Assembly: GCF_030323025.1 (NCBI RefSeq)
Contig: NZ_CP097329.1
Span: 155,001-219,000 of the forward strand
Reading direction: 5' to 3'
Length of the DNA stretch: 64,000 nt
Source: Pseudanabaena mucicola str. Chao 1806
Lineage (GTDB): Bacteria; Cyanobacteriota; Cyanobacteriia; Pseudanabaenales; Pseudanabaenaceae
Shown here: positions 1 to 64,000 of the stretch, one piece after another
Layout: every line of letters starts with the position of its first letter
Position numbering within the stretch: position 1 is the first letter of the stretch
The notes under the pieces: model-generated
Told to the model about the DNA's origin: nothing
Database searches by the model: none
What the model saw: the letters and a program-made list of their open reading frames with translations, nothing else
Program-made: the position numbers and the translations under genes

Positions 1-1491
1 ACCAAACTCTGCCATAATCGCGTCACCAATAAACTTATCAATTGTGCCTTGGTATTCCAAAATTGCATCTACCATGCCACCAAGATAGCTATTTAGTTGT
101 TGAATCAATAATTTGGCAGGTAAGCTGCTAGAGAGGGTGGTAAATCCGCGAATGTCAGAAAAGAGCACGGCTGCTTTAATGGTGCGACCTTCCAAAAGAT
201 CGCGAAAATTGTCTGGTTGATTGACAATCTCTTCTACGATTGGTGCGGCAACATAGCGCTCTAGAGTGCGGCGAAGGAGAACTTTATCAATCTGAGCTGC
301 AATTGAACCAGTCGCGAGTAACGCAATGCCATTTAAGCCGATCGCGATCGCAGGTATGGCAACAGGCAAGATTGTACTGGTATAGATAAAACTGACATAA
401 CCAATCCCTAGCCATGAGATCGCCATCCCCAGAGCCGTTAAAATCTGAATGTTTGGACGCTTGATCAAACAGAGTATCCCACCTGAGGCTGCCACTAATA
501 CAAATATGAAAATAGATTGCTGTAAAGGGGTGGAGAGTAATTCTGCAATGCTTTTACCCTGCATGAGCGTCGCGATCGCATTAGCATGAATTTCAACCCC
601 TGGCATTCTACCCATTGCTGAATTTTGAATATCCTGCTTGGATGATGCGGTTGCACCAATTAGGACGATTTTATCTTTAAAGAATTTACCACTCTGAAGT
701 TGCTTACTATTCCAATTCTCAGGATCAACTACAAAATAAAAGGGAATCTGTTGTTGAGCATTTAACCATGTATCAGCACCTCCAAAGAAATAGATGCCAT
801 CGCCTTTCGGTTTTGGGTAACTCACTTGAGCAACATTGAGAATCGTAGTCGCAAAAGTAGGAAAAATTGGGAGCCCACTATCTGCTGGAGGTGTCACTCC
901 TAAGCGATGAATATTTCCTGTTACTTCAGATTGGAAATTAATCAGCCCTAAAGTATTTGGTTTAATTTTAAAAATGGAATCAGGAGAAGCAAGTTGCAAA
1001 ATCTGAGCTTCACCAAGTAGGCTAGATTCATAGCTAGCGGCAAAGACTGCGTATTGCCCATATTGAGTAATCGCCTTTTGGAGTTTTTCATCATCGGCAG
1101 CACCGTGATCCCCAGGAGTGACAAATAAAATATCAAAGGCTACAACTTTTGCCCCAGCTTTAACCAATTTTTCGAGAACTTGAGCATAGACTACTCGCTT
1201 CCAAGTAGTTGTCCGAAATGGTTCTAAAAAAGGACGAGTTTTAGGGTCATAAAATTCACCTTGACGTAGAGAGAGATCATCGATCGCCAGAATCACAACA
1301 TCCTTAGGAGGGGCAATTGTCCCGCGCCAATTAAAAAATGTCGATTGCGTTTGTCGTTCAAGGGTCTGCACCTCATTGAGCCTCAATCCTGTTGAGATCG
1401 CACTCAAACTGGCGATTAGTCCTACCAATGCATAGCCAATGAACTTAGGTCGTGACAAAGTCATTAATTGCTTCTTGAAGTTGGCTAACAT
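1..1491 (-). CDS. CHASE2-domain adenylate/guanylate cyclase (3' end beyond window)
   Basis: Reading the minus strand from an ATG at 1491 gives an open frame to the window edge (497 codons, C-terminus missing). A short N-terminal membrane anchor is followed by a large CHASE2 sensor (about residues 35-330, with VVILAIDDLSL and KIVLIGATASS), two or three hydrophobic segments (about 350-415), and the start of a class III nucleotide cyclase domain. That domain shows LFSDIRGFTTLS (first metal-binding Asp) and KFIGDAIMAEFG (second metal Asp). Proteins of this build are membrane receptors that make cAMP or cGMP in response to an extracytoplasmic signal. The substrate-specifying residues lie outside the window, so cAMP versus cGMP is open. 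It is divergent from the next gene with a 180-bp shared promoter region. Confidence 0.9.
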   Translation of the reverse strand, partial: MLANFKKQLMTLSRPKFIGYALVGLIASLSAISTGLRLNEVQTLERQTQSTFFNWRGTIAPPKDVVILAIDDLSLRQGEFYDPKTRPFLEPFRTTTWKRVVYAQVLEKLVKAGAKVVAFDILFVTPGDHGAADDEKLQKAITQYGQYAVFAASYESSLLGEAQILQLASPDSIFKIKPNTLGLINFQSEVTGNIHRLGVTPPADSGLPIFPTFATTILNVAQVSYPKPKGDGIYFFGGADTWLNAQQQIPFYFVVDPENWNSKQLQSGKFFKDKIVLIGATASSKQDIQNSAMGRMPGVEIHANAIATLMQGKSIAELLSTPLQQSIFIFVLVAASGGILCLIKRPNIQILTALGMAISWLGIGYVSFIYTSTILPVAIPAIAIGLNGIALLATGSIAAQIDKVLLRRTLERYVAAPIVEEIVNQPDNFRDLLEGRTIKAAVLFSDIRGFTTLSSSLPAKLLIQQLNSYLGGMVDAILEYQGTIDKFIGDAIMAEFG

Positions 1492-1672
1492 GGTAATCTC
1501 TCTCAAAAAATGAGTACTATAACAAGCATTATTAAAAATTTACAGTCTTAGTTTGAAAATTTTAAAGCTAGATTTGTATTAACTCAAAAATTTTATTTAA
1601 GATGAGTGATAAATTGCGTTATTCATCCTCAAAGACGATTGATACTTTAGAAATACCCCAAAATTAGGCAGT

Positions 1673-3595
1673 ATGCCCCATCCTATTTATCTGACGAAAT
1701 CCGATCTCAAGACTGCTCGCAGTTGCTCAACGAAACTTTATTACAAAAAATTGGGCTATCCAACGATTGAGCGTATTGATGCATATACCAGAATCTTAGG
1801 AGATGGAAACTTTATCATTAGTAAGATTGGGCATTTACTCTATCCTGAAGGCATTTACATTTCCGTCAATCTCAACTCCGATGAGAGCATTGTTAATGCA
1901 GCCCAAGAAACAATCTCCTATCTACAACAGGAAAATGTAGTTCTCTTTGAACCTATTCTCTATGCTTCGTATAAACTGGCTCGTGCGGATATTCTAGTTA
2001 AACATGGCGATCGCATTGAAATTATTGAAATTCGCTCAAAGGGATTTGATAGCATTGCTCATGAGGATTTAGTCAAATATCATAATCTCTCTCTCTTTCG
2101 CAATAAACGTACTGGGCAAGTGGGAAGCGAATGGCGATACATCATTGAAGATGTAGCCTACCAAGTTGGCATTTTGCAAGAAATGCTAGCGACATCTCTA
2201 CCCACTTTACAAGTTGAGATTCATCCCTATTTGCTAGTACCTGATAAGGCAAAAACCACTCAAATTAATAACCTCGCATCCTATTTCCAACTTCAGCGCA
2301 TCTCCACCCAGCGTAATTCCTTCTCCAAATTTAATGGCATCAATGTGCAGTTTACAGGCGATCTGCAAGCAATTCAAAATGATCAGTTACTCACTAAAGT
2401 TAGTATTGAAACGGAAGTATCTGAGCTAATTATATACATGATTAACTCAGCCCAGAAATATATTAACTATCTGCTCGAACAATCACCTGAACTTTTTGCC
2501 CCAATCAGCAAAAGCTGCAAAGGTTGCGAATATCGAGCTAGTGATCGCGATCCACGTGATGGCTTTAAGGAATGTTGGGGCGATCTTGCCGATGTAGAAA
2601 ATCATGTCTTAGAACTCTATCAAATGGGGAGAATTGGGGGACATGAAACGCCTTTGGTTAATGAACTGATTCAGCAAAAGAAAGTGAGTATGTTCGATGT
2701 ACCTCCCGAAGAACTGAATGACTGCACTTATAGCTATCGGCAACTTATTCAACTGGAATATACGCAAAAGAATAAGGAATGGATTTCTGAGCATCTGCCG
2801 AGGATTCTCCAACAAATAGAATATCCAATTCACTTTATCGATTTTGAGACTTCGCGCATGGCAATTCCCTATCATGCAGGCATGAAGCCCTATGAGCAGG
2901 CTGCTTTTCAATGGAGTTGTCACACGATCCATGCTCCCGATGTGGCTCCCATTCAATTTGAATGGGTCGATCTTGATAATATTTTTCCCAACTTTCAATT
3001 TGCCGAATCGCTGATGGAGTGTTTAGGCGATCACGGCACAATTTTGACATGGGCAACTCATGAGAACAGTGTCCTGCGAGATATTTACTACCAAATGCAA
3101 ACCTATGGCTATCAAAATCCCAAATTGCAGTCATGGCTAGCCAGTACCGCGAAAATTGGCAATAAGGGTAAATCCCGTTTAGTCGATATGAATGCACTCA
3201 CCCTCAAACATTATTTCCATCCTTTAATGAAAGGACGTACCTCTCTCAAATGTGTTTTACCTGCTATTTGGAAAACGAATTCTTACTTACATGAGATCCC
3301 CTACTTTCAAGAATATTATCGTGAAGTAGATGGTGAAATTCTCAGTCCCTATGATGTTTTAACGCAGTTGCAAATCGGCGATCGCCTTCAAGTAGTGAAT
3401 GAAGGTGCAGGCGCAATGCTAGCCTATCAGGACTTAATGTATGGTGAGATGCGTGATCTCAGTCGTGCCAATCCATCTGTGCGATCGCAATGGAAAGAAC
3501 TACTTTATCAATATTGCCGCCTCGACACGATGGCAATGGTGATTATCTGGACGCATTGGCAACATCTATGCCATAAAACTCAGAGAAATTTTTGA
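1673..3595 (+). CDS. DUF2779 protein: RecB-like nuclease fused to DEDD exonuclease-like domain
   Basis: This is a 640-residue protein with two probable nuclease modules. The N-terminal half resembles RecB/Cas4-type PD-(D/E)XK nucleases, with ARADILV and IIEIRSK around residues 105-125. It also has four cysteines placed like a Cas4/AddB iron-sulfur cluster: C18 in ARSCSTKLYY, then C282, C285 and C301. The C-terminal half is DUF2779. Its HFIDFET (D390, E392) and YCRLD (Y614, D618) match motifs I and III of DEDDy 3'-5' exonucleases. No helicase domain is present, unlike the TM0106-type fusions. The DUF2779 assignment is confident. The nuclease activity and Fe-S cluster are inferred from motifs. 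The gene is single, with no operon partner. Confidence 0.85.
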   Translation: MPHPIYLTKSDLKTARSCSTKLYYKKLGYPTIERIDAYTRILGDGNFIISKIGHLLYPEGIYISVNLNSDESIVNAAQETISYLQQENVVLFEPILYASYKLARADILVKHGDRIEIIEIRSKGFDSIAHEDLVKYHNLSLFRNKRTGQVGSEWRYIIEDVAYQVGILQEMLATSLPTLQVEIHPYLLVPDKAKTTQINNLASYFQLQRISTQRNSFSKFNGINVQFTGDLQAIQNDQLLTKVSIETEVSELIIYMINSAQKYINYLLEQSPELFAPISKSCKGCEYRASDRDPRDGFKECWGDLADVENHVLELYQMGRIGGHETPLVNELIQQKKVSMFDVPPEELNDCTYSYRQLIQLEYTQKNKEWISEHLPRILQQIEYPIHFIDFETSRMAIPYHAGMKPYEQAAFQWSCHTIHAPDVAPIQFEWVDLDNIFPNFQFAESLMECLGDHGTILTWATHENSVLRDIYYQMQTYGYQNPKLQSWLASTAKIGNKGKSRLVDMNALTLKHYFHPLMKGRTSLKCVLPAIWKTNSYLHEIPYFQEYYREVDGEILSPYDVLTQLQIGDRLQVVNEGAGAMLAYQDLMYGEMRDLSRANPSVRSQWKELLYQYCRLDTMAMVIIWTHWQHLCHKTQRNF

Positions 3596-3641
3596 AAGCA
3601 CAACTTAGCTATGCTTTCAAATCCAAGCTTGGCAGTAGATA

Positions 3642-3742
3642 AGTAGCTCAACTTAATTAAAACCCAAACCGAGAGTTTTGTTCCGCCCGCATAGCGGGCG
3701 GAACAAAACTCTCGGTTTTTAGTTTACTTATGTCTAGCTACT
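3642..3742. repeat. TA-flanked palindromic element, family 1, copy 1
   Basis: A 101-bp element with ends AGTAGCT and AGCTACT, flanked by TA on both sides (3640-3641 and 3743-3744). The core is a perfect hairpin with arms GTTCCGCCCGC and GCGGGCGGAAC, extended by AACCGAGAGTTTT and its complement. Three more copies lie at 13080, 26828 and 40175. It has no coding capacity. The structure is that of a MITE using a TA target, as for IS630/Tc1-mariner elements, and an IS630 remnant lies next to this copy. Confidence 0.9.
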
Positions 3743-3829
3743 TACAAAAAACTCTATAAAATATTCAACCAAGTGAAGTACTAGTTTGTGTCACCACTTT
3801 ATGAAGGTCATAAATTTTTAGAACAGGAA

Positions 3830-4535
3830 GTTGCTTGCCATTTGAAAAATAGGTATTTGCCTGAATACTGCCCTATGGAGAGAGACTGTCAGAGCCGCAA
3901 TTACACCCGTAATGGAGATCGCCGCGATGATGGTTAAATTTTTACCTTTGTTGTGTGGTTTACAGCCATGCACCCTTGTGCCTTTTTTTGACCTTGCATA
4001 AGTCCTAGCCATATTTAGGTTTGTTCTTGACTCATCGATAAACACCAGATTATTGGTTTCGATTGCCCACATCATCAGTTGATATTCTAGTCTCAACTGT
4101 TTGACTGCTTCACTTTCTTGTTTGTCGGCATGAAAAGTTTTTTTTTGCGGGTTAACTCGATTTCCTGTAAGGCTCGACAAATCGTGGACTGACTTACCAA
4201 TATCTCTGTCTTTGCCGCAAACTTTTGCCTGATTTCTAGCAAGGTTAAGTCATTTTGACCATCAATGATCGCTTCTAGGATTGGATAATGGGTTGCGTTG
4301 ACTTTGGCTACTGCTCATCCTCCATGGGGTTTTGCCGCCACACTCCCTGTTTGTTTTTGTCTTTGCACCAGATTATTGACCCAGCTTCGACTTACTGCAA
4401 ACCTATCTGCTACCTCTTTCATCGTGGTTTTCCCTTTTTGATAGCTTGCAATTACTCGTTCTCTCAAATCCTGTGAATACGCTTTTCCTGTTTGCTTTTT
4501 CTCTCCATTTTACTTTGCTCATGCTCATTTGAAAA
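3830..4535 (-). pseudogene. IS630-family transposase remnant
   Basis: The minus strand carries a broken IS630 transposase. Near 4490-4300 one frame reads AYSQDLRERVIASYQKGKTT and VADRFAVSRSWVNNL, the N-terminal helix-turn-helix. It ends at an internal stop near 4315. Further 3' (about 4300-4160) the frame continues with LTLLEIRQKFAAKT. After a frameshift in an A-tract near 4140 the DDE core follows: LVFIDESRTN and NLTIIAAIS. The C-terminal third is absent. With at least two frame disruptions plus truncation, this cannot make an active enzyme. Confidence 0.85.
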
Positions 4536-4768
4536 CCGCTATAATTTGGAAATTGGGAACAAGGTGAGAGAAGAGGTGTGATCGCTATCATAATAATCGA
4601 TAAATCTTAGCCTTGAGTTTTAGTACCTATTTAAACCCAATATTTCCCATCTTAACTTTTGCTAGCATCCCATAGCCCGATATAACCTCATAAACATTGC
4701 TTTTTTGTCACATAAAATATAGGAAATATCTGCTACTGTGACAACATCACTTGATAAATTTCGCTGTC

Positions 4769-4978
4769 ATGAAGTTACAGGTAAATAATTATGCAAACTT
4801 GATTAGGGAACTGCAAGACAGACTTAACCTAAATCAAATGCAGCTTGCTAAACGGGTAGGAACTACGAATTTATCGCTCAGTCGATGGAAAAACGGACAT
4901 CATACACCCTCACCGATGGCGATCGCTTTGCTTAAAAAAGCAGTCGATGATTTGGGCGATCGGGGAAAAGATTTGTAG
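4769..4978 (+). CDS. Small XRE-family HTH DNA-binding protein
   Basis: A 69-residue protein if started at ATG 4769. An in-frame TTG at 4751 would add six residues. Residues 12-60 form a Cro/C1-type helix-turn-helix (LIRELQDRLNLNQMQLAKRV followed by TTNLSLSRWKNGHHTPSP). There is no further domain. It lies alone between two IS remnants, so it may be the surviving part of a plasmid, phage or toxin-antitoxin module. Its target is unknown. It could also be a degenerate antitoxin whose toxin was lost. Confidence 0.65.
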   Translation: MKLQVNNYANLIRELQDRLNLNQMQLAKRVGTTNLSLSRWKNGHHTPSPMAIALLKKAVDDLGDRGKDL

Positions 4979-5049
4979 GGAGCATCTCAATTAGGCAATG
5001 AGTAGAAATACTTAGGAGAATAGAAATAGCCATTGAGATAAGCACAACG

Positions 5050-5858
5050 ATGTTTCAAAACTTGAGCAACATTACTTCTATGCCACTGAGCGCCAGAAAT
5101 CTTGACCCGACGACCAATCTGCTCAATAGTTATGTCCTCAGTGACGGATTTTACAGCAAAGTCAAATGGGTAGATGGTGTCACCAGTTTAGGCTTAGCTG
5201 TGATTAGCAAGTTACTTTGTGACGCATCTCTGCAATATGTCTATACAGGTGAGCAGAAACCCCGTGGGCGAAAACGCAAGTAAGATGGCAAAGTCGATTT
5301 GACTGATGTCAGTTGGATGACCTTAGTCTCGGAAATCGAACCACAGCTTTACCTCTATACGATTGAGGTTTGGGTAGTTAGGATAAAAAACGGAAAGTTC
5401 GTCTTGCCTACATCCGTGATTGTCGTCACTCTGAGCGTGTTGGACTAGCTCAGTTGTTTTCCACCGACATCAATCTTGGGGCATTAGAAATTCTTGCTTT
5501 CTATAAATCTCGCTTTCAGATTGAATTCATCTTTCGTGATGCTAAACAGTTTACTCGTTTAGCTGATTGCCAATCTCGGGATTTGACCAACCTTGACTTT
5601 CATTTCAACTCTTCTTTGATGTCTCTGAATCTCGCTAAGTTTGATGCTTGGCAACTTCATCTTGCAAAACATCCTCACGACCCCTTTGTCTTTTCAATGG
5701 CGAGTTACAAACGCTTGGCTTTCAATCGACATCTTCTTGAACGCTTTATTTCTTTGTTAGATTTAGACCTTGCTTCCATTAAATTACACCCTAATTTCCA
5801 CAAGCTTTGTTACTACGGCTCTATTTCTGACCCAGTTTGTCCGTATAGCGGTGTATAG
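5050..5858 (+). pseudogene. IS4-like DDE transposase remnant
   Basis: The reading frame opens at 5050 and hits a stop at 5281-5283. It continues past the stop (VDLTDVSWMTLVSEIEPQ), then needs a frameshift near 5390 to reach KKRKVRLAYIRDCRHSERVG. From there it runs to 5858 through LEILAFYKSRFQIEFIFRDA, the conserved C-terminal block of IS4-type DDE transposases. The N-terminal part looks truncated. About 270 codons remain of a usual 380-430. I am sure it is a dead transposase, less sure of the family. Confidence 0.75.
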
Positions 5859-5904
5859 TGCTTGTATTAAATTTAATATTTTTCATAGAGCAACTTCGCT
5901 ACTA

Positions 5905-5990
5905 TAGCAATCTTAGATGAGTTTTGGAATCGCACCCACAAAGAGTGCGCTTCCAAAAACCTAAAAATCTACAAATGATTTAGGACTGCC
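5905..5990. repeat. TA-flanked palindromic element, family 5, copy 1 (diverged)
   Basis: The left end is TAGCAATCTTAGATGA and the right end is AAATGATTTAGGACTGCC, around a central hairpin (GTTTTGGAATCGCACC against AGTGCGCTTCCAAAAAC). A cleaner relative is at 50210-50296. The left flank is TA. The right flank is degraded, so the right limit is approximate. Confidence 0.55.
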
Positions 5991-6080
5991 AGACATTACA
6001 TGAAAAATATTGAATTGTGTGTGGTGTGTGTGGAAACCTTAGCGCTAATCTTAAATAGTATAGATTAAAGATAAATTTGT

Positions 6081-6674
6081 ATGTCACCATTTCGTGTTGG
6101 CGTTGCTGGTCCCGTCGGTTCTGGAAAAACTGCCCTTGTTGATTCACTCTGTAAGTCCATGCGATCGCATTTTCAAATTGCTGTCGTAACAAATGATATT
6201 TATACTCAAGAGGACGCTCAGTTCCTCGTACGAAGTGAAGCTCTAGAGCGCGATCGTATTGTTGGCGTAGAGACAGGTGGCTGTCCCCATACTGCCATTC
6301 GCGAAGATGCCTCTATGAATTTAGCCGCGATCGAGCAATTAGAACTTCGATTTACTAATTTAGATTTAATCTTTGTCGAAAGTGGTGGTGATAACCTTGC
6401 ATCTACTTTTAGTCCTGAATTAGTTGATTTGACTCTATATGTGATTGATGTTGCAGCAGGTGACAAGATTCCCCGCAAGGGCGGACCAGGAATTACCAAG
6501 TCTGACTTGTTAGTGATTAATAAAATTGACTTAGCTCCTTACGTTGGTGCAGATTTAAGCGTTATGGAACGTGATGCTCTAAGGATGCGTGGTAGCAAAC
6601 CTTTTGTCTTTAGCAATCTCAAAAATCAAGATGGTTTAGAGAGCATAACTAATTTCATTATTAAAAGAATGTAA
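6081..6674 (+). CDS. ureG: Urease accessory GTPase UreG
   Basis: A 197-residue SIMIBI-class GTPase that drives nickel insertion into apo-urease together with UreE, UreF and UreH (UreD). Visible motifs are the P-loop [10 protein letters not shown] (residues 10-19), the metal-binding CPH in [23 protein letters not shown], and the base-specificity motif NKIDLAP. Length is normal for the family. No other urease gene is in the window, so ureG stands apart from ureABC/DEF. The urea importer operon follows in the same direction, which places urea uptake beside urease maturation. Confidence 0.97.
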
Positions 6675-6833
6675 AAAATTTCCAATTTAAAGTTCTATTT
6701 TCTAGAAAATAGAAAGAACAGATGTTAAGGTTCCTTGTAAATATTAATTAATTTCTTAAATAGAAACTAATTTTTTTTGACAAAAAGCTTATGTCACAAA
6801 GTGTTAACAAAGTTTCTGCCATATGTTTAATCG

Positions 6834-6847
6834 TAGAAACGTTTCTA
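6834..6847. promoter_or_regulatory. Perfect 14-bp palindrome upstream of urtA
   Basis: TAGAAACGTTTCTA is its own reverse complement and lies 36 bp before the NtcA-like site. It is long enough to suggest a dimeric operator or chance. No named regulator consensus is recognised. Confidence 0.35.
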
Positions 6848-6882
6848 AACATGGGCTACTGGAAAGTCAAGGTTTGAGAAAA

Positions 6883-6896
6883 GTAGTCTGTGATAC
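6883..6896 (+). promoter_or_regulatory. NtcA-type site GTA-N8-TAC upstream of urtA
   Basis: The sequence GTAGTCTGTGATAC matches the NtcA consensus GTAN8TAC exactly and lies 149 bp before the urtA start. NtcA is the cyanobacterial nitrogen regulator, and urt operons are known NtcA targets in other species. The expected TAN3T -10 box about 22 bp downstream is not convincing, so the exact promoter geometry is unsettled. The rest of the 370-bp ureG-urtA gap holds AT-rich sequence and one palindrome. Confidence 0.65.
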
Positions 6897-7045
6897 AACC
6901 GATTGAGTTTAACTATATCAGGATTGTGAGGCTGTGATTGTGACTAATTCAGTGTGAGAGGAGTGAGGGTTAACCTCCATCCTAAGTTTTTTATGTCACG
7001 TTTCTTCAATAGGATCCATCAGTTGTTTGGAGGCGTTAAGGTTTA

Positions 7046-8374
7046 ATGAGTAAGAAAATTAATCGTCGTAAGTTTATCGTTTATGGGTCTGCTGCCCTTG
7101 GGGTTAGTGGTTTAATCAAAGCTTGTACTCCAGCTACCCCCACAGCAACCACAACGACTGCTGCAACGACTGCTGCAACGACTGCTACGAGTACCGCAGC
7201 AGCTAAAGGTGGCACAATCAAGGTTGGTATCTTGCACTCTCTTAGTGGCACAATGGCGATCAGTGAAAAGAGCCTAGTTGATGCAACCCAACTTGCGATC
7301 GAAGAAATTAATAAGAAGGGTGGTGTGCTTGGCAAGCAAATCGAAGCGATCGTAGAGGATGGTAACTCTGATTGGCCAACATTCGCCGAAAAAGCTAAAA
7401 AATTAATCGATCAGGACAAGGTTGTGGTCGTATTTGGTTGCTGGACTTCTGCTAGCCGCAAAGCTGTACTTCCTGTATTTGAATCTAAAGATCATTTACT
7501 CTTTTACCCCGTACAGTACGAGGGTCAAGAATGTTCTAAGAACATCTTCTACACTGGCGCTGCACCTAACCAACAGATTGAACCTTCAGTAGAATGGTTG
7601 CTCAAGAATAAGGGTAAAGAGTTCTTCCTCGTTGGTTCTGACTATGTATTCCCTCGTACTGCCAATACCATCATCAAGGCACAGTTGGAAGCTTTAGGCG
7701 GTAAGGTCGTTGGTGAGGACTATCTGCCTCTTGGTAACTCTGAAGTTACACCTATCATCACCAAGATTAAGCAAGCACTTCCAAATGGTGGCGTAATCTA
7801 TAACTCCCTCAATGGTGACAGTAATGTTGCCTTCTTTAAGCAGATGCAAGGTGCTGGGCTCACAGCTGACAAATATCCTTCTATGTCCGTTAGCATCGCT
7901 GAAGAAGAAGTCAAAGCCATCGGTCCTGAATTCCTCAAGGGTCACTATGCTGCATGGAACTACTTCATGACGGTTGATAACCCCGTTAACAAGAAGTTTG
8001 TTGAAGCTTTCAAGGCAAAGTATGGTGCTGATCGTGTAACCAATGACCCAATGGAAGCTGGATACATCGCTGTAAATATATGGAAGCAGGCAGTTGAGAA
8101 AGCAGGTAAAGCTGAAGATCTCGAAGCTGTAAGAATGGCTGCTCTCGGTCAAACATTTGATGCACCTGAAGGTAAGGTGACTATGGAAAATAGCCATCAC
8201 TTGTCGAAGTTTGTCCGTATCGGTGAAGTTACATCTGATGGACAGTTCAAGATTGTGTTTGAAACTAAGTCCGCAGTTGCTCCGTTACCTTGGAATCAGT
8301 TCGTAGCTGAGACTAAGGGCTTTGCTTGTGATTACTCTGATAAGTCAAAGGGTGGCAAGTTTAAGAAGGCTTAG
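7046..8374 (+). CDS. urtA: Urea ABC transporter substrate-binding protein UrtA
   Basis: A 442-residue periplasmic binding protein of the HAAT/branched-chain amino acid type, specific for urea in the Urt system. The N-terminus has a twin-arginine-like [12 protein letters not shown] and a lipobox-like LIKAC at about residue 27. This suggests a membrane-anchored lipoprotein, possibly exported by Tat. A Thr/Ala-rich linker (residues 29-54, built on ATTAATTA units) follows, then [20 protein letters not shown], typical of UrtA. A clear AGGCG ribosome-binding site precedes the ATG. It is the first gene of urtABCDE. Confidence 0.97.
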
Positions 8375-8430
8375 TTTTCTTAAATAGATAAGTGACTTAA
8401 GCTCCTTGTCATCGATTAACTTTCAAACCT

Positions 8431-8477
8431 CAAAATAGTTTGCTGTGCAGGCAATAACTGCGTAGCAAACTATTTTG
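8431..8477. other. Intra-operon hairpin between urtA and urtB
   Basis: Inverted repeat with 14-bp arms (CAAAATAGTTTGCT and its complement) and a 19-nt loop, about 57 bp after the urtA stop. There is no U-tract on the 3' side. It could protect the 3' end of a processed urtA mRNA so that the binding protein is made in excess over the permeases. Confidence 0.6.
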
Positions 8478-8514
8478 ATTCTGTTTGGTAATTAGGTTGT
8501 TGAAGTTAAATGTA

Positions 8515-8585
8515 GGATGGGTTAGCGATCGCGTAACCCATCACCTCTAATAGGATTTATGCGTATACGTTGCACTAACGCATCC
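8515..8585. repeat. Palindromic element, family 3 (GGATGGGTTAG ends), copy 1
   Basis: It begins GGATGGGTTAGCGATCGC and ends GCACTAACGCATCC, with TA on the left and TG on the right. The inner part GGGTTAGCGATCGCGTAACCC is a palindrome centred on a HIP1 site. The second copy is at 31635-31750. It lies in the urtA-urtB gap just before the urtB start. Confidence 0.8.
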
Positions 8586-8652
8586 TGCAAAGAATTAAGC
8601 TTTGCTACCTAAGTTATTGCCAAATTTGCTCATTTTTTATGTAGATAGAGTC

Positions 8653-9822
8653 ATGAATGAAAATCTTCTCCGACTTCTAGAGGGAGTATTTAATGGTATC
8701 AGTACTGGTTCGGTACTATTACTAGCTGCACTAGGATTGGCGATCGTCTTTGGCTTAATGGGTGTAATTAATATGGCTCATGGCGAATTGATGATGTTAG
8801 GTGCATATACAACCTTTGTGGTGCAAAATGGCTTCAAAAAGTTGGGAGAACCTTGGTCAGAATTTTATGTTTTCTTTGCCCTGATAGCTGCTTTTCTATT
8901 TACCGCAGGGATTGGCTTTCTCCTCGAAAAAGGTGTGATTCGCTATCTCTATGGCAGACCACTGGAGACGTTGCTAGCAACTTGGGGCGTAAGTTTGATT
9001 TTGCAGCAATTTGTGAGGAGTGTGAATTGGGGGATTATTACGGCGATCTTAGTATTTAGTCTGTTGTATTTTGGTGCTGTCTGGATCTTGCAGAAAAGAT
9101 CGAATTGGGAATCAATTCGCAATTGGGCGATCGCTATTTTATTACCCCTATCCCTTGCAATTTCGGGAGCCGTGGCGGTATTTCTAGCCCAGACTTACAA
9201 AATGGCAGTCACTCAACCTTGGTTTGGTGCTCAAAATGTGGACGTGACTGCTCCTAAGTGGTTAAGAGGTGGTATCGCGATCGGGTCATTGCAATTACCC
9301 TATGTCCGTTTATTCATTATTGTTTTAACGATCGCTTGTGTAGTTGGTATTTATCTATTTCTAGAAAGATCACCTTGGGGCTTGCGTATTCGAGCAGTTA
9401 CCCAAAATCGTCAAATGAGCGCTTGCTTAGGTATTCCTACGAAAACTGTGGATGCTTTAACATTTTCTCTTGGTTCTGGATTGGCTGGGATCGCTGGATG
9501 TGCAGTGAGCTTCCTTGGTTCGGTGGGACCAAATACAGGACAAAACTACATTGTCGATACCTTTATGGTGGTGGTCGTTGGTGGTGTAGGTAAGTTGATT
9601 GGTAGTATTGCAGCGGCTATGGCGATCGGAATTACCAGCTATCTCTTCGGTTCGCAAACCTTTGTGACTTTATTTGGTGCACAAAGTCCCGTAGCAGGAT
9701 TTTTCACTTTCTTTGGAACTACGAGTATGGCAAAAGTGCTGCTGTTCCTAATAATTGTTGCTTTCCTACAATATAAGCCTGCGGGAATGTTCCCTCAAAA
9801 AGGTCGTTCAGTGGAGTTGTAA
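8653..9822 (+). CDS. urtB: Urea ABC transporter permease UrtB
   Basis: Inner-membrane permease of the LivH type, about 389 residues from ATG 8653. I chose this start over the upstream TTG at 8602 because UrtB homologues begin near LLRLLEGVFNGISTGS. Eight or more hydrophobic segments are visible, with the family motif GLMGVINMAHGELMMLGAY and, near the C-terminus, VVVVGGVGKLIGSIAAA. It pairs with UrtC to form the urea channel. It follows urtA after a 278-bp gap holding a hairpin and a repeat element. Confidence 0.95.
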   Translation: MNENLLRLLEGVFNGISTGSVLLLAALGLAIVFGLMGVINMAHGELMMLGAYTTFVVQNGFKKLGEPWSEFYVFFALIAAFLFTAGIGFLLEKGVIRYLYGRPLETLLATWGVSLILQQFVRSVNWGIITAILVFSLLYFGAVWILQKRSNWESIRNWAIAILLPLSLAISGAVAVFLAQTYKMAVTQPWFGAQNVDVTAPKWLRGGIAIGSLQLPYVRLFIIVLTIACVVGIYLFLERSPWGLRIRAVTQNRQMSACLGIPTKTVDALTFSLGSGLAGIAGCAVSFLGSVGPNTGQNYIVDTFMVVVVGGVGKLIGSIAAAMAIGITSYLFGSQTFVTLFGAQSPVAGFFTFFGTTSMAKVLLFLIIVAFLQYKPAGMFPQKGRSVEL

Positions 9823-9847
9823 TTATTTAATTACTTTTAATTAATTT

Positions 9848-11053
9848 ATGAGTACGAAAGAAGATAGTTCTATTATTCCGACTCCATCTCCAGCCAAGAA
9901 TCCATCAAACAACAAGTGGCGATCGCTTGGGATTGAAATTGGTGTCGGTTTAGTGATCGCCCTATTATTGATTTTTGTAATTCCCGAAATTTTTAAGGCT
10001 ACGGGGCAATCTTTTCGGATCACGATGTTAGGACGATTTTTGGCTTTAGCGATCGTTGCTTTAGGGATTGACTTGATCTGGGGATATACAGGACTTTTGA
10101 GCTTAGGACATGGTGTGTTTTTCGGGTTGGGAGGCTATGCCCTCGCTATGCATTTAAAACTGCAATTCCCTCCCGATGCGACGGATAAGCTACCTTCTTT
10201 CATGCCTCTCTACGGGATTACCAAATTACCTGCCCTATGGGAACCATTTTTCTCATTTGAATTTACACTTTTAGCGATCGTCATAATCCCTGCGATCGTG
10301 GGTGCAATCTTAGGATATCTCGTATTTAGAAACCGTATTCGCGGTGTATATTTCTCAATTCTGACTCAAGCAACTACGATTATTTTCTTCAACTTCTTTA
10401 ACGGTCAGCAGCAATATATCAATGGTACTAACGGACTCACTGATTTTAAAACTCTGTTTGGTTATGACGTGAATTCTCCCGAAACCCAAAGAGTCTTCTA
10501 TATACTCACTGTGGTTTTCCTTGGGCTTGCCTATGCCCTCTGTCGATGGCTTACCAGTGGTAGATTTGGACGCTTATTAATCGCTCTAAGAGATGATGAA
10601 AACCGCGCCCGTTTCTCTGGCTATGATCCTACAGGTTTTAAGGTTTTAGTCTTTGCAATATCCGCAGTTTTAGCAGGAATCGGTGGTGCTCTCTTCACAC
10701 CTCAGACAGGTATCATTTCACCAAAGGCAATGGATATTGGCTTATCAATTGAAATGGTAATTTGGGTTGCAGTCGGCGGACGGGCTACCTTAGTTGGAGC
10801 CTTAATTGGTGCAATTTTGGTCAATTTTGCTAAGAGTCTGCTCAGTGAACAGTTTCCAGAAATTTGGCTATTCTTTCAAGGGGCAATGTTCTTAATTGTT
10901 GTTATGGTGCTACCTGATGGCTTAGTAGGTTGGTTCCGCACAACTGGCGTAATGCTATTTAACAGAGTATTTAGAAAGAGACAAAAGGTTACATATCCTA
11001 GTCTTGAATTAGATCCAGAGGTACAAAATGAGCGGCAGAATCTTGGAGATTGA
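9848..11053 (+). CDS. urtC: Urea ABC transporter permease UrtC
   Basis: A 401-residue LivM-type permease that partners UrtB. It has an N-terminal cytoplasmic extension, about ten hydrophobic segments, and the conserved blocks GIDLIWGYTGLLSLGHGVFF and GRFGRLLIALRDDENRARF. The C-terminal tail is charged. The last 26 bases overlap the start of urtD, a sign of translational coupling. The start is 25 bp after the urtB stop. Confidence 0.95.
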   Translation: MSTKEDSSIIPTPSPAKNPSNNKWRSLGIEIGVGLVIALLLIFVIPEIFKATGQSFRITMLGRFLALAIVALGIDLIWGYTGLLSLGHGVFFGLGGYALAMHLKLQFPPDATDKLPSFMPLYGITKLPALWEPFFSFEFTLLAIVIIPAIVGAILGYLVFRNRIRGVYFSILTQATTIIFFNFFNGQQQYINGTNGLTDFKTLFGYDVNSPETQRVFYILTVVFLGLAYALCRWLTSGRFGRLLIALRDDENRARFSGYDPTGFKVLVFAISAVLAGIGGALFTPQTGIISPKAMDIGLSIEMVIWVAVGGRATLVGALIGAILVNFAKSLLSEQFPEIWLFFQGAMFLIVVMVLPDGLVGWFRTTGVMLFNRVFRKRQKVTYPSLELDPEVQNERQNLGD

Positions 11054-11780
11054 AGATGTCACAGTTAGTTTTGATGGATTTAAAGCTATCAATAAACTAA
11101 ACTTTGATATGGAACAAGGAGAATTGAGAGTAATTATTGGTCCTAACGGTGCAGGAAAAACCACCTTCTTGGATGTAATTACTGGTAAAACTAAACCCAC
11201 TGAAGGGCAAGTAAGATTTAAAGGTAGAAATACGCGATCACTTTCTGAGCATCAAATCGCCAGAATGGGAGTAGGTCGTAAGTTCCAGACTCCTCGTGTA
11301 TATCTTAATCTCACCCCTAGAGAGAATCTTGAATTAGCTAGTAATCCTAATAAAAATGTTTTCTCAACACTATTTAAATCACCATCGGTAGTCGAAAAGC
11401 AAAAGGTTAACGATCTTTTGCAAACTATTGGCTTAATTAATAAGTCTGAGATGAAAGCAGAATTTCTATCACACGGTGAAAAGCAGTGGTTAGAAATTGG
11501 CATGTTAATTGCTCAATCTCCCGATCTTCTGTTAGTCGATGAGCCTGTTGCAGGATTAACTGATGAAGAAACTGAGAAAACTGGTGAACTATTAATGTCT
11601 CTAGCAGACTCCCATTCTATTATCGTAATTGAGCATGATATGGAGTTTGTGCGTCAGATTGCACGTAAAGTGACGGTTTTACATCAAGGTAGTGTTCTTT
11701 GTGAAGGCAACTTTGAAGAAGTGCAGAACGATCCAAGGGTAATTGAAGTTTATTTGGGACAGCAAGAAGAAGATCATTAG
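11028..11780 (+). CDS. urtD: Urea ABC transporter ATP-binding protein UrtD
   Basis: A 250-residue LivG-type ATPase. Walker A is GPNGAGKTTF (about residue 38), the signature is LSHGEKQWLEI, and Walker B is LLLVDEPVAGLT followed by the H-loop VIEHDMEF. The LSHGE signature is usual for UrtD. The start codon lies inside the urtC end. With UrtE it forms the nucleotide-binding pair of the importer. Confidence 0.95.
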   Translation: MSGRILEIEDVTVSFDGFKAINKLNFDMEQGELRVIIGPNGAGKTTFLDVITGKTKPTEGQVRFKGRNTRSLSEHQIARMGVGRKFQTPRVYLNLTPRENLELASNPNKNVFSTLFKSPSVVEKQKVNDLLQTIGLINKSEMKAEFLSHGEKQWLEIGMLIAQSPDLLLVDEPVAGLTDEETEKTGELLMSLADSHSIIVIEHDMEFVRQIARKVTVLHQGSVLCEGNFEEVQNDPRVIEVYLGQQEEDH

Positions 11781-11813
11781 TTTTTGGCTTTTAGCGATTG
11801 GCGATTAGCTTTT

Positions 11814-11848
11814 GGTAATTGGTAATTGGTAATTAGTAATTGGTGATT
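11814..11848. repeat. Heptanucleotide tandem repeat (GGTAATT) between urtD and urtE
   Basis: Five consecutive 7-bp units: GGTAATT three times, then AGTAATT and GGTGATT. They sit in the 112-bp urtD-urtE gap, preceded by looser GGCGATT-like units. Short heptamer repeats are common in cyanobacterial intergenic DNA and change copy number readily. Confidence 0.85.
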
Positions 11849-11892
11849 GACGAATTTAATAGCTAACAGCTAACTTAAAACAGAGGTAACTT

Positions 11893-12615
11893 ATGGAAGA
11901 AACTTACGATCCAATTTTGCGAATTAATAATCTTAATGTTTATTATGGTGAGAGCCATATTCTCCGCAATGTGGATATGGGTGTGGCTTCTGGCAAAATG
12001 GTCTGTCTCATTGGACGTAATGGAGTTGGTAAAACCACTCTCTTAAAGACAATTATGGGTTTACTCAAGCCCAGACAGGGAGATGTTTCCTTTTTTGGGA
12101 AAGATATTACTCAGTTTACACCTGATCAACGGGCGAGAATGGGTGTAGGTTATGTGCCACAGGGTCGCGAAGTAATGCCCCGTATGACTGTGAGAGAAAA
12201 TCTCTTACTTGGTTTAGAATCTCGCCCCGTTACGCCTGCGGTGCGCCAAAATCTTTCGGATATGGTGTATGAGCTATTTCCAGTATTAAAATCAATGCTC
12301 AATCGCATGGGCGGTGATCTAAGCGGCGGTCAACAACAACAATTAGCGATCGCCCGTGCTTTGATGGGGCAGCCTAGATTGTTAATTCTAGATGAACCAA
12401 CGGAAGGAATACAGCCATCAATTATTCTTGAAATTGAGGCAGCAGTTAAACATATTGTAGAAACTACTGGGATTTCTATTTTACTGGTGGAACAGCATTT
12501 ACATTTTGTGCGTCAGGCTGATTGGTATTATGCTATGCAAAAAGGTGGCATTGTTGCTTCTGGTAAAACTTCAGAGCTCAGTAACGAAGTCATTCAGAAA
12601 TTCTTGGCAGTTTAG
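11893..12615 (+). CDS. urtE: Urea ABC transporter ATP-binding protein UrtE
   Basis: A 240-residue LivF-type ATPase and the last gene of the urea operon. Walker A is GRNGVGKTTLL (about residue 37), the signature LSGGQQQQLAIARAL, and Walker B LLILDEPTEGIQPS. The stretch YVPQGREVMPRMTVRENL is typical of UrtE. A GAGGTAAC ribosome-binding site precedes the ATG. A strong terminator follows the stop. Confidence 0.95.
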   Translation: MEETYDPILRINNLNVYYGESHILRNVDMGVASGKMVCLIGRNGVGKTTLLKTIMGLLKPRQGDVSFFGKDITQFTPDQRARMGVGYVPQGREVMPRMTVRENLLLGLESRPVTPAVRQNLSDMVYELFPVLKSMLNRMGGDLSGGQQQQLAIARALMGQPRLLILDEPTEGIQPSIILEIEAAVKHIVETTGISILLVEQHLHFVRQADWYYAMQKGGIVASGKTSELSNEVIQKFLAV

Positions 12616-12650
12616 AAAGATGGGGCATTCTAATTATGCCCCATCTTTTT
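12616..12650 (+). terminator. Rho-independent terminator of the urt operon
   Basis: Stem AAGATGGGGCAT paired with ATGCCCCATCTT, 7-nt loop, then a T-run. It starts right after the urtE stop. Confidence 0.85.
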
Positions 12651-12802
12651 ATATTAGCTTCAGAATTAATTGCATGTAAAACCTTGAGGAAAAGCTGATG
12701 ACACAGACTTACTTAGGACCCAGTGTGCAACAAAGAAACTGCAAAAAAACTCACAGCCAAGAATGTTAGAAAATAGAACTAACATCATTAGTGATAAGCT
12801 TC

Positions 12803-13323
12803 ATGTTCTCTATAAAATATTTTATCATTTCAGTATTTTGTAAAATCGAAAAACTACTCAAAGAAGCAATAAAGCCCATGATTCTAAGAGAAAAAGGTAT
12901 AGAGCCAGACCTCTCTGACAGCAAAGTAATAACAATGGAAATCGTTACTGAGTATCAAGAGATAAACATTGACATAGGGGTCTAGAAATATTTCCTTAAG
13001 CATTGGCAATCATGGTTTCTCTACTTAATCAATGTTGCATCGACAAGAAGCCAATCTATTACAGTGCAAAGCAATATTAAGTAGCTAGACATAAGTAAAC
13101 TAAAAACCGAGAATTTTGTTCCGCCCGCTACGCGGGCGGAACAAAATCTGGTTTTTAGTTTTAATTAAGTTGAGCTACTTACAAGAAAAACTTTTCGCTC
13201 ATTTGGGTGTTTTAGACAATGCCCTACATCTAATTGATGGCATACCAGTACCCAAGTGTTACCTCAGTCTTGCATCCCTATGTCGTAGCTTTTTAGATAT
13301 TGCAGACTATGTCTGTGCCTCTT
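12803..13323 (+). pseudogene. IS982-family transposase remnant interrupted by a hairpin element
   Basis: The frame reads FIISVFCKIEKLLKEAIK, then SDSKVITMEIVTEYQEI (typical of the IS982 N-terminus), a stop near 12984, then HWQSWF, and near 13060 (shifted frame) EANLLQCKAIL. A 100-bp palindromic element sits at 13080-13179. Directly after it the same frame resumes as QEKLFAHLGVLDNALHLIDG and LCRSFLDIADYVCAS, which match the middle of IS982 transposases. Deleting the element and one TA joins AIL to QEK in frame. The C-terminal third is missing. Confidence 0.85.
13080..13179. repeat. TA-flanked palindromic element, family 1, copy 2 (inside IS982 remnant)
   Basis: Same element as at 3642 but in the opposite orientation. 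The ends are AGTAGCT and AGCTACT, flanked by TA (13078-13079 and 13180-13181). The core hairpin is GTTCCGCCCGC with its complement. It interrupts a transposase frame that is restored when the element and one TA are removed, so its limits and the 2-bp target duplication are directly visible. Confidence 0.95.
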
Positions 13324-13599
13324 AGAAAACTTGGTATTGCTAAATTAGGTAAGGATGGGCAAATGAAAATTTCTAGAAAGCATGAACCTGATCCATTAAG
13401 GATTCACAGAGATCATCTTAATTGAGAAATACCATGTATGCACCAGCCTAAACTCAATATTTGTTGTGGGGAAACCTATGTTTTTATGTTTTTGTGTTTG
13501 TTGTATTGATGATATTCATCGAAAATAATCATGCTTAAAACTTTATAAAGTTTAGTACAATACATATTATCCCCTTGGTAAGTATTTATTCTCATTGAC
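13324..13599. other. Intergenic region before ndhD with an unassigned coding fragment
   Basis: About 13328-13425 on the plus strand reads as KLGIAKLGKDGQMKISRKHE and stops at 13423-13425. I do not recognise it, and it is probably the tail of a lost gene. The rest is AT-rich and should hold the ndhD promoter. No other feature is seen. Confidence 0.35.
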
Positions 13600-15303
13600 A
13601 TGACATTAGACCAATTTCCTTGGCTTACCGCGATTGTACTGCTCCCCCTCATAGCTTCCCTACTAATCCCCATATTGCCTGACAAAGAAGGCAAAACTGT
13701 GCGTTGGTATGCATTAGGTGTAGGCATCGCTGACTTTATTTTGATGTGCTACGCCTTCTGGAAAAACTATGATCCGAGTAGTGCAACATTTCAGCTCGCG
13801 GAAAAGTACACATGGATATCCCAGTTAGGTCTCAGTTGGGCGGTCTCGGTCGATGGCATCTCTGCACCCTTGGTACTACTAGCAGGAATTGTCACCACAC
13901 TATCTATATTTGCTGCGTGGCAAGTTAATATCAAACCTCGCTTGTTCTACTTCCTAATGTTGGTGCTGTACTCTGCACAGATCGGCGTATTTGTTGCCCA
14001 AGATCTCCTGATGTTTTTCATCATGTGGGAAGTAGAACTAATTCCTGTGTATTTGCTCGTCTCAATTTGGGGTGGACAAAAACGCCAGTATGCAGCAACC
14101 AAATTTTTGCTTTACACTGCAGCCGCTTCCATTTTTATTTTAGTGGCAGGTTTAGCAATGGCTCTCTACGGTAACAACCTTACCTTTGATATTTCCGAGC
14201 TAGCCCTCAAAGAATTCCCTCTATTTCTGGAGCTTGCCCTATATGCAGGTTTATTAATTGCCTTTGGTGTTAAACTTGCAATTTTCCCTCTCCATACTTG
14301 GTTGCCTGATGCTCATGGAGAAGCATCTTCACCCGTATCAATGATCTTGGCTGGTGTATTGCTGAAAATGGGCGGTTATGGTTTGATTCGTTTAAATATG
14401 GGATTACTTGAACATGCTCATGTATACTTTGCGCCAATATTAGCAATGTTAGGCGTGGTAAATATTGTTTATGGGGCAGTGAATTCCTTTGCTCAAACCA
14501 ATATGAAGCGTCGCCTTGCTTTCTCCTCAGTTTCCCACATGGGCTTTGTTCTCATCGGTATTGCCTCCTTCACAGATTTGGGAATTAGTGGGGCAATGTT
14601 GCAAATGCTTTCCCACGGATTGATTGCGTCAGTCTTATTTTTCTTAGCTGGTGTTACCTATGATCGCACTCACACAATGTTATTGAATGAGATGGGTTAC
14701 ATTGGTAAGGTCATGCCTAAGGTATTTGCTCTGTTTACCGTTGGAGCCTTGGCATCTTTGGCTCTTCCTGGCATGAGTGGTTTCGCTAGTGAAATTGCGG
14801 TATTTGTGGGAATAACCTCTAGCGATGTCTATAGCTCTACTTTCCGAACAGTCACCGTATTCCTCGCTGCAGTTGGCGTAATTCTCACGCCGATTTATCT
14901 ACTCTCCATGTTGCGTCAGATTTTCTACGCCTGTGAGGGTAATCCTACCTGTGATATCAATCCTTCCTGCGATATCTCGGATATCAGTCTCAGAGCCCAA
15001 GGTAATCAAGAAGTAGTTTGTTTTGGGACAAGTTGTGCATTACCCAGTGAATCTGACTTTAGTGATGCCAGACCTCGTGAAGTATTTATTGCGGTTTGCT
15101 TCTTAGTACCAATTATTGCGATCGGTGCTTATCCAAAGATGGCAACAGGTTTTTATGATGCGACCACGGTGGTGATTAATTCGCAAATGCGTCAAGCTCA
15201 TTCTGATGTATCTTCATTAAAAAATTCTCCCATTTTGGCTCATCCATCTGCCTTCCCTACAGTTTCAGAAGCTCAAGCTGTCACAGTTATAGCGAACAAG
15301 TAA
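13600..15303 (+). CDS. ndhD: NAD(P)H-quinone oxidoreductase subunit 4 (NdhD)
   Basis: A 567-residue antiporter-like membrane subunit of thylakoid NDH-1, involved in respiration, cyclic electron flow and, depending on the paralogue, CO2 uptake. About 14 hydrophobic helices are present. Key blocks are [16 protein letters not shown] with the conserved membrane Glu, and [20 protein letters not shown] with the conserved Lys and His. The protein exceeds the common 500-530 residues because of a Cys-rich insert near residues 445-485 ([13 protein letters not shown] and [13 protein letters not shown]). I cannot tell from motifs alone which NdhD paralogue it is. Two tandem hairpins follow. Confidence 0.93.
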
Positions 15304-15307
15304 AAAT

Positions 15308-15372
15308 AAAAGATTCGCTATGCGAATCTTTTATTGGTGTTATCTAAAAAGACTCGCATTGCGAGTCTTTTT
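15308..15372. terminator. Two tandem hairpin terminators between ndhD and the TauE/SafE gene
   Basis: The first has AGATTCGC paired with GCGAATCT (15308-15332). The second has AAAAAGACTCGC paired with GCGAGTCTTTTT (15346-15372). A- and T-runs on both sides suit bidirectional use for the converging genes. Confidence 0.85.
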
Positions 15373-15377
15373 GTTTT

Positions 15378-16172
15378 TTATGCAGAGTGGATTAACTTCC
15401 AGCTAACTGTTAACAAAATAACAAAAATAAGATAGCGTAAAGCTCTTTGTGGTGCTAATTTGCAGATTTTTGAACCTAGAATTACTCCAGGTACAGAACC
15501 AATCCAAATAGGAATTACGATATGCCAATCAACTGTACCAAGGCTGAGATGCCCCAATGAGGTAAAACCTAGTAATATGGCAGCTTGGGTGATATCAGTA
15601 CCTACCAATTTGCGAGCATCCAATCTAAAGAAAGTCATTAGTACTAGAGCAAAGAGTGATCCAGAAGAAACACTAGTTAGTCCAACCATGCAGCCGAGAA
15701 TAAATCCAGTCAGGATTGCTTTGGTCTTACCGTTAGTTGTCTCTAGATCAAAAGTGGTAAAGGAGAGAGGTGATATATTTGGTGCAAAAGTGGCGAGAGA
15801 TAATTGGACTAAACCTGCAATCGTGACTAACAAAATCACCGTACCGATAGAAGGTAATAGAAATGAATCTAAACTCCATCCTTGAGATTGCAAGATATGA
15901 AGAATGACAACTCCCAATAATGCTCCAGGTACACTACCAAAGGCTAACCATTTTACGACTTGAAAATCGACGGTTTCTTGTCGCCAATGGCTAATACTGG
16001 CGATCGCTTTCATCATCGTGGCGGCAACAATATCCGAGCCAACAGCGATCGCTGCGGGGACATTAAACATAAAGATCAGCATGGGTGTGATTAAGGAAGC
16101 ACCACCTATTCCTGTTAATCCAACGACAGTACCAACAATAAAACTAAATCCTGAGAGTAAGAAGTAATTCAT
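15378..16172 (-). CDS. TauE/SafE-family membrane permease
   Basis: A 264-residue integral membrane protein of the sulfite exporter TauE/SafE (DUF81) family. It has the family's duplicated glycine-rich motif: GLTGIGGASLITPMLIF near the N-terminus and GLTSVSSGSLFALVLM in the second half, with about eight hydrophobic segments. Members move anions such as sulfite, sulfoacetate or organosulfonates, usually outward. The substrate here is not predictable. It is the last gene before the ndhD terminator on the opposite strand, with a 60-bp gap from the upstream gene at 16233. Confidence 0.88.
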   Translation of the reverse strand: MNYFLLSGFSFIVGTVVGLTGIGGASLITPMLIFMFNVPAAIAVGSDIVAATMMKAIASISHWRQETVDFQVVKWLAFGSVPGALLGVVILHILQSQGWSLDSFLLPSIGTVILLVTIAGLVQLSLATFAPNISPLSFTTFDLETTNGKTKAILTGFILGCMVGLTSVSSGSLFALVLMTFFRLDARKLVGTDITQAAILLGFTSLGHLSLGTVDWHIVIPIWIGSVPGVILGSKICKLAPQRALRYLIFVILLTVSWKLIHSA

Positions 16173-16232
16173 ATATAAATTTTTTTATAAAAATTTTTTT
16201 CAAATATCTTTAATATCTAAGTACCAAAAGAT

Positions 16233-16739
16233 TTAGTTTCGTGGATTGAGGAAAGCTAAGCTAAATTGTTCATTAGTAGGCAAAATCGTGCTGAGGTCAA
16301 TAATATGAAAATAAACTAATGCCACAATCACAAAGGTATAAGCAGTCGAAGTCATTACCCCCGTCAATAACTCTTGCTTTAAACTACGTTTCTTTGCCGT
16401 ATTTTTTTGGAGGATATCTGTTGCCCCTATCTGCATGAAGACAATCCCGATCAGATTTGATAACCAATAGCCTGCGATCGCTGCTGGAAAAAACCATTCA
16501 GAACTCCATAGACTCACTACATAACCAAATCCACAGGCGATCGGCAGATTAATAATCAAGTCATTCCACCAGCAAAGTGGTGACAGTAAATAACCAACCG
16601 TCAGCAAGAAGACCCCCTTAATTTTCAGTAGGATTTTTAGTTGCTGACTAGCATGAGTAAGATGTGATTTTATTTCTGGCTCTGGATCGGTCGGTTGGCT
16701 GGGCGAATTAGGAGTTTCTAATTTTTTTAAAAAGGTCAT
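16233..16739 (-). CDS. Small membrane protein, conserved in cyanobacteria
   Basis: A 168-residue protein. It has a Pro/Ser-rich soluble N-terminus (about 1-35), then three or four hydrophobic segments (GVFLLTVGYLLSPLCWW, WFFPAAIAGYWLSNLIGIVF, and a third ending near VALVYFHII). The stretch SPLCWWNDLIINLPIACGFG is distinctive and recalls uncharacterised cyanobacterial inner-membrane proteins. Function is unknown. It lies upstream of, and in the same direction as, the TauE/SafE permease, so the two may be cotranscribed. Confidence 0.7.
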   Translation of the reverse strand: MTFLKKLETPNSPSQPTDPEPEIKSHLTHASQQLKILLKIKGVFLLTVGYLLSPLCWWNDLIINLPIACGFGYVVSLWSSEWFFPAAIAGYWLSNLIGIVFMQIGATDILQKNTAKKRSLKQELLTGVMTSTAYTFVIVALVYFHIIDLSTILPTNEQFSLAFLNPRN

Positions 16740-16911
16740 AAATCTACGGTATTATCATGCACTTACCGTATTTTAAGATAATTCTGTCCAGTTGTCGCGT
16801 CAAATGACCGATTAATCATAAAGTTTAGTAATGTCATATTCATGCTAAGTGAAACTTTGGGCTACCTAGCTTTGGAATACTATAAGTTTTAGACGTAGAT
16901 TTGATTATTGA

Positions 16912-18099
16912 ATGAAACCAAAACGAGTTCTATTTATCAGCAATGGTCATGGCGAGGATTTAAATGCCTGTGAAGTTTTAAAGGCTTTTCGGCGCAAGTA
17001 TGCCAATGTAGAAGTGATCGCTTTACCACTGGTGGGAGAAGGTAATACCTATCGTCGTGCTGGGGTAGAAATTGCGACACCGACTAAAGCTTTGCCATCG
17101 GGGGGATTTGGCTATATGAGCTTGCATAAACAAATTTCCGATTTTCAGTCAGGTTTGGTTAGCTTGACTTGGCAACAAATTAAAGCTGCAAAGTTATGTG
17201 GTAAAAACTGTGACTATGCCTTTGCCACAGGCGATGTACTTCCCGCAATTTTTGCTTACCTGACGGGATTGCCCTATGGGCTGTTTTTAGTCTCATCATC
17301 AGGTTTTTATGAAAATCGCTTTATCCCACGTTGGGAACTATCACTGATCATGCGATCGCCGCGTTGTCGGCAAATTTTGACCCGTGATGCCTATAGTGCG
17401 AAACTGCTGCAAAAGCGGGGATATCACAATGTGGGTTATGCAGGCTATCCGATCATGGATGTTTTGGAACCAACAGGAAAGCCTCTGAATTTAGCCCCAA
17501 ATGTGCCAATGATCGCTTTATTGTCGGGAAGTCGTTTGCCTGAAGCTGCGGAAAATTTAGCATTGCAATTAAGCCTATGTGTTGTGATTGCCCAAGAGTT
17601 TGCCCCTAATCCCGTCCAGTTTCGGGCTGCCCTTGTACCTAGCATGATCCCCCAATTGCCTGAACTTGCCACTAAGTCAGGTTGGGAATATACTGACGGC
17701 AATCTCTATCAAAGGGATGCTAATGTTGGGGTCATTTGTTTTAGTGATGCCTTTCCCGATATTTTGCAGCAATGTGATCTCGCGATCGGTATGGCTGGAA
17801 CCGCCGTTGAGCAGGCTGTGGGATTAGGAAAACCAGTTGTTCAAATTATGGGAAATGGTCCGCAATTTTCCTATCGATTTGCCGAAGCACAGCAAAGGTT
17901 GCTGGGACTATCAGTGCAAACCATTGGCAAAAAATCCGCTACACCTGAAATTTTGCGAGAAGCAGCAAGGTGTGTCAAACGGACTTTAGGCGATCGCGAT
18001 TATTTGGAACGCTGCCGCCAAAATGGTTTAGAGCGCGTCGGTAGCAAAGGTGGTTCTGAAGGTTTAGCCGATGCGATCGCCAGTCATCTATTCAACTAG
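16912..18099 (+). CDS. Lipid-A-disaccharide synthase-related protein
   Basis: A 395-residue protein of the TIGR03492 (LpxB-related) type. It opens with RVLFISNGHGEDLNACEVL, the family signature, and has a GT-B-like C-terminal half (MIALLSGSRLPEAAENLAL and GMAGTAVEQAVGLGKPVVQI). True LpxB joins two glucosamine-derived lipids. These cyanobacterial relatives are a separate branch whose substrate is not established. No lpx neighbour is present. A long hairpin follows the stop. Confidence 0.85.
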   Translation: MKPKRVLFISNGHGEDLNACEVLKAFRRKYANVEVIALPLVGEGNTYRRAGVEIATPTKALPSGGFGYMSLHKQISDFQSGLVSLTWQQIKAAKLCGKNCDYAFATGDVLPAIFAYLTGLPYGLFLVSSSGFYENRFIPRWELSLIMRSPRCRQILTRDAYSAKLLQKRGYHNVGYAGYPIMDVLEPTGKPLNLAPNVPMIALLSGSRLPEAAENLALQLSLCVVIAQEFAPNPVQFRAALVPSMIPQLPELATKSGWEYTDGNLYQRDANVGVICFSDAFPDILQQCDLAIGMAGTAVEQAVGLGKPVVQIMGNGPQFSYRFAEAQQRLLGLSVQTIGKKSATPEILREAARCVKRTLGDRDYLERCRQNGLERVGSKGGSEGLADAIASHLFN

Positions 18100-18103
18100 A
18101 GAG

Positions 18104-18150
18104 AGTCTTGCGGAAAAAGTGGGGGCTTTGCCGCACTTTTACGCAAGACT
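18104..18150. terminator. Bidirectional hairpin terminator overlapping the cbiO stop
   Basis: Arms AGTCTTGCG and CGCAAGACT enclose an inner AAAAGTG/CACTTTT stem with a GC-rich tip. It lies between converging genes and includes the TAA of the ATPase gene at 18139-18141. Confidence 0.75.
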
Positions 18151-18873
18151 GAGGGGCATCTCCAGTGCATGGGCTAGCAAAAACTGATGGTCGCTTAATA
18201 CCTGTTTCGTGTCCCCGTCATAGACAATTTTTCCTTCGCTCAAAACTATCGTGCGGTTGCACAAATCTAGAACTAAGTCCAAATCATGAGTCGCGATTAA
18301 CTGGGTTTCTGGCAAAGTTCGTAAAAGCTGAATTAATTGACGACGCGATCGCGGATCTAGCTGAGCAGAAGGTTCATCACATACTAAAACCTGTGGCTGC
18401 ATCGCTAACACCCCAGCGATCGCCACGCGCTTCTTTTCGCCTCCCGACAGATTATGGGACTGGCGATCAGCATATTTAGTCACATCTAGCCCTACAGCAA
18501 CTAATGCCTCAGCTACTCTAATTTTGAGTTCTTCCCCTTTGATACCCTGATTCATCGGACCAAAAGCAACATCTTCCCAAACCGTAGGCATAAATAGCTG
18601 ATCGTCGGGATTCTGAAATACAAGACCAACAAAGTTACGAATCGCTAACAATTTCTTGGAGGAAACCAGCATTTCACCAATCACGATTTCGCCCTGTTGT
18701 GGCATCAAGATACCGTTGAGATGCAGTAATAACGTGGATTTACCCGATCCATTTGCGCCCACGATCCCTACTCGTTCTGTTGCGGCGATTTGGAGATTAA
18801 TCCCTTTCAGAGCCTGAATACCATCAGGATAGACATAACTGAGGTTTTCAATAGAGATTGGGTTATGGTGCAT
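18139..18873 (-). CDS. cbiO: Ni/Co ECF transporter ATPase (CbiO-type)
   Basis: A 244-residue energy-coupling ATPase. Walker A is GANGSGKSTLL (about residue 40), the signature LSGGEKKRVAIAG, and Walker B VLVCDEPSAQLDP, followed by the H-loop TQLIATHDLDL. FQNPDDQLFMPTVWEDVAFG is the ECF-type Q-loop region. It is the last gene of a four-gene operon (M, N, Q, O) and powers uptake of nickel or cobalt. With ureG and urt about 10 kb away, nickel for urease is a reasonable but unproven substrate. Confidence 0.92.
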   Translation of the reverse strand: MHHNPISIENLSYVYPDGIQALKGINLQIAATERVGIVGANGSGKSTLLLHLNGILMPQQGEIVIGEMLVSSKKLLAIRNFVGLVFQNPDDQLFMPTVWEDVAFGPMNQGIKGEELKIRVAEALVAVGLDVTKYADRQSHNLSGGEKKRVAIAGVLAMQPQVLVCDEPSAQLDPRSRRQLIQLLRTLPETQLIATHDLDLVLDLCNRTIVLSEGKIVYDGDTKQVLSDHQFLLAHALEMPLSLA

Positions 18874-18907
18874 AGGTAAGTCTTGAAGGTTTTGCGCCGC
18901 AAGGTCT

Positions 18908-19720
18908 TCAATGAATAAAAACTTGACTGCTTAAAATTATGATAAAAAGGCAAACAATAGCAAGGCGATCGCGCCATCCGCCTGATCCTGATTCAGTCAC
19001 GACAGGAATACCTTGATAACCCCGTGCTAGCATCGCCTGATAGATGCGATCGCCACGATCATAGGTGCGGATGAATAACACACCTAGCATATTGCCTAAT
19101 ACCTGTCTCTGCCATGCGCGATCGCCGCGCTGGTAATTATAAAGATTTTGGGGCGCAAAGTTACGTGCAGTTGCGGCGCGGTGCATTGATTTAAACTCAT
19201 TGGTCATAACCCCAATATAGCGATACATCGAGGCAAGGATACTAATTAGGAGTGGAGGCATTTTTAGTGTCACCAAAGCCTGCAATAGCAGTGGTACGGA
19301 AGTACTGAGAGTAAGGATATTTAACAGCAATAAAGATAAAAATGCTTTGATGCCAACACTCCCTAAAACAGTCAAGCCATTGGTAGTAATTTGCATCCAG
19401 CGCCACTGCCAGAGTATTTGTCCACCCCCACGAAATAAAGTGCCAATGAGAATAACGCTAATAAATGCGAACTCGATCGCCATGCGTTTGATGAGAATCC
19501 TTAAATCTACTTTGCTCCAATAGAGAATTGGCAAAGTTGTCATGCCATAGATTGCCCATGTCCACCACTTACCAATTGGAGTTAAGGCGATCGCAAAAAC
19601 CAAGAGAAAGATACAAAGCAATCGTGTATGGATTGCCAAACTATTCCAAAAATTGCAGCGATCACAATTGTATGGGAGTTTGGGATCGTGAGTTTCGAGC
19701 AGGGGAATATGTAAGAGCAT
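18908..19720 (-). CDS. cbiQ: Ni/Co ECF transporter transmembrane protein (CbiQ-type)
   Basis: A 270-residue ECF T-component. It has an N-terminal cytoplasmic part, four or five hydrophobic segments, and two coupling helices marked by the Ala-Arg-Gly-type motifs MHRAATARNF and YQAMLARGYQG that dock on the ATPase. The N-terminal CDRCNFW resembles the conserved start of CbiQ proteins. It lies 34 bp upstream of the ATPase gene and 42 bp after the CbiN-like gene. Confidence 0.9.
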   Translation of the reverse strand: MLLHIPLLETHDPKLPYNCDRCNFWNSLAIHTRLLCIFLLVFAIALTPIGKWWTWAIYGMTTLPILYWSKVDLRILIKRMAIEFAFISVILIGTLFRGGGQILWQWRWMQITTNGLTVLGSVGIKAFLSLLLLNILTLSTSVPLLLQALVTLKMPPLLISILASMYRYIGVMTNEFKSMHRAATARNFAPQNLYNYQRGDRAWQRQVLGNMLGVLFIRTYDRGDRIYQAMLARGYQGIPVVTESGSGGWRDRLAIVCLFIIILSSQVFIH

Positions 19721-19762
19721 AGTGCAAATCTTGAGATTGTCGCTTGGTATCTCTTCTCAGTA

Positions 19763-20092
19763 TTATTCTTTAGGTTCAGAATTTCGCACAGTGAGTTTCC
19801 CAATTGCCCAAGCTAGACCAAATACCACTAACGTACCTGTAACTCCTGCTAGAGCCGTTGCTAATTTTTCATTATCTTTAGGAATCACCTTGATGGAGTA
19901 CTCATCAAAAATTTGCGAAAATGGAAGTTGTTTTGCTGGTGGTTCTGTAGCAACTTTTTCTTCAAATTTGAGATCTTGGGCAACACGATCAAGCCCATCG
20001 GGATTTTTACTCGCAAAAGGTGATAAGAAAGCGGCAATACTCAATGCAATGGCTAAGCCTATAAATAGGAAAATACGATTTTTATTCATCAT
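19763..20092 (-). CDS. cbiN: CbiN-like / PDGLE-domain accessory protein of the Ni/Co ECF importer
   Basis: A 109-residue protein with one hydrophobic helix at each end (about residues 7-25 and 82-100). The periplasmic part contains NPDGLDRVAQDLKFEE, the PDGLE motif. Such proteins replace or resemble CbiN/NikN and assist metal loading of CbiM/NikM. The start overlaps the end of cbiM by 11 bp, so the two are translationally coupled. PDGLE proteins are found with both nickel and cobalt systems. Confidence 0.85.
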   Translation of the reverse strand: MMNKNRIFLFIGLAIALSIAAFLSPFASKNPDGLDRVAQDLKFEEKVATEPPAKQLPFSQIFDEYSIKVIPKDNEKLATALAGVTGTLVVFGLAWAIGKLTVRNSEPKE

Positions 20093-20762
20093 CTTGATTG
20101 ATAGTAACCTGTGCTGAATCTTGATTTGGCGCTATGTAAATTAGTTCAGGACGTGTATTCCAGATAAAATTGATCACTGCAAGCGTGATTAAAGCTTCTC
20201 CAATCCCAATCATGAAGTGCCATGAGAGCATTGCCGTCAGTCCTACTACCAAGGGAACTGTATCCGATAGAGCTAAAATTAGAGCACACAGAGCTGCAGC
20301 TACAACTACGCTCGTCCATGAAGCGATCGCAGTTCCGATACTCATTCCCAACCAAGTATTTCTACCGATGAGAGTTCTCAAAAGTTGATAGAGATAATAA
20401 CCACCAAAGGTTCCAATTAATCCCATAATCGTAATATTTGCACCTAAAGCTGTCAGTCCGCCATCTTGGAACATCACTGACTGCACGATAAAGACGACGG
20501 ACATCACGAGTGAGCCAGTCCAAGGTCCCAGCAAAATTCCCGCAAGAGTACCACCGAGTAAATGTCCAGATGTACCACCAATGATCGGGAAATTAACCAT
20601 CTGTGCTGCAAAGATAAAAGCAGCACTGACTCCCATCAAGGGCACTGTACGCTCTTTATATTCTGACTGCACTCGACTAAGCGAAAGAGCAATTAAGGCG
20701 ATCGCGACAATCCCTGTAACTAAGCTCACTGACAAGCTGAGATATCCATCAGGGATATGCAT
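20082..20762 (-). CDS. cbiM: Ni/Co ECF transporter substrate-capture protein (CbiM/NikM-type)
   Basis: I place the start at 20762 so that the protein begins MHIPDGYLS. In NikM/CbiM proteins the N-terminal Met-His is part of the metal site. An in-frame ATG at 20789 would add nine residues with no signal-peptide character. About seven hydrophobic segments follow, with GGTSGHLLGGTLAGILLGPW carrying the second conserved His and QDGGLTALGANI further on. It is the S-component of the operon. Nickel versus cobalt cannot be decided from these motifs. Confidence 0.92.
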   Translation of the reverse strand: MHIPDGYLSLSVSLVTGIVAIALIALSLSRVQSEYKERTVPLMGVSAAFIFAAQMVNFPIIGGTSGHLLGGTLAGILLGPWTGSLVMSVVFIVQSVMFQDGGLTALGANITIMGLIGTFGGYYLYQLLRTLIGRNTWLGMSIGTAIASWTSVVVAAALCALILALSDTVPLVVGLTAMLSWHFMIGIGEALITLAVINFIWNTRPELIYIAPNQDSAQVTINQDDE

Positions 20763-20866
20763 AGCTAAGTAAATCGGTAATGCAAACATTTATATATTCA
20801 CTAAAAAGTCTAGTTAATTCATCAGGCATATAGCATAGAGGTTAGTGCTGCAAAGTAATTTTTTTA

Positions 20867-20907
20867 GTAATTGTGTTGCGGGCGCAAATCTCCCGCAACA
20901 CAATTAC
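20867..20907. other. Hairpin in the 510-bp region upstream of cbiM
   Basis: Perfect 16-bp arms (GTAATTGTGTTGCGGG and its complement) with a 9-nt loop, 105 bp before the shorter cbiM start. It might act as an attenuator or be the core of an old insertion element. I saw no NikR-like operator or cobalamin riboswitch here. Confidence 0.6.
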
Positions 20908-21070
20908 ATTGCATGACTACCGCATAGAGAAATCTCAAATGAGATTTAGTTGACTGAGCGAATCCTAAGCCACTAATAAACCAATGTAATAAACCAATGG
21001 CTGAGCGAAGCCGAAGTCAATGATTTTTATAACTGATTTAGGAATGCTATAGGTAGGTTCAAAAATATTA

Positions 21071-21162
21071 GGACTGACGTAATGTTAATGAATTTGCTGG
21101 GTTTTGAGTGGATGAGGTCTGGGAGAAGCCCACAGCTTATCTACCCACTCGATGCGTAAGTC
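21071..21162. repeat. TA-flanked palindromic element, family 2, diverged copy
   Basis: It begins GGACTGACGTAATG and ends GATGCGTAAGTC, with TA on both sides, matching the ends of the copies at 26654 and 50417. The central stem GAGTGGAT/ATCTACCCACTC is looser. At 92 bp it is close to the 89 bp of the intact copies. Confidence 0.6.
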
Positions 21163-21302
21163 TAAATTATTTAATTATGTTAGTAATTTTTTAAAAGTTT
21201 CGCTGCAAAAGCAACAAAAAGATAAAGTTTTTTAATCTGTTTGGATTTGAGAGAGGGTTTACTACACAAATACTCTCTCAAGCTAATAATTTTGAACTTT
21301 TG

Positions 21303-22259
21303 TTAACTAGTTTGTTTGTAGCCTAGTTTCAAGAAAATATTTTCTAAGGTTTCTTGAGTGCGATGGAAGTTAGAAATTGGTATACCAGAATCAATAAGAG
21401 ACTTCAGTAATATTGCACATTCCTCAATACTGCCGCCAAATTGGACGCGGACACTAGGAACGCCTGAGATAACTTCCACTTCTTGCACTAATGGCGATCG
21501 CTTGAGTACAGCTTGTAAATCCTCAAGATTACCGAGAGTGGAGATTAGTAACTGTTGCCGATCTTGATTACTGCGATCATAAAGCTCCTGTAAACGCGAA
21601 CTCTCGACTAATCTACCCAATTCCATGATTCCAATTGACGTGCAGATTTCCGCCAGATCGCTCAAAATATGGGATGAAATGAGGATGGTCATGCCTTGCT
21701 GCTGCAAAGATTTAATAATATTGCGAACCTGTACTCTCGCAAGTGGATCAAGCCCTGATACTGGTTCATCTAGCAACAAGAGGTTAGGATTATGGATGAT
21801 GCTACGGGCAAGACTCAGCCTCTGCTTCATGCCTCTCGATAAAGTTGCGATCGCCTCATTTCTTTTTTGTTGAAGCTCTACCAGTTCGATTACTTCATGT
21901 AATCTTTGCGTTCGCTGTGGGTCGCGTAAAAAGTATAAACGCGCAAAATAATCAAGGTAGTCCCACACGGTGAGATCGTCGTACAAGGGAAAGTCATCGG
22001 GTAAGTAGCCCAGTTGCCGCTTCAGTTCGGGATTGTTTTGCCCACGTAAAAACCGTGCCCCATTAATATAAATTTCACCTGCGGTCGGTTCCTCAGCCGC
22101 CGCCAGCATCCGAATCAAAGTAGTTTTACCAGCACCATTAGGACCAATCAGACCATAGACATCGCCACGATCAATCTGCAAATTGATATGATTTACGGCG
22201 ATGTGATTGTCAAACTGTTTCGTCAATCGATGAGTGCGAACCGTCGGTACTGATGTCAT
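21303..22259 (-). CDS. ABC transporter ATP-binding protein (ABC-2 type)
   Basis: A 318-residue ATPase. Walker A is GPNGAGKTTLIR (about residue 38), the signature LSRGMKQRLSLARS, and Walker B LLLLDEPVSGLDPLA, then ILISSHILSDL. A C-terminal DUF4162-like extension (about 225-318) is present. The build matches ATPases of drug, lipid or gliding (GldA-like) exporters. No permease gene is adjacent, so its partner lies elsewhere and its substrate is unknown. It lies downstream of aspS, separated by a terminator. Confidence 0.88.
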   Translation of the reverse strand: MTSVPTVRTHRLTKQFDNHIAVNHINLQIDRGDVYGLIGPNGAGKTTLIRMLAAAEEPTAGEIYINGARFLRGQNNPELKRQLGYLPDDFPLYDDLTVWDYLDYFARLYFLRDPQRTQRLHEVIELVELQQKRNEAIATLSRGMKQRLSLARSIIHNPNLLLLDEPVSGLDPLARVQVRNIIKSLQQQGMTILISSHILSDLAEICTSIGIMELGRLVESSRLQELYDRSNQDRQQLLISTLGNLEDLQAVLKRSPLVQEVEVISGVPSVRVQFGGSIEECAILLKSLIDSGIPISNFHRTQETLENIFLKLGYKQTS

Positions 22260-22310
22260 GAGATTGCCACAAAAGTTATAGCTATGTTAACCTTTCTGTC
22301 TGAATCAAAG

Positions 22311-22343
22311 CATAAAAAGCGGCGCTTAGCGCCGCTTTTTATG
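22311..22343 (-). terminator. Terminator of aspS
   Basis: Stem CATAAAAAGCGGCGC paired with GCGCCGCTTTTTATG around a TTA loop. It includes the aspS stop codon. Confidence 0.8.
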
Positions 22344-24135
22344 CTTTAGCTGGAGGTAATGCTACCTTAACATGGAGTTCCTTAAGTTGTGAGTCATCGA
22401 CACTGGATGGCGCTTCGGTGAGTAAATCTCGAGCCTGCTGGGTTTTCGGGAAAGCTATGACATCACGGATTGAGTCTGCTCCAGAGATTAACATCACCAA
22501 GCGATCGAGTCCAAAAGCGAGACCACCGTGAGGAGGAGTGCCATATTCAAAGGCTTCCAATAAAAATCCAAACTTTTCTTTTGCCTCTTCATCCGTGAGT
22601 CCGATCGCCGCAAATACCTTTTCTTGAACTTCGCGCTTGTGAATCCGAATACTACCACCACCAATTTCTGTACCATTGAGTACAAGGTCATAGGCGAGGG
22701 CAATCGTATTGACATCAATAGGCTGACCATCGGCAATATCTTCAGGACGTGGTGAGGTGAAAGGATGGTGTAATGATTCTAAACGCTTCTCATCGGCATT
22801 CCACTCAAACATGGGGAAGTCAGTAATCCAGACAAAATTGAGTTGTTCATGGTCAATCAATCCCAATTCATGCCCCAGTGCTAAGCGTAAACGATTGAGA
22901 GACTCATTGACGATCACTTTGTCTCCAGCACCAAATAGCAAGATTGAACCTGCATTTGCACCTGTACGCTTCAGCAGTTCTTGCTTGACCTCTTCGGTGA
23001 GACTATCCTTCAGCGCACCGATTGTGTCAATTACGCCGCCTTCACGCACACGGATAAAGGCTAAGCCCTTGGCTCCATACTGAGCTACTAAATTTGATAA
23101 ATCGCCACCTGGTTTGATGCGGGTATTAGAAATAGCTTCATCACCACCAATCACAGCCAGAACTTTAATAATGCCACCATTAGCAACGGTATTTGCAAAC
23201 ACCTTAAATGCAGAGTCAGCAAATAAATCGGTGACGTTGACCAACTCTAGACCAAATCGCGTATCAGGGCGATCGCAACCATAACGATCCATCGACTCGG
23301 CATAGGTAAGACGAGGGAAAGTACCAAGTTCAACTCCCTTCACAGTTTTGAAAATGTAGCGAATTAGTTTCTCATTTAGATCGATGATTTCTTCTTGAGA
23401 CATGAAACTCATTTCCATGTCAAGTTGGGTGAACTCAGGCTGGCGATCAGCGCGGAGATCCTCATCACGGAAACATCGAGCAATTTGATAATAGCGATCG
23501 CAACCACCGACCATCAATAGCTGCTTGAATAACTGAGGCGATTGCGGTAATGCATACCATTGACCTGCATTCACACGGCTAGGAACTAGGTAATCTCGAG
23601 CACCTTCAGGAGTGGAACGGCAAAGGATAGGGGTTTCTACTTCCATAAATCCATATTCATCCTCAAGGAAGCGACGAATACACTTAACAACTTCAAAGCG
23701 AAGCTTAAGGTTATTAGAGAGACGCTCTCCACGCATATCGAGGTAGCGATATTTAAAGCGCAATTCTTCTTTAATTGTTTCAGCTTCAGAAATGATGAAA
23801 GGTAATGGTTTGCTAACACTGTTAAGTAACTCAATCGATTCTGCATAGATTTCGACCTCCCCTGTCGCCAGTTTGGGATTCAGTGACTCTTCAGGACGTT
23901 TAGAAACTTTACCGACAATCCTCACTACATATTCATTGCGTAATTCCCCTGCAAGGTTATAGGAGTCGGGAGTGCGCTGCGGATCACTGACAATTTGCAA
24001 GATTCCTGTGCGATCGCGCAAATCTAAAAAGATCACACCACCATGATCCCGTCTGCGATCGATCCAACCGCACAAGCTAACTGTTTGTCCGATATGTTCA
24101 GTATTAAGGTGACCGCAATAGTTGCTACGCATCAT
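22339..24135 (-). CDS. aspS: Aspartyl-tRNA synthetase
   Basis: A 598-residue class IIb synthetase of the bacterial long type. It has an N-terminal OB-fold ([20 protein letters not shown]), motif 2 around [20 protein letters not shown], a GAD insertion domain (about 290-420) and motif 3 [16 protein letters not shown]. It charges tRNA-Asp, or tRNA-Asp and tRNA-Asn if non-discriminating. Discrimination cannot be settled from motifs. The start MMRSNYCG is normal for the family, with two adjacent ATGs. Confidence 0.98.
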
Positions 24136-24460
24136 GATATTATTAGCGAAATTTTAGAGAAAAATGTAAAAACTGGAATTTTGACCATTCATTATCATAA
24201 CTTGTAAAGTAGTCAAAACCTAAAAACTACATCAGTTCGACAACTCAAGAAAATTAAAGTCTGATTATTGTGTGGACTATGGTTTTCTTGAGTTGAGGGT
24301 TACTGAACACGACTCAAATCTACGCTTAAAAACTACAGTGATTAATGAGGGAAGTTTATCCCAGTTAAGTTCGCTTTTTTGAAAGACGTTCCAGTGGGCT
24401 AATAACCAAGTAAGGGAAGAGCGGAGAAATAAAGTACCTTAGGAAAGATATGGTAGCTAT
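24136..24460. other. Intergenic region upstream of aspS
   Basis: No gene is seen. A 13-bp inverted repeat (CAACTCAAGAAAA and TTTTCTTGAGTTG) spans 24241-24295. The region nearest 24136 should hold the aspS promoter. Confidence 0.4.
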
Positions 24461-25167
24461 GAGCGTGTTTGAGAAGTTAAGCAAGGCGTTTGAGGAGAAT
24501 GTGAATCATGCCATCATAGAAAAAGCCTCAGAAGTTTCAGATTAAAGTTCGTATTCCCTAGTCAAGCGACGAAAATGAGAAAACCAAGCAAAAGTACGTT
24601 CAACGACCCAACGCTTCTTTTGGACAACAAAACCTTATCAATCCCAGAGTATCCTCAAGCAGATGACGTTTGCGACCATTGACGAATTTGTTGCCATCAG
24701 TACCAACTTCCTCTGGGCAAGCTAATCGACTAGCAATTTTAGTTGATTGACTGTCAATACTTCCTGCACAAGGCATAGCTTCTCTTCCTTCTCTGACACG
24801 ATACCATTACTGCAATTTAGCGTTGATCTCTAGCCAAGTGTTGGTAATGCGCCAAAGTCGAAAGTAACTATAGACCGTCTGCCATACAGGCAAATCGTGC
24901 GGAAACATTCGCCATGAGCAGCCTGCGGCATTGATGTAGAAAATAGCATTGAGAATGGCTCAAATATCCACTATCCTTTTGCGACTTCCTGTTCCTGCTG
25001 CGGGTATCAAGTCTTTTATCAGTTCCCACTAGTTATCGATTAAGTCTGTGGGGTAGGATTTCTTGGTTGCTTCCATAAGGCTGTCTTTGTTTTTTGTATA
25101 TTGACAGGCTATACCTTTGGAAGCTTTTTTGATCTTTTTTACCCTTAATATCTTCTCAAACACGCTC
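24461..25167 (-). mobile_element. Decayed IS5-family insertion sequence
   Basis: The element is bounded by perfect 16-bp inverted repeats: GAGCGTGTTTGAGAAG at the left end and its complement at 25152-25167. The transposase reads on the minus strand from ATG 25076 with SYPTDLIDN, NAIFYINAAGCSWRMFPHDL, AGSIDSQSTKIASR and NKFVNGRKRHLLEDTLGL. It has stops near 25030, 24965 and 24805. An internal deletion then joins it to [20 protein letters not shown] in another frame. The length of 707 bp is below the usual 800-900 bp. It is inactive. Confidence 0.88.
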
Positions 25168-25180
25168 TAACTTTCAGAAA

Positions 25181-25282
25181 GTGGTGAATTTGATCAACCA
25201 CAGACCAAGAAAATCTCTTGACTATCGCATTCCTTACGAAGTATTCTTTGCTTCATCAGATACCGTTGCATTTCATCCTTGA
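25181..25282 (+). pseudogene. IS30-family transposase C-terminal fragment
   Basis: The frame reads LINHRPRKSLDYRIPYEVFF and ends DTVAFHP. NHRPRKxLxYxTPxE is the hallmark C-terminus of IS30 transposases. Everything upstream has been replaced by the IS5 remnant, whose right end is only 14 bp away, so the IS5 may have landed in the IS30 gene. Confidence 0.8.
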
Positions 25283-25775
25283 ATTGGCGACAGCTTACGC
25301 CTCTTTTTTACTCAAATTCAATCTCTGTATACTTTCTCGCTACTTCTCTTACTACTTTTTTTGTCAGTCAATCAGATAAACTAGTCCTTGGACGTGCTTA
25401 ACGATGCTTTCCATAATCGTTATTTAATTTACTTCTACGCCCTTTCTTTCATATTTCCGCTCTTTCTGCAACCCATTTTCTTGAATGTTTCTTGAATGAC
25501 GCAATATCTCAGTTAATGTATTTACCGACAAAAAATACTATCTTTTCTGGTGTGCAAGCTGCGATTTGGATCGTATGCTATTTGCCAACAGAAGTTATAA
25601 AGCTAATTACTTTACCTTTAGGGCATAGATGCAAGTAATTAAACTCACATTATCAATACATAAAGTAATATTTAGCTTTCTATTACTGTTTAGAGTATGT
25701 GGCAAGAGGTAAATAGCGTTTTACAACAAAATATGACTTTTCCTTATCTACCCTCAAAAATAGAGGTCTTGAAAC

Positions 25776-26213
25776 ATGAGCGCATATCACCGTTTGTCCC
25801 AAATTCATCTCAGTTTATCACCTAGTTCTTCACCAAAATATAGTTCATTTGAGGTACATCCTAGTTTACCTGATCAATTTTCGCAGCTAATTCATGAGAT
25901 CGAGGAATTTTTGTTAGCCTGCAGCTATGAGGAAATGTGCAAGTTTTGGAATTCGATCGCTAATCTCCGTCATTACTTACACAATTCTTCTAATCCTCAC
26001 GATGTGCCACAATTTTTAACTGTTAGACGTAGGCAGAGGGATTTCTGCCGCATTTTGGAAGTTTTAGCATATCTACCCTATTCCCAAATGCATTTATCCA
26101 GCCACTTATCGTCAAGATCAAATCTTGAATTAGATCGCCGAACTGGCCAGAAAAATAATTTGCATCCAAGGTATGGGGCTTATACTCATCCTCACTTGGC
26201 AACACAGAGATAG
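25776..26213 (+). CDS. Small protein of unknown function, first of a related pair
   Basis: A 145-residue soluble protein not recognised as any family. It has a Ser/Pro-rich N-terminus (about 1-35), a middle part with QLIHEIEEFLLACSYEEMCK followed by FWNSIANLRHY, a basic stretch VRRRQRDF, and a His/Arg-rich tail. An AGAGGT ribosome-binding site precedes the ATG. The middle resembles the same region of the next gene 11 bp downstream, so the two are probably a diverged duplication in one operon. No membrane or catalytic signature is seen. Confidence 0.65.
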   Translation: MSAYHRLSQIHLSLSPSSSPKYSSFEVHPSLPDQFSQLIHEIEEFLLACSYEEMCKFWNSIANLRHYLHNSSNPHDVPQFLTVRRRQRDFCRILEVLAYLPYSQMHLSSHLSSRSNLELDRRTGQKNNLHPRYGAYTHPHLATQR

Positions 26214-26224
26214 GAGGAAAACAT

Positions 26225-26620
26225 ATGCAAAGCGATGCCTTTCCTACACCACCTATCTATTCCCATCATTTTCAACCTCGACTGTTGTTTGACAATCTCG
26301 AACAGCAACCAAGTAAGACTGATAGCGATCATCTCATGATTCACTTACTCAATGAAATTGAAGACTTGATGACAGAATGCTCCTCTGAGGAGTCTAAATC
26401 CTTTTGGACAGCAACTAATCGCATCAAGATTAAGTATCAGGTAATGGAGTGTATGCAAAAAATTGAGAATTTATTTCTCGATCTCGCTAGGGAGTCAACT
26501 CAAGATCCTGAGTTGATATCTGCAGTAGCTGAGGGGCTGCTCTATACCCGTAGTGTTCAAAATAATTCTCCTAATAATTCTTTTCAAAAATTAGATATTC
26601 CTAAATTTATTAATCAATAG
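26225..26620 (+). CDS. Small protein of unknown function, second of a related pair
   Basis: A 131-residue soluble protein with the best ribosome-binding site in this region (GATAGGAGGAAAAC before ATG 26225). The segment LLNEIEDLMTECSSEESKS, then FWTATNRIKIKY (about residues 40-72), aligns with LIHEIEEFLLACSYEEMCK in the preceding protein. The shared pattern is L-x-x-EIE-x4-C-S-x-EE-x3-FW. The rest is helical and acidic. Function is unknown. The conserved acidic and Cys-FW core suggests a binding surface rather than an enzyme. Confidence 0.65.
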   Translation: MQSDAFPTPPIYSHHFQPRLLFDNLEQQPSKTDSDHLMIHLLNEIEDLMTECSSEESKSFWTATNRIKIKYQVMECMQKIENLFLDLARESTQDPELISAVAEGLLYTRSVQNNSPNNSFQKLDIPKFINQ

Positions 26621-26653
26621 CCTTGTTAACATCCTGACATTTTTACTATATTA

Positions 26654-26742
26654 GGACTTACGCATTGGGCAGATGTGGTGCGGGCGAAGCCCGCACCACA
26701 TCTGCATCAATCCTAAGAAATTCGTTCGGTTTGCGTAAGTCC
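26654..26742. repeat. TA-flanked palindromic element, family 2, copy A
   Basis: An 89-bp element with terminal inverted repeats GGACTTACGCA and TGCGTAAGTCC, flanked by TA on both sides. The internal hairpin is GCAGATGTGGTGCGGGC - GAA - complement. The copy at 50417-50505 has the same length, and its stem bases have changed in pairs. Confidence 0.9.
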
Positions 26743-26827
26743 TATATATTTATTCCAGAGAAGCATATCGTGAAACTTTTACTGTGGATTATTTCTGTCA
26801 TTTATCTATTAATTCCTTTTCATAGTA

Positions 26828-26926
26828 AGTAGCTAGGCATAAATAAAATAAAAACCAAAAAGATTGTTCCGCCCGCGTAGCGGGCGGAACAATTTCTGGT
26901 TTTAGGTTTTAATATGCTCATCTACT
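26828..26926. repeat. TA-flanked palindromic element, family 1, copy 3
   Basis: A 99-bp copy with ends AGTAGCT and a slightly altered ATCTACT, flanked by TA (26826-26827 and 26927-26928). The core GTTCCGCCCGC/GCGGGCGGAAC is unchanged. The outer arms differ from the other copies. Confidence 0.88.
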
Positions 26927-27533
26927 TAGTACATATGTATATTCTTAAGACCTTAGTAGTTGAAGCGATCCAATAACTCAATATCCTTCAAATCCTCCTT
27001 ATCAAAAGCAGCACAATTTATCTAAAGCCTATAATAGTAAAGCTTTTATTCTTGATTTATAAAATTCGCAAGTTTAATCCGAACTGACATTAACCAAAGA
27101 AGTTCTGTGAGGATTGCACAATTTCATGAGGATTTAATTTGAAACGAAATGAGGTGTTGACAGTCAGAATGATATAAAGCAAGGCATACATATCTTATTT
27201 ATGAAGCGTATTGATACATATGCCTTACGACCTGTCTCATGGTTTATGGGGGAGCATAAACTAGAGACATTTCTAATATATGCAGGGATAAATAATGATA
27301 ATTAAGGCTTAAGTATTACCATTTATTTACGCACATTCCCTTACATATTTAAATTCAGATAGAGTAATGAAAAGATCATTATACATAGTTCATCGTTTCA
27401 TTTCTAGGTGATTATTTTTTATAAATATTTAAAAGTTTTTACTTCCACCTATTCCCGTATATCCAAAATAACATATTTTGTCGCAAAAACTTAGCCATCA
27501 ATATTTTTAGCCTATAATTCATGATCATGTTAT

Positions 27534-27570
27534 AAGAACAAAGACATTGCTTAGCAATGTCTTTGTTCTT
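27534..27570 (-). terminator. Terminator of aroC
   Basis: Perfect stem AAGAACAAAGACATTGC with its complement around TTA, 11 bp beyond the aroC stop. Confidence 0.8.
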
Positions 27571-27581
27571 GTTGATAAGGC

Positions 27582-28664
27582 TTAAATAGAAACTGTTTTT
27601 TGAGTGAGATAGCGATCGCATAGTACTAACGCCACCATTGCTTCCACCATTGGTACGGCGCGAGGCAACACACAGGGATCATGACGACCTCTCCCAGAGA
27701 GTGTAGTTTCTTCACCTACGATTGATACCGTTTTCTGCTCTAGCAAAATCGTTGCCGTTGGCTTAAAGGCAACTCGCAAAATAATATTCTCTCCGTTAGA
27801 AATACCACCTTGGATTCCGCCAGAATTATTGGTTCGTGTACGTAGGCGATCACCATCCATATAAAATTCATCATTATGTTCCCGTCCAGTTAGGTGAACG
27901 CCATCAAACCCTGAACCAATCTCAAAACCTTTGCTAGCTGGTAAAGACATTAAGGCTTTAGCAAGATCCGCTTCTAATTTGTCAAAGACAGGATCGCCTA
28001 AACCCACAGGCACGTTTCGCGCTACACATTCGACAATACCGCCAACGGAGTTACCATCTCGGCGGATTTTATCGATGAAGTCAATCATTTTTTCGGCACT
28101 TACAGGATCAGGACAGCGTAAAATGTTGCTTTCAACCTGCTCTAAGGTGACTGTATTGGCATCAATATTGGTCGCAACTAAATCTTTTACCTGTCTCACA
28201 TAGGCAATAATTTCCACTCCTGCGGCTTGTTTAAGGATTTTTTTGGCGATTGACCCTGCGGCAACCCGACCAATGGTTTCCCTTGCTGAAGATCTACCGC
28301 CGCCTTGCCAGTTCCGAATGCCATATTTTGCTTGATAGGTAGCATCAGCATGAGAAGGACGAAATTTCTCTGCCATTTCTGCATAGTCTTGGCTACGGGC
28401 ATCTTTGTTTTGCACCAAAATCATGATCGGTGTACCAAGTGTCTTACCTTCAAATACTCCTGACAAAATCTGAGCGCGATCATCTTCACGACGTGGAGTC
28501 ACAATTTTGCTTTGCCCTGGTTTGCGGCGATCGAGATCGATCTGAATATCAGCTTCACTAAGCTCAAGCTGTGGTGGGCATCCATCGACGATCGCTCCCA
28601 CGCCACCGCCGTGAGATTCCCCAAAAGTTGTGACGCGAAATAAATGCCCGAATGTACTACCCAT
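27582..28664 (-). CDS. aroC: Chorismate synthase
   Basis: A 360-residue enzyme that converts EPSP to chorismate using reduced FMN, the last step of the shikimate pathway. Family marks are [20 protein letters not shown] at the N-terminus, [17 protein letters not shown] in the middle, and [14 protein letters not shown] followed by [19 protein letters not shown]. Length is typical. The start gives [10 protein letters not shown], as usual. It is monocistronic, with its own terminator. Confidence 0.98.
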
Positions 28665-28790
28665 AAGTTAAATTTTGAATCCCAAAAAATGAATGACAGC
28701 CAAAAATTGACTATCATTCATTCTATCGTGAGTCTCCATCAGAGGGAAACCTAAAGAAATGACAGTTCAAGTTAAACTTGTAAATTTTTA

Positions 28791-28813
28791 GGACTTACCC
28801 AATGCGTAAGTCC
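28791..28813. repeat. Minimal family 2 element (joined ends only)
   Basis: GGACTTACCC and ATGCGTAAGTCC, 23 bp in total, flanked by TA on both sides. It looks like a family 2 element that has lost its whole interior. Confidence 0.65.
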
Positions 28814-28858
28814 TAAATATATGCTCCGCTCTTGAGTGCAGGCAAGTAGATCAGATCT

Positions 28859-29713
28859 TTAGGAATCAGAAACTTGTTGACGCGATCGCGCTAGCATCCC
28901 ATGCTTAGGGGCAAAAATCATCGCCGCCAAAAATAACAAGGTTTGCAAAACCACAATACATCCACCCGTCGATCCATCAATGTGATAACTAATATAAGTC
29001 CCCATCACACTGGCAAACATCCCCGAAGCCATTGCAATCAACATCATATTTTCAAAGCGATCGCTTAATAAATAGGCAGTTGCTCCAGGGGTAATTAACA
29101 TTGCTACGACAAGGATAATTCCTACTGTTTGCAAACCTGCTACAGCCGTAAGCGACAACAACGACAGCAACACGTAATAGAGAAATGTAGTATTCATGCC
29201 AATGGAACGGGCATGGGTCGCATCAAAACAAAAGAGAATCAAATCCTTTCGTAGAATTGCGAGTGTCATCAATGTAATCACGCTGATAATCACAGTTTGG
29301 ACTATATCACTATCGGCAATTCCCAACACATTCCCAAACAGAATATGTCCTAAATCGACAGTACTTTTGATTTTCGATACCAGCACAATACCTAAGGCAA
29401 ATAGCCCCGTAAAAACCAAACCAATTACTGTATCTTCTTTGATTCTTGTATTTGCTTTGATAAAGCCGATTGCAATCACAGAACCGACACCAAACACAAA
29501 AGCGCCGATCGCAAAGGGAATATTCATCACATAGGCAAGTACCACACCTGGAAGTACCGCATGAGATACCGCATCACCCATCAAAGCCCATCCTTTCAAA
29601 ATCATAAAACAAGACAATGCTGAGCAAACAACCCCCACAAGAGCGCTCACCCAAATCGCCTTCACCATAAACCCGTATTGCAGCGGTACTGTAAACCAAT
29701 GAACAATATCCAT
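28859..29713 (-). CDS. mntB: Manganese/zinc ABC transporter permease (MntB-type)
   Basis: ABC-3 family membrane permease with about eight hydrophobic segments. Family marks are GWALMGDAVSHAVLPGVVLA and HILFGNVLGI, then GLQTVGIILVVAMLITPGATA. I chose ATG 29713 (MDIVHWFTVPLQYGFM, 284 residues). The longer frame to 29806 would overlap the ATPase gene by 80 bp with a non-homologous leader. The gene starts 13 bp after the ATPase stop. It works with the ATPase and binding protein upstream. Confidence 0.92.
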   Translation of the reverse strand: MDIVHWFTVPLQYGFMVKAIWVSALVGVVCSALSCFMILKGWALMGDAVSHAVLPGVVLAYVMNIPFAIGAFVFGVGSVIAIGFIKANTRIKEDTVIGLVFTGLFALGIVLVSKIKSTVDLGHILFGNVLGIADSDIVQTVIISVITLMTLAILRKDLILFCFDATHARSIGMNTTFLYYVLLSLLSLTAVAGLQTVGIILVVAMLITPGATAYLLSDRFENMMLIAMASGMFASVMGTYISYHIDGSTGGCIVVLQTLLFLAAMIFAPKHGMLARSRQQVSDS

Positions 29714-29726
29714 TCTTAAATTCCTA

Positions 29727-30458
29727 TCAAGCAAATTTAAACGAGCCGCCAAAAGTCCGTGAAATATTTTCTTCGGTAAATACTTCTGAAGTCTGACCAT
29801 AGGCAAGAATCGTACGATTGATTAATACCACCTGATCGCAAAAAGTATTAATCGATTCCAGATCATGAGTGGAAACCAGTACCGTATAGCCTGCATCACG
29901 CAATTCCATTAGTAGATTAATCATCATCTTCTCGGTCTTCACATCCACGCCAGCAAATGGCTCATCGAGAAGCAATACCTTACCCTGTTGTGCTAAAGCC
30001 CTTGCAAAAAAGGCTCGTTTCTTTTGCCCACCAGATAACTCACCAATTTGACGATCTCGCATTTCCCACATTTCCACACGTTCTAAACTCTCACGTACCA
30101 CTTGGCGATCGAGCGCTTTCGGTATCCGCAGGAAATTCATATAGCCATAACGTCCCATCATCACCACATCATGGACATTCACAGGGAAGTTCCAATCGAC
30201 TTCTTCTGTTTGCGGTACATAGGCAACTAAGCTCTTTTTTTGAACAATCCGAATTGGTAAACCATTAATTAATACTCGACCGTTAATCGGCTTGACAAAA
30301 CCCATCACCGACTTAAAGAGAGTTGACTTTCCTGCGCCATTCATTCCTACCAGACTGCAAATTGTGCCTGCTTTCAGTTGTAAGTTAGCACTATGCAGAG
30401 CAACTTTTCCATGATAAGCAACTGTAACATTCTCAATATCAATGCTAATTGTATCCAT
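29727..30458 (-). CDS. mntA: Manganese/zinc ABC transporter ATPase (MntA-type)
   Basis: A 243-residue ATPase of the metal-import class. Walker A is [13 protein letters not shown] (about residue 38), the signature [17 protein letters not shown], and Walker [13 protein letters not shown], followed by [26 protein letters not shown] is a motif shared by Mn/Zn importers. It lies 71 bp after the binding-protein gene and is transcribed with it. Confidence 0.93.
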
Positions 30459-30529
30459 AGTTTTATCCTTTTGAAATCTCTAAGTTTTGGGAAGATATTT
30501 TGAGAACGTGAAGTGTCCTCAAAATATCT

Positions 30530-31531
30530 TTATGAGGGATTCAATCCCTTAATTAAAGTATTGACGTTGTATTCCAGTAACTTCAGATAGGTTGGTGTTA
30601 CGCCATCGGGAGGAGATAGCGAATCCACATAAAACACGCCTCCATACTTCGCTCCTGTCTCCTTGACCACCTGCATCTGTGCCGCATTACTCACCGTACT
30701 CTCACAAAACACCGTCGGAATCTGTTTAGCTCTAACCGCCTCAATTACTTTTTGGATTTGCTTCGGGGTGGCTTGCTGTTCCGCATTGACTGGCCAGATA
30801 TATATTTCCTTCAAACCATAGTCCCGCGCCAGATAGGAAAAGGCTCCTTCACAACTGACGATGTAGCGTTTATCAGGAGGAATTAACGCGATCGCCTGTT
30901 TGAGTTTGGCATCAATATCTTTAATCTTTTGGCTATAGGCTTTAGCATTTGCCTCATAGGTCGCAGCATTTACAGGATCTAGCTTGACCAATGCCTTACG
31001 AATATTGTCCACATAGATCAAGGCATTCTGTGGCGACATCCAAGCGTGAGGATTTGGCTTACCTTGATAAGTATCTTCAGCAATATTTACTGGTTGAACA
31101 CCCTCCGATAAGGTTAATCGCGCCACCTTGGGAATACTGTTATAGAAACGATCTGCCCAACGCTCTAGATTTAGACCATTATCTAAAATCAGATCAACCC
31201 CTTGCCCACGCTGCAAATCACTTGGTGTCGGCTCATATCCATGAATTTCAGCCCCCACCTTAGTGATTGATTCAACAATCACTTTATCTCCAGCGACATT
31301 TTGCGCCATATCTGCTAGCACTGTAAACGTTGTCAAAACCACTTTCTTGTCTTGAGGATTTTGGCGAATTGCATTTTTATCGGCAACTTCACGCTGACCT
31401 GTAGAGTTTGTGCATCCACTCAGCCCAATCATCAATATGCAGCTAGACAACACAGCATATTTCATTAAATATTTAGTTAGTGCATTCAACCTTAATTTGC
31501 TGACAATTTGGGACTTCATGATTATTTTCAT
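30530..31531 (-). CDS. mntC: Manganese-binding lipoprotein (MntC-type)
   Basis: A 333-residue cluster A-I binding protein. The signal peptide ends in the lipobox LSGC (C40). The four metal ligands of the cyanobacterial MntC type are all in place: H97 (EIHGYEPTPSDL), H162 (NPHAWMSP), E228 (SCEGAFSYLARDYG) and D303 (YVDSLSPP). Two cysteines, C227 and C276 (FCEST), could form the redox disulfide reported for MntC. The start may be 31531 or the in-frame ATG at 31519. A long inverted repeat overlaps the first of these. Confidence 0.92.
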   Translation of the reverse strand: MKIIMKSQIVSKLRLNALTKYLMKYAVLSSCILMIGLSGCTNSTGQREVADKNAIRQNPQDKKVVLTTFTVLADMAQNVAGDKVIVESITKVGAEIHGYEPTPSDLQRGQGVDLILDNGLNLERWADRFYNSIPKVARLTLSEGVQPVNIAEDTYQGKPNPHAWMSPQNALIYVDNIRKALVKLDPVNAATYEANAKAYSQKIKDIDAKLKQAIALIPPDKRYIVSCEGAFSYLARDYGLKEIYIWPVNAEQQATPKQIQKVIEAVRAKQIPTVFCESTVSNAAQMQVVKETGAKYGGVFYVDSLSPPDGVTPTYLKLLEYNVNTLIKGLNPS

Positions 31532-31591
31532 AATCGTTTCACTTTTTGAAATATAGCATAAAAAGCCAAGAAAATGAAACGATTATGAAAA
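31525..31591. promoter_or_regulatory. 17-bp inverted repeat at the mntC 5' end
   Basis: Arms TTTTCATAATCGTTTCA (31525-31541) and its exact complement (31575-31591) with 33 bp between. The position, across the likely promoter and start of mntCAB, fits a pair of operator half-sites for a metal regulator. An mRNA hairpin that masks the first ATG is also possible. Confidence 0.6.
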
Positions 31592-31634
31592 GCTGTCCTA
31601 ATTTTAAGAAGTGTATCTATTGAAACTAGACGTA

Positions 31635-31750
31635 GGATGGGTTAGCGATCGCGTAACCCATCACTTTTAACCACTTGATGCATCATATTTTGCCTACAAA
31701 TAGTTAGCCTTCCCGCTTAACTTGATGCGTCACGTTGCACTAACGCATCC
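31635..31750. repeat. TA-flanked palindromic element, family 3, copy 2
   Basis: It begins GGATGGGTTAGCGATCGC and ends GCACTAACGCATCC, with TA on both sides. It shares its first 28 or so bases and last 17 with the copy at 8515. The middle is longer (116 versus 71 bp). Confidence 0.85.
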
Positions 31751-31761
31751 TACGAATAAGA

Positions 31762-31820
31762 AACCGAGAGAAATTTTTGCAAGCTTGGCTTCACTGAGCT
31801 TGCAAAAATTTCTCTCGGTT
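31762..31820. other. Long perfect hairpin upstream of ispG
   Basis: Arms AACCGAGAGAAATTTTTGCA(AGC) and complement, 23 bp, with a 13-nt loop, ending 126 bp before the ispG ATG. The AACCGAGAG end resembles the outer arm of family 1 elements, so it may be a related relic. It lies where ispG transcription should begin. Confidence 0.7.
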
Positions 31821-31946
31821 CCCAGTCGGCGTAAAGCGCTGTATAGGTTCAATCTTTTGCAAACCATAGGATATTGACAAGAAAAAATGATTTTCACGAT
31901 GTGCCACTTCAGATAAACTAAATAGTTGAAAGCAACGAAAAGTGTT

Positions 31947-33191
31947 ATGACGACTGTTTCTGAGAATAGACCCAGCCCCCAAAATGGCAAAGTTGAACCA
32001 ATCATCGATGGCAGTGAAAATCTTGGTGTAATCGTCAGACGCAAAACCCGACCCGTGCAAGTAGGCAATATCACCATCGGTGGTGGTGCGCCTGTAGTTG
32101 TGCAGTCAATGATTAACGAAGATACTCTCGATATTGATGGCTCCGTCGCTGCAATTCGCCGCCTGCATGAAATTGGTTGTGAAATTGTGCGTGTCACAGT
32201 TCCCAGCATGGCTCATGCCGCTGCCCTCTCAGAAATCCGCCAAAAGCTTAAGCGTACTTATCTAGATGTGCCTCTAGTCGCCGATGTCCACCACAACGGC
32301 ATGAAAATTGCTCTCGAAGTCGCTAAGCATATTCACAAAGTTCGTATTAATCCTGGTCTCTATGTATTCGAGAAGCCCAAAGCCGATCGCACTGAATACA
32401 CCCAATCAGAATTTGACGAAATCGCCGAAAAAGTCCGCGAGACCCTCAAGCCACTAGTGCTATCCCTCAAAGAACAGGGCAAAGCGATGCGGATTGGCGT
32501 AAATCACGGTTCCCTCGCCGAAAGGATGCTCTTTACCTACGGTGATACTCCTCAGGGAATGGTCGAATCAGCGATCGAGTTTATCCGCATCTGTGAAGAC
32601 CTCGATTTTAGAAATATTGTCATCTCCATGAAGGCTTCCCGTGTCCCTGTGATGATCGCCGCTTATCAATTAATGGTCAAACGCATGGATCAGTTGGGGA
32701 TGGACTACCCCTTGCATCTCGGCGTAACCGAAGCAGGCGATGGTGAATATGGACGAATCAAGTCTACCGCAGGCATTGCCACATTACTTGCTCAAGGCAT
32801 CGGTGACACTATTCGCGTATCCCTCACCGAAGCTCCCGAAAAGGAAATCCCCGTTTGCTACAGCATTCTCCAATCCCTCGGACTCCGCAAAACCATGGTG
32901 GAGTATGTCGCCTGTCCATCCTGCGGACGCACCTTATTTAACCTCGAAGAAGTGCTTCACAAAGTCCGCGAAGCAACTAAACACCTCGTCGGTCTCGATA
33001 TTGCCGTTATGGGCTGCATCGTCAACGGACCCGGGGAAATGGCAGACGCAGACTATGGCTATGTCGGTAAAACCCCTGGGACAATCTCACTCTATCGCGG
33101 CAAAGAAGAGATTAAGCGTGTCCCTGAAGCTGAAGGGGTAGAGCAATTAATTGCCCTAATCAAATCCGACGATCGCTGGGTCGATCCCTAA
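31947..33191 (+). CDS. ispG: 4-hydroxy-3-methylbut-2-enyl diphosphate synthase
   Basis: A 414-residue Fe-S enzyme of the MEP isoprenoid pathway, which converts MEcPP to HMBPP. I prefer ATG 31947 over an in-frame TTG at 31926. The family opens with [18 protein letters not shown]. The 4Fe-4S ligands are the two cysteines in [10 protein letters not shown], the Cys in [17 protein letters not shown], and a Glu downstream. In cyanobacteria the electron donor is ferredoxin. ispD of the same pathway is 20 kb away. Confidence 0.97.
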
Positions 33192-33204
33192 TAAGATCTC
33201 TGTA

Positions 33205-33237
33205 AAAAAGCCTCGCAATGCGAGGCTTTTTTATTTT
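33205..33237. terminator. Terminator between ispG and the glycan operon
   Basis: AAAAAAGCCTCGC and GCGAGGCTTTTTT around a short loop. A- and T-runs on both sides suit the converging genes. Confidence 0.85.
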
Positions 33238-34406
33238 AAGACTGCGGCTAAAGCTTGTTTTAACCCTGCAATTACATGATCGTATGAATAATTAGCGATA
33301 ATTTTTTTGCTTGCTTCACCCCATCGTTTGAGGCGATCGTGATCGCTCATGGCCTCTCGTAAGCAATCCGTCAACGCATCCACATTCCCTGCCTCAAAAA
33401 TCAAACCATTCTCAAAAGGCTTCACTAAATCTGCCGCACAACCCACATGGTTACTCACAATTACAGGCTTACCCATACACATCGCTTCATTAATCGCGAG
33501 TCCCCATGTTTCACTAGCACCATAACTAGGTAAAACAAAAATATCCCCCATTGCGTAAGTAAGCGGCATCAGTGATTGATTTTGAAAAGGTGCAAGGTAA
33601 ATATGCTGATTTTGCTGTGCTAAATCCTGCATTGCTGATTCTAAAATGCCAGATCCAACTAATAGCAATGAGACTGAAGGTAAATGAGCATGGATAAAAG
33701 CTTGAATTAAATCTAAAGGACGTTTTTTCTCTTCAAATTTCCCTGCAAAAAGAATGACTTGATTATCTAGGGAAATGCCTAATTCCTGTTTCCAAAGTTT
33801 AACTTTTTCCTGTAAATTAATACTTGCATCTGAGAAGCGTTGGTTATCAATCGCATGAGGTGTAAAAAATAGCTGATGCTCTGGAACATAATGGTATCGA
33901 AAATAATCGTAATTAGCTTTACCAGCATATAGACAAGCTGCAAAGTTTTCAAAAATCTTAGCAATAATCAATCTCTTAATTTTACTTTTTAGATCTTGTT
34001 TAGCCAAAATTCGATGGGAATCACCACGAAATATAATCGGTATATTATGATTTCTTAGCTGCCACAGAAACCTATAAATACTTGCATAGTTATAGGAAAC
34101 AGTGAGTAATATTACATCTGGATTAAACGCTAGTACTTGGTTTATGAGCGTCGGATTTCGCAATCCAAATGTATGATGAGTCCCTTTGTCTTTACTCGTA
34201 TTAGACACAAACTCAAACTCATAGCCATCTAGTAAGGAAATATCCCACTTTAAGGATTGCAGAAAACCGCGATCGATCTGATTAGTAATTCCAAAGTCCC
34301 ATAGATAGAATACTTTAATGTTGAGATCAGATTTTTGAGCAATACGTTGAAACAGTGGTGCGTAGTATTGGATCGGATGAGATGCAACTATTGCTAAATT
34401 AATCAC
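33231..34406 (-). CDS. Glycosyltransferase (GT-B, family 4 type)
   Basis: A 391-residue GT-B enzyme. The N-terminus NLAIVASHPIQYYAPLFQRI is typical of glycosyltransferases in EPS and sporadic cell-surface clusters. The C-terminal nucleotide-sugar site shows ILFAGKFEEKKRPLDLIQAF, then GASETWGLAINEAMCMGKPV with the E-x7-E motif. The start shares one base with the polymerase stop, so translation is coupled. It is the last gene of the operon. The sugar is unknown. Confidence 0.88.
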   Translation of the reverse strand: MINLAIVASHPIQYYAPLFQRIAQKSDLNIKVFYLWDFGITNQIDRGFLQSLKWDISLLDGYEFEFVSNTSKDKGTHHTFGLRNPTLINQVLAFNPDVILLTVSYNYASIYRFLWQLRNHNIPIIFRGDSHRILAKQDLKSKIKRLIIAKIFENFAACLYAGKANYDYFRYHYVPEHQLFFTPHAIDNQRFSDASINLQEKVKLWKQELGISLDNQVILFAGKFEEKKRPLDLIQAFIHAHLPSVSLLLVGSGILESAMQDLAQQNQHIYLAPFQNQSLMPLTYAMGDIFVLPSYGASETWGLAINEAMCMGKPVIVSNHVGCAADLVKPFENGLIFEAGNVDALTDCLREAMSDHDRLKRWGEASKKIIANYSYDHVIAGLKQALAAVLK

Positions 34407-35872
34407 TAAATTTCTATGTCTTCTAATTTTTTTACTTTCATCAATAAGAATACAAATACTAATAATGTTACCGATGACTGAAATAATGCTGCCACATACA
34501 CACCCGCCGTAAATTCTGTCTGGAAAGCATAACTCATAACTAAAATTGCAAACAAATAGCGATCGCTAAATGTTGGTGCATTAATACTTATGAGTGACAC
34601 ATATCCATAAATAGCTCCGCAAAGGAAAGCCAATAAACCACATCCCCATAGACCATAGTTAGCATAAGCTTCCGCTAATAATCCCCAACCAATCGTTGTT
34701 GTTTGAGTATCCTTACGAGTCTGTCTACCATAATAAATATTTAAAATAAATGTGCCTTCATGACTAGTGATTTTATCAGGATTAAAAATTCGAGGAAGAA
34801 GCAATTGGGGAATAATTGCATAGGTATAACCATCAAGTAGTGGCATTCCCTTTTCTGTTAAAGATTGCGTTAATAAAAGCTGTTGAAAAACGCTGGCTCT
34901 TTCAAGAATTGATTGTTCAGATTCTCCACTTTCTACTTCCTTAGATGATAAGAACTTAATACCAAAATCAATCCATTCAATATATCTAGATGGATATTGC
35001 CAAGGTTTAACTGTTTGCTGCCAGTATAATTCTCGCATCGGGGCTTTGCCTGCATGGAGCAATGCAAATAAGCTCAATATTAATATTGTCGAGATCCAAG
35101 GAAATTTTTTTTTACCTAAAGAATATCCGACAACTGTAATCAAAAATAAAGTCAGAGAACTAACTAATAAAAGAGATGCAGAATTTGTGATTATGTTTGT
35201 AGTAATCAAGATTAAATACAAAGCATTATTACTTGCAGACAACTTGCCAGCGCCATATCTATAGGACATAGAAAATGTCGCGATCGCTGATAGTCCTAAA
35301 ATTGCGGCTCGAACTAGAGAAAATGAACCTGAATCTAGAGATAACCAACCAGCTAAGCTACATATTGTATATATATTTCCTAAAAATAAAACTCCTAGAA
35401 AAATTGGATCACCTTTCTGGATATCGAGAGTTCTATAGTGAGCTTTAGGATGGGGAAATCTATTAACAAACTGATACCATATTGATGTTGAAAGTAAAAG
35501 AAATCCTGTAACCGTCATGCTGGCAAAAATTCTTTCAGAATTACTATAACTAAATACTGAAGGATTTGCTGAAAGTAATGGAATCGCACAAGTCCATACA
35601 TAAGTAACTGAAAATAGCGGAAAAATAGGAATGCCAAAAGCTTTACCTGAACACCAAAGATAAACCGAAAGCAAAGATGCTACAGAAATTGTAAAAGCCC
35701 CAAATATATCTTCTGCAAAAATTACTTGGCTAGAATATACTTTAGTAATCGCATAAACAGCATAAGCGCCTAATAAAAACCAGAAAAATGGTAGTAGCTG
35801 ACGTTGACCATTACGGTTATTTATCTTTGCTTGTTGAGTATCTTGGGTTGGCGCTGGTAACTGCTTAAGCAT
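34406..35872 (-). CDS. Oligosaccharide repeat-unit polymerase (Wzy-like) membrane protein
   Basis: A 488-residue protein with about 11-12 hydrophobic segments and a large external loop (about residues 280-400) containing YIEWIDFGIKFLSSKE and TTTIGWGLLAEAYANYGLWG. This layout is that of O-antigen and EPS polymerases, which share little sequence. Its place among glycosyltransferases supports the role. It overlaps the downstream gene by one base and follows the upstream gene by six. Base composition is more AT-rich than its neighbours, usual for such genes. Confidence 0.78.
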   Translation of the reverse strand: MLKQLPAPTQDTQQAKINNRNGQRQLLPFFWFLLGAYAVYAITKVYSSQVIFAEDIFGAFTISVASLLSVYLWCSGKAFGIPIFPLFSVTYVWTCAIPLLSANPSVFSYSNSERIFASMTVTGFLLLSTSIWYQFVNRFPHPKAHYRTLDIQKGDPIFLGVLFLGNIYTICSLAGWLSLDSGSFSLVRAAILGLSAIATFSMSYRYGAGKLSASNNALYLILITTNIITNSASLLLVSSLTLFLITVVGYSLGKKKFPWISTILILSLFALLHAGKAPMRELYWQQTVKPWQYPSRYIEWIDFGIKFLSSKEVESGESEQSILERASVFQQLLLTQSLTEKGMPLLDGYTYAIIPQLLLPRIFNPDKITSHEGTFILNIYYGRQTRKDTQTTTIGWGLLAEAYANYGLWGCGLLAFLCGAIYGYVSLISINAPTFSDRYLFAILVMSYAFQTEFTAGVYVAALFQSSVTLLVFVFLLMKVKKLEDIEI

Positions 35873-35878
35873 AGATCT

Positions 35879-37189
35879 TCAAGAAGATATACATCGATTA
35901 AAAATAGCACATTGCTGACGAGTCATTTCTCTAGCTGTATACGATTGAAAAGATGACCAGTCTGTATGAGAAGTATAATTCTGTGATTGGGATAATAACC
36001 ATTCAATTTTGTCTATTAACAAATCTAGGACATTGATGGATTTCGTGATCGATTCTGTGTGGCTAAAAGTTACTACTTGTCCAGCCTTACAGTTTTGTAA
36101 GACATCGACCACAAGGCTTTGCTCATGCAGGATAGCTAATATTGGCTTATGTGCAAGAATGCATGGATAAATCTTAGAAGCGGAATACCCTTGATCATCA
36201 GATCCAATGATTAAAATACCGTGACTATCGGTTAATACTTTTAATGCTTCAAAATAAGGGATGCGTTGTGGATGTTCCGTTACTAAATCGTCAAGATCGT
36301 AGAATTTTGCGATCGCTTCTATTTCTTTATTATTGTCAAAGATTGAATATTTGGTTCCCACAAAGTGTAATTTGATGTTTTTCCAAGCTTCGGGAACTTG
36401 ATGTCGATGTGCTTGAATTGCCATAAATAGAGATTTGATGCTAAAAATCATATCATCTCCTCCTCTACCGACATAGACCCAATGCTTATAACCATCATTG
36501 GGATCGAATATTTTCTGTTTGATATTCAATCTAGGCAATATTTCAAAATCTTTTTCGGGCGCACCAAAAGGCAGAATCGTAAATTTGTCTTGATCTAGCC
36601 ATGCATATCTCTGCATTAGTATTTTGGAGTATTCTGGAGAAACACTAATGATATGACTGACTTTTTTTAGGGTATACGGCTCTAAGGTTTTGGCAAGAGC
36701 CTGAGCAATCTTATATTTTAGCTTTCCCCCTGGTGGTGGATTGTTGGTGCGATCGTAATAGTCATTTAACCAAGGATCTTGAAAATCTAGAACATAAGGA
36801 ATGTTATATCGCTTTAACCAGTAGCGCCCCAAAACCATAACTGGAAATATGGTTGTAGAGAAATATATTAAATCAATTGTATTTTTTTCTAAATACTTGG
36901 AAGCTGCTCTCATTAAATAAGGCATTGCTCTTAAGGCTAAATTACCGATCAGAAACTTGCGAGAAATTTGCTGAGGGATCGCATTACACTTAATAATTTC
37001 TATATTTAAAGGAACTGTTAAATCTAAATTAGGATCGACAACACCTTCCACAAAATTGGGATTAATGCATAAGACAACTGGCTCCCATTTAAATTCATTA
37101 AAATAGGGCAATGACATTCTAATCCTTTGATGATCGGCTGCATTAATGGGCGGGAAGTTAGGACTAATAATCAGAACTTGTCTCTGCAT
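35879..37189 (-). CDS. Glycosyltransferase-like protein in glycan operon
   Basis: A 436-residue protein opening VLIISPNFPPINAADHQRIR, the N-terminal pattern of GT4-like enzymes that act on surface glycans. It has VLDFQDPWLNDYYDRTNNPP, and a C-terminal half with YVGRGGDDM and GIAxxGSDDQGYSASKIYP-like residues (GSDDQGYSASKIYPCILAHK), where a nucleotide-sugar site is expected. The classical E-x7-E is replaced by a weaker pattern. Acceptor and donor are unknown. The start codon shares its first base with the methyltransferase stop upstream. Confidence 0.78.
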   Translation of the reverse strand: MQRQVLIISPNFPPINAADHQRIRMSLPYFNEFKWEPVVLCINPNFVEGVVDPNLDLTVPLNIEIIKCNAIPQQISRKFLIGNLALRAMPYLMRAASKYLEKNTIDLIYFSTTIFPVMVLGRYWLKRYNIPYVLDFQDPWLNDYYDRTNNPPPGGKLKYKIAQALAKTLEPYTLKKVSHIISVSPEYSKILMQRYAWLDQDKFTILPFGAPEKDFEILPRLNIKQKIFDPNDGYKHWVYVGRGGDDMIFSIKSLFMAIQAHRHQVPEAWKNIKLHFVGTKYSIFDNNKEIEAIAKFYDLDDLVTEHPQRIPYFEALKVLTDSHGILIIGSDDQGYSASKIYPCILAHKPILAILHEQSLVVDVLQNCKAGQVVTFSHTESITKSINVLDLLIDKIEWLLSQSQNYTSHTDWSSFQSYTAREMTRQQCAIFNRCISS

Positions 37190-38052
37190 TAAAAATCAAC
37201 TCCTAGTGATTGGTAAATCGGCGCAGACTTACATCTTCTGATAATTTCAGATCTATTCCTTATCCACAAATAATTACTACTTAAATGATTGTTCTCTGAA
37301 ACTTGTAAATCCCTTTGAAATGGCTGATAAATTGCAGGTTCAAAGCCATATTCTTCAAGAATTTTCCTAGTATTAGGTTCAACTGTTTCTATCAAAATTG
37401 CGAGTAATGAACTACATGAGAGTGTTTTCAGTGCGCATGCTATGACTTCAAATTCAAATCCTTCAACATCGATCTTAATTAAGGTCGGTTGTAATTGCTC
37501 CATCATTTGATCGAGAGTTTGCACAGGAACCTCAATCGAACTTCCATAATAGCTGCCATCAACTACTCTATTCGTGGTATCAAGATCCGATGAGAATTTA
37601 ACCAAGCCATGATTTCGTCCTACCGCACAACATCGACTATCCACAAGAGAAGATATTTCATTTAGGTTTAGATTACGATGCAAATACTCAAAGGTTTTTG
37701 GCACTGGCTCGATCGCAAAGCTATTCGCTCCAACTACTTTTGACGCAAGCACTGTGTAAGAACCTATATTTGCTCCTACATCTACAAAGAGATCTCCAGC
37801 ACGCAGAAGGTGTAAACAGAAAGCCATGTCTACAAACTCATGGAGTCCTGCATAAATATTGCCTGTTGCCCCAGTCATACCTAACTCAGCAACTAAATAA
37901 GCTTCACCTATAAATGGAACCACTACTGGCATCTTAAGAATGCGCGAGGCAATTTGCCATTTGAACCACTGCTTGATTGCGTATGGCAAATTCCGCGATG
38001 CAAGAGGATGGGAATAAATAAATCTCCAAGTTCTTAAAAAAGATGTAATCAC
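37189..38052 (-). CDS. FkbM-family methyltransferase
   Basis: A 287-residue SAM-dependent O-methyltransferase of the FkbM type. Motif I is GDLFVDVGANIGSYTVLASK (about residue 90). Further marks are SFAIEPVPKTFEYLHRNLNL and, later, LIKIDVEGFEFEVIACAL, the family signature. In surface-glycan clusters these methylate sugar hydroxyls. It overlaps the upstream methyltransferase by four bases (ATGA-type junction) and the next gene by one. Confidence 0.9.
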   Translation of the reverse strand: MITSFLRTWRFIYSHPLASRNLPYAIKQWFKWQIASRILKMPVVVPFIGEAYLVAELGMTGATGNIYAGLHEFVDMAFCLHLLRAGDLFVDVGANIGSYTVLASKVVGANSFAIEPVPKTFEYLHRNLNLNEISSLVDSRCCAVGRNHGLVKFSSDLDTTNRVVDGSYYGSSIEVPVQTLDQMMEQLQPTLIKIDVEGFEFEVIACALKTLSCSSLLAILIETVEPNTRKILEEYGFEPAIYQPFQRDLQVSENNHLSSNYLWIRNRSEIIRRCKSAPIYQSLGVDF

Positions 38053-39068
38053 TGTTTGTCCTTTAAGCTCCCAATCATGGCAAAAGCTCCTCCTTTCTGC
38101 AAATCCCGAAAATAAGGAAGCATTTTAAACATTGCTGAAATTCCTAAAACAGCGAGTAAAGGTGCTCTAATTTTTTTATTTTTAATGCGATAAATTTGGG
38201 AAGCTAGCGATCGCGGATTTGTTGCCTCGGCAATTATTTTGAGATGTAAGTAGCCTCTAAAATTTTTCCATGAAGATGGTTCAAATATAACTGTTTGAGC
38301 CTCAAATCCATGTTGCTGTAGGGCAATAGCGAGACTATTGGGAGTCCATTTATTAATATGATTTGGAGGCATATCAGGACAGCCAGTAATTTTTTCTTGG
38401 CGGATCATTGCTTCTCCATCAGGTACAGTAATCACAATCTTGCCACCAACACGCAAGAGTTTTCGACAGTCATCGAGAATAGAATGAAAATCAGAGATAT
38501 GTTCTAAAACTTGAAATAATACAACAACATCAAAGGATTGTTGATGAGACTCTATCGTTAAATCGAGATCAGAGAAAACTTGAATTCCCAATGACTTTAA
38601 ATCTTTTCTAGTTGATTCACTCCCTTCTGTAGCATAACAATCCCATGATTGTCTTATTTTTTTTAAGAAAATCCCTGCGCCTGCCCCGATTTCTAATAAT
38701 TTCCCTGTTTGCATCGGTTCTAACGCTTCTTGAAGTGCAACATCATAATCCCACCGCCAAGCAGGATATCCCTTCTGTTCATGAAGAATCTGGTAAAATT
38801 CTTCGTCTCCACCTATAAATGGATAACCAAAGCCAAAGCCACAATTTTGACATTGTAAAATTACCGAACTATCACTTTGCCATAATCTTTGAATACAATT
38901 TTTAAGCCGTTGGTATCGCTCTAGATTACGCATTTCGGGACAAAAGTAAGCAGCCGCTTGTGAGGCTGTATAGCTATACAGTGGCGGGCTATCGCAAACT
39001 GTGTGACAGACTGGGCATTGAATTGCGTTTGAATTTACTAGGACAGATTGATGTATAGAATTTAGCAT
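38049..39068 (-). CDS. Class I SAM methyltransferase with N-terminal zinc-binding region
   Basis: A 339-residue protein. Residues 18-80 hold a CPVC pair and a later CQNC pair, likely one structural zinc site. The methyltransferase core begins with KLLEIGAGAGIFLKKI (about residue 120) and continues VVVLFQVLEHISDFHSIL and LLRVGGKIVITVPDGE. Proteins with this layout act on sugar nucleotides or glycans (C- or O-methylation). It lies second in the operon, 70 bp after the first glycosyltransferase gene. Confidence 0.87.
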   Translation of the reverse strand: MLNSIHQSVLVNSNAIQCPVCHTVCDSPPLYSYTASQAAAYFCPEMRNLERYQRLKNCIQRLWQSDSSVILQCQNCGFGFGYPFIGGDEEFYQILHEQKGYPAWRWDYDVALQEALEPMQTGKLLEIGAGAGIFLKKIRQSWDCYATEGSESTRKDLKSLGIQVFSDLDLTIESHQQSFDVVVLFQVLEHISDFHSILDDCRKLLRVGGKIVITVPDGEAMIRQEKITGCPDMPPNHINKWTPNSLAIALQQHGFEAQTVIFEPSSWKNFRGYLHLKIIAEATNPRSLASQIYRIKNKKIRAPLLAVLGISAMFKMLPYFRDLQKGGAFAMIGSLKDKQ

Positions 39069-39138
39069 TACAGAACTATTGAAAGTTTTTAAATCATTTG
39101 GAAATTACACAATGAGTAAGATTTGGTGTGAGCTAAGG

Positions 39139-40158
39139 TCACATTTTATAAATTTGCTCATATTGCTTCGTAATTATTGAATTTGAGAATTTATTTTCAA
39201 CCCTTTGGCGACAATTATGACGATTAATTTTAGAAATATTATGAACAGCTAGACAAGCTTCATCAATTGTTTCAATTAGATAACCATCAATTTCTTGACG
39301 AATGATTTCGGGTAAAGCCCCTCTCGGACAAGATATTACGGGAGTACCACAGGCCAAAGCTTCTGCAAAAACTATACCAAATGGCTCTTCCCACTCAATG
39401 GGGACAACCATTGCTAAGGCTTGACCTAACAAATTATTTTTTTGTTCATCATTGACTGTACCAATATATTCAATTTGGCGGTTATCTAGATGTGGTTCTA
39501 CTTCTTCTCGCCAATATTTTCCTTCTTCGCCAGTATCACTATGATTGCCAGCAATTATTAGTCTTTTACCAGTTTTTTGCGCGATCGCGATCGCTGTATG
39601 TGCTCCTTTAATCCTCTCAATCCGACTCAAAAAGACGAGAGGGGCATCAGGATTGACATTTGCTTGAAATGTATATTTCTCAAGATCGACACAATTATAA
39701 ATAGTCTGCCAAGTTCCTCCAGCCTTACGTCCTATTTGGCAAATGTGGTCACTACAGCCTGTAAAAATGAGCGAATCACCTGCAATTTGTGATGCTAACT
39801 TAACAGTGCGATCGCTAGGTTTGCGCTGATAAGACATGATCTTGAGAATAGGCGATCGCAAAATTGGCAACATATAGAAAATGCGCGAAAAACTATGCAC
39901 AACATCAGGTTGAAATTCCCGTACTGCTGACCATAGCGTAAACATATTTTGTAAGGTATCGAGCTTACTTTGCGATTGTCTCCCTTTCCAAGGAAATAAT
40001 CTGTCTACCTTTACAGTTGATTGATGGTGTGCGACTAAACCAACTGTATGACCAAGACTTTGCAATCCAGTTACTAATAAATCAATAATTCTTTCAATCC
40101 CACCATAAAGTTTTGGTGGTACAGGTAATTCAGGATCGGCAGTTATTAAAATTTTCAT
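39139..40158 (-). CDS. Glycosyltransferase family 4 protein, first gene of glycan operon
   Basis: A 339-residue GT4 enzyme. The N-terminus KILITADPELPVPPKLYGGI, then ERIIDLLVTGLQSLGHTV, is the GGxER-type acceptor loop. The donor site shows VFLSRIERIKGAHTAIAIA and EEPFGIVFAEALACGTPVIS with E-x7-E. A family 1 hairpin element ends 16 bp upstream of the ATG, inside the presumed promoter or leader of the operon, so it may affect expression of all six genes. Confidence 0.9.
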   Translation of the reverse strand: MKILITADPELPVPPKLYGGIERIIDLLVTGLQSLGHTVGLVAHHQSTVKVDRLFPWKGRQSQSKLDTLQNMFTLWSAVREFQPDVVHSFSRIFYMLPILRSPILKIMSYQRKPSDRTVKLASQIAGDSLIFTGCSDHICQIGRKAGGTWQTIYNCVDLEKYTFQANVNPDAPLVFLSRIERIKGAHTAIAIAQKTGKRLIIAGNHSDTGEEGKYWREEVEPHLDNRQIEYIGTVNDEQKNNLLGQALAMVVPIEWEEPFGIVFAEALACGTPVISCPRGALPEIIRQEIDGYLIETIDEACLAVHNISKINRHNCRQRVENKFSNSIITKQYEQIYKM

Positions 40159-40174
40159 AAAATTGGGTTAAGTA

Positions 40175-40274
40175 AGTAGCTAGACATAAGTAAACTAAAA
40201 ACCGAGAAGTTTGTTCCGCCCGCGTAGCGGGCGGAACAAACTCTCGTTTTGGGTTTTAATTAAGTTGAGCTACT
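40175..40274. repeat. TA-flanked palindromic element, family 1, copy 4 (operon leader)
   Basis: A 100-bp copy with ends AGTAGCT and AGCTACT, flanked by TA (40173-40174 and 40275-40276). The core hairpin is unchanged. It sits directly before the first gene of the glycan operon. Confidence 0.92.
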
Positions 40275-40469
40275 TAGAATAACTTAATCATGATCAAAAT
40301 CGGGCTGTATATACAAACCATTGACAAAACCTAAATATTCTTTTTTATCTCCCCAGCGAAATTGATCGTAAAAGCCACAAAGCTGGCACTGGACAGTTAA
40401 AACGTGAGTGAGTGAAAGCCACGTAGGGGCTTTTTTGAATACTGTAACCGATACCTAAACATTAGACTT

Positions 40470-40917
40470 TTATCATGCTACCCAGTACTTAGACAAAGCA
40501 GCTAAGGCGATTTATCCACACGATGAACAGGCTCAAAAAGCTTGGATGGATACTCGTTGTCACAGCCTTAAACATGAAGTTGGTGCAGCATCAAGGATAC
40601 TCGCAGAAATGCAAACTATTCAACCCAAGCGTGTTTCTCAATCGATTCTTCAAGGGCTTCAAGATGCTATTACTTATTTTCGCAATCATCATCACCAAAT
40701 GCTTTATGTTGAAGCCATTTCCTCCAATCTACCCATCGGTTCGGGGATCACCGAAGCTGCTTGCAAAGTTATTATCAAGGCTCGTCTAGGCTGTTCTGGC
40801 ATGAAATGGAAAGATTGGGGGGCTTCTGTAGTTTTGAGCCTTAGAGCTTTGTCTTATACCAAGGGGCGTTGGCAGCAATTCTGGTCTAAAATCAGTCGCT
40901 ATGGTTTCTCTCTCTAA
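40470..40917 (+). pseudogene. ISKra4-family transposase remnant
   Basis: After a stop near 40456 the frame reads LDFYHATQYLDKAAKAIYP, then AWMDTRCHSLKHEVGA and LPIGSGITEAACKVIIKARL. It ends GRWQQFWSKISRYGF. LPIGSGxTEAACK and the final RWxxFW are the C-terminal catalytic region of ISKra4 transposases. The N-terminal two thirds are gone. Confidence 0.82.
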
Positions 40918-40936
40918 TTCCTACATCAAATTTTGG

Positions 40937-41140
40937 TCACACCCTGCCTATTCCTTTCACTACTCTATGCTCGTTCCCACTGTATTGTCTTTGTGCCATC
41001 TCAATCTGCTTAGCATGACGTTTGTCTAGCACTGTGTCATCAAACAGCACATACATGTACTTTGCTTCATCGGTTATAATGGTTAGACTCATGTTTTGCC
41101 AGACTATCCTTAGAGTCAATTTTTGTCCTCTCATATAATC
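40937..41140 (-). pseudogene. IS701-family transposase fragment
   Basis: Minus-strand frame with IVWQNMSLTIITDEAKYMYV, then LFDDTVLDKRHAKQIEMAQR and QYSGNEHRVVKGIG. LFDDTxLDK with the later QYSGNxHxVVKGIG is the first catalytic-Asp region of IS701 DDE transposases. Only about 65 codons remain. It faces the ISKra4 fragment. Confidence 0.8.
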
Positions 41141-41363
41141 AGTTGATTTGGTCGCGACTGTATCCCTATATATGTTCGGCTAAGTTCGAGATTGTATAGT
41201 TTATCTGGCTACTCAGCAGATATTGGCAATAGTCTAGGGTGCTAAATTTCTTCGACATTTGTCTGTTAATAACTATTCTTCTTTTTCAATTCTTTTTTCT
41301 CACTGCATAAGTCCTATTGATGTAAGTAGTTTGCATTACAAGCTCCTTAAATTTTCAAATTTC

Positions 41364-42518
41364 ATGAAAAGACCGATTTATCTTGATTGTCACGCGACAA
41401 CACCTGTCGATGAGAGTGTGTTAGAAGCAATGCTGCCTTACTTTCGGGAATCCTTTGGCAATCCTGCGAGTGTTGGACACTTTTATGGATGGGAAGCAGA
41501 AGTTGCGGTTAAATTAGCGCGTGAGGTGATCGCCAATTCGATCAATGCAACACCTGAAGAAATCATCTTTACCAGTGGCGCGACAGAGGCGAATAATCTC
41601 GCCATTAAAGGTGCGGCTGAGGCATATCATCATAAGGGCAGACACATGATCACTGTCCAAACAGAACATAGTGCTGTTCTAGATCCCTGTCGTTATTTAG
41701 CATCCCTAGGGTTTGAGATTACCTATTTACCTGTTCAGTCAGATGGCTTAATTGATTTATCACAACTTGAGACCGCCATTCGTCCTGATACGATTTTAGT
41801 CTCGGTTATGGCAGCAAATAATGAGATTGGCGTATTACAACCAATTGCGGAAATAGGACAAATCTGTCGTGATCGCCAAATTTTATTTCATAGTGATGCT
41901 GCCCAAGCGATTGGCAAAATTCCACTTGATGTGATGGCAATGTCTATTGATTTGCTCTCACTCACTGCCCATAAAATCTATGGTGCAAAGGGAATTGGGG
42001 CTTTATATGTCCGTCGGCGCAATCCACGAGTCAATCTTGCACCGCAGTTACATGGTGGCGGACATGAGCGTGGTATGCGTTCAGGAACGCTCTATACGCC
42101 CCAAATTGTAGGTTTTGCTAAAGCACTTGAAATAGCAATCGCTTCCCAAATAACCGAACAGCAACAAGCCCTCATGCTTCGTCAACATCTATGGCAGTTC
42201 TTATGTGAACTAGATAACGTAATTCTGAATGGAAATCCTACCCAAAGACTGGCAGGTAATCTCAATGTGAGTTTCTCTAATGTTAATGGAACAGCTTTGA
42301 TGCTAGCCTTACAGCCAATTGTGGCTATCTCCTCAGGTTCTGCCTGTACTTCTGCTAAAACTGCACCATCTCACGTGCTAATGGCTTTGGGTCATTCTCA
42401 GGAATTAGCTTATGCTTCTATTCGTTTTGGAATCGGTAGATTCAATACTTTGGATGAGATTGAGGCAGTTGCTAATCATGTTGTAACGACAGTGCGATCG
42501 CTAACTGAACAAAAATAG
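41364..42518 (+). CDS. Cysteine desulfurase (NifS/IscS family)
   Basis: A PLP enzyme of about 384 residues that takes sulfur from cysteine for Fe-S clusters and thio-modified tRNA. I chose ATG 41364, giving MKRPIYLDCHATTPVDESVL. The longer frame from 41259 adds a non-homologous leader. The PLP lysine is in SLTAHKIYGAKGIGALYV, preceded by LFHSDAAQAIGKIPLDV. The persulfide Cys lies in ISSGSACTSAKTAPSHVL, a class I (IscS/NifS) loop. No iscU or other suf/isc gene is adjacent. Confidence 0.94.
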   Translation: MKRPIYLDCHATTPVDESVLEAMLPYFRESFGNPASVGHFYGWEAEVAVKLAREVIANSINATPEEIIFTSGATEANNLAIKGAAEAYHHKGRHMITVQTEHSAVLDPCRYLASLGFEITYLPVQSDGLIDLSQLETAIRPDTILVSVMAANNEIGVLQPIAEIGQICRDRQILFHSDAAQAIGKIPLDVMAMSIDLLSLTAHKIYGAKGIGALYVRRRNPRVNLAPQLHGGGHERGMRSGTLYTPQIVGFAKALEIAIASQITEQQQALMLRQHLWQFLCELDNVILNGNPTQRLAGNLNVSFSNVNGTALMLALQPIVAISSGSACTSAKTAPSHVLMALGHSQELAYASIRFGIGRFNTLDEIEAVANHVVTTVRSLTEQK

Positions 42519-42604
42519 TTCACTCATCTAGATTAATAGGTGGAAGGAGGAAAAAGAAGATGAAGCAGGAAGTCAAAATCAAGCCAATATAGAGTGTATG
42601 TCCA

Positions 42605-42725
42605 CTACTTAACCACATGAGCGATTTCGTAAGCAAGTTCTGCTTTGACAAGCAACTCATCAGAATTCTCTAATCCTAAATCTGCAAAAACATTACAACT
42701 GCTCTTTTGCACCTTAATCTCTTCA
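42605..42725 (-). pseudogene. C-terminal fragment of an HTH_37/XRE-type antitoxin
   Basis: Minus-strand frame EEIKVQKSSCNVFADLGLEN, SDELLVKAELAYEIAHVVK, stop at 42605. FxDLGxxNxxExLxKAxLAxxI is the opening of HTH_37-type antitoxins of HigBA-like systems. The frame ends early, before the helix-turn-helix, and no start is visible. A family 4 hairpin element abuts it at 42734. Confidence 0.6.
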
Positions 42726-42733
42726 GTTATTTA

Positions 42734-42834
42734 CAGCGCATTGCGCTCAAAACCAAACCAAGATATTTCCTGAAAGGATTGCTTCGCAATCCTTTCAGGA
42801 AATATCTTGTGGTTCGTTTGATAGAAAACTGCTG
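42734..42834. repeat. TA-flanked palindromic element, family 4, copy 1
   Basis: A 101-bp element running from CAGCGCATTGCGCTC to GAAAACTGCTG, flanked by TA on both sides. The central hairpin is AGATATTTCCTGAAAGGATT with complement around GCTTCGC. The copy at 50635-50735 has exactly the same length in the other orientation. Confidence 0.9.
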
Positions 42835-42889
42835 TAAAACCTCAATTTGCATTTTCGGTAATCCACTAGATGTAAGGATAAAATCATTA

Positions 42890-43034
42890 ACGCGAGTTCG
42901 GGATAATTTGAAACAGGCTTTGAGAGAGGGTTTGCGTAGCAAATCCTCTCTCAAAGCCCAAAAGTAAAAGCCTTGCTAAGCAAGGCTTTTACTTTTGGGC
43001 TTTTAAAATTTGTCAGCTTAACCCGAACTCGCGT
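42890..43034. repeat. 145-bp inverted-repeat element with two internal hairpins
   Basis: Terminal repeats ACGCGAGTTCGGG and CCCGAACTCGCGT bound two successive hairpins: CTTTGAGAGAGG-type arms at 42918-42957, and CAAAAGTAAAAGCCTTGC arms at 42960-43003. The left flank is TA and the right flank is AT. It has no coding content. Only one copy is seen in the window. Confidence 0.8.
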
Positions 43035-43104
43035 ATTATTAGGACTTAGTTATCTGAAAGTTATACGGAAGATATATCTTTGGGTTTAATTTTGCCTTAG
43101 TTCA

Positions 43105-44376
43105 TTATTGAACCTGTTTCAAGGCATCAGCAGAGCCAACTACTGAAATTGCAGGATTTGTAAAATATTTTTGAGCAACATTTTGGATATCAGCCTCGGT
43201 TACTGCCTCGATCGCTTCGACAAATTGGCGATCAAATTCTAAACCTAAGCCGATCACCTCGTACCATCCGTAAATTTGAGCAATTTGGCTATTAGTTTGT
43301 TTACCAAGTGCATATTGTCCGAGTAACTTACTCTTGCAAGTGCTTAGTTCTTCGGCAGTGAGGGGAGTATGTACTAAACGTTCGCATTCATGGCGTAACC
43401 CAGCCAGAGCCGTGCCTGTATTTGTGGTAGCAGTTCCCATATAGGCAACAAATTGTGAAGTTTCTAAACGAGTGGGATAGAATGCGGAAACTTCGTAGGC
43501 AAGCCCACGCTTTTCGCGTAATTCCACAAACAGGCGACTGGATAAGCCATTACCTAAGTATGTGGAAATAATTTTGATGGCGGCATAGTCAGGGGAATGC
43601 ACCGATGGTGCAGGATAGCCGATCATCACGATCGCCTGTTGGGTGTCCTGCTGATGGGTGACTAGTAGAGGCTGAAAATTAGGCATAGGCGTAGTAATCA
43701 CGCTAGATTGCGGGGCTTGCCAATCACCAAAGGCTTCTTCGACAAGAGTTATCGCCTGTGTAGAGGAAATCTTGCCTGCAATACTTACCACCATTTGCTC
43801 GGGACACAGATGCTGACGATGGAAATTAACTAAATCTTCATGGGTAATCCCACTGACACTTACCTCAGTACCTAAACTGGAAAATCCATAGGGATGATCG
43901 CCATACATCAAATGTTGCAAACGGTCATAGGCTATCGTGAAGGGGCGCTCCTGCTGCGATCGGATTGACTGAATTGTCAAGCGTCTTTCGAGATCAAGTT
44001 CACTATCAGGGAAACTGGGCGATCGCAAAATTTCCGAACCCAACAGCAACATGTCATGAAAATCTGAAGTGATCGTTTTCAATGACAATACAAAATAATC
44101 GCTGGAAGCCTCAGTCCCCAACGAGGCTCCGATAGATTCGACTTGCTCCGCAATTTCTAAAGAAGAATAGCGCTCTGTCCCGCGTGTCAGCAATGAAGCA
44201 GCTAAATGGGTAAGTCCAGATTTTGCAGGAGTTTCCGCGCGCTCACCACCTGCAAAAAAGCAACGCCCTGCAATAATGTCGGCTGTAGGATTTTCGGTGA
44301 CTAAAACGACGATTCCATTGGATAGCACCAAGCGATCGCTAATTCGTTGTGAGACTGCTAGTGACAAATCTTTCAC
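43105..44376 (-). CDS. M16 peptidase-like subunit lacking the zinc motif
   Basis: A 423-residue M16B protein that starts with GTG. Where a catalytic partner has HXXEH, this one reads SGLTHLAASLLTRGTERYSS, so the second His and the Glu are absent and it should not hydrolyse peptides itself. It keeps the substrate-binding Arg-Tyr motif in LREKRGLAYEVSAFYPT, typical of the regulatory half of M16B heterodimers. It lies downstream of the catalytic partner, separated by 266 bp holding a hairpin element and a terminator-like stem. Confidence 0.9.
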   Translation of the reverse strand: MKDLSLAVSQRISDRLVLSNGIVVLVTENPTADIIAGRCFFAGGERAETPAKSGLTHLAASLLTRGTERYSSLEIAEQVESIGASLGTEASSDYFVLSLKTITSDFHDMLLLGSEILRSPSFPDSELDLERRLTIQSIRSQQERPFTIAYDRLQHLMYGDHPYGFSSLGTEVSVSGITHEDLVNFHRQHLCPEQMVVSIAGKISSTQAITLVEEAFGDWQAPQSSVITTPMPNFQPLLVTHQQDTQQAIVMIGYPAPSVHSPDYAAIKIISTYLGNGLSSRLFVELREKRGLAYEVSAFYPTRLETSQFVAYMGTATTNTGTALAGLRHECERLVHTPLTAEELSTCKSKLLGQYALGKQTNSQIAQIYGWYEVIGLGLEFDRQFVEAIEAVTEADIQNVAQKYFTNPAISVVGSADALKQVQ

Positions 44377-44394
44377 CCACTGAATAAAAACTTA

Positions 44395-44430
44395 AAGGAG
44401 ATGACTCTTTACATCATCTCCTCTAAATAT
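44395..44430 (-). other. Terminator-like hairpin just upstream of the M16 non-catalytic gene
   Basis: On the minus strand, GGAGATGA pairs with TCATCTCC and is followed by TTTAAGTTTTTATT, ending 18 bp before the GTG start. It could attenuate transcription between the two M16 genes. Confidence 0.5.
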
Positions 44431-44519
44431 CTCACAAATTCACTGAATATGGCGGAAATCCATATTTACAGCGACTTTTGCTCCAATCTTTGTAAAAGCA
44501 ATTCTTTGCAGCGCTTTTA

Positions 44520-44631
44520 TAGAAATGAAAGCTTTGCTTAGGGCATAAAACCCAAATAGATGAAGGCGACGCGAAGCGTCGCCTTCATCTATTTGGGTTT
44601 TGATTTGTCCTAGCTATCTCTTTCATTTCTA
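44520..44631. repeat. TA-flanked palindromic element between the M16 genes
   Basis: A 112-bp element with ends TAGAAATGAAAG and CTTTCATTTCTA, flanked by TA on both sides. The interior is a near-perfect hairpin (AAAACCCAAATAGATGAAGG and CGACGC, with complement). It has the same design as the other TA-flanked families but an unrelated sequence. Confidence 0.88.
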
Positions 44632-44642
44632 TACAAAGATTT

Positions 44643-45959
44643 TTAGTCGGGAACGACACAGGTAACGATGTAATTTTCGAGAGAGAGATATTTTTTGACT
44701 AGATGTTGTAAATCTATTGGCTGAACCTTGCGAATGATCTCACAGTAAGCATTAGACCAATCCCTACACAACTCCTCGCAACCTAACAGGCTGTGATAGC
44801 CCAAAAAATTAGCTAACTGACTTGGTGACTCTAAAGCAAAGATAAATTGATTGCAGAGTGATCGCTTTGCTTTATTAAGTTCTGCCTCAGCGATCGGCTG
44901 ATTATGTAAATCCTGCACCTGCTGGATAATTTTATGCTCCACTAACTCCAAGTTTTCCGCATCCAAATAGGCAAAAATTGTAAATAGTGCCGACTCTTGT
45001 TGTAACGCAAAGCTCCCCGCAATGTCCTGCACTAAACCAGACTCCTCAAGCAGTTCTCGGACTAACCGCGCTGATCGCCCCTCAGTCAAAATCATCGTCA
45101 CCAATTCAAGCTGAATTGCGTCCTCTAAATTGGCAACACTTGCGCCCATCCATGCCATATGTAGTCGGCTATGCTGCACCATTGGCAGACTAATTGTGTC
45201 ACGTCGCATTGTGGGACTTGGCAAATTTTGATTAGTAATAGTGCCATTGGAACCATAGCTCAAAACATTTTTAGGAATATTGCGCGAAAAAGTATTCCTA
45301 GTAAAGGCAGCATCGACAATTTTGATCGCTTCCTCACGGGTTACAGATCCCGTGATCGCTACAGTCATATTTTCAGGACGATAGTAGGTCTGATGATATT
45401 CGCGCATTTGCGTAGCTGTGATCTTAGAAACCACTGACTCAGACCCCAACACAGAACGACTATAAACGTGATCATCATAGGCGGTTTCCATAAGGTGCTG
45501 ATAGGCAACCCAGTCGGGATTGTCGATCGCTTGGCGCAATTCCTCAAGTACAACTAAACGCTCTTGCTCCAACTCTTGCTCATCGATCTTTGCCTCTAGC
45601 AACATTTGCGCGAGGTAGGGTAAGGCGATCGCTAAGCGATTAGCCGCCACAGTGAAATTGTAATGGGCATAGTCGAGACTCGTCGCAGCGTTAGAAATCC
45701 CCCCTTCAGACTCGATTACAAGATCAAACTCCCCAGTCGCGATTGCTTCAGTTCCTTTAAAAATCATATGCTCTAGGAAATGAGCCATTCCTAGACAATT
45801 TGTGGGATCACTAGTTGCTCCTGCCTTTACCCACACATCAACACTCACAACTGCGGATGCTGGCATATCCTGATGCACGAGGGTAATTCCGTTTCCCAAT
45901 TTTAGAAAAGTCGCTTGAGGTGATGCTTTTGCGGATATGCGATCGCAGGTAATTGTCAC
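44643..45959 (-). CDS. M16 zinc metallopeptidase, catalytic subunit
   Basis: A 438-residue M16B peptidase. The inverted zinc motif is HFLEHMIFKGT (H60, E63, H64), and the third ligand is probably E140 in ERLVVLEELRQ. The C-terminal half shows REYHQTYYRPENMTVAITGS and, further on, LEESGLVQDI in place of the Arg-Tyr motif, which the partner gene supplies. Such pairs act as heterodimeric oligopeptidases related to mitochondrial processing peptidase. Location and substrate in cyanobacteria are uncertain. No signal peptide is seen. Confidence 0.93.
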   Translation of the reverse strand: MTITCDRISAKASPQATFLKLGNGITLVHQDMPASAVVSVDVWVKAGATSDPTNCLGMAHFLEHMIFKGTEAIATGEFDLVIESEGGISNAATSLDYAHYNFTVAANRLAIALPYLAQMLLEAKIDEQELEQERLVVLEELRQAIDNPDWVAYQHLMETAYDDHVYSRSVLGSESVVSKITATQMREYHQTYYRPENMTVAITGSVTREEAIKIVDAAFTRNTFSRNIPKNVLSYGSNGTITNQNLPSPTMRRDTISLPMVQHSRLHMAWMGASVANLEDAIQLELVTMILTEGRSARLVRELLEESGLVQDIAGSFALQQESALFTIFAYLDAENLELVEHKIIQQVQDLHNQPIAEAELNKAKRSLCNQFIFALESPSQLANFLGYHSLLGCEELCRDWSNAYCEIIRKVQPIDLQHLVKKYLSLENYIVTCVVPD

Positions 45960-45995
45960 TGTGATTAATTATTAAAAAATTCTTATGATTTAATT

Positions 45996-46340
45996 ATGAA
46001 GCGTATTGACAAGTACATGGTATTCAATGCTACATAATTTCTTTGTCTATAACAATTTTCATTGCAATTACCTGTTACTGGAAAATGTTTGGTGGACATT
46101 TAGAATCAGGGAAAAATCCAGATTTAGGAATTTGCCGTGAATTACATGAGCAAATTGGGTATATTCCTAAGCAGATTAGCTTTTGCCGAAGCTATTTGGG
46201 AGATCAAGTACAACGTTATGTTTTTTATGGTGTTTTAGATGTAGGACTAGATCAGCTTGAACTCAATGAAGGCTGGGATATGGTTTTTCTTGTAGCCGTA
46301 TTAATATGTAGTAATTGTGTGTGGTGCTTCGTGAAAGATT
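45996..46340 (+). pseudogene. Decayed Nudix hydrolase gene
   Basis: It begins MKRIDKYMVFNAT and stops at 46035. The same frame then resumes with WKMFGGHLESGKNPDLGICR, ELHEQIGYIPKQISF and VFYGVLDVGLDQLELNEGWD. This is a Nudix box (G-x5-E-x7-RE-x2-EE) in which the first Glu is Lys and one catalytic Glu is Gln. The N-terminal strand region is also deleted. The frame runs on into the next gene, which has its own ribosome-binding site, so this is a relic, not a fusion. Confidence 0.7.
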
Positions 46341-46360
46341 TTAAATGCGGAGAGGGTTGG

Positions 46361-47719
46361 ATGAGTATTACAAAGGATATACAAAAATGCCTAGATTGCT
46401 TGTCAAAAGCGATCACCGACCTGCAGGGTCAAGTTGACAATGAGCAATTGACTAAAATCTCCAATTTGATCATTAAGACGATGACCGGTCCATGGCGATC
46501 ATTTCATACACCTAACCACATTTTTGAGGTAGGCGCAGGGGGAGATGCGATCGAAGTAATATCGGCATTATTTCATGATCTGGTCTATGTACAGGTTGAT
46601 CAAGGCATCAGTGTTAATATCAGTCGTTATATTGCACCCTACATCAAAGAAGATCGCGAGCAACTAGTAATTCTTGAGCCACCTGAACTTCAAGAAGATG
46701 TCATTTTTCAAATTGTACTGATGCTATTTGGATTTAGTCATGGTCAGGCTTTACTACCAATGTCTGGACAAAATGAATTTCTCAGTGCGCTCATTGCAGG
46801 AAAAGCCCTAGAAAATATTCTTCCTTTTAGAAGATTGACAGAGATCATAGCTTGTATTGAGGCAACAATTCCATTTCGATCTCAATCAAGTTCAGGCTTA
46901 ACCTCCTCTGAATTGCTCTTTGGAAGATTAGCGAATGTAAATGAAGTATTTCAGTTGGGATGGGATGAAAATGAAATAGCGGAAATTGTCAAACGTACTG
47001 TGCGTCTTTCTAATCGAGATGTTGTCAATTTTGCCAGTCCTAATTCCTCGCATTTTCTCAACAATACTTGGAACCTAATTCCCGAAACAAATCATGATCT
47101 GAAGAATGTTAATTCCTATACAGTACATGGCTATCGCGTTTCCATGCAAAAAATGGAAGGATTTATGAACTACCTTTCTCCAGAAATTGTGTTTCGCCGC
47201 TATCGCAATGAACCTGATGAAAAATCCTATTACAAGTTGCTTGCCCGAACTAAGCAAAATCTGGAAGTCTCTCGATTATATCTAGGCGCAAAATTAACCT
47301 CGATCGCCATCTTAGAAGCATTATCATTTCGGATAGGCGATGATATTCCCCTCTCTACAATGATGGGAGAGTTACCACGTGAAGACAAGCCAGTGATTGG
47401 TTTAGAACAATTCTTACCAGAGATTGCTGACCCATTTCCGCCATCTACTCCCATCGAAGCAGAAGTGTTAAGGCTATTGGAAAAAGGGAGAACCGTTGAT
47501 TCTAGCTACGATATTAAAAATTCTCCTGTGACTACTTTCATGGTCAAAGCGATCGGCTTTGCCGAAATGCAACGTATTTTAGGACTTTCTAAGGAATTTT
47601 TTGAAGGTAACTTGACTCATGAGCAATTAATTGCCAATTGTGATAACTATGTGATCGAAACGATTAAGAATGCGGTAGTACAGTTGTTTGACTCGCGTAA
47701 AGCTGCCCTTTCTCAATAG
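46361..47719 (+). CDS. HD-domain-like protein of unknown function
   Basis: About 452 residues from ATG 46361, which has a good GGAGAGGG ribosome-binding site. The open frame extends upstream through a dead Nudix gene and should not be read as fused. Residues 45-80 contain RSFHTPNHIFEVG and ALFHDLVYVQVD. The spacing H49, H53, H72-D73 fits a metal-dependent HD-type site. The C-terminal half is helical with no recognised domain. I would call it a putative phosphohydrolase only tentatively. Confidence 0.7.
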   Translation: MSITKDIQKCLDCLSKAITDLQGQVDNEQLTKISNLIIKTMTGPWRSFHTPNHIFEVGAGGDAIEVISALFHDLVYVQVDQGISVNISRYIAPYIKEDREQLVILEPPELQEDVIFQIVLMLFGFSHGQALLPMSGQNEFLSALIAGKALENILPFRRLTEIIACIEATIPFRSQSSSGLTSSELLFGRLANVNEVFQLGWDENEIAEIVKRTVRLSNRDVVNFASPNSSHFLNNTWNLIPETNHDLKNVNSYTVHGYRVSMQKMEGFMNYLSPEIVFRRYRNEPDEKSYYKLLARTKQNLEVSRLYLGAKLTSIAILEALSFRIGDDIPLSTMMGELPREDKPVIGLEQFLPEIADPFPPSTPIEAEVLRLLEKGRTVDSSYDIKNSPVTTFMVKAIGFAEMQRILGLSKEFFEGNLTHEQLIANCDNYVIETIKNAVVQLFDSRKAALSQ

Positions 47720-47727
47720 TTAATCCA

Positions 47728-48132
47728 TCAACAGATGGGTGAATGTTCCATAAAGGCATAGTCAGTGACAACTTTGCCTTTAATAATATGCTCTTGCAAT
47801 ATCCGTTCTAAAACCTCTGGGGTTGCAGAATGATACCAAACACCATCGGGATAAACTAATAAAATGGGTCCGCGATCGCATACTCGTAAACAATTAGCTT
47901 TAGTCCGAAAAATTTTGGCTTCGAGGTCAAGTTCTTTAATGCGGCGTTTGAGATAGTCCCATGCTTGTAAACTTAATTCTTTTTGACAGCAGAGTGGCTT
48001 AGTTTGGTCTGCACAGATAAATAAATGCTTTTCGATTTGAGGAATTGCTAAATTAGCTGCACGGGTAGCGAGTTGCTGTTTGATAACATCTAAATCTGTA
48101 ATTACTTCTTCTGGATTAATATCTACATTCAT
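47728..48132 (-). CDS. Thioredoxin-like [2Fe-2S] ferredoxin
   Basis: A 134-residue Shethna-type (thioredoxin-fold) ferredoxin. The four likely cluster cysteines are in [15 protein letters not shown] and [19 protein letters not shown]. The CADQTxPxCC and NCLxxCxxGP patterns are diagnostic. [20 protein letters not shown] is the conserved C-terminal helix. Such proteins are thought to serve in electron transfer or Fe-S homeostasis in cyanobacteria. It converges with the HD-like gene with only 8 bp between stops. Confidence 0.9.
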
Positions 48133-48271
48133 GATTTCAGGATCAACTTTACATACAATAATTGCAACAATTCTCTAACTTATAAAGATACAGTGTTATT
48201 TTGAAAGCAGGTCAAAGCCTTGCTTTCAAAATATTCAGCCCTCGTGCAATAGTTATCGTTAACGCAAATTT

Positions 48272-48865
48272 TTAGGGATTTAGCTCGTTGATCACTTTGT
48301 CAGTTTTACGGAATTTTAGTTCAGGAGGAGCATCAGGTAAATCCAGCAAATTACGAATTGCCGAATCTAACTCTTCAAATCCGAAAACACCTTCGCGGTC
48401 AAAACTTACCTTGCCATCACCACCTATTAAAACTGTTTGTGGAACTGTGCCTCTATAGTAATAAGCCTCTTCATTGGGGCTATAGCTCTGCTTCTGCAAG
48501 TCAAAGCTATCCACAGGAATTGCAATTAAGCTCAAGCTTTTACCATAAAATCCTTGAGCAAGGTTCAGGATTGGAGAAAACCGTTTGCAATCAGCACTAT
48601 CATCAACATAAAACACGACCATGGCAGGGCGACCTAGCTGAAGTGATTTGTCTAAGGTGATCCGAGGCGGTACTATGGAACCATTACCACCATAAAGTGC
48701 AAATATATTGCCATCGTAGGAATCATCTGTGAGTTTCGCTTGGACAGGTTGAGCATTACCAAATACTGTTCCTAATAATATGCTGAGACTTATACAACTC
48801 GCGATCGCTACGCAAAGTCCTACATAAAAAGATTTCTTCATCCAATTTTTCATCGTCTTTAACAT
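48272..48865 (-). CDS. Thioredoxin-like thylakoid membrane protein
   Basis: About 198 residues from ATG 48865. An in-frame TTG at 48880 is less likely. An N-terminal hydrophobic helix (about 10-35) is followed by a thioredoxin-like domain with PAMVVFYVDDSADCKRFSPI. The usual CxxC is reduced to a single Cys (A-D-C). YRGTVPQTVLIGGDGKVSFD gives the cis-Pro loop. It resembles cyanobacterial proteins annotated as photosystem I accumulation factors, but I assign that only from memory of the family pattern. A thioredoxin reductase-like role is unlikely with one Cys. Confidence 0.75.
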   Translation of the reverse strand: MLKTMKNWMKKSFYVGLCVAIASCISLSILLGTVFGNAQPVQAKLTDDSYDGNIFALYGGNGSIVPPRITLDKSLQLGRPAMVVFYVDDSADCKRFSPILNLAQGFYGKSLSLIAIPVDSFDLQKQSYSPNEEAYYYRGTVPQTVLIGGDGKVSFDREGVFGFEELDSAIRNLLDLPDAPPELKFRKTDKVINELNP

Positions 48866-48884
48866 AAATTCTTGTATCAATCAC

Positions 48885-48913
48885 TATAAAGGCTCGCGTC
48901 GCGAGCCTTTATA
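48885..48913 (-). terminator. Terminator after folE
   Basis: TATAAAGGCTCGC and GCGAGCCTTTATA around GTC, about 60 bp after the folE stop and just before the thioredoxin-like gene. Confidence 0.7.
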
Positions 48914-48975
48914 AGGATTTTTAAAAACCTTGCTTTGCAAGCCTTCTAAAAAAATACTTTGGGGAATATTTTGGT

Positions 48976-49740
48976 CTAATTGCCAAAGCCATGGGCGCGG
49001 ATGAGATCGAAAAATTCTTTTTTCATATGTGGGTCATTGCGGAACGAGCCACGCACAATTGAGTTGACCATTTGGGTTTCTGGTTCCTTGACTCCACGCC
49101 ATGTCATGCACATATGCTGAGCCTTGATCACAAAGGCTAGTCCCTTAGGCTTAATCAATCTTTCAATAGTATCGGCAACCATTATTGCTGCCTCTTCTTG
49201 GATATGAGGACGGCTCATTACCCAATCAACAATCCGATTAAATTTAGAAATACCAATCACACGATCGCTAGGTAAAATACCGATCCAAGCCTGTCCGACG
49301 ATGGGGACAAAGTGGTGTGAGCATGCAGAACGGACAGTAATTGGACCGAGGGTATAGATTTCGTCAAGCTCTTTAGCATTGGGGAAGTCAGTAACCTTAG
49401 GCATGGGGTGATAGCGTCCTTTAAAGACTTCATCCACATACATCTTCGCTACTCTTTTAGCGGTCTCTTGGGTATTGTGATCGTTTGCAGTATCAATAAT
49501 TAGAGAATCGAAAACGCCTTGTAACTTTGATTCGATTTCCTTTTTTAACTCTTCTCGCTCAAGATCACTGATGTGATGGGCGATCGAGTCGTTAGCAAAG
49601 TAAGGATCTCCAGCCGCTATGATTCGATCGCGAATAATTTGCGAAATAGCTTTTCTGGTAGGTAGAGGTTCGAGGACTTTTGCGCTTTTGGAATCGTTCT
49701 CAGAATTGTTGGTAATGGGGCGGGAGATACTGATCGTCAT
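48976..49740 (-). CDS. folE: GTP cyclohydrolase I
   Basis: A 254-residue enzyme making dihydroneopterin triphosphate from GTP, the first step toward folate and pterins. Zinc ligands are the Cys and His in RSACSHHFVPIVGQAWIG and the Cys in AQHMCMTWRGVKEPETQM. VIGISKFNRIVDWVMSRPHI follows the family. It has a roughly 40-residue N-terminal extension compared with the E. coli enzyme. Confidence 0.97.
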   Translation of the reverse strand: MTISISRPITNNSENDSKSAKVLEPLPTRKAISQIIRDRIIAAGDPYFANDSIAHHISDLEREELKKEIESKLQGVFDSLIIDTANDHNTQETAKRVAKMYVDEVFKGRYHPMPKVTDFPNAKELDEIYTLGPITVRSACSHHFVPIVGQAWIGILPSDRVIGISKFNRIVDWVMSRPHIQEEAAIMVADTIERLIKPKGLAFVIKAQHMCMTWRGVKEPETQMVNSIVRGSFRNDPHMKKEFFDLIRAHGFGN

Positions 49741-50209
49741 GGTTTGATACTTACTAGATATCCAGTGAATTAACTTAAAACTGAGGAAGCGAAAAAAATA
49801 CTGATAAAACAGTTGTTAAACATCAAAATTTTTGTGTTTGACCCTAATTCAGATACACCTGCATAAAAATGTGATTAATTAGAATTTCTGACTAGAAAAT
49901 TTAATATATATTCTCCCATACTTGCAGATCTGTGGAGGTTTTTGCTTCTCTCAATAGATTGAACTTTTTCAACTATGATTTTACTTCCCTACAATTCTAG
50001 ACTATGCTTTACTATCTTCAGGGGCTAAAAGCTAGAATCTGTAAGTAAATGCGCTGATACATATCTAGTTTGGCGATCTAAATTACGGTGATAATGGGAA
50101 AATAATATTTTTCACTTGGAAGAAATTTTGAACAACTATTAAAAAAGTAATAAGAAGACTTTGTATCCTCTATCACTCGTAAATATGAAATTATCATAAT
50201 TTGCAAATA

Positions 50210-50296
50210 TAGCAATCCTAAATGGTTTGTGGAAGCTCACCCCGAAGAGATACCCTTCCACAGACCCTAAAATTTTCAAATGATTTATGACTTCTA
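50210..50296. repeat. TA-flanked palindromic element, family 5, copy 2
   Basis: An 87-bp element with ends TAGCAATCCTAAAT and ATTTATGACTTCTA, flanked by TA on both sides. The central stem is GTTTGTGGAAG against CTTCCACAGAC. It is related to 5905-5990. Confidence 0.75.
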
Positions 50297-50416
50297 TAGC
50301 TAGATTTAAAACTTGAATATATAGATAAATAGTTATGTATATTTCTTGAATGAGTATTTTTGTCAAAAAAGTCTAGCAATCATGTATTGTAGCGATCCCT
50401 CAATCTAAATAATTTA

Positions 50417-50505
50417 GGACTTACGCATTGGGTAGATGTAGTGTGGGCGAAGCCCTCACTACATCTACCTCAATCCTAATAAATTCGTTCGATTTGCGTA
50501 AGTCC
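50417..50505. repeat. TA-flanked palindromic element, family 2, copy B
   Basis: 89 bp, the same length and ends as 26654-26742, flanked by TA. The stem is GTAGATGTAGTGTGGGC with near-complement. Relative to copy A, two stem positions have changed on both arms together, and one position is now mismatched. Confidence 0.9.
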
Positions 50506-50634
50506 TATAATTATTAGATTGATTTGCATTTTGCCTAGATCTGTAGTGAATATACAGCGAACTCTACAGGTGTCTTTAGCATTAAAAAAACTAATAGATG
50601 ATTGACAGGACTTTGTGTCGTCAATCATCTACTA

Positions 50635-50735
50635 CAGCAGTTTTCGATCAAATGAGCCATAAGATATTTCCTAAAAGGATTGCTTCGCAATCCTTTTAGG
50701 AAATATCTTGGTTTGGTTTTGAGCGCAAAGCGCTG
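50635..50735. repeat. TA-flanked palindromic element, family 4, copy 2
   Basis: A 101-bp copy inverted relative to 42734-42834, from CAGCAGTTTTC to GAGCGCAAAGCGCTG, flanked by TA. One stem pair reads A-T here where the other copy has G-C. It ends 6 bp from the stop codon of the SDR gene. Confidence 0.9.
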
Positions 50736-50741
50736 TAGATT

Positions 50742-51488
50742 TTAGAAAATACCTGCGTTAGGCATTAGTACAAGATCATTGATCATTGCATCTGCTGGGA
50801 GATTTACCAAAGTCATAATTGATTCGGCGACTGTGGCTGGAGTGAGCATAGCAGCACGATTAAAGCTGGGGGGGACTTTATTGCCGAGAGTATCCCATAG
50901 TGCAGTGTTTACGGAACCAGGGCAAATGGACATGACTTTGATGCCATGGGGTTGCTCTTCGGCAGCAACTGACTGTGTTAAGCCCAAGAGCGCAAACTTA
51001 CTAGCACAATAGGCTCCCCAATTAGGAAAGCCTTGTTTTGCGGCAATAGAAGCAACATTAATGATAGTGCCGCTTTTTTGCGATCGCATGGTGGGTAAGA
51101 CTGCCTGTAAGCATTGAAAGACACTGGTGATATTTAAATCAAATATTTTTTGCCATTCAGAAAGGGGCGTATCAATCAGTTCGCCAATATATGCCCTGCC
51201 TGCATTGTTAATCAAAATATCAATACCCCCCAGATCAGTGATGATTGCTTTGATCTGTGATGATACTTTGGTGATATCACTTAGATCAACGGCAAACCCT
51301 TTAGCATTAGCTTCTGCGGGTAATTCACTTAAAATGTGATCAGGATTGCGGCTAACTAAAGCTACCTGTGCGCCTGCTTGGATCAGTCGTAGCGCGACCT
51401 CTTTGCCAATGCCACTGCTGGCTCCAGTTACGATCGCTCGCTTACCTGTTAGTTTTCCTGCTAAGTTAACTGATACTGTATCTAACAT
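50742..51488 (-). CDS. Short-chain dehydrogenase/reductase
   Basis: A 248-residue classical SDR. The NAD(P) motif is TGASSGIGKEVALRL (about residue 18), then INNAGRAYIGE, and the catalytic set is Ser in NVASIAA with YCASK (Tyr, Lys). CPGSVNTALWD follows. An Arg after the cofactor Gly-rich loop (LVSRNPDH) favours NADP(H). The substrate is unknown. The 3' end abuts a family 4 element. It is divergent from the membrane protein gene at 51527. Confidence 0.9.
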   Translation of the reverse strand: MLDTVSVNLAGKLTGKRAIVTGASSGIGKEVALRLIQAGAQVALVSRNPDHILSELPAEANAKGFAVDLSDITKVSSQIKAIITDLGGIDILINNAGRAYIGELIDTPLSEWQKIFDLNITSVFQCLQAVLPTMRSQKSGTIINVASIAAKQGFPNWGAYCASKFALLGLTQSVAAEEQPHGIKVMSICPGSVNTALWDTLGNKVPPSFNRAAMLTPATVAESIMTLVNLPADAMINDLVLMPNAGIF

Positions 51489-51526
51489 AGTTTCATTTGT
51501 TTTCCCTTAGTCTATTGCAAAAGTCG

Positions 51527-52099
51527 ATGTCAAAAAAAGTGGGATGGAGCTTTTGGTGGCTATGGACAATTGCTCACGTTATTGGTAGTGCGCTTTTGCC
51601 ATTGCTGGTTTGGCAAGATCCTTACGATCTGCGATCGCGTATTTTGCTCAATGAAATCCTACAGGGGATTGGTGTTGCCTTTGCTCAGTCCCTAGTTTTA
51701 CGTGATCGCTTTGCCAAAGAGGGTTGGTGGCTACCTTTAACCTTAATTGGTTGGATAGTGGGTATGATATTCATCTTTTTTGTGCCATCCCTATCCATCC
51801 ACAAAGATTTAGCGAATTTTCTACCTATTACAACTTTACTGCTTGATTTTGCCATCATTGGGACAATTGTGGGGATTTGCCAATGGCAATTACTCAAGTC
51901 CTTTCGGGTAGGTGGAGTATGGTTATTTGCTAGCCCGATCGCTTTGTCAGTGAGTGTTGTGGGACTGCAACTAGGCTATATGGCAAAATCAGCCGTATTA
52001 GCCACCGCTTTGCAAGGTGCAATTTATGGTGCAATTACAGGATTAGCTGCTATAAAAATTTTGCGATCGCCAAAAATATTGCCTAAATCGCGAAAGTAA
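51527..52099 (+). CDS. Hypothetical membrane protein
   Basis: About 190 residues from ATG 51527. The longer frame from a TTG at 51497 is less likely. Five or six hydrophobic segments are present, including WWLPLTLIGWIVGMIFIFF and FAIIGTIVGICQWQLL. A GxxxGxCQW-type motif of this kind is seen in uncharacterised cyanobacterial membrane proteins. I do not recognise a function. A short basic tail ends the protein. Confidence 0.65.
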   Translation: MSKKVGWSFWWLWTIAHVIGSALLPLLVWQDPYDLRSRILLNEILQGIGVAFAQSLVLRDRFAKEGWWLPLTLIGWIVGMIFIFFVPSLSIHKDLANFLPITTLLLDFAIIGTIVGICQWQLLKSFRVGGVWLFASPIALSVSVVGLQLGYMAKSAVLATALQGAIYGAITGLAAIKILRSPKILPKSRK

Positions 52100-52136
52100 T
52101 GAAGTTCAGCACTGAACACCACACTTGATCTTTTGA

Positions 52137-52658
52137 TTATTCAGATGCTGCTTCCACAAATCGCAAATCACGTTTCAAAAAAGTTTTCTCGCCCGTATCA
52201 GTCTCCACAGTTGCGCGGATGAGACTAGTCTTAATGACTGATAGCTTTGCCATATAGTAGGGACTATCGGGCTCTAAAATTAAGACGCGATCGCCAACCT
52301 GCAAAGGTCGAATTGTGGGGATGGGCATAGCTCTGTTAGCATCTGACTCTTTGATAAGATTATCTTTGTGTGAATATTCTGATGATTTAGATGATTTAAA
52401 GGATAAAACCCGATCTTCAATTAGTCTTTCTACATATTCTTTAAGCTTACGTTCTAGATGTAACTCCAAGGCTAAAAACCGATCCTCCTCTTCATTGTGT
52501 TGTGGCATCTCCTCCAGAACGTACTGTAAGCCGTGAACTACTAGCTCTGTCTCTGTTTTGCCAGTTGCGCTGACTTTGGCTTGCAAAGCCTTATAGAGTT
52601 CACTAGGTATTTCTATGGCTAATAAATGATGAGTCGGTTGTGGATTAAGGCTTTCCAT
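52137..52658 (-). CDS. Hypothetical protein with RHH-like N-terminus
   Basis: A 173-residue protein. Residues 12-50 (HLLAIEIPSELYKALQAKVS, then TETELVVHGLQYVLEEM) resemble a ribbon-helix-helix fold. Residues 55-90 form a charged probable coiled coil. Residues 118-173 (LQVGDRVLILEPDSPYYMAK and VETDTGEKTFLKRDLRFVE) look like a small beta-barrel similar to KOW/SH3 folds. It is probably a DNA- or RNA-binding protein, which is an inference from fold-like patterns only. Confidence 0.6.
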   Translation of the reverse strand: MESLNPQPTHHLLAIEIPSELYKALQAKVSATGKTETELVVHGLQYVLEEMPQHNEEEDRFLALELHLERKLKEYVERLIEDRVLSFKSSKSSEYSHKDNLIKESDANRAMPIPTIRPLQVGDRVLILEPDSPYYMAKLSVIKTSLIRATVETDTGEKTFLKRDLRFVEAASE

Positions 52659-52776
52659 AGATGGGGATTTTTATGATGGGGATTGTTGATAAGATGATGT
52701 TTGGCTATGCAACAAATGTTATATCCAGTCAAAAACTCAAATCCAAACCACATCAAAAGGTAACACAGGAAAATCT

Positions 52777-53229
52777 ATGTCTGTCGAAGTCGGTCAAAAA
52801 GCTCCAGATTTTACTTTGCCTAGCGATCGCGGTGACATTACTCTCAGCCGCTATGAAGGTAAAGCCAATGTTGTACTTGCCTTTTATCCAGGGGATTTTT
52901 CTCCACTCTGCACCAGTGAGATGCAATGCTTTGCCGATGATTGGACAAAGTTTCGTGAAGCTGGGGCAGAGATCCTTGGTATTAGTACCGACCCCATTGA
53001 TAAGCATATTTCTTTTTCTAAAAAGTTAGGTTTGCAATTTCCCCTGCTCAGTGATCGTAATCAAGAAGTCTGTAGGAAATATGGAGTAGCTGGTTTATTT
53101 GGTAGTAAGCGTGCTTACTGCATTATTGATATTCACGGCATCGTGCGTTATAAACATATTGAATTTTTACCCGTCTTCAAGCGTGAAGATTCGGAACTCT
53201 TAGTTGTCTTGAGAAGCCTAAAATCCTAA
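52777..53229 (+). CDS. Peroxiredoxin (AhpC/TSA, BCP/PrxQ-like)
   Basis: A 150-residue thiol peroxidase. The peroxidatic Cys is in FYPGDFSPLCTSEMQCF, where the usual Thr-x-x-Cys is replaced by Ser-Pro-Leu-Cys. ILGISTDPIDKHISFSKKLG and FPLLSDRNQEVCRKYGV follow, with a possible resolving Cys in the last block. A soluble cytoplasmic enzyme reducing peroxides is expected. It ends at a terminator shared with ispD. Confidence 0.88.
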   Translation: MSVEVGQKAPDFTLPSDRGDITLSRYEGKANVVLAFYPGDFSPLCTSEMQCFADDWTKFREAGAEILGISTDPIDKHISFSKKLGLQFPLLSDRNQEVCRKYGVAGLFGSKRAYCIIDIHGIVRYKHIEFLPVFKREDSELLVVLRSLKS

Positions 53230-53237
53230 AATCAAAA

Positions 53238-53262
53238 CAATGGAGTGCTTTACACTCCATTG
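53238..53262. terminator. Bidirectional terminator between peroxiredoxin and ispD
   Basis: AACAATGGAGTG and CACTCCATTGTT around a 3-4 nt loop, between converging genes. Confidence 0.8.
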
Positions 53263-53263
53263 T

Positions 53264-53950
53264 TTATGATTGGCGCTGTTTTAAGATAAATTCAGCGATC
53301 GCTAAATCTTGAGGGGTTGTAACCTTGAGATTGGTTTCTTCACCCATTACAATTTGCACTGCTAAACCAACCTTCTCAAATAGTGCCGCATCATCAGTGA
53401 CTTCCCAACCTAGATCAACGGCTGTCAGATGGGCATTTTTGAGTAAATCCACTTGAAAACCCTGAGGAGTTTGGGCTGCCCAGAGATGATCGCGATTGGG
53501 AGTATCGACAATGGTTTGACCATCAACGATTTTAATCGTGTCCTTAACTGGTACAGCAGCGATAAATCCCTGCATCGTCTGTAAAGACTCATCACAGCGA
53601 TCAAACAGTTCAGGCGTTGCTAGACATCTCGCTCCATCATGAATTAAGACGCGATCGCTATCGGCAGGCAATGACTTCAATCCATTAAATACGGAAGCTT
53701 GGCGCGTATCTCCCCCTTGGATGAGTCGAATCGGTTTAGTGGTATTGAGTCTGTTAAATATCTTTTGAAACTCAGGATAGTCATGAGGTTGCGCCATCAC
53801 ACCAATCCAAGAGATCGACTGAGATGCGATCGCTGCTTTGAGAGTCCATTCTAAAATCGGCTTGTCGAGTAGGGGCAATAGCAATTTGTTGCGATCGGCT
53901 CCCATGCGTTTGCCACTCCCCGCCGCAGGAATTAATAAATGACAGGTCAT
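53264..53950 (-). CDS. ispD: 2-C-methyl-D-erythritol 4-phosphate cytidylyltransferase
   Basis: A 228-residue enzyme that makes CDP-ME in the MEP pathway. The CTP-binding N-terminus is LLIPAAGSGKRMGADRNKLL. VLIHDGARCLATPELFDRC, AVPVKDTIKIVDG and LWAAQTPQGFQVDLL are diagnostic, and EVTDDAALFEKVGLAVQIV ends the core. The stop-to-start gap from the DUF2839 gene upstream is 3 bp, so they are likely cotranscribed. Confidence 0.96.
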   Translation of the reverse strand: MTCHLLIPAAGSGKRMGADRNKLLLPLLDKPILEWTLKAAIASQSISWIGVMAQPHDYPEFQKIFNRLNTTKPIRLIQGGDTRQASVFNGLKSLPADSDRVLIHDGARCLATPELFDRCDESLQTMQGFIAAVPVKDTIKIVDGQTIVDTPNRDHLWAAQTPQGFQVDLLKNAHLTAVDLGWEVTDDAALFEKVGLAVQIVMGEETNLKVTTPQDLAIAEFILKQRQS

Positions 53951-53953
53951 AGG

Positions 53954-54172
53954 TTAATCAGCCAAGTGCCACCAGCCAAAGGCAGGACCAATAAAGCGGA
54001 TCGTTACCCAAATGGCTACAGTGATACCAATGCCATACCATGCAGCCTGTGTGGAAACTTTTACAAATGCATCGGCTTTACCTTTAGTTAAAAAGGGTAT
54101 CCAAGAAGCGATCGGCTCAGATTTGCCATAGTTCTCACCTAATACTTCTTTGCGGCGCTTTGACTCGCCCAT
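53954..54172 (-). CDS. DUF2839 small membrane protein
   Basis: 72 residues from ATG 54172 (MGESKRRKEVLGENYG). This N-terminus is typical of DUF2839, so the in-frame upstream ATG at 54193 is not used. One or two hydrophobic segments (WYGIGITVAIWVTIRFIGPA) end in FGWWHLAD. The family is confined to cyanobacteria and plastid-related lineages. Function is unknown. It is coupled to ispD. Confidence 0.85.
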   Translation of the reverse strand: MGESKRRKEVLGENYGKSEPIASWIPFLTKGKADAFVKVSTQAAWYGIGITVAIWVTIRFIGPAFGWWHLAD

Positions 54173-54209
54173 AGGTTTTGCTCCTAAACTCACAATTTTT
54201 CATATCTTA

Positions 54210-54229
54210 CAGCGCTTTGCGCTCAAATC
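54210..54229. repeat. Solo end of a family 4 element
   Basis: CAGCGCTTTGCGCTCAAATC preceded by TA matches one terminus of the 101-bp family 4 elements. The rest is missing. Confidence 0.55.
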
Positions 54230-54604
54230 AGAGTCAATTGCAGGGTTGGAGATGACGTTAAGTGTGGCGAGATGGTAGAAGTTGGTAAGCCTAAAACTTA
54301 TGCAGAAACTAATTGTCTTTCTTGGATGGAGTGGTGATATGAAAGCATTAACTGCATATCCTTACCTATTAAGCATTGCTTAAATTGTCGATGACTACAA
54401 CAAACCCACAATTAAAGAAGAAACTGGTTCCATAATTACACCAATGATTTATCAATATTTTAAGTTCATCTTAGCTACCAGAAACTAAAGCGATCGCCTG
54501 ATTAATAATTGCCGCACGATCAACCATCGCCACTAATTAAGTAACCGTATAGCAACCAGCAAAAGCCTCAGTCACCACTCCTGATAGAACCACACGAATC
54601 GATT
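54230..54604. other. Gene-poor remnant region downstream of the DUF5682 gene
   Basis: Plus-strand pieces such as MKALTAYPYLLSIA, stop, IVDDYNKPTIKEETGSIITP at 54340-54490 look like a broken small gene I cannot name. Minus-strand VDRAAIINQAIALVSGS (about 54475-54528) looks like the tail of another. No intact gene is present. A VWA gene often follows DUF5682 in other genomes, and none is seen here. Confidence 0.4.
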
Positions 54605-56992
54605 TTAGTCTAGTTTAATGCCTAGCAATTGAGCGATCGCAGGTAAAATTGCTTCGGCTCTTGCGATATCGAGATTAGAGAAATTAGAATTATTGCCTGT
54701 AGCAATTTGAGAAGATTGATTGCGTTTGACTCGTTCTCCCATTTGGCGGCGTTCGGGGGCGGGGAAAGTGGCGAAGGTGCGGCGGAGTAAGGGCAAAACT
54801 AAATCAAAGGTATCCGTTGCCAGTTTTGTGACCCAATTATCGAGAACTTGCCAGAGGCGATCATCATGGAGCAAGACTAAACCACTACCCTTGAGTAATC
54901 CTTCCACCCATGCGGCAGATTGGCTGGGTTCATTGGCAAGGGATAGAAATAGCCCCATGCGTGTTTCCACATCGTTGGCAGTAAATATACCTGCATCGAG
55001 AAGTAAGCGACAACAGCAACCCGCTAGCAGTCCATGCAGTCCCGATTGATCGGTGAGTTGAGAAAGTACGCCATGCCATGCTTCCGCATATTCAGAATTT
55101 TGTAAGAGCAGAATTGCCCGATTAACAGCGATCGCTAATTCGTACATCGCCGCCGCCGCTTCATCGTTGAGGGAAGCGCAAGCAACGGGCAGACCCACAC
55201 AAATGCGGGTAATTAAGCCATCCATCACTTGGGCAACAATATTGGTGTCGATTTGGCGGACATTGCCATAGCGGAGGAGGTTGGCGAGAGGTGGTACGGC
55301 TTGCATCAGGTGAGAGATATCGGCAGCGATCGCCGCTTCTGCTTGGAGACGTACCATTAAGTAACTAGCTGCATCACCAAGATTCGCTAGCAGAACTTTA
55401 TCTACCAGTTTGGTGAGGGTCGGTAAATCTTTGGCTTCGTTGGCTTGATTGCGGGTAAAAGCCGTCGCCGCTTCGATCAGCGTTTGTCCCCATACACCTG
55501 CTTCTACCAGTCTGACCGCAAATTCTGGTTCCCATTGCAACTGCCAAGGTTCTTTAAAGGTTCCTTTGCTACTGCTGTACTGGGTTCTACCCCAAGGGAT
55601 ATTGAGCAAGGCTAAGCGATAGAGTAAATGCGATCGCTCTAAATCATTTGCCTTACGCAGATCTAGTTCTAGGGTTTTGGTGTCGGGCTTGAGGCGGAGT
55701 CGCTTTTGCTGTCGGATTAAGTCCTGTTGCAACGGAACCATCGGCGTATCGTCGGGGACTCGACCCATGCGATCGCCCACAATCAATTCCTGATGAATGA
55801 ACTGCATCGGTAAGGGATCGCCAAAACACAGCACCGATTGAATGGCTTCATTGAGTTCGGGCAATCCTGCTAAGGGGCGATCGCGCATTGCCGATAACGC
55901 TTCTGCGAGGCGCACTGCTTCGATCACGCTTGCGGAAGAAGCATCAATATCTTTGGTGCGTAAGAGTCGGGCGACGCGAGTAATCCAGCGAATTGCGACT
56001 TGACTGGAACTGTATTGGAAGTTATGCCAGAGATGGTCATACCATCCTGGGGAAACTACGCCAGCACCATAACCACTAGCGATCGCTAATCTTCCATAAG
56101 TCCAAGGAATCCAAGTTGCTTCAACTTTGACTTTGGGTAATCCCTTCAGAATGGCAGCATCATTTTTGGCAGGTGGTAAATTTACGAGAGCAGGGGCGTG
56201 CCAAGCACCGCAGACAACGGCGATGCGTTCTTTGCCTTCTGTGAGAGCAGCACGGATGGTTTGCCGCATATGCGCCTCACGCTGTTGTTCGAGTAGGCGA
56301 TCGGCGGGACTTTCTGAAAAATCTTCGGCAGCATCTAATTCTTCTCTTAAAGCCGTCATCGCTTCTAGAATTGCCGCAAACAATTCATGACTATCGCGCC
56401 GATGTTCCACCATATATTCCCACCAGCGCTCACCATCACTGAAGCCTGCCACTTCCGCTAGCCAACCAAGTGGATCTTGGCGATAAAGTCTTAAATCAGA
56501 TTCAGGAATTACTTGGGGTGCTACTTCAGGAGATGGTTCGGAATTGGATTCAGAATCTGGCTCATTCTCTTCTAGAGAACTTGTTTCTGATTCTGAATTA
56601 ACCTCGGTTTCTTCTTTCTCTTTCATCGCCAAACGATGGGCTTGTGGCAAATCCATAAACTTGATGGGAATATTACGCTCTAACCCATAGCGAATCGCTT
56701 GCCATTCGGGAGAGAAGATGGCAAAGGGGTAATAGACGGAATTTTCGGGGCGATCGCTGGCATAGATGAGAATGGCAACAGGCGGCTGCATTTCCTCTCT
56801 GATCACGAAGGGCAGTAGGGCTTGAGCATCAGGTGGCGCTTCAATCAGAATCGCATCGGGTTGCAATTGTTCGAGGGCTTGGCATAAACTCCGAGACGAA
56901 CCTGCTCCATGATGGCGAATGCCGAAAATATGGACTTTATCGGTATTATTTTTAGAGCTAGTAGAACTAGAGTCTTGGCGATCGCTCTTCAA
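54605..56992 (-). CDS. DUF5682 family protein (MoxR-associated)
   Basis: A 795-residue protein. The N-terminus VHIFGIRHHGAGSSRSLCQA and LQPDAILIEAPPDAQALLPF, with later ERIAVVCGAWHAPALVNLPP, follows DUF5682. These blocks recall the TraB/EreA-like hydrolase fold (RHHG and GAWH around a putative metal site). An acidic Ser/Glu-rich linker spans about residues 130-160. The C-terminal 400 residues are helical. DUF5682 proteins usually sit with a MoxR ATPase and a VWA protein. Here the MoxR gene is directly upstream (2-bp gap) and no VWA gene follows. Biological role is unknown. Confidence 0.85.
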   Translation of the reverse strand: MKSDRQDSSSTSSKNNTDKVHIFGIRHHGAGSSRSLCQALEQLQPDAILIEAPPDAQALLPFVIREEMQPPVAILIYASDRPENSVYYPFAIFSPEWQAIRYGLERNIPIKFMDLPQAHRLAMKEKEETEVNSESETSSLEENEPDSESNSEPSPEVAPQVIPESDLRLYRQDPLGWLAEVAGFSDGERWWEYMVEHRRDSHELFAAILEAMTALREELDAAEDFSESPADRLLEQQREAHMRQTIRAALTEGKERIAVVCGAWHAPALVNLPPAKNDAAILKGLPKVKVEATWIPWTYGRLAIASGYGAGVVSPGWYDHLWHNFQYSSSQVAIRWITRVARLLRTKDIDASSASVIEAVRLAEALSAMRDRPLAGLPELNEAIQSVLCFGDPLPMQFIHQELIVGDRMGRVPDDTPMVPLQQDLIRQQKRLRLKPDTKTLELDLRKANDLERSHLLYRLALLNIPWGRTQYSSSKGTFKEPWQLQWEPEFAVRLVEAGVWGQTLIEAATAFTRNQANEAKDLPTLTKLVDKVLLANLGDAASYLMVRLQAEAAIAADISHLMQAVPPLANLLRYGNVRQIDTNIVAQVMDGLITRICVGLPVACASLNDEAAAAMYELAIAVNRAILLLQNSEYAEAWHGVLSQLTDQSGLHGLLAGCCCRLLLDAGIFTANDVETRMGLFLSLANEPSQSAAWVEGLLKGSGLVLLHDDRLWQVLDNWVTKLATDTFDLVLPLLRRTFATFPAPERRQMGERVKRNQSSQIATGNNSNFSNLDIARAEAILPAIAQLLGIKLD

Positions 56993-56994
56993 GT

Positions 56995-58161
56995 TTAATC
57001 AACCTCCCGACAAGCACGATATAAATCTTTCCAGTTATCCCGTTCCTTCACCACCGTTTCTAAATATTCTTTCCAAACAAGCTGATCCTGTACGGGATCT
57101 TTGACCACTGCACCGATCAGACTAGATGCAACATCCCCAGCCCGTAAATAGCCATCCCCAAAGTGAGCCGCCAGCGCTAAACCGCTATTCACCACTGAAA
57201 TTGCTTCGGCGGTGCTGAGTGTGCCACTGGGGGATTTGAGCTTGGTTTTGCCATCACTGGTCACACCATTTCGCAGTTCGCGGAAAATGGTGACAATGCG
57301 GCGTACTTCTTCGAGGGCAGGAGGCTCGGCGGGTAATTCGAGGGCGCGACCGAGGCTTTCTACGCGACGCTGAACAATCTCTACTTCTTCATCAGCACTA
57401 TCGGGTACTGGCAAAATCACGGTATTAAAGCGCCGCTTTAGCGCACTGGATAGCTCATTCACGCCGCGATCACGATTATTTGCTGTGGCAATCACGTTAA
57501 ATCCCCTTGTAGACTGCACTTCCGAATTCAGTTCAGGAATCGGTAAAGTCTTTTCTGAAAGAATCGTAATCAAAGTATCTTGCACATCGGAAGGAATGCG
57601 GGTTAATTCTTCTACTCTGGCGATTTTGCCATCTGCCATTGCTCGCATCATCGGACTTGCTACTAGCGCCGCCATCGAGGGACCATCGGCTAGCAATCTG
57701 GCATAGTTCCAGCCATAGCGAATTGCTTCTTCGCTAGTTCCTGCTGTGCCTTGAATCAACAAAGTGGAATCCCCAGAAATAGCGGCGGCTAAATGTTCGG
57801 ACACCCATGATTTGGCTGTCCCTGGAACTCCAAAGAGGAGCAGGGCGCGATCGGTGGTGAGGGTAGCGATCGCAATTTCAATGATACGTTTGTTGCCAAT
57901 ATATTTCGGAGAAACCTCAAAGCCGTTATCTAGCTTGCCACCGAGGAGATAGGTAGACACTGCCCAAGGCGATAACTTCCAATTGGGAGGACGTTGTTTT
58001 GTATCGATCTTGGCTAGTTCTGCTAACTCTTCCGCAAATTGATTTTCGGCATGTTCGCGCAGTAGGGTTGATACTGATGTAGTTACTGTTGTAGCTACTT
58101 CGGCATTGTCTACTTTTGCCTTGGCAGTTCTAGAGTTTTTGGCTGGTTTTTCCGTATTCAT
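56995..58161 (-). CDS. MoxR-family AAA+ ATPase
   Basis: A 388-residue AAA+ protein. Walker A is LLFGVPGTAKSWVSEHLA (about residue 110), the Walker B/DExx region is KIARVEELTRIPSDVQDTLI, sensor 1 is VIATANNRDRGVNELSSALK and the Arg finger is in RRFNTVI. The N-terminus has an Ala/Thr/Lys-rich disordered leader. MoxR proteins work as chaperones with VWA partners. Here it is paired with DUF5682 only. Start ATG 58161 gives MNTEKPAKNSRTAKAK. Confidence 0.92.
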   Translation of the reverse strand: MNTEKPAKNSRTAKAKVDNAEVATTVTTSVSTLLREHAENQFAEELAELAKIDTKQRPPNWKLSPWAVSTYLLGGKLDNGFEVSPKYIGNKRIIEIAIATLTTDRALLLFGVPGTAKSWVSEHLAAAISGDSTLLIQGTAGTSEEAIRYGWNYARLLADGPSMAALVASPMMRAMADGKIARVEELTRIPSDVQDTLITILSEKTLPIPELNSEVQSTRGFNVIATANNRDRGVNELSSALKRRFNTVILPVPDSADEEVEIVQRRVESLGRALELPAEPPALEEVRRIVTIFRELRNGVTSDGKTKLKSPSGTLSTAEAISVVNSGLALAAHFGDGYLRAGDVASSLIGAVVKDPVQDQLVWKEYLETVVKERDNWKDLYRACREVD

Positions 58162-58315
58162 AGAAATGTACGATCAAGGGAGTTAAATTCCCTTTAGTCT
58201 TTTGATCTGGTTCATTTTAACAAAATGTTTGGAATGATGAGCAATGATTCTAGTTATTTACAGAATTTCATATCTATGGTGATGCGTTGTAATAGCGTAT
58301 CTAGATATTTTTTAT

Positions 58316-58720
58316 TTACATGAGATGATTCGTAAGTTCTGGATATCTGGAAAATAAACTGTCAACACTGGCGATTTTTGCGTCGTATTCTAAAGCAGTG
58401 GCGATGATTAGGCGATCAAAGGGATCTTTGTGAATAGGAGAGAGGTTTACGGCTCTGACTGTAATTTCGGGAGTTAGTGGAAATAATTCAATTCCTGCGG
58501 GGGCTAGTGAATCAGCAAGCCAATCTTGAACGGGGATATGTATTGCTAGCCGCCCTTTGCTATAGGCTAGGGCGATTTCGTAGCAAGATATTGCTGATAC
58601 TCCAACTATGTCTGCTTGCCGAATTTCTTCTAACCACTGTGCGGGAATTTGATCGAAGTTTTCGTTGATATACCAAATCCAGATGTGGGTATCGAGAATT
58701 ACCATTTCAGACATTCCCAA
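58316..58720 (-). CDS. PIN-domain toxin (VapC-like)
   Basis: A 134-residue PIN ribonuclease. Metal-binding acids are the Asp in VILDTHIWIWYI, the Glu in SAISCYEIALAYSKGR, and the Asp residues in KDPFDRLIIATALEYDAKIA and SVDSLF. The start region overlaps the end of the antitoxin gene by about 20 bp. In-frame ATGs at 58714 and 58705 are alternatives. Together they form a toxin-antitoxin pair, placed just before the HerA-NurA operon. Confidence 0.88.
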   Translation of the reverse strand: MGMSEMVILDTHIWIWYINENFDQIPAQWLEEIRQADIVGVSAISCYEIALAYSKGRLAIHIPVQDWLADSLAPAGIELFPLTPEITVRAVNLSPIHKDPFDRLIIATALEYDAKIASVDSLFSRYPELTNHLM

Positions 58721-58974
58721 TCCTCTTCATCTACGATTGGGCTAACAATATCACCTAGAATTTCAACTTTTCCTGCTAGATGCTTTGGTGTTGTGCGCTT
58801 TGGCTTTTTGTTAGGGATATTTTGATCAGGTGCAATCTCTTTCTGAGGTGGAAGAGATATAGATTTCAAATATAAGCTAACGATCGCCTGTAGTGCTTGA
58901 CGATGTTCTGGGGTTGCATTTTGGTATGCGTCTGCGATGGGGGCTTCGACTTCTAGGGTAATTTGTTTGATCAT
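58699..58974 (-). CDS. Antitoxin partner of the PIN toxin
   Basis: About 91 residues from ATG 58974 (MIKQITLEVEAPIADAYQNA). The in-frame ATG at 59004 would add ten residues. The N-terminal 50 residues look like a strand-helix-helix DNA-binding unit with EHRQALQAIVSLYLKS. The Lys/Pro-rich middle and acidic tail (SPIVDEEDWECLKW) are what a toxin-wrapping antitoxin arm would look like. Its assignment rests on overlap with the PIN gene. Confidence 0.75.
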   Translation of the reverse strand: MIKQITLEVEAPIADAYQNATPEHRQALQAIVSLYLKSISLPPQKEIAPDQNIPNKKPKRTTPKHLAGKVEILGDIVSPIVDEEDWECLKW

Positions 58975-59201
58975 GGTTTTATCAGGATTTGAGGGATTTT
59001 TCAAATTCTTGCTTTTCTCTTAGATTATCGCCTTCTAACTCTTATTGCCTCTCATCAAGTTCTAGGCAATTTGTATAAGATCTTAAAAATATTACGTAAT
59101 AGTTATTAATTATTTACCAATAGTGCTAGAGTTAATGTGAGCTTATAAGGAGAAACCTATAAAATATTTCCTTTGCAAATCATAGTTTAGAGATTATCAA
59201 C

Positions 59202-61334
59202 ATGGGGCAACTAGACAAATTTCTTTCTGACGATCAACAAAATGCTGCTGCTGCCGAAGCAAAAGAGATTTTTAGTCAACTAATCCAAAATGAGCAGCAA
59301 GAGGGGCAAGAAGATCAAGAGAAGGGGCAATATGTTGGGGAGGTTTATTCAATCAGCTATGAATCAGCATTAGTACTCATTCACGATTACCATCGTAAGA
59401 AAGTAGGTGGTATTCCTAGCTTGAGTTTTTTAATTGCTACTCGTGTCGATCCTAAAAGCTCAATTGATTATACAAAAGAGGACTCATCGATTATCTTATT
59501 GCGCGTTATGGATGCTGCCCCTCTTCCTAATGCTTTTGAAGCTGAGCGCGTTAGAGTAGAGACGGCACAAAAAGCCAGTGGCGAAGATATGCATTGGGAT
59601 AGCCAAGAATTGATGGATTCCCATACCAATAATCTTCTTTCTTTTGCTGGAGTCAAATGTAGGGTTATTGGGACTTTTTTCCTTGATAAAGGCTCTAAAG
59701 AAGACTCTGATTCTCTTGTTTTGCGCTTTGGTAGTGATTTATCAAACTACTACCCCAACAAGGGTTTAAAGGTATATAAACCAAATGACAAAGCTCTGTC
59801 ACTTATCGTCAACTATCGAGATCCAGATCGTAAGGATTTGAAAACAGATAAGTCTGTTGTGATCGGTAATATTCGCTATGCTTCAACTAATCGCTCTTTT
59901 CAGGGTGTATCTAATGTTGAGGTAAAAATTCTTCCTGCGGATTTGCTTAGTCAAAAAACAGCACTTTTTGGCATGACTAGAACAGGAAAATCTAATACTA
60001 CAAAGATAATTCTTCAATCTGTATTCAATCTCCGCTTTGAAGATAACCCTTTAAGAGTTGGGCAGATTGTTTTTGATCCAAATGGTGAATATGCTAATGA
60101 GAACATTCAAGATGCTAATCAACATAAGAATCCGTCAGCTATAAAAAATATTTGGCAATCTCATCCCAAAGGTAATCAAGAAGATGTTGTAGTCTATGGC
60201 ATTTTACCCCATCCAAACGATCCAAAGGGTTTTGAACGCAAGCTTATGCTTTTAAACTTTTTTGAAGATGATAATCTACAGATTGGGAAAGAAATAATTG
60301 ATTCATCACTTGCTTCTGATGGTTCTAAGTACATTCAGAACTTTAGACAGATCAGATTCGAGAAACCAGACCCATCTGACAAGTCTGCTACTGTCCGCTA
60401 TGAAAGACGTGTCTTAGTGTATCGAGCTTTAATTGCTAAAGCAGGGTTTACACCATCGGTAACAATTGCGCCAAAGATGAATAATTCTTTGGGGAATAGT
60501 TTGTTTAATTCACGTCTATTAGAGAGCATGGAAGAATCTGGTGATGAAAATCCAAACTATATTTCTGCTGCCTCTACTTTAAAGAAGACAAAGGTGACAT
60601 GGAAAGAACTTGCAAATGCCTTTGAATATCTTAGAGACTTTATGACAACTAAAAGTTACAAAGAGTTTGAGACTTGGTATATTACTGAGCGTCCTAAAGC
60701 TTCTGGTGATTCTTGGGCAGACGAAGATTTGAAAAAAATTTTAGAAATGTTTGCCTATCCAAATGGTACAAGGCAGATTGGGAAAGTCTGTAATCAACAT
60801 ACAAACAGTACAAACGTTGATTATGCTTCAGAGATATATGAGCATTTACGGGATGGAAAACTTGTAATCATTGATCAGTCGAGTGGAGATCCAGAAATTA
60901 ATCAATCTTCTGCCGATAGAATTATGTGGCAGATTTTTAGCTCACAACAAAATATATTTCGAGAGGGAGCGATGAATATCCCTGATATTTTGATTTACGC
61001 TGAAGAAGCCCATAACCTCTTGCCAGCAGGTTCAGATATGGATTTAAAAAATATATGGGTTCGCACAGCGAAAGAAGGAGCAAAATATAATATTGGTATG
61101 GTCTACACTACACAAGAGGTAAGCAGCATCCAAAAAAATATCTTGAAAAACACTGCTAACTGGCTAATTGGACATTTAAACAACACTGATGAGACAAGAG
61201 AACTCAAAAAATACTATGACTTTGAAGACTTTGAGCATTCAATTCGTCGCGCTCAAGACAAAGGATTTTTGAGAGTCAAAACTCTGAGTAACCTTTTTGT
61301 TGTTCCAGTTCAAGTTAAAAAGTTTGAGGTTTAG
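59202..61334 (+). CDS. HerA/FtsK-like ATPase (DUF87), first gene of a HerA-NurA-MTase operon
   Basis: A 710-residue hexameric translocase-type ATPase. An acidic, Gln-rich leader (1-45) precedes a HAS-like beta domain (about 45-240). The RecA-like core has Walker A FGMTRTGKSNTTKII (257-270), IVFDPNGEYAN, and Walker B ILIYAEEAHNLLP (about 596-608), then VYTTQEVSSIQKNILKNTAN. HerA proteins drive DNA through the NurA nuclease. The NurA-like gene begins 2 bp after the stop. A 160-residue insertion between the Walker motifs is longer than in simple HerA proteins. Confidence 0.9.
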   Translation: MGQLDKFLSDDQQNAAAAEAKEIFSQLIQNEQQEGQEDQEKGQYVGEVYSISYESALVLIHDYHRKKVGGIPSLSFLIATRVDPKSSIDYTKEDSSIILLRVMDAAPLPNAFEAERVRVETAQKASGEDMHWDSQELMDSHTNNLLSFAGVKCRVIGTFFLDKGSKEDSDSLVLRFGSDLSNYYPNKGLKVYKPNDKALSLIVNYRDPDRKDLKTDKSVVIGNIRYASTNRSFQGVSNVEVKILPADLLSQKTALFGMTRTGKSNTTKIILQSVFNLRFEDNPLRVGQIVFDPNGEYANENIQDANQHKNPSAIKNIWQSHPKGNQEDVVVYGILPHPNDPKGFERKLMLLNFFEDDNLQIGKEIIDSSLASDGSKYIQNFRQIRFEKPDPSDKSATVRYERRVLVYRALIAKAGFTPSVTIAPKMNNSLGNSLFNSRLLESMEESGDENPNYISAASTLKKTKVTWKELANAFEYLRDFMTTKSYKEFETWYITERPKASGDSWADEDLKKILEMFAYPNGTRQIGKVCNQHTNSTNVDYASEIYEHLRDGKLVIIDQSSGDPEINQSSADRIMWQIFSSQQNIFREGAMNIPDILIYAEEAHNLLPAGSDMDLKNIWVRTAKEGAKYNIGMVYTTQEVSSIQKNILKNTANWLIGHLNNTDETRELKKYYDFEDFEHSIRRAQDKGFLRVKTLSNLFVVPVQVKKFEV

Positions 61335-61336
61335 TT

Positions 61337-62692
61337 ATGCCATACGAAGGAGAATTTGCTGGTTATAGTTCTTTACGGCGGATCGTAGAGAGCGAACGTG
61401 TAAAAAATTTATTGGGTAACTACAAAATCCGTGATGCTGCTGACAGCTTGGGCTCTTTACAAATTTTAGAACCCGTTAGTATTGAGCCTAGCGACTGGAA
61501 ACCAAAGAATCTAATTGCTATAGATGGTAGTCATGCAGAAATTAGCATTAAAAATGGCTTCCCTGGTGCTGAAGCTGCATATATTACCGTAGCATCAGTA
61601 ATTTTAGATATCGAAAAAATGAGGGAACTCGATCAACAACGACCTGTCGATCCCAAAAAATTCAAAAAGACTCAGACAGCCGAATCAATAGATTGTGCCT
61701 TGCCTGGTTGCAACGTTGTTTATGAAGGGGAAAGCTCGGCTGAAGCATCTCTCAGAAAAGCAGTATTTGAAGTTTTCAAGACTAATAGAATGTCTGCTGA
61801 TGGGGAATCACTGCTAGATACCTATGAAGCTTTGCTTAAATACAAACCTGATACAGAACGCACACAAAAATGTCCTTATGAGGATTGTCCTACAGAAAAA
61901 GAATATCAAAGAGGCACAAATCTGTATTCATGCTCATGCCCATTATCTAAACCTTTGTATTCAACAGACGCACTTAGATTTCATGAAAGAATGGTTCCAG
62001 CAGGAACTAATGGAGCTATCTTTTCAGAAATCATGCAAACCCTTGAACGAGTATGGGTTATTCATATTTTAAGAACTATGGAGTCAAAGAAATGGCTTTC
62101 TAGCTTACGGAGGCTAGCTATTGTACTTGATGGACCACTTGCCGTTTTTGGACAACCCGCTTGGATCAGTCAAGCAATTAGAAAAGAGCTATATAGGTTA
62201 AATGAGTTAGTCTGTAAAGCTACAGGAGGGAAAGATATTCTCTTGATCGGTGTTGAGAAAACGGGGCAGTTTGTACAACATTTTGAAGACATAGATCGTA
62301 CTTCAGAAGGAACTAGTGGCGTTTTTCCTAAACAAGCAGTTGGTTTACTGACTGACTCATACATCAAGCAAAATGTGATTTTTTCTGAAGGGACAAAGAT
62401 GTATGGTGATGCAACATATTTTGGGCGTAAGTTTTTCTATAAGACCAAATCAGGAGCGAGATTAGTAGCCAGTCTTCCATTTTTAAAAGAGGATCATAGA
62501 GATATGAATCGTGCTGAACAGTCACAATATCCGAGATTAGCCGATGCGATTGGACTTCTAGATCAACTTGTATCTTCAAGATTTGCGAATGCATTTACTC
62601 CTCTGGTATTGGCTAATTCAGAAGCAGCAATACCTCTTAGTCTTGGCAGCAAAGTTTTAGAAAGCTTAGCCAGAGAATTGATAACCGAATGA
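61337..62692 (+). CDS. NurA-domain nuclease with cysteine-rich insertion
   Basis: A 451-residue protein. The NurA fold shows in LIAIDGSHAEISIKNGFPGA (catalytic Asp D63) and LAIVLDGPLAVFGQPAW (D265), then ILLIGVEKTGQFVQHFED and a later KMYGDATYFGRKFFYKT. Between the two acids is an insertion (about 115-215) with C179, C184, C199 and C201 (CPYEDC and CSC), plausibly a zinc site. It should act with the HerA ATPase as a DNA-end-processing or DNA-degrading machine. NurA with an inserted Cys cluster is less usual. Confidence 0.85.
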   Translation: MPYEGEFAGYSSLRRIVESERVKNLLGNYKIRDAADSLGSLQILEPVSIEPSDWKPKNLIAIDGSHAEISIKNGFPGAEAAYITVASVILDIEKMRELDQQRPVDPKKFKKTQTAESIDCALPGCNVVYEGESSAEASLRKAVFEVFKTNRMSADGESLLDTYEALLKYKPDTERTQKCPYEDCPTEKEYQRGTNLYSCSCPLSKPLYSTDALRFHERMVPAGTNGAIFSEIMQTLERVWVIHILRTMESKKWLSSLRRLAIVLDGPLAVFGQPAWISQAIRKELYRLNELVCKATGGKDILLIGVEKTGQFVQHFEDIDRTSEGTSGVFPKQAVGLLTDSYIKQNVIFSEGTKMYGDATYFGRKFFYKTKSGARLVASLPFLKEDHRDMNRAEQSQYPRLADAIGLLDQLVSSRFANAFTPLVLANSEAAIPLSLGSKVLESLARELITE

Positions 62693-62705
62693 TAAAATTT
62701 ATAAA

Positions 62706-63818
62706 ATGAGTCATGAACTTTTAAAAATCAGCAATGCTACAGGTAGATGGTCTGGAATCGGTCCGTATTATGCGATGTTTCCGAGAGAATTTGCTTTTGA
62801 AGTAGTTGAAAAATATTCAGAAATTGGACAAAGTATTCTTGATCCATTTGCAGGAAGAGCGACAAGTATTTATGCAGCAGCAGCACTAAAAAGATATGGA
62901 TGTGGCATTGAAATAAATCCTGTTGGATGGCTTTATGGGAAAGCAAAACTAAATCCTGCTTCCAAGGATAAGGTCTTACTTCGCAATAGTAAAATTGGAG
63001 AAATAGCTAACAATATTTCAACTGATGAATTAAATTCTTTACCAGAATTTTTTTCGTATTGTTATACAGAAACAGTTTTGCGTTATTTGCTTGCAGCAAG
63101 AAAAGTCCTTAGCTGGGAAAAAAGCTCAACTGATGCAACTTTAATGGCTATTATTTTGGTTCATTTACACGGGAATAGAAAGTCATCTTTTTCAAATCAA
63201 ATGAGACAAGGTAAAGCAATGCATCCTGATTACTCTATTCGATGGTGGCAAGAAAGAAATATGCTTCCACCCGACATCGATCCTGTTGCATTTATGGTAA
63301 ATCGTATTGAGTGGAGATATGCTAAAGGTTTACCAGATAATAATGAAAGTAAGGTTATCTTAGGAGATAGCACCTCAAAACTTAAAGAAATTGGCAGTAA
63401 AGTTCGTACGGGTAAACAAGCACCTTTTGATTTGTTATTTACTTCACCACCATATTACAAAATAACAAATTATTATTACGATCAATGGTTACGTTTGTGG
63501 ATGTTAAATGGAAATAATAAACCTACATGGACAGGAGAAAAATGGAAGGGTAAGTTTGAATCCATGACAGCTTATCAAATATTACTAAATGATGTTTTTG
63601 AGAGTTGCTCTAAAATAATGTCTAAAGATGCAATTATTTATGTCAGAACTGATGCTCGAAAATTTACTTTAGAAACAACTAAAGATATTTTATCTAGGAT
63701 TTTTCCAAGTAAGTCTATGGAAATAGTTGATCAACCATTTTCTAAAGAAACTCAAACTGCTCTGTATGGAGATAAAACTACTAAGCCTGGTGAAGTTGAC
63801 ATCATTATGCGCTCTTAA
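62706..63818 (+). CDS. DNA methyltransferase (N6-adenine or N4-cytosine)
   Basis: A 370-residue SAM-dependent DNA methylase. Motif I-like SILDPFAGRATSIYAAAALK (D46-G50) lies near the N-terminus with YGCGIEINPVGW. The catalytic motif LLFTSPPYYKITNYYYDQW (TSPPY at 246-250) lies in the C-terminal half. This order, SAM motif first and catalytic motif later, is the reverse of the common beta-class order and recalls DUF1156-type methylases. SPPY suggests an amino-group target. The recognition sequence is unknown. It follows the NurA gene by 13 bp, so the three genes form one unit. Confidence 0.85.
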   Translation: MSHELLKISNATGRWSGIGPYYAMFPREFAFEVVEKYSEIGQSILDPFAGRATSIYAAAALKRYGCGIEINPVGWLYGKAKLNPASKDKVLLRNSKIGEIANNISTDELNSLPEFFSYCYTETVLRYLLAARKVLSWEKSSTDATLMAIILVHLHGNRKSSFSNQMRQGKAMHPDYSIRWWQERNMLPPDIDPVAFMVNRIEWRYAKGLPDNNESKVILGDSTSKLKEIGSKVRTGKQAPFDLLFTSPPYYKITNYYYDQWLRLWMLNGNNKPTWTGEKWKGKFESMTAYQILLNDVFESCSKIMSKDAIIYVRTDARKFTLETTKDILSRIFPSKSMEIVDQPFSKETQTALYGDKTTKPGEVDIIMRS

Positions 63819-63899
63819 TTGTTTATATGGCTTCTTAATCTTTAGGGCATCAAGCTTTAAAAGCAGATGTAGTTAACCAATCGTCTGATGTGGCGATCG

Positions 63900-64000
63900 C
63901 TAATTTATATCATTATCTTCAACTCCCTCAAGAAAAGCGATCGCATCTTGAATAACCACTGCAATATTCGGCTGATCACAAGCAATTACTCTATCTACTA
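63900..64000 (-). CDS. Possible C-terminus of a minus-strand gene running off the window
   Basis: The minus strand is open from the edge to a stop at 63900-63902 and reads VDRVIACDQPNIAVVIQDAI, AFLEGVEDNDIN. A plus-strand frame over 63847-63955 (HQALKADVVNQSSDVAIANL) is also open, so the strand is not certain. No family is recognised. Confidence 0.35.
   Translation of the reverse strand, partial: VDRVIACDQPNIAVVIQDAIAFLEGVEDNDIN

Follow-up and report, generated by a model that had tools for sequence, protein, structure and literature searches.

We find that the hairpin at positions 13080–13179 of the window (the whole 64,000-nucleotide stretch of Pseudanabaena mucicola str. Chao 1806 DNA analysed here) is almost certainly an IS630-type MITE, probably moved in trans by a genus-resident IS630/Tc1-mariner-family transposase, and that one copy of it inserted into an IS982 transposase gene. 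The element (forward strand), whose ends were fixed by the TA duplication and multi-copy comparison, is exactly 100 bp long, nearly palindromic, and flanked by one copy of TA on the left (13078–13079) and one on the right (13180–13181). Counted with the TA, its left terminal inverted repeat occupies 13078–13107 (forward strand) and its right one 13152–13181 (reverse strand), the family form of the latter agreeing with the left repeat at 22/30 bases. A perfect inner hairpin (13113–13147) is made of a 16-bp stem (13113–13128 with 13132–13147) and the 3-bp loop TAC (13129–13131), and outer arms extend the repeat to the element ends. Short, without coding capacity and bounded by terminal inverted repeats, the element has the features of a non-autonomous MITE.

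In the complete 4.53-Mb Pseudanabaena chromosome, a search for exact TAAGTAGCT...AGCTACTTA ends with 71–101 bp between them detected at least 99 copies, and a reversed control pattern detected 0. Copy length was 99–101 bp in 87 of the 90 copies examined with their flanks. The window itself holds a second copy (3640–3744, TA included, reverse strand), a third and more diverged one (26826–26928, forward strand) and a fourth (40173–40276, forward strand). The perfect inner stem with its outer arms, the predicted fold (−57.9 kcal/mol) and the 99 exact-ended copies vs. 0 in the control put the inverted repeat well outside what chance would produce.

The stability of that fold, about −58 kcal/mol, and the position of the element, which has a transporter ATPase gene on one side and an ndhD-like gene on the other, would suit a native functional hairpin (a terminator or an RNA element) of IS982 or of the intergenic region. 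Such an origin is improbable in the extreme, because the element occurs at about 100 unrelated locations, IS982 relatives are without it, and no Rfam family was matched at threshold. The Rfam search gave sub-threshold matches only; most were to microRNA models, a result that any perfect hairpin might produce.

Within the genus, matches were present in 23 of the 24 other genomes, and among the relatives sampled outside it only two weak cases were observed. Almost all named records that share the end sequence were from Pseudanabaena, copies were also found in three Pseudanabaena plasmid records, and viral contigs searched with the end sequence gave no match. In essence, the element family is limited to Pseudanabaena. 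In another species of the genus (G022), the predominant form is a related MITE subfamily that shares the outer AAGTAGCT ends but differs in its inner sequence (GGGTGCAATTAAATATAAAA...). Other interspersed repeat families are present in the window (26638–26746, 50401–50509, 42730–42838, 50633–50740, 8500–8550 and 31620–31670); at least some of them are palindromic and have different ends, e.g., TTTACAGCGC...GCTGTAAA.

Filled and empty sites were compared within the window's genome (G000) and with a sister genome of the same species (G058). The filled site G000:3865k differed from the empty site G000:2986k by exactly 100 bp of extra DNA and a 2-bp TA overlap, with flanks 98% and 96% identical. 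Two further filled sites of the window's genome (L011 and L112) gave the same result, 100 bp and a 2-bp TA, when compared with repeats of the sister genome. These matches are paralogous repeats (82–97% identity) and serve as empty sites; L011 and L112 were rejected as presence-absence polymorphisms between the two genomes for that reason. With a search pattern that did not require TA, T and A lay outside the repeat in 49 of the 50 sister-genome copies examined, and only a mild A+T preference was seen around the target TA.

These pairs bear on a different route, by which the hairpin would have spread by another single-strand/Y1 mechanism (REP/REPIN with RAYT, or IS200/IS605-type) and the TA would be coincidental. 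We consider this very improbable, since the filled/empty pairs contain a true 2-bp duplication, the same repeat is found at both element ends, these ends match an IS630-family element, and the element measures 100 bp as opposed to 20–40 bp for REP. To our knowledge, IS200/IS605-type transposition makes no 2-bp target duplication. Speaking for a REP-like origin are the strong, many-copy palindrome and the GTAG within the ends (AAGTAGCT), as GTAG-tagged REPs occur in cyanobacteria (PMC3733652).

The IS982 gene itself supports insertion of a MITE. With the joined flanks as the DNA query, the intact IS982 copy of this genome and IS982 copies of several related genomes were colinear through the insertion point of the window and were without the segment. 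A relative carrying the 100-bp segment as a native part of the gene was sought among the IS982 homologues and was not found. A second IS982 copy (G000:817k) holds its own element at a different TA, and its joined flanks are 96% identical to intact IS982 in an ungapped alignment. The preliminary description had proposed the exact ends, the TA target duplication and the mobility of the element: all three, the mobility as a past one, are confirmed by the empty sites at other copies together with the colinear IS982 homologues that are without the segment.

That description had also stated that the element cleanly splits an IS982 frame, and that removal of the element and one TA rejoins the halves. 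This proved correct to the base: when joined with one TA the flanks read MLHRQEANLLQCKAIL up to the junction and QEKLFAHLGVLDNALHLIDGIPVPKCYL... past it, with no stop over the junction. An intact homologue from the same genome (L045), which scores 241 bits against the NF033520 IS982 profile (cut-off 130), is 64% identical to the window copy by tblastn; it aligns to 12770–13018 and, with the segment removed, to 13041–13322 through the junction. The pseudogene, on the forward strand, thus comprises an N-terminal block (12770–13018), a short stretch read in a different frame that runs to the insertion site (13041–13079), and a block past the insertion (13182–13322). It bears further lesions, namely an in-frame TAG inside the N-terminal block (12983–12985), a frame change between the homologous blocks with an 8–10 bp deletion relative to relatives (about 13018–13041), and loss of the C-terminal half, homology stopping near 13322 at residue 154 of 307. 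The restored frame is therefore true locally, but it does not hold for the whole IS982 gene. We infer, rather than observe, the order of these lesions.

Through its DDE_3 matches, the genome yielded an element about 1,124–1,125 bp long with ends TAAGTAG(G/C)TAG(A/G)C..., which belongs to the IS630 family by NCBIfam NF033545 (DDE frame above the cut-off) and Pfam DDE_3. Copies with both frames open were found in three other genomes (G018, G012 and G021). Their frames, an HTH-bearing one of ~160 codons and a DDE one of 224 codons, overlap at an A8G3 run, which suggests that programmed frameshifting may occur in this element. The DDE frame is broken in the best copy of the window's genome, and the remaining matches there are fragments.

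The left end of the MITE agrees with the right end of the IS630-family element at 26/30 bases, and the right end of the MITE, in its family form, agrees with that same end at 20/30. Among 158,699 shuffled 30-mers starting with TA, none reached 24/30 in the left-end comparison, the best being 20. The IS630-family element of about 1.12 kb is, from these ends, the probable source of the MITE. The unequal closeness of the two ends indicates that the MITE did not arise just by internal deletion from the source copies seen. The type of enzyme, IS630/Tc1-mariner, had at first been guessed from the TA, and a TA duplication by itself would not prove the enzyme; the guess now has the support of an IS630-family element with matching ends, in addition to the TA target and its duplication. 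A probable IS630-family source with matching ends, present with both frames open in relatives and broken in the copies detected here, is what leads us to call the element a MITE.

The weaker match of the right end (20/30), and the presence in the genus of other IS630-type transposases ~35% identical to the identified one, leave some room for a different IS630-family transposase as the mobiliser, the common ends then reflecting older shared ancestry. We regard this as unlikely, because the left end matches this particular element at 26/30 whereas shuffled sequence does not exceed 20. Mobilisation in trans by the identified transposase is the simplest mechanism, and from the sequence comparisons we infer that this particular transposase was probably the mover. 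The noncoding element, with its IS630-like ends, would have been mobilised in trans: the transposase would cut at the element ends and join the element to a TA, and filling in of the 2-bp stagger would give a TA at either flank. A single event of this kind would have placed the window copy in the IS982 transposase gene.

The window insertion is also present in the sister genome, and it is therefore not recent. No clean presence/absence difference between the two genomes was detected among 13 sites of the sister genome and 20 sites of the window's genome. For three of these sites, L204 (sister genome) and L004 and L136 (window's genome), the opposite genome offered no usable match. The family thus appears quiet between the two genomes. 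It also looks stranded in the window's genome, since the detected source copies are broken and no insertion that differs from the sister was found. The mobility demonstrated for the family is thus a past one. One candidate empty site in the window's genome (L165_1950) was rejected, as the MITE there is split by another IS with a transposase-like frame. At L332 (G000:C1:1368000-1371300), positions 1463–2826, a MITE is split by an IS with a 391-codon transposase-like frame and is unbroken in the sister genome.

The copies may also take part in recombination. A locus of the sister genome (L200, G058:C78:18834-21795) has two MITE copies about 470 bp apart. Its counterpart in the window's genome (L158, G000:C1:2711157-2713647) has a single chimeric MITE, its left half corresponding to the first L200 copy and its right half to the second. 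Recombination between two copies appears, from this comparison, to have deleted the intervening ~470 bp of DNA in the window's strain. MITE copies also interrupt genes.

The hairpin loop was compared in 37 orthologous copies of the two genomes. Of these, 18 had the loop in reverse complement, 18 had it unchanged and 1 had another change (a tally made by hand from the pair table, with one 5-nt inversion and one TTA/TAA case counted in). The flanks of these pairs were mostly 98–100% identical, and element positions outside the loop rarely differed. Within the window's genome, copies that are identical apart from the loop form 11 groups, 6 of which contain more than one loop form, and both orientations were also observed in other genomes of the genus. 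Loop inversion is probably frequent enough to have randomised the loop orientation between these two genomes of the species. Some of the flips may be an assembly artefact, because the sister genome is apparently a metagenome-assembled genome (JADBWH records). Loop inversion is consistent with replication template switching; template-switch inversion of short spacers between inverted repeats has been described in yeast (PMC8604942), and that of short spacers inferred for RNA genes (PMC8794818). If true, this would make the MITE family a natural record of template switching during replication at the palindromes of a bacterium, and its ~100 natural copies would give a count of template-switch events over a nearly constant background.

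These data define the ends of a high-copy Pseudanabaena MITE family exactly and provide its target, its empty sites, its distribution and a probable parent transposase. No earlier description of the family was found in a literature search, in which subscription papers were mostly outside reach.

Known systems were compared by their descriptions. RUP (Repeat Unit of Pneumococcus) is a 107-bp element whose ends resemble those of the resident IS630-family element IS630-Spn1; movement in trans has been proposed for it, as has frequent insertion within or close to IS elements (PMC3049150). The Pseudanabaena family is like RUP with IS630-Spn1 in its IS630-type ends, the proposed mobilisation in trans and the insertion in an IS; unlike RUP, whose host is unrelated to Pseudanabaena, it is nearly palindromic throughout. 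Nezha was reportedly described, by Zhou et al. in 2008, in Anabaena and Nostoc and not in Pseudanabaena. It is likewise a cyanobacterial MITE for which a resident IS, ISNpu3-like, is the proposed mobiliser (PMC3049150). ISY100 has a TA target and duplication, imperfect 24-bp terminal repeats and an HTH + DDE transposase, and mini-transposons with 30 bp of each of its ends transpose as well as full-length ISY100 (PMC2170065). The TA target and TA duplication are common to ISY100, to IS630/Tc1-mariner elements and to the family described here, but ISY100 has one frame whereas the Pseudanabaena parent has two overlapping ones, and the MITE itself has no gene. The Pseudanabaena family appears to be new, and its kind, that of pneumococcal RUP, is well known.
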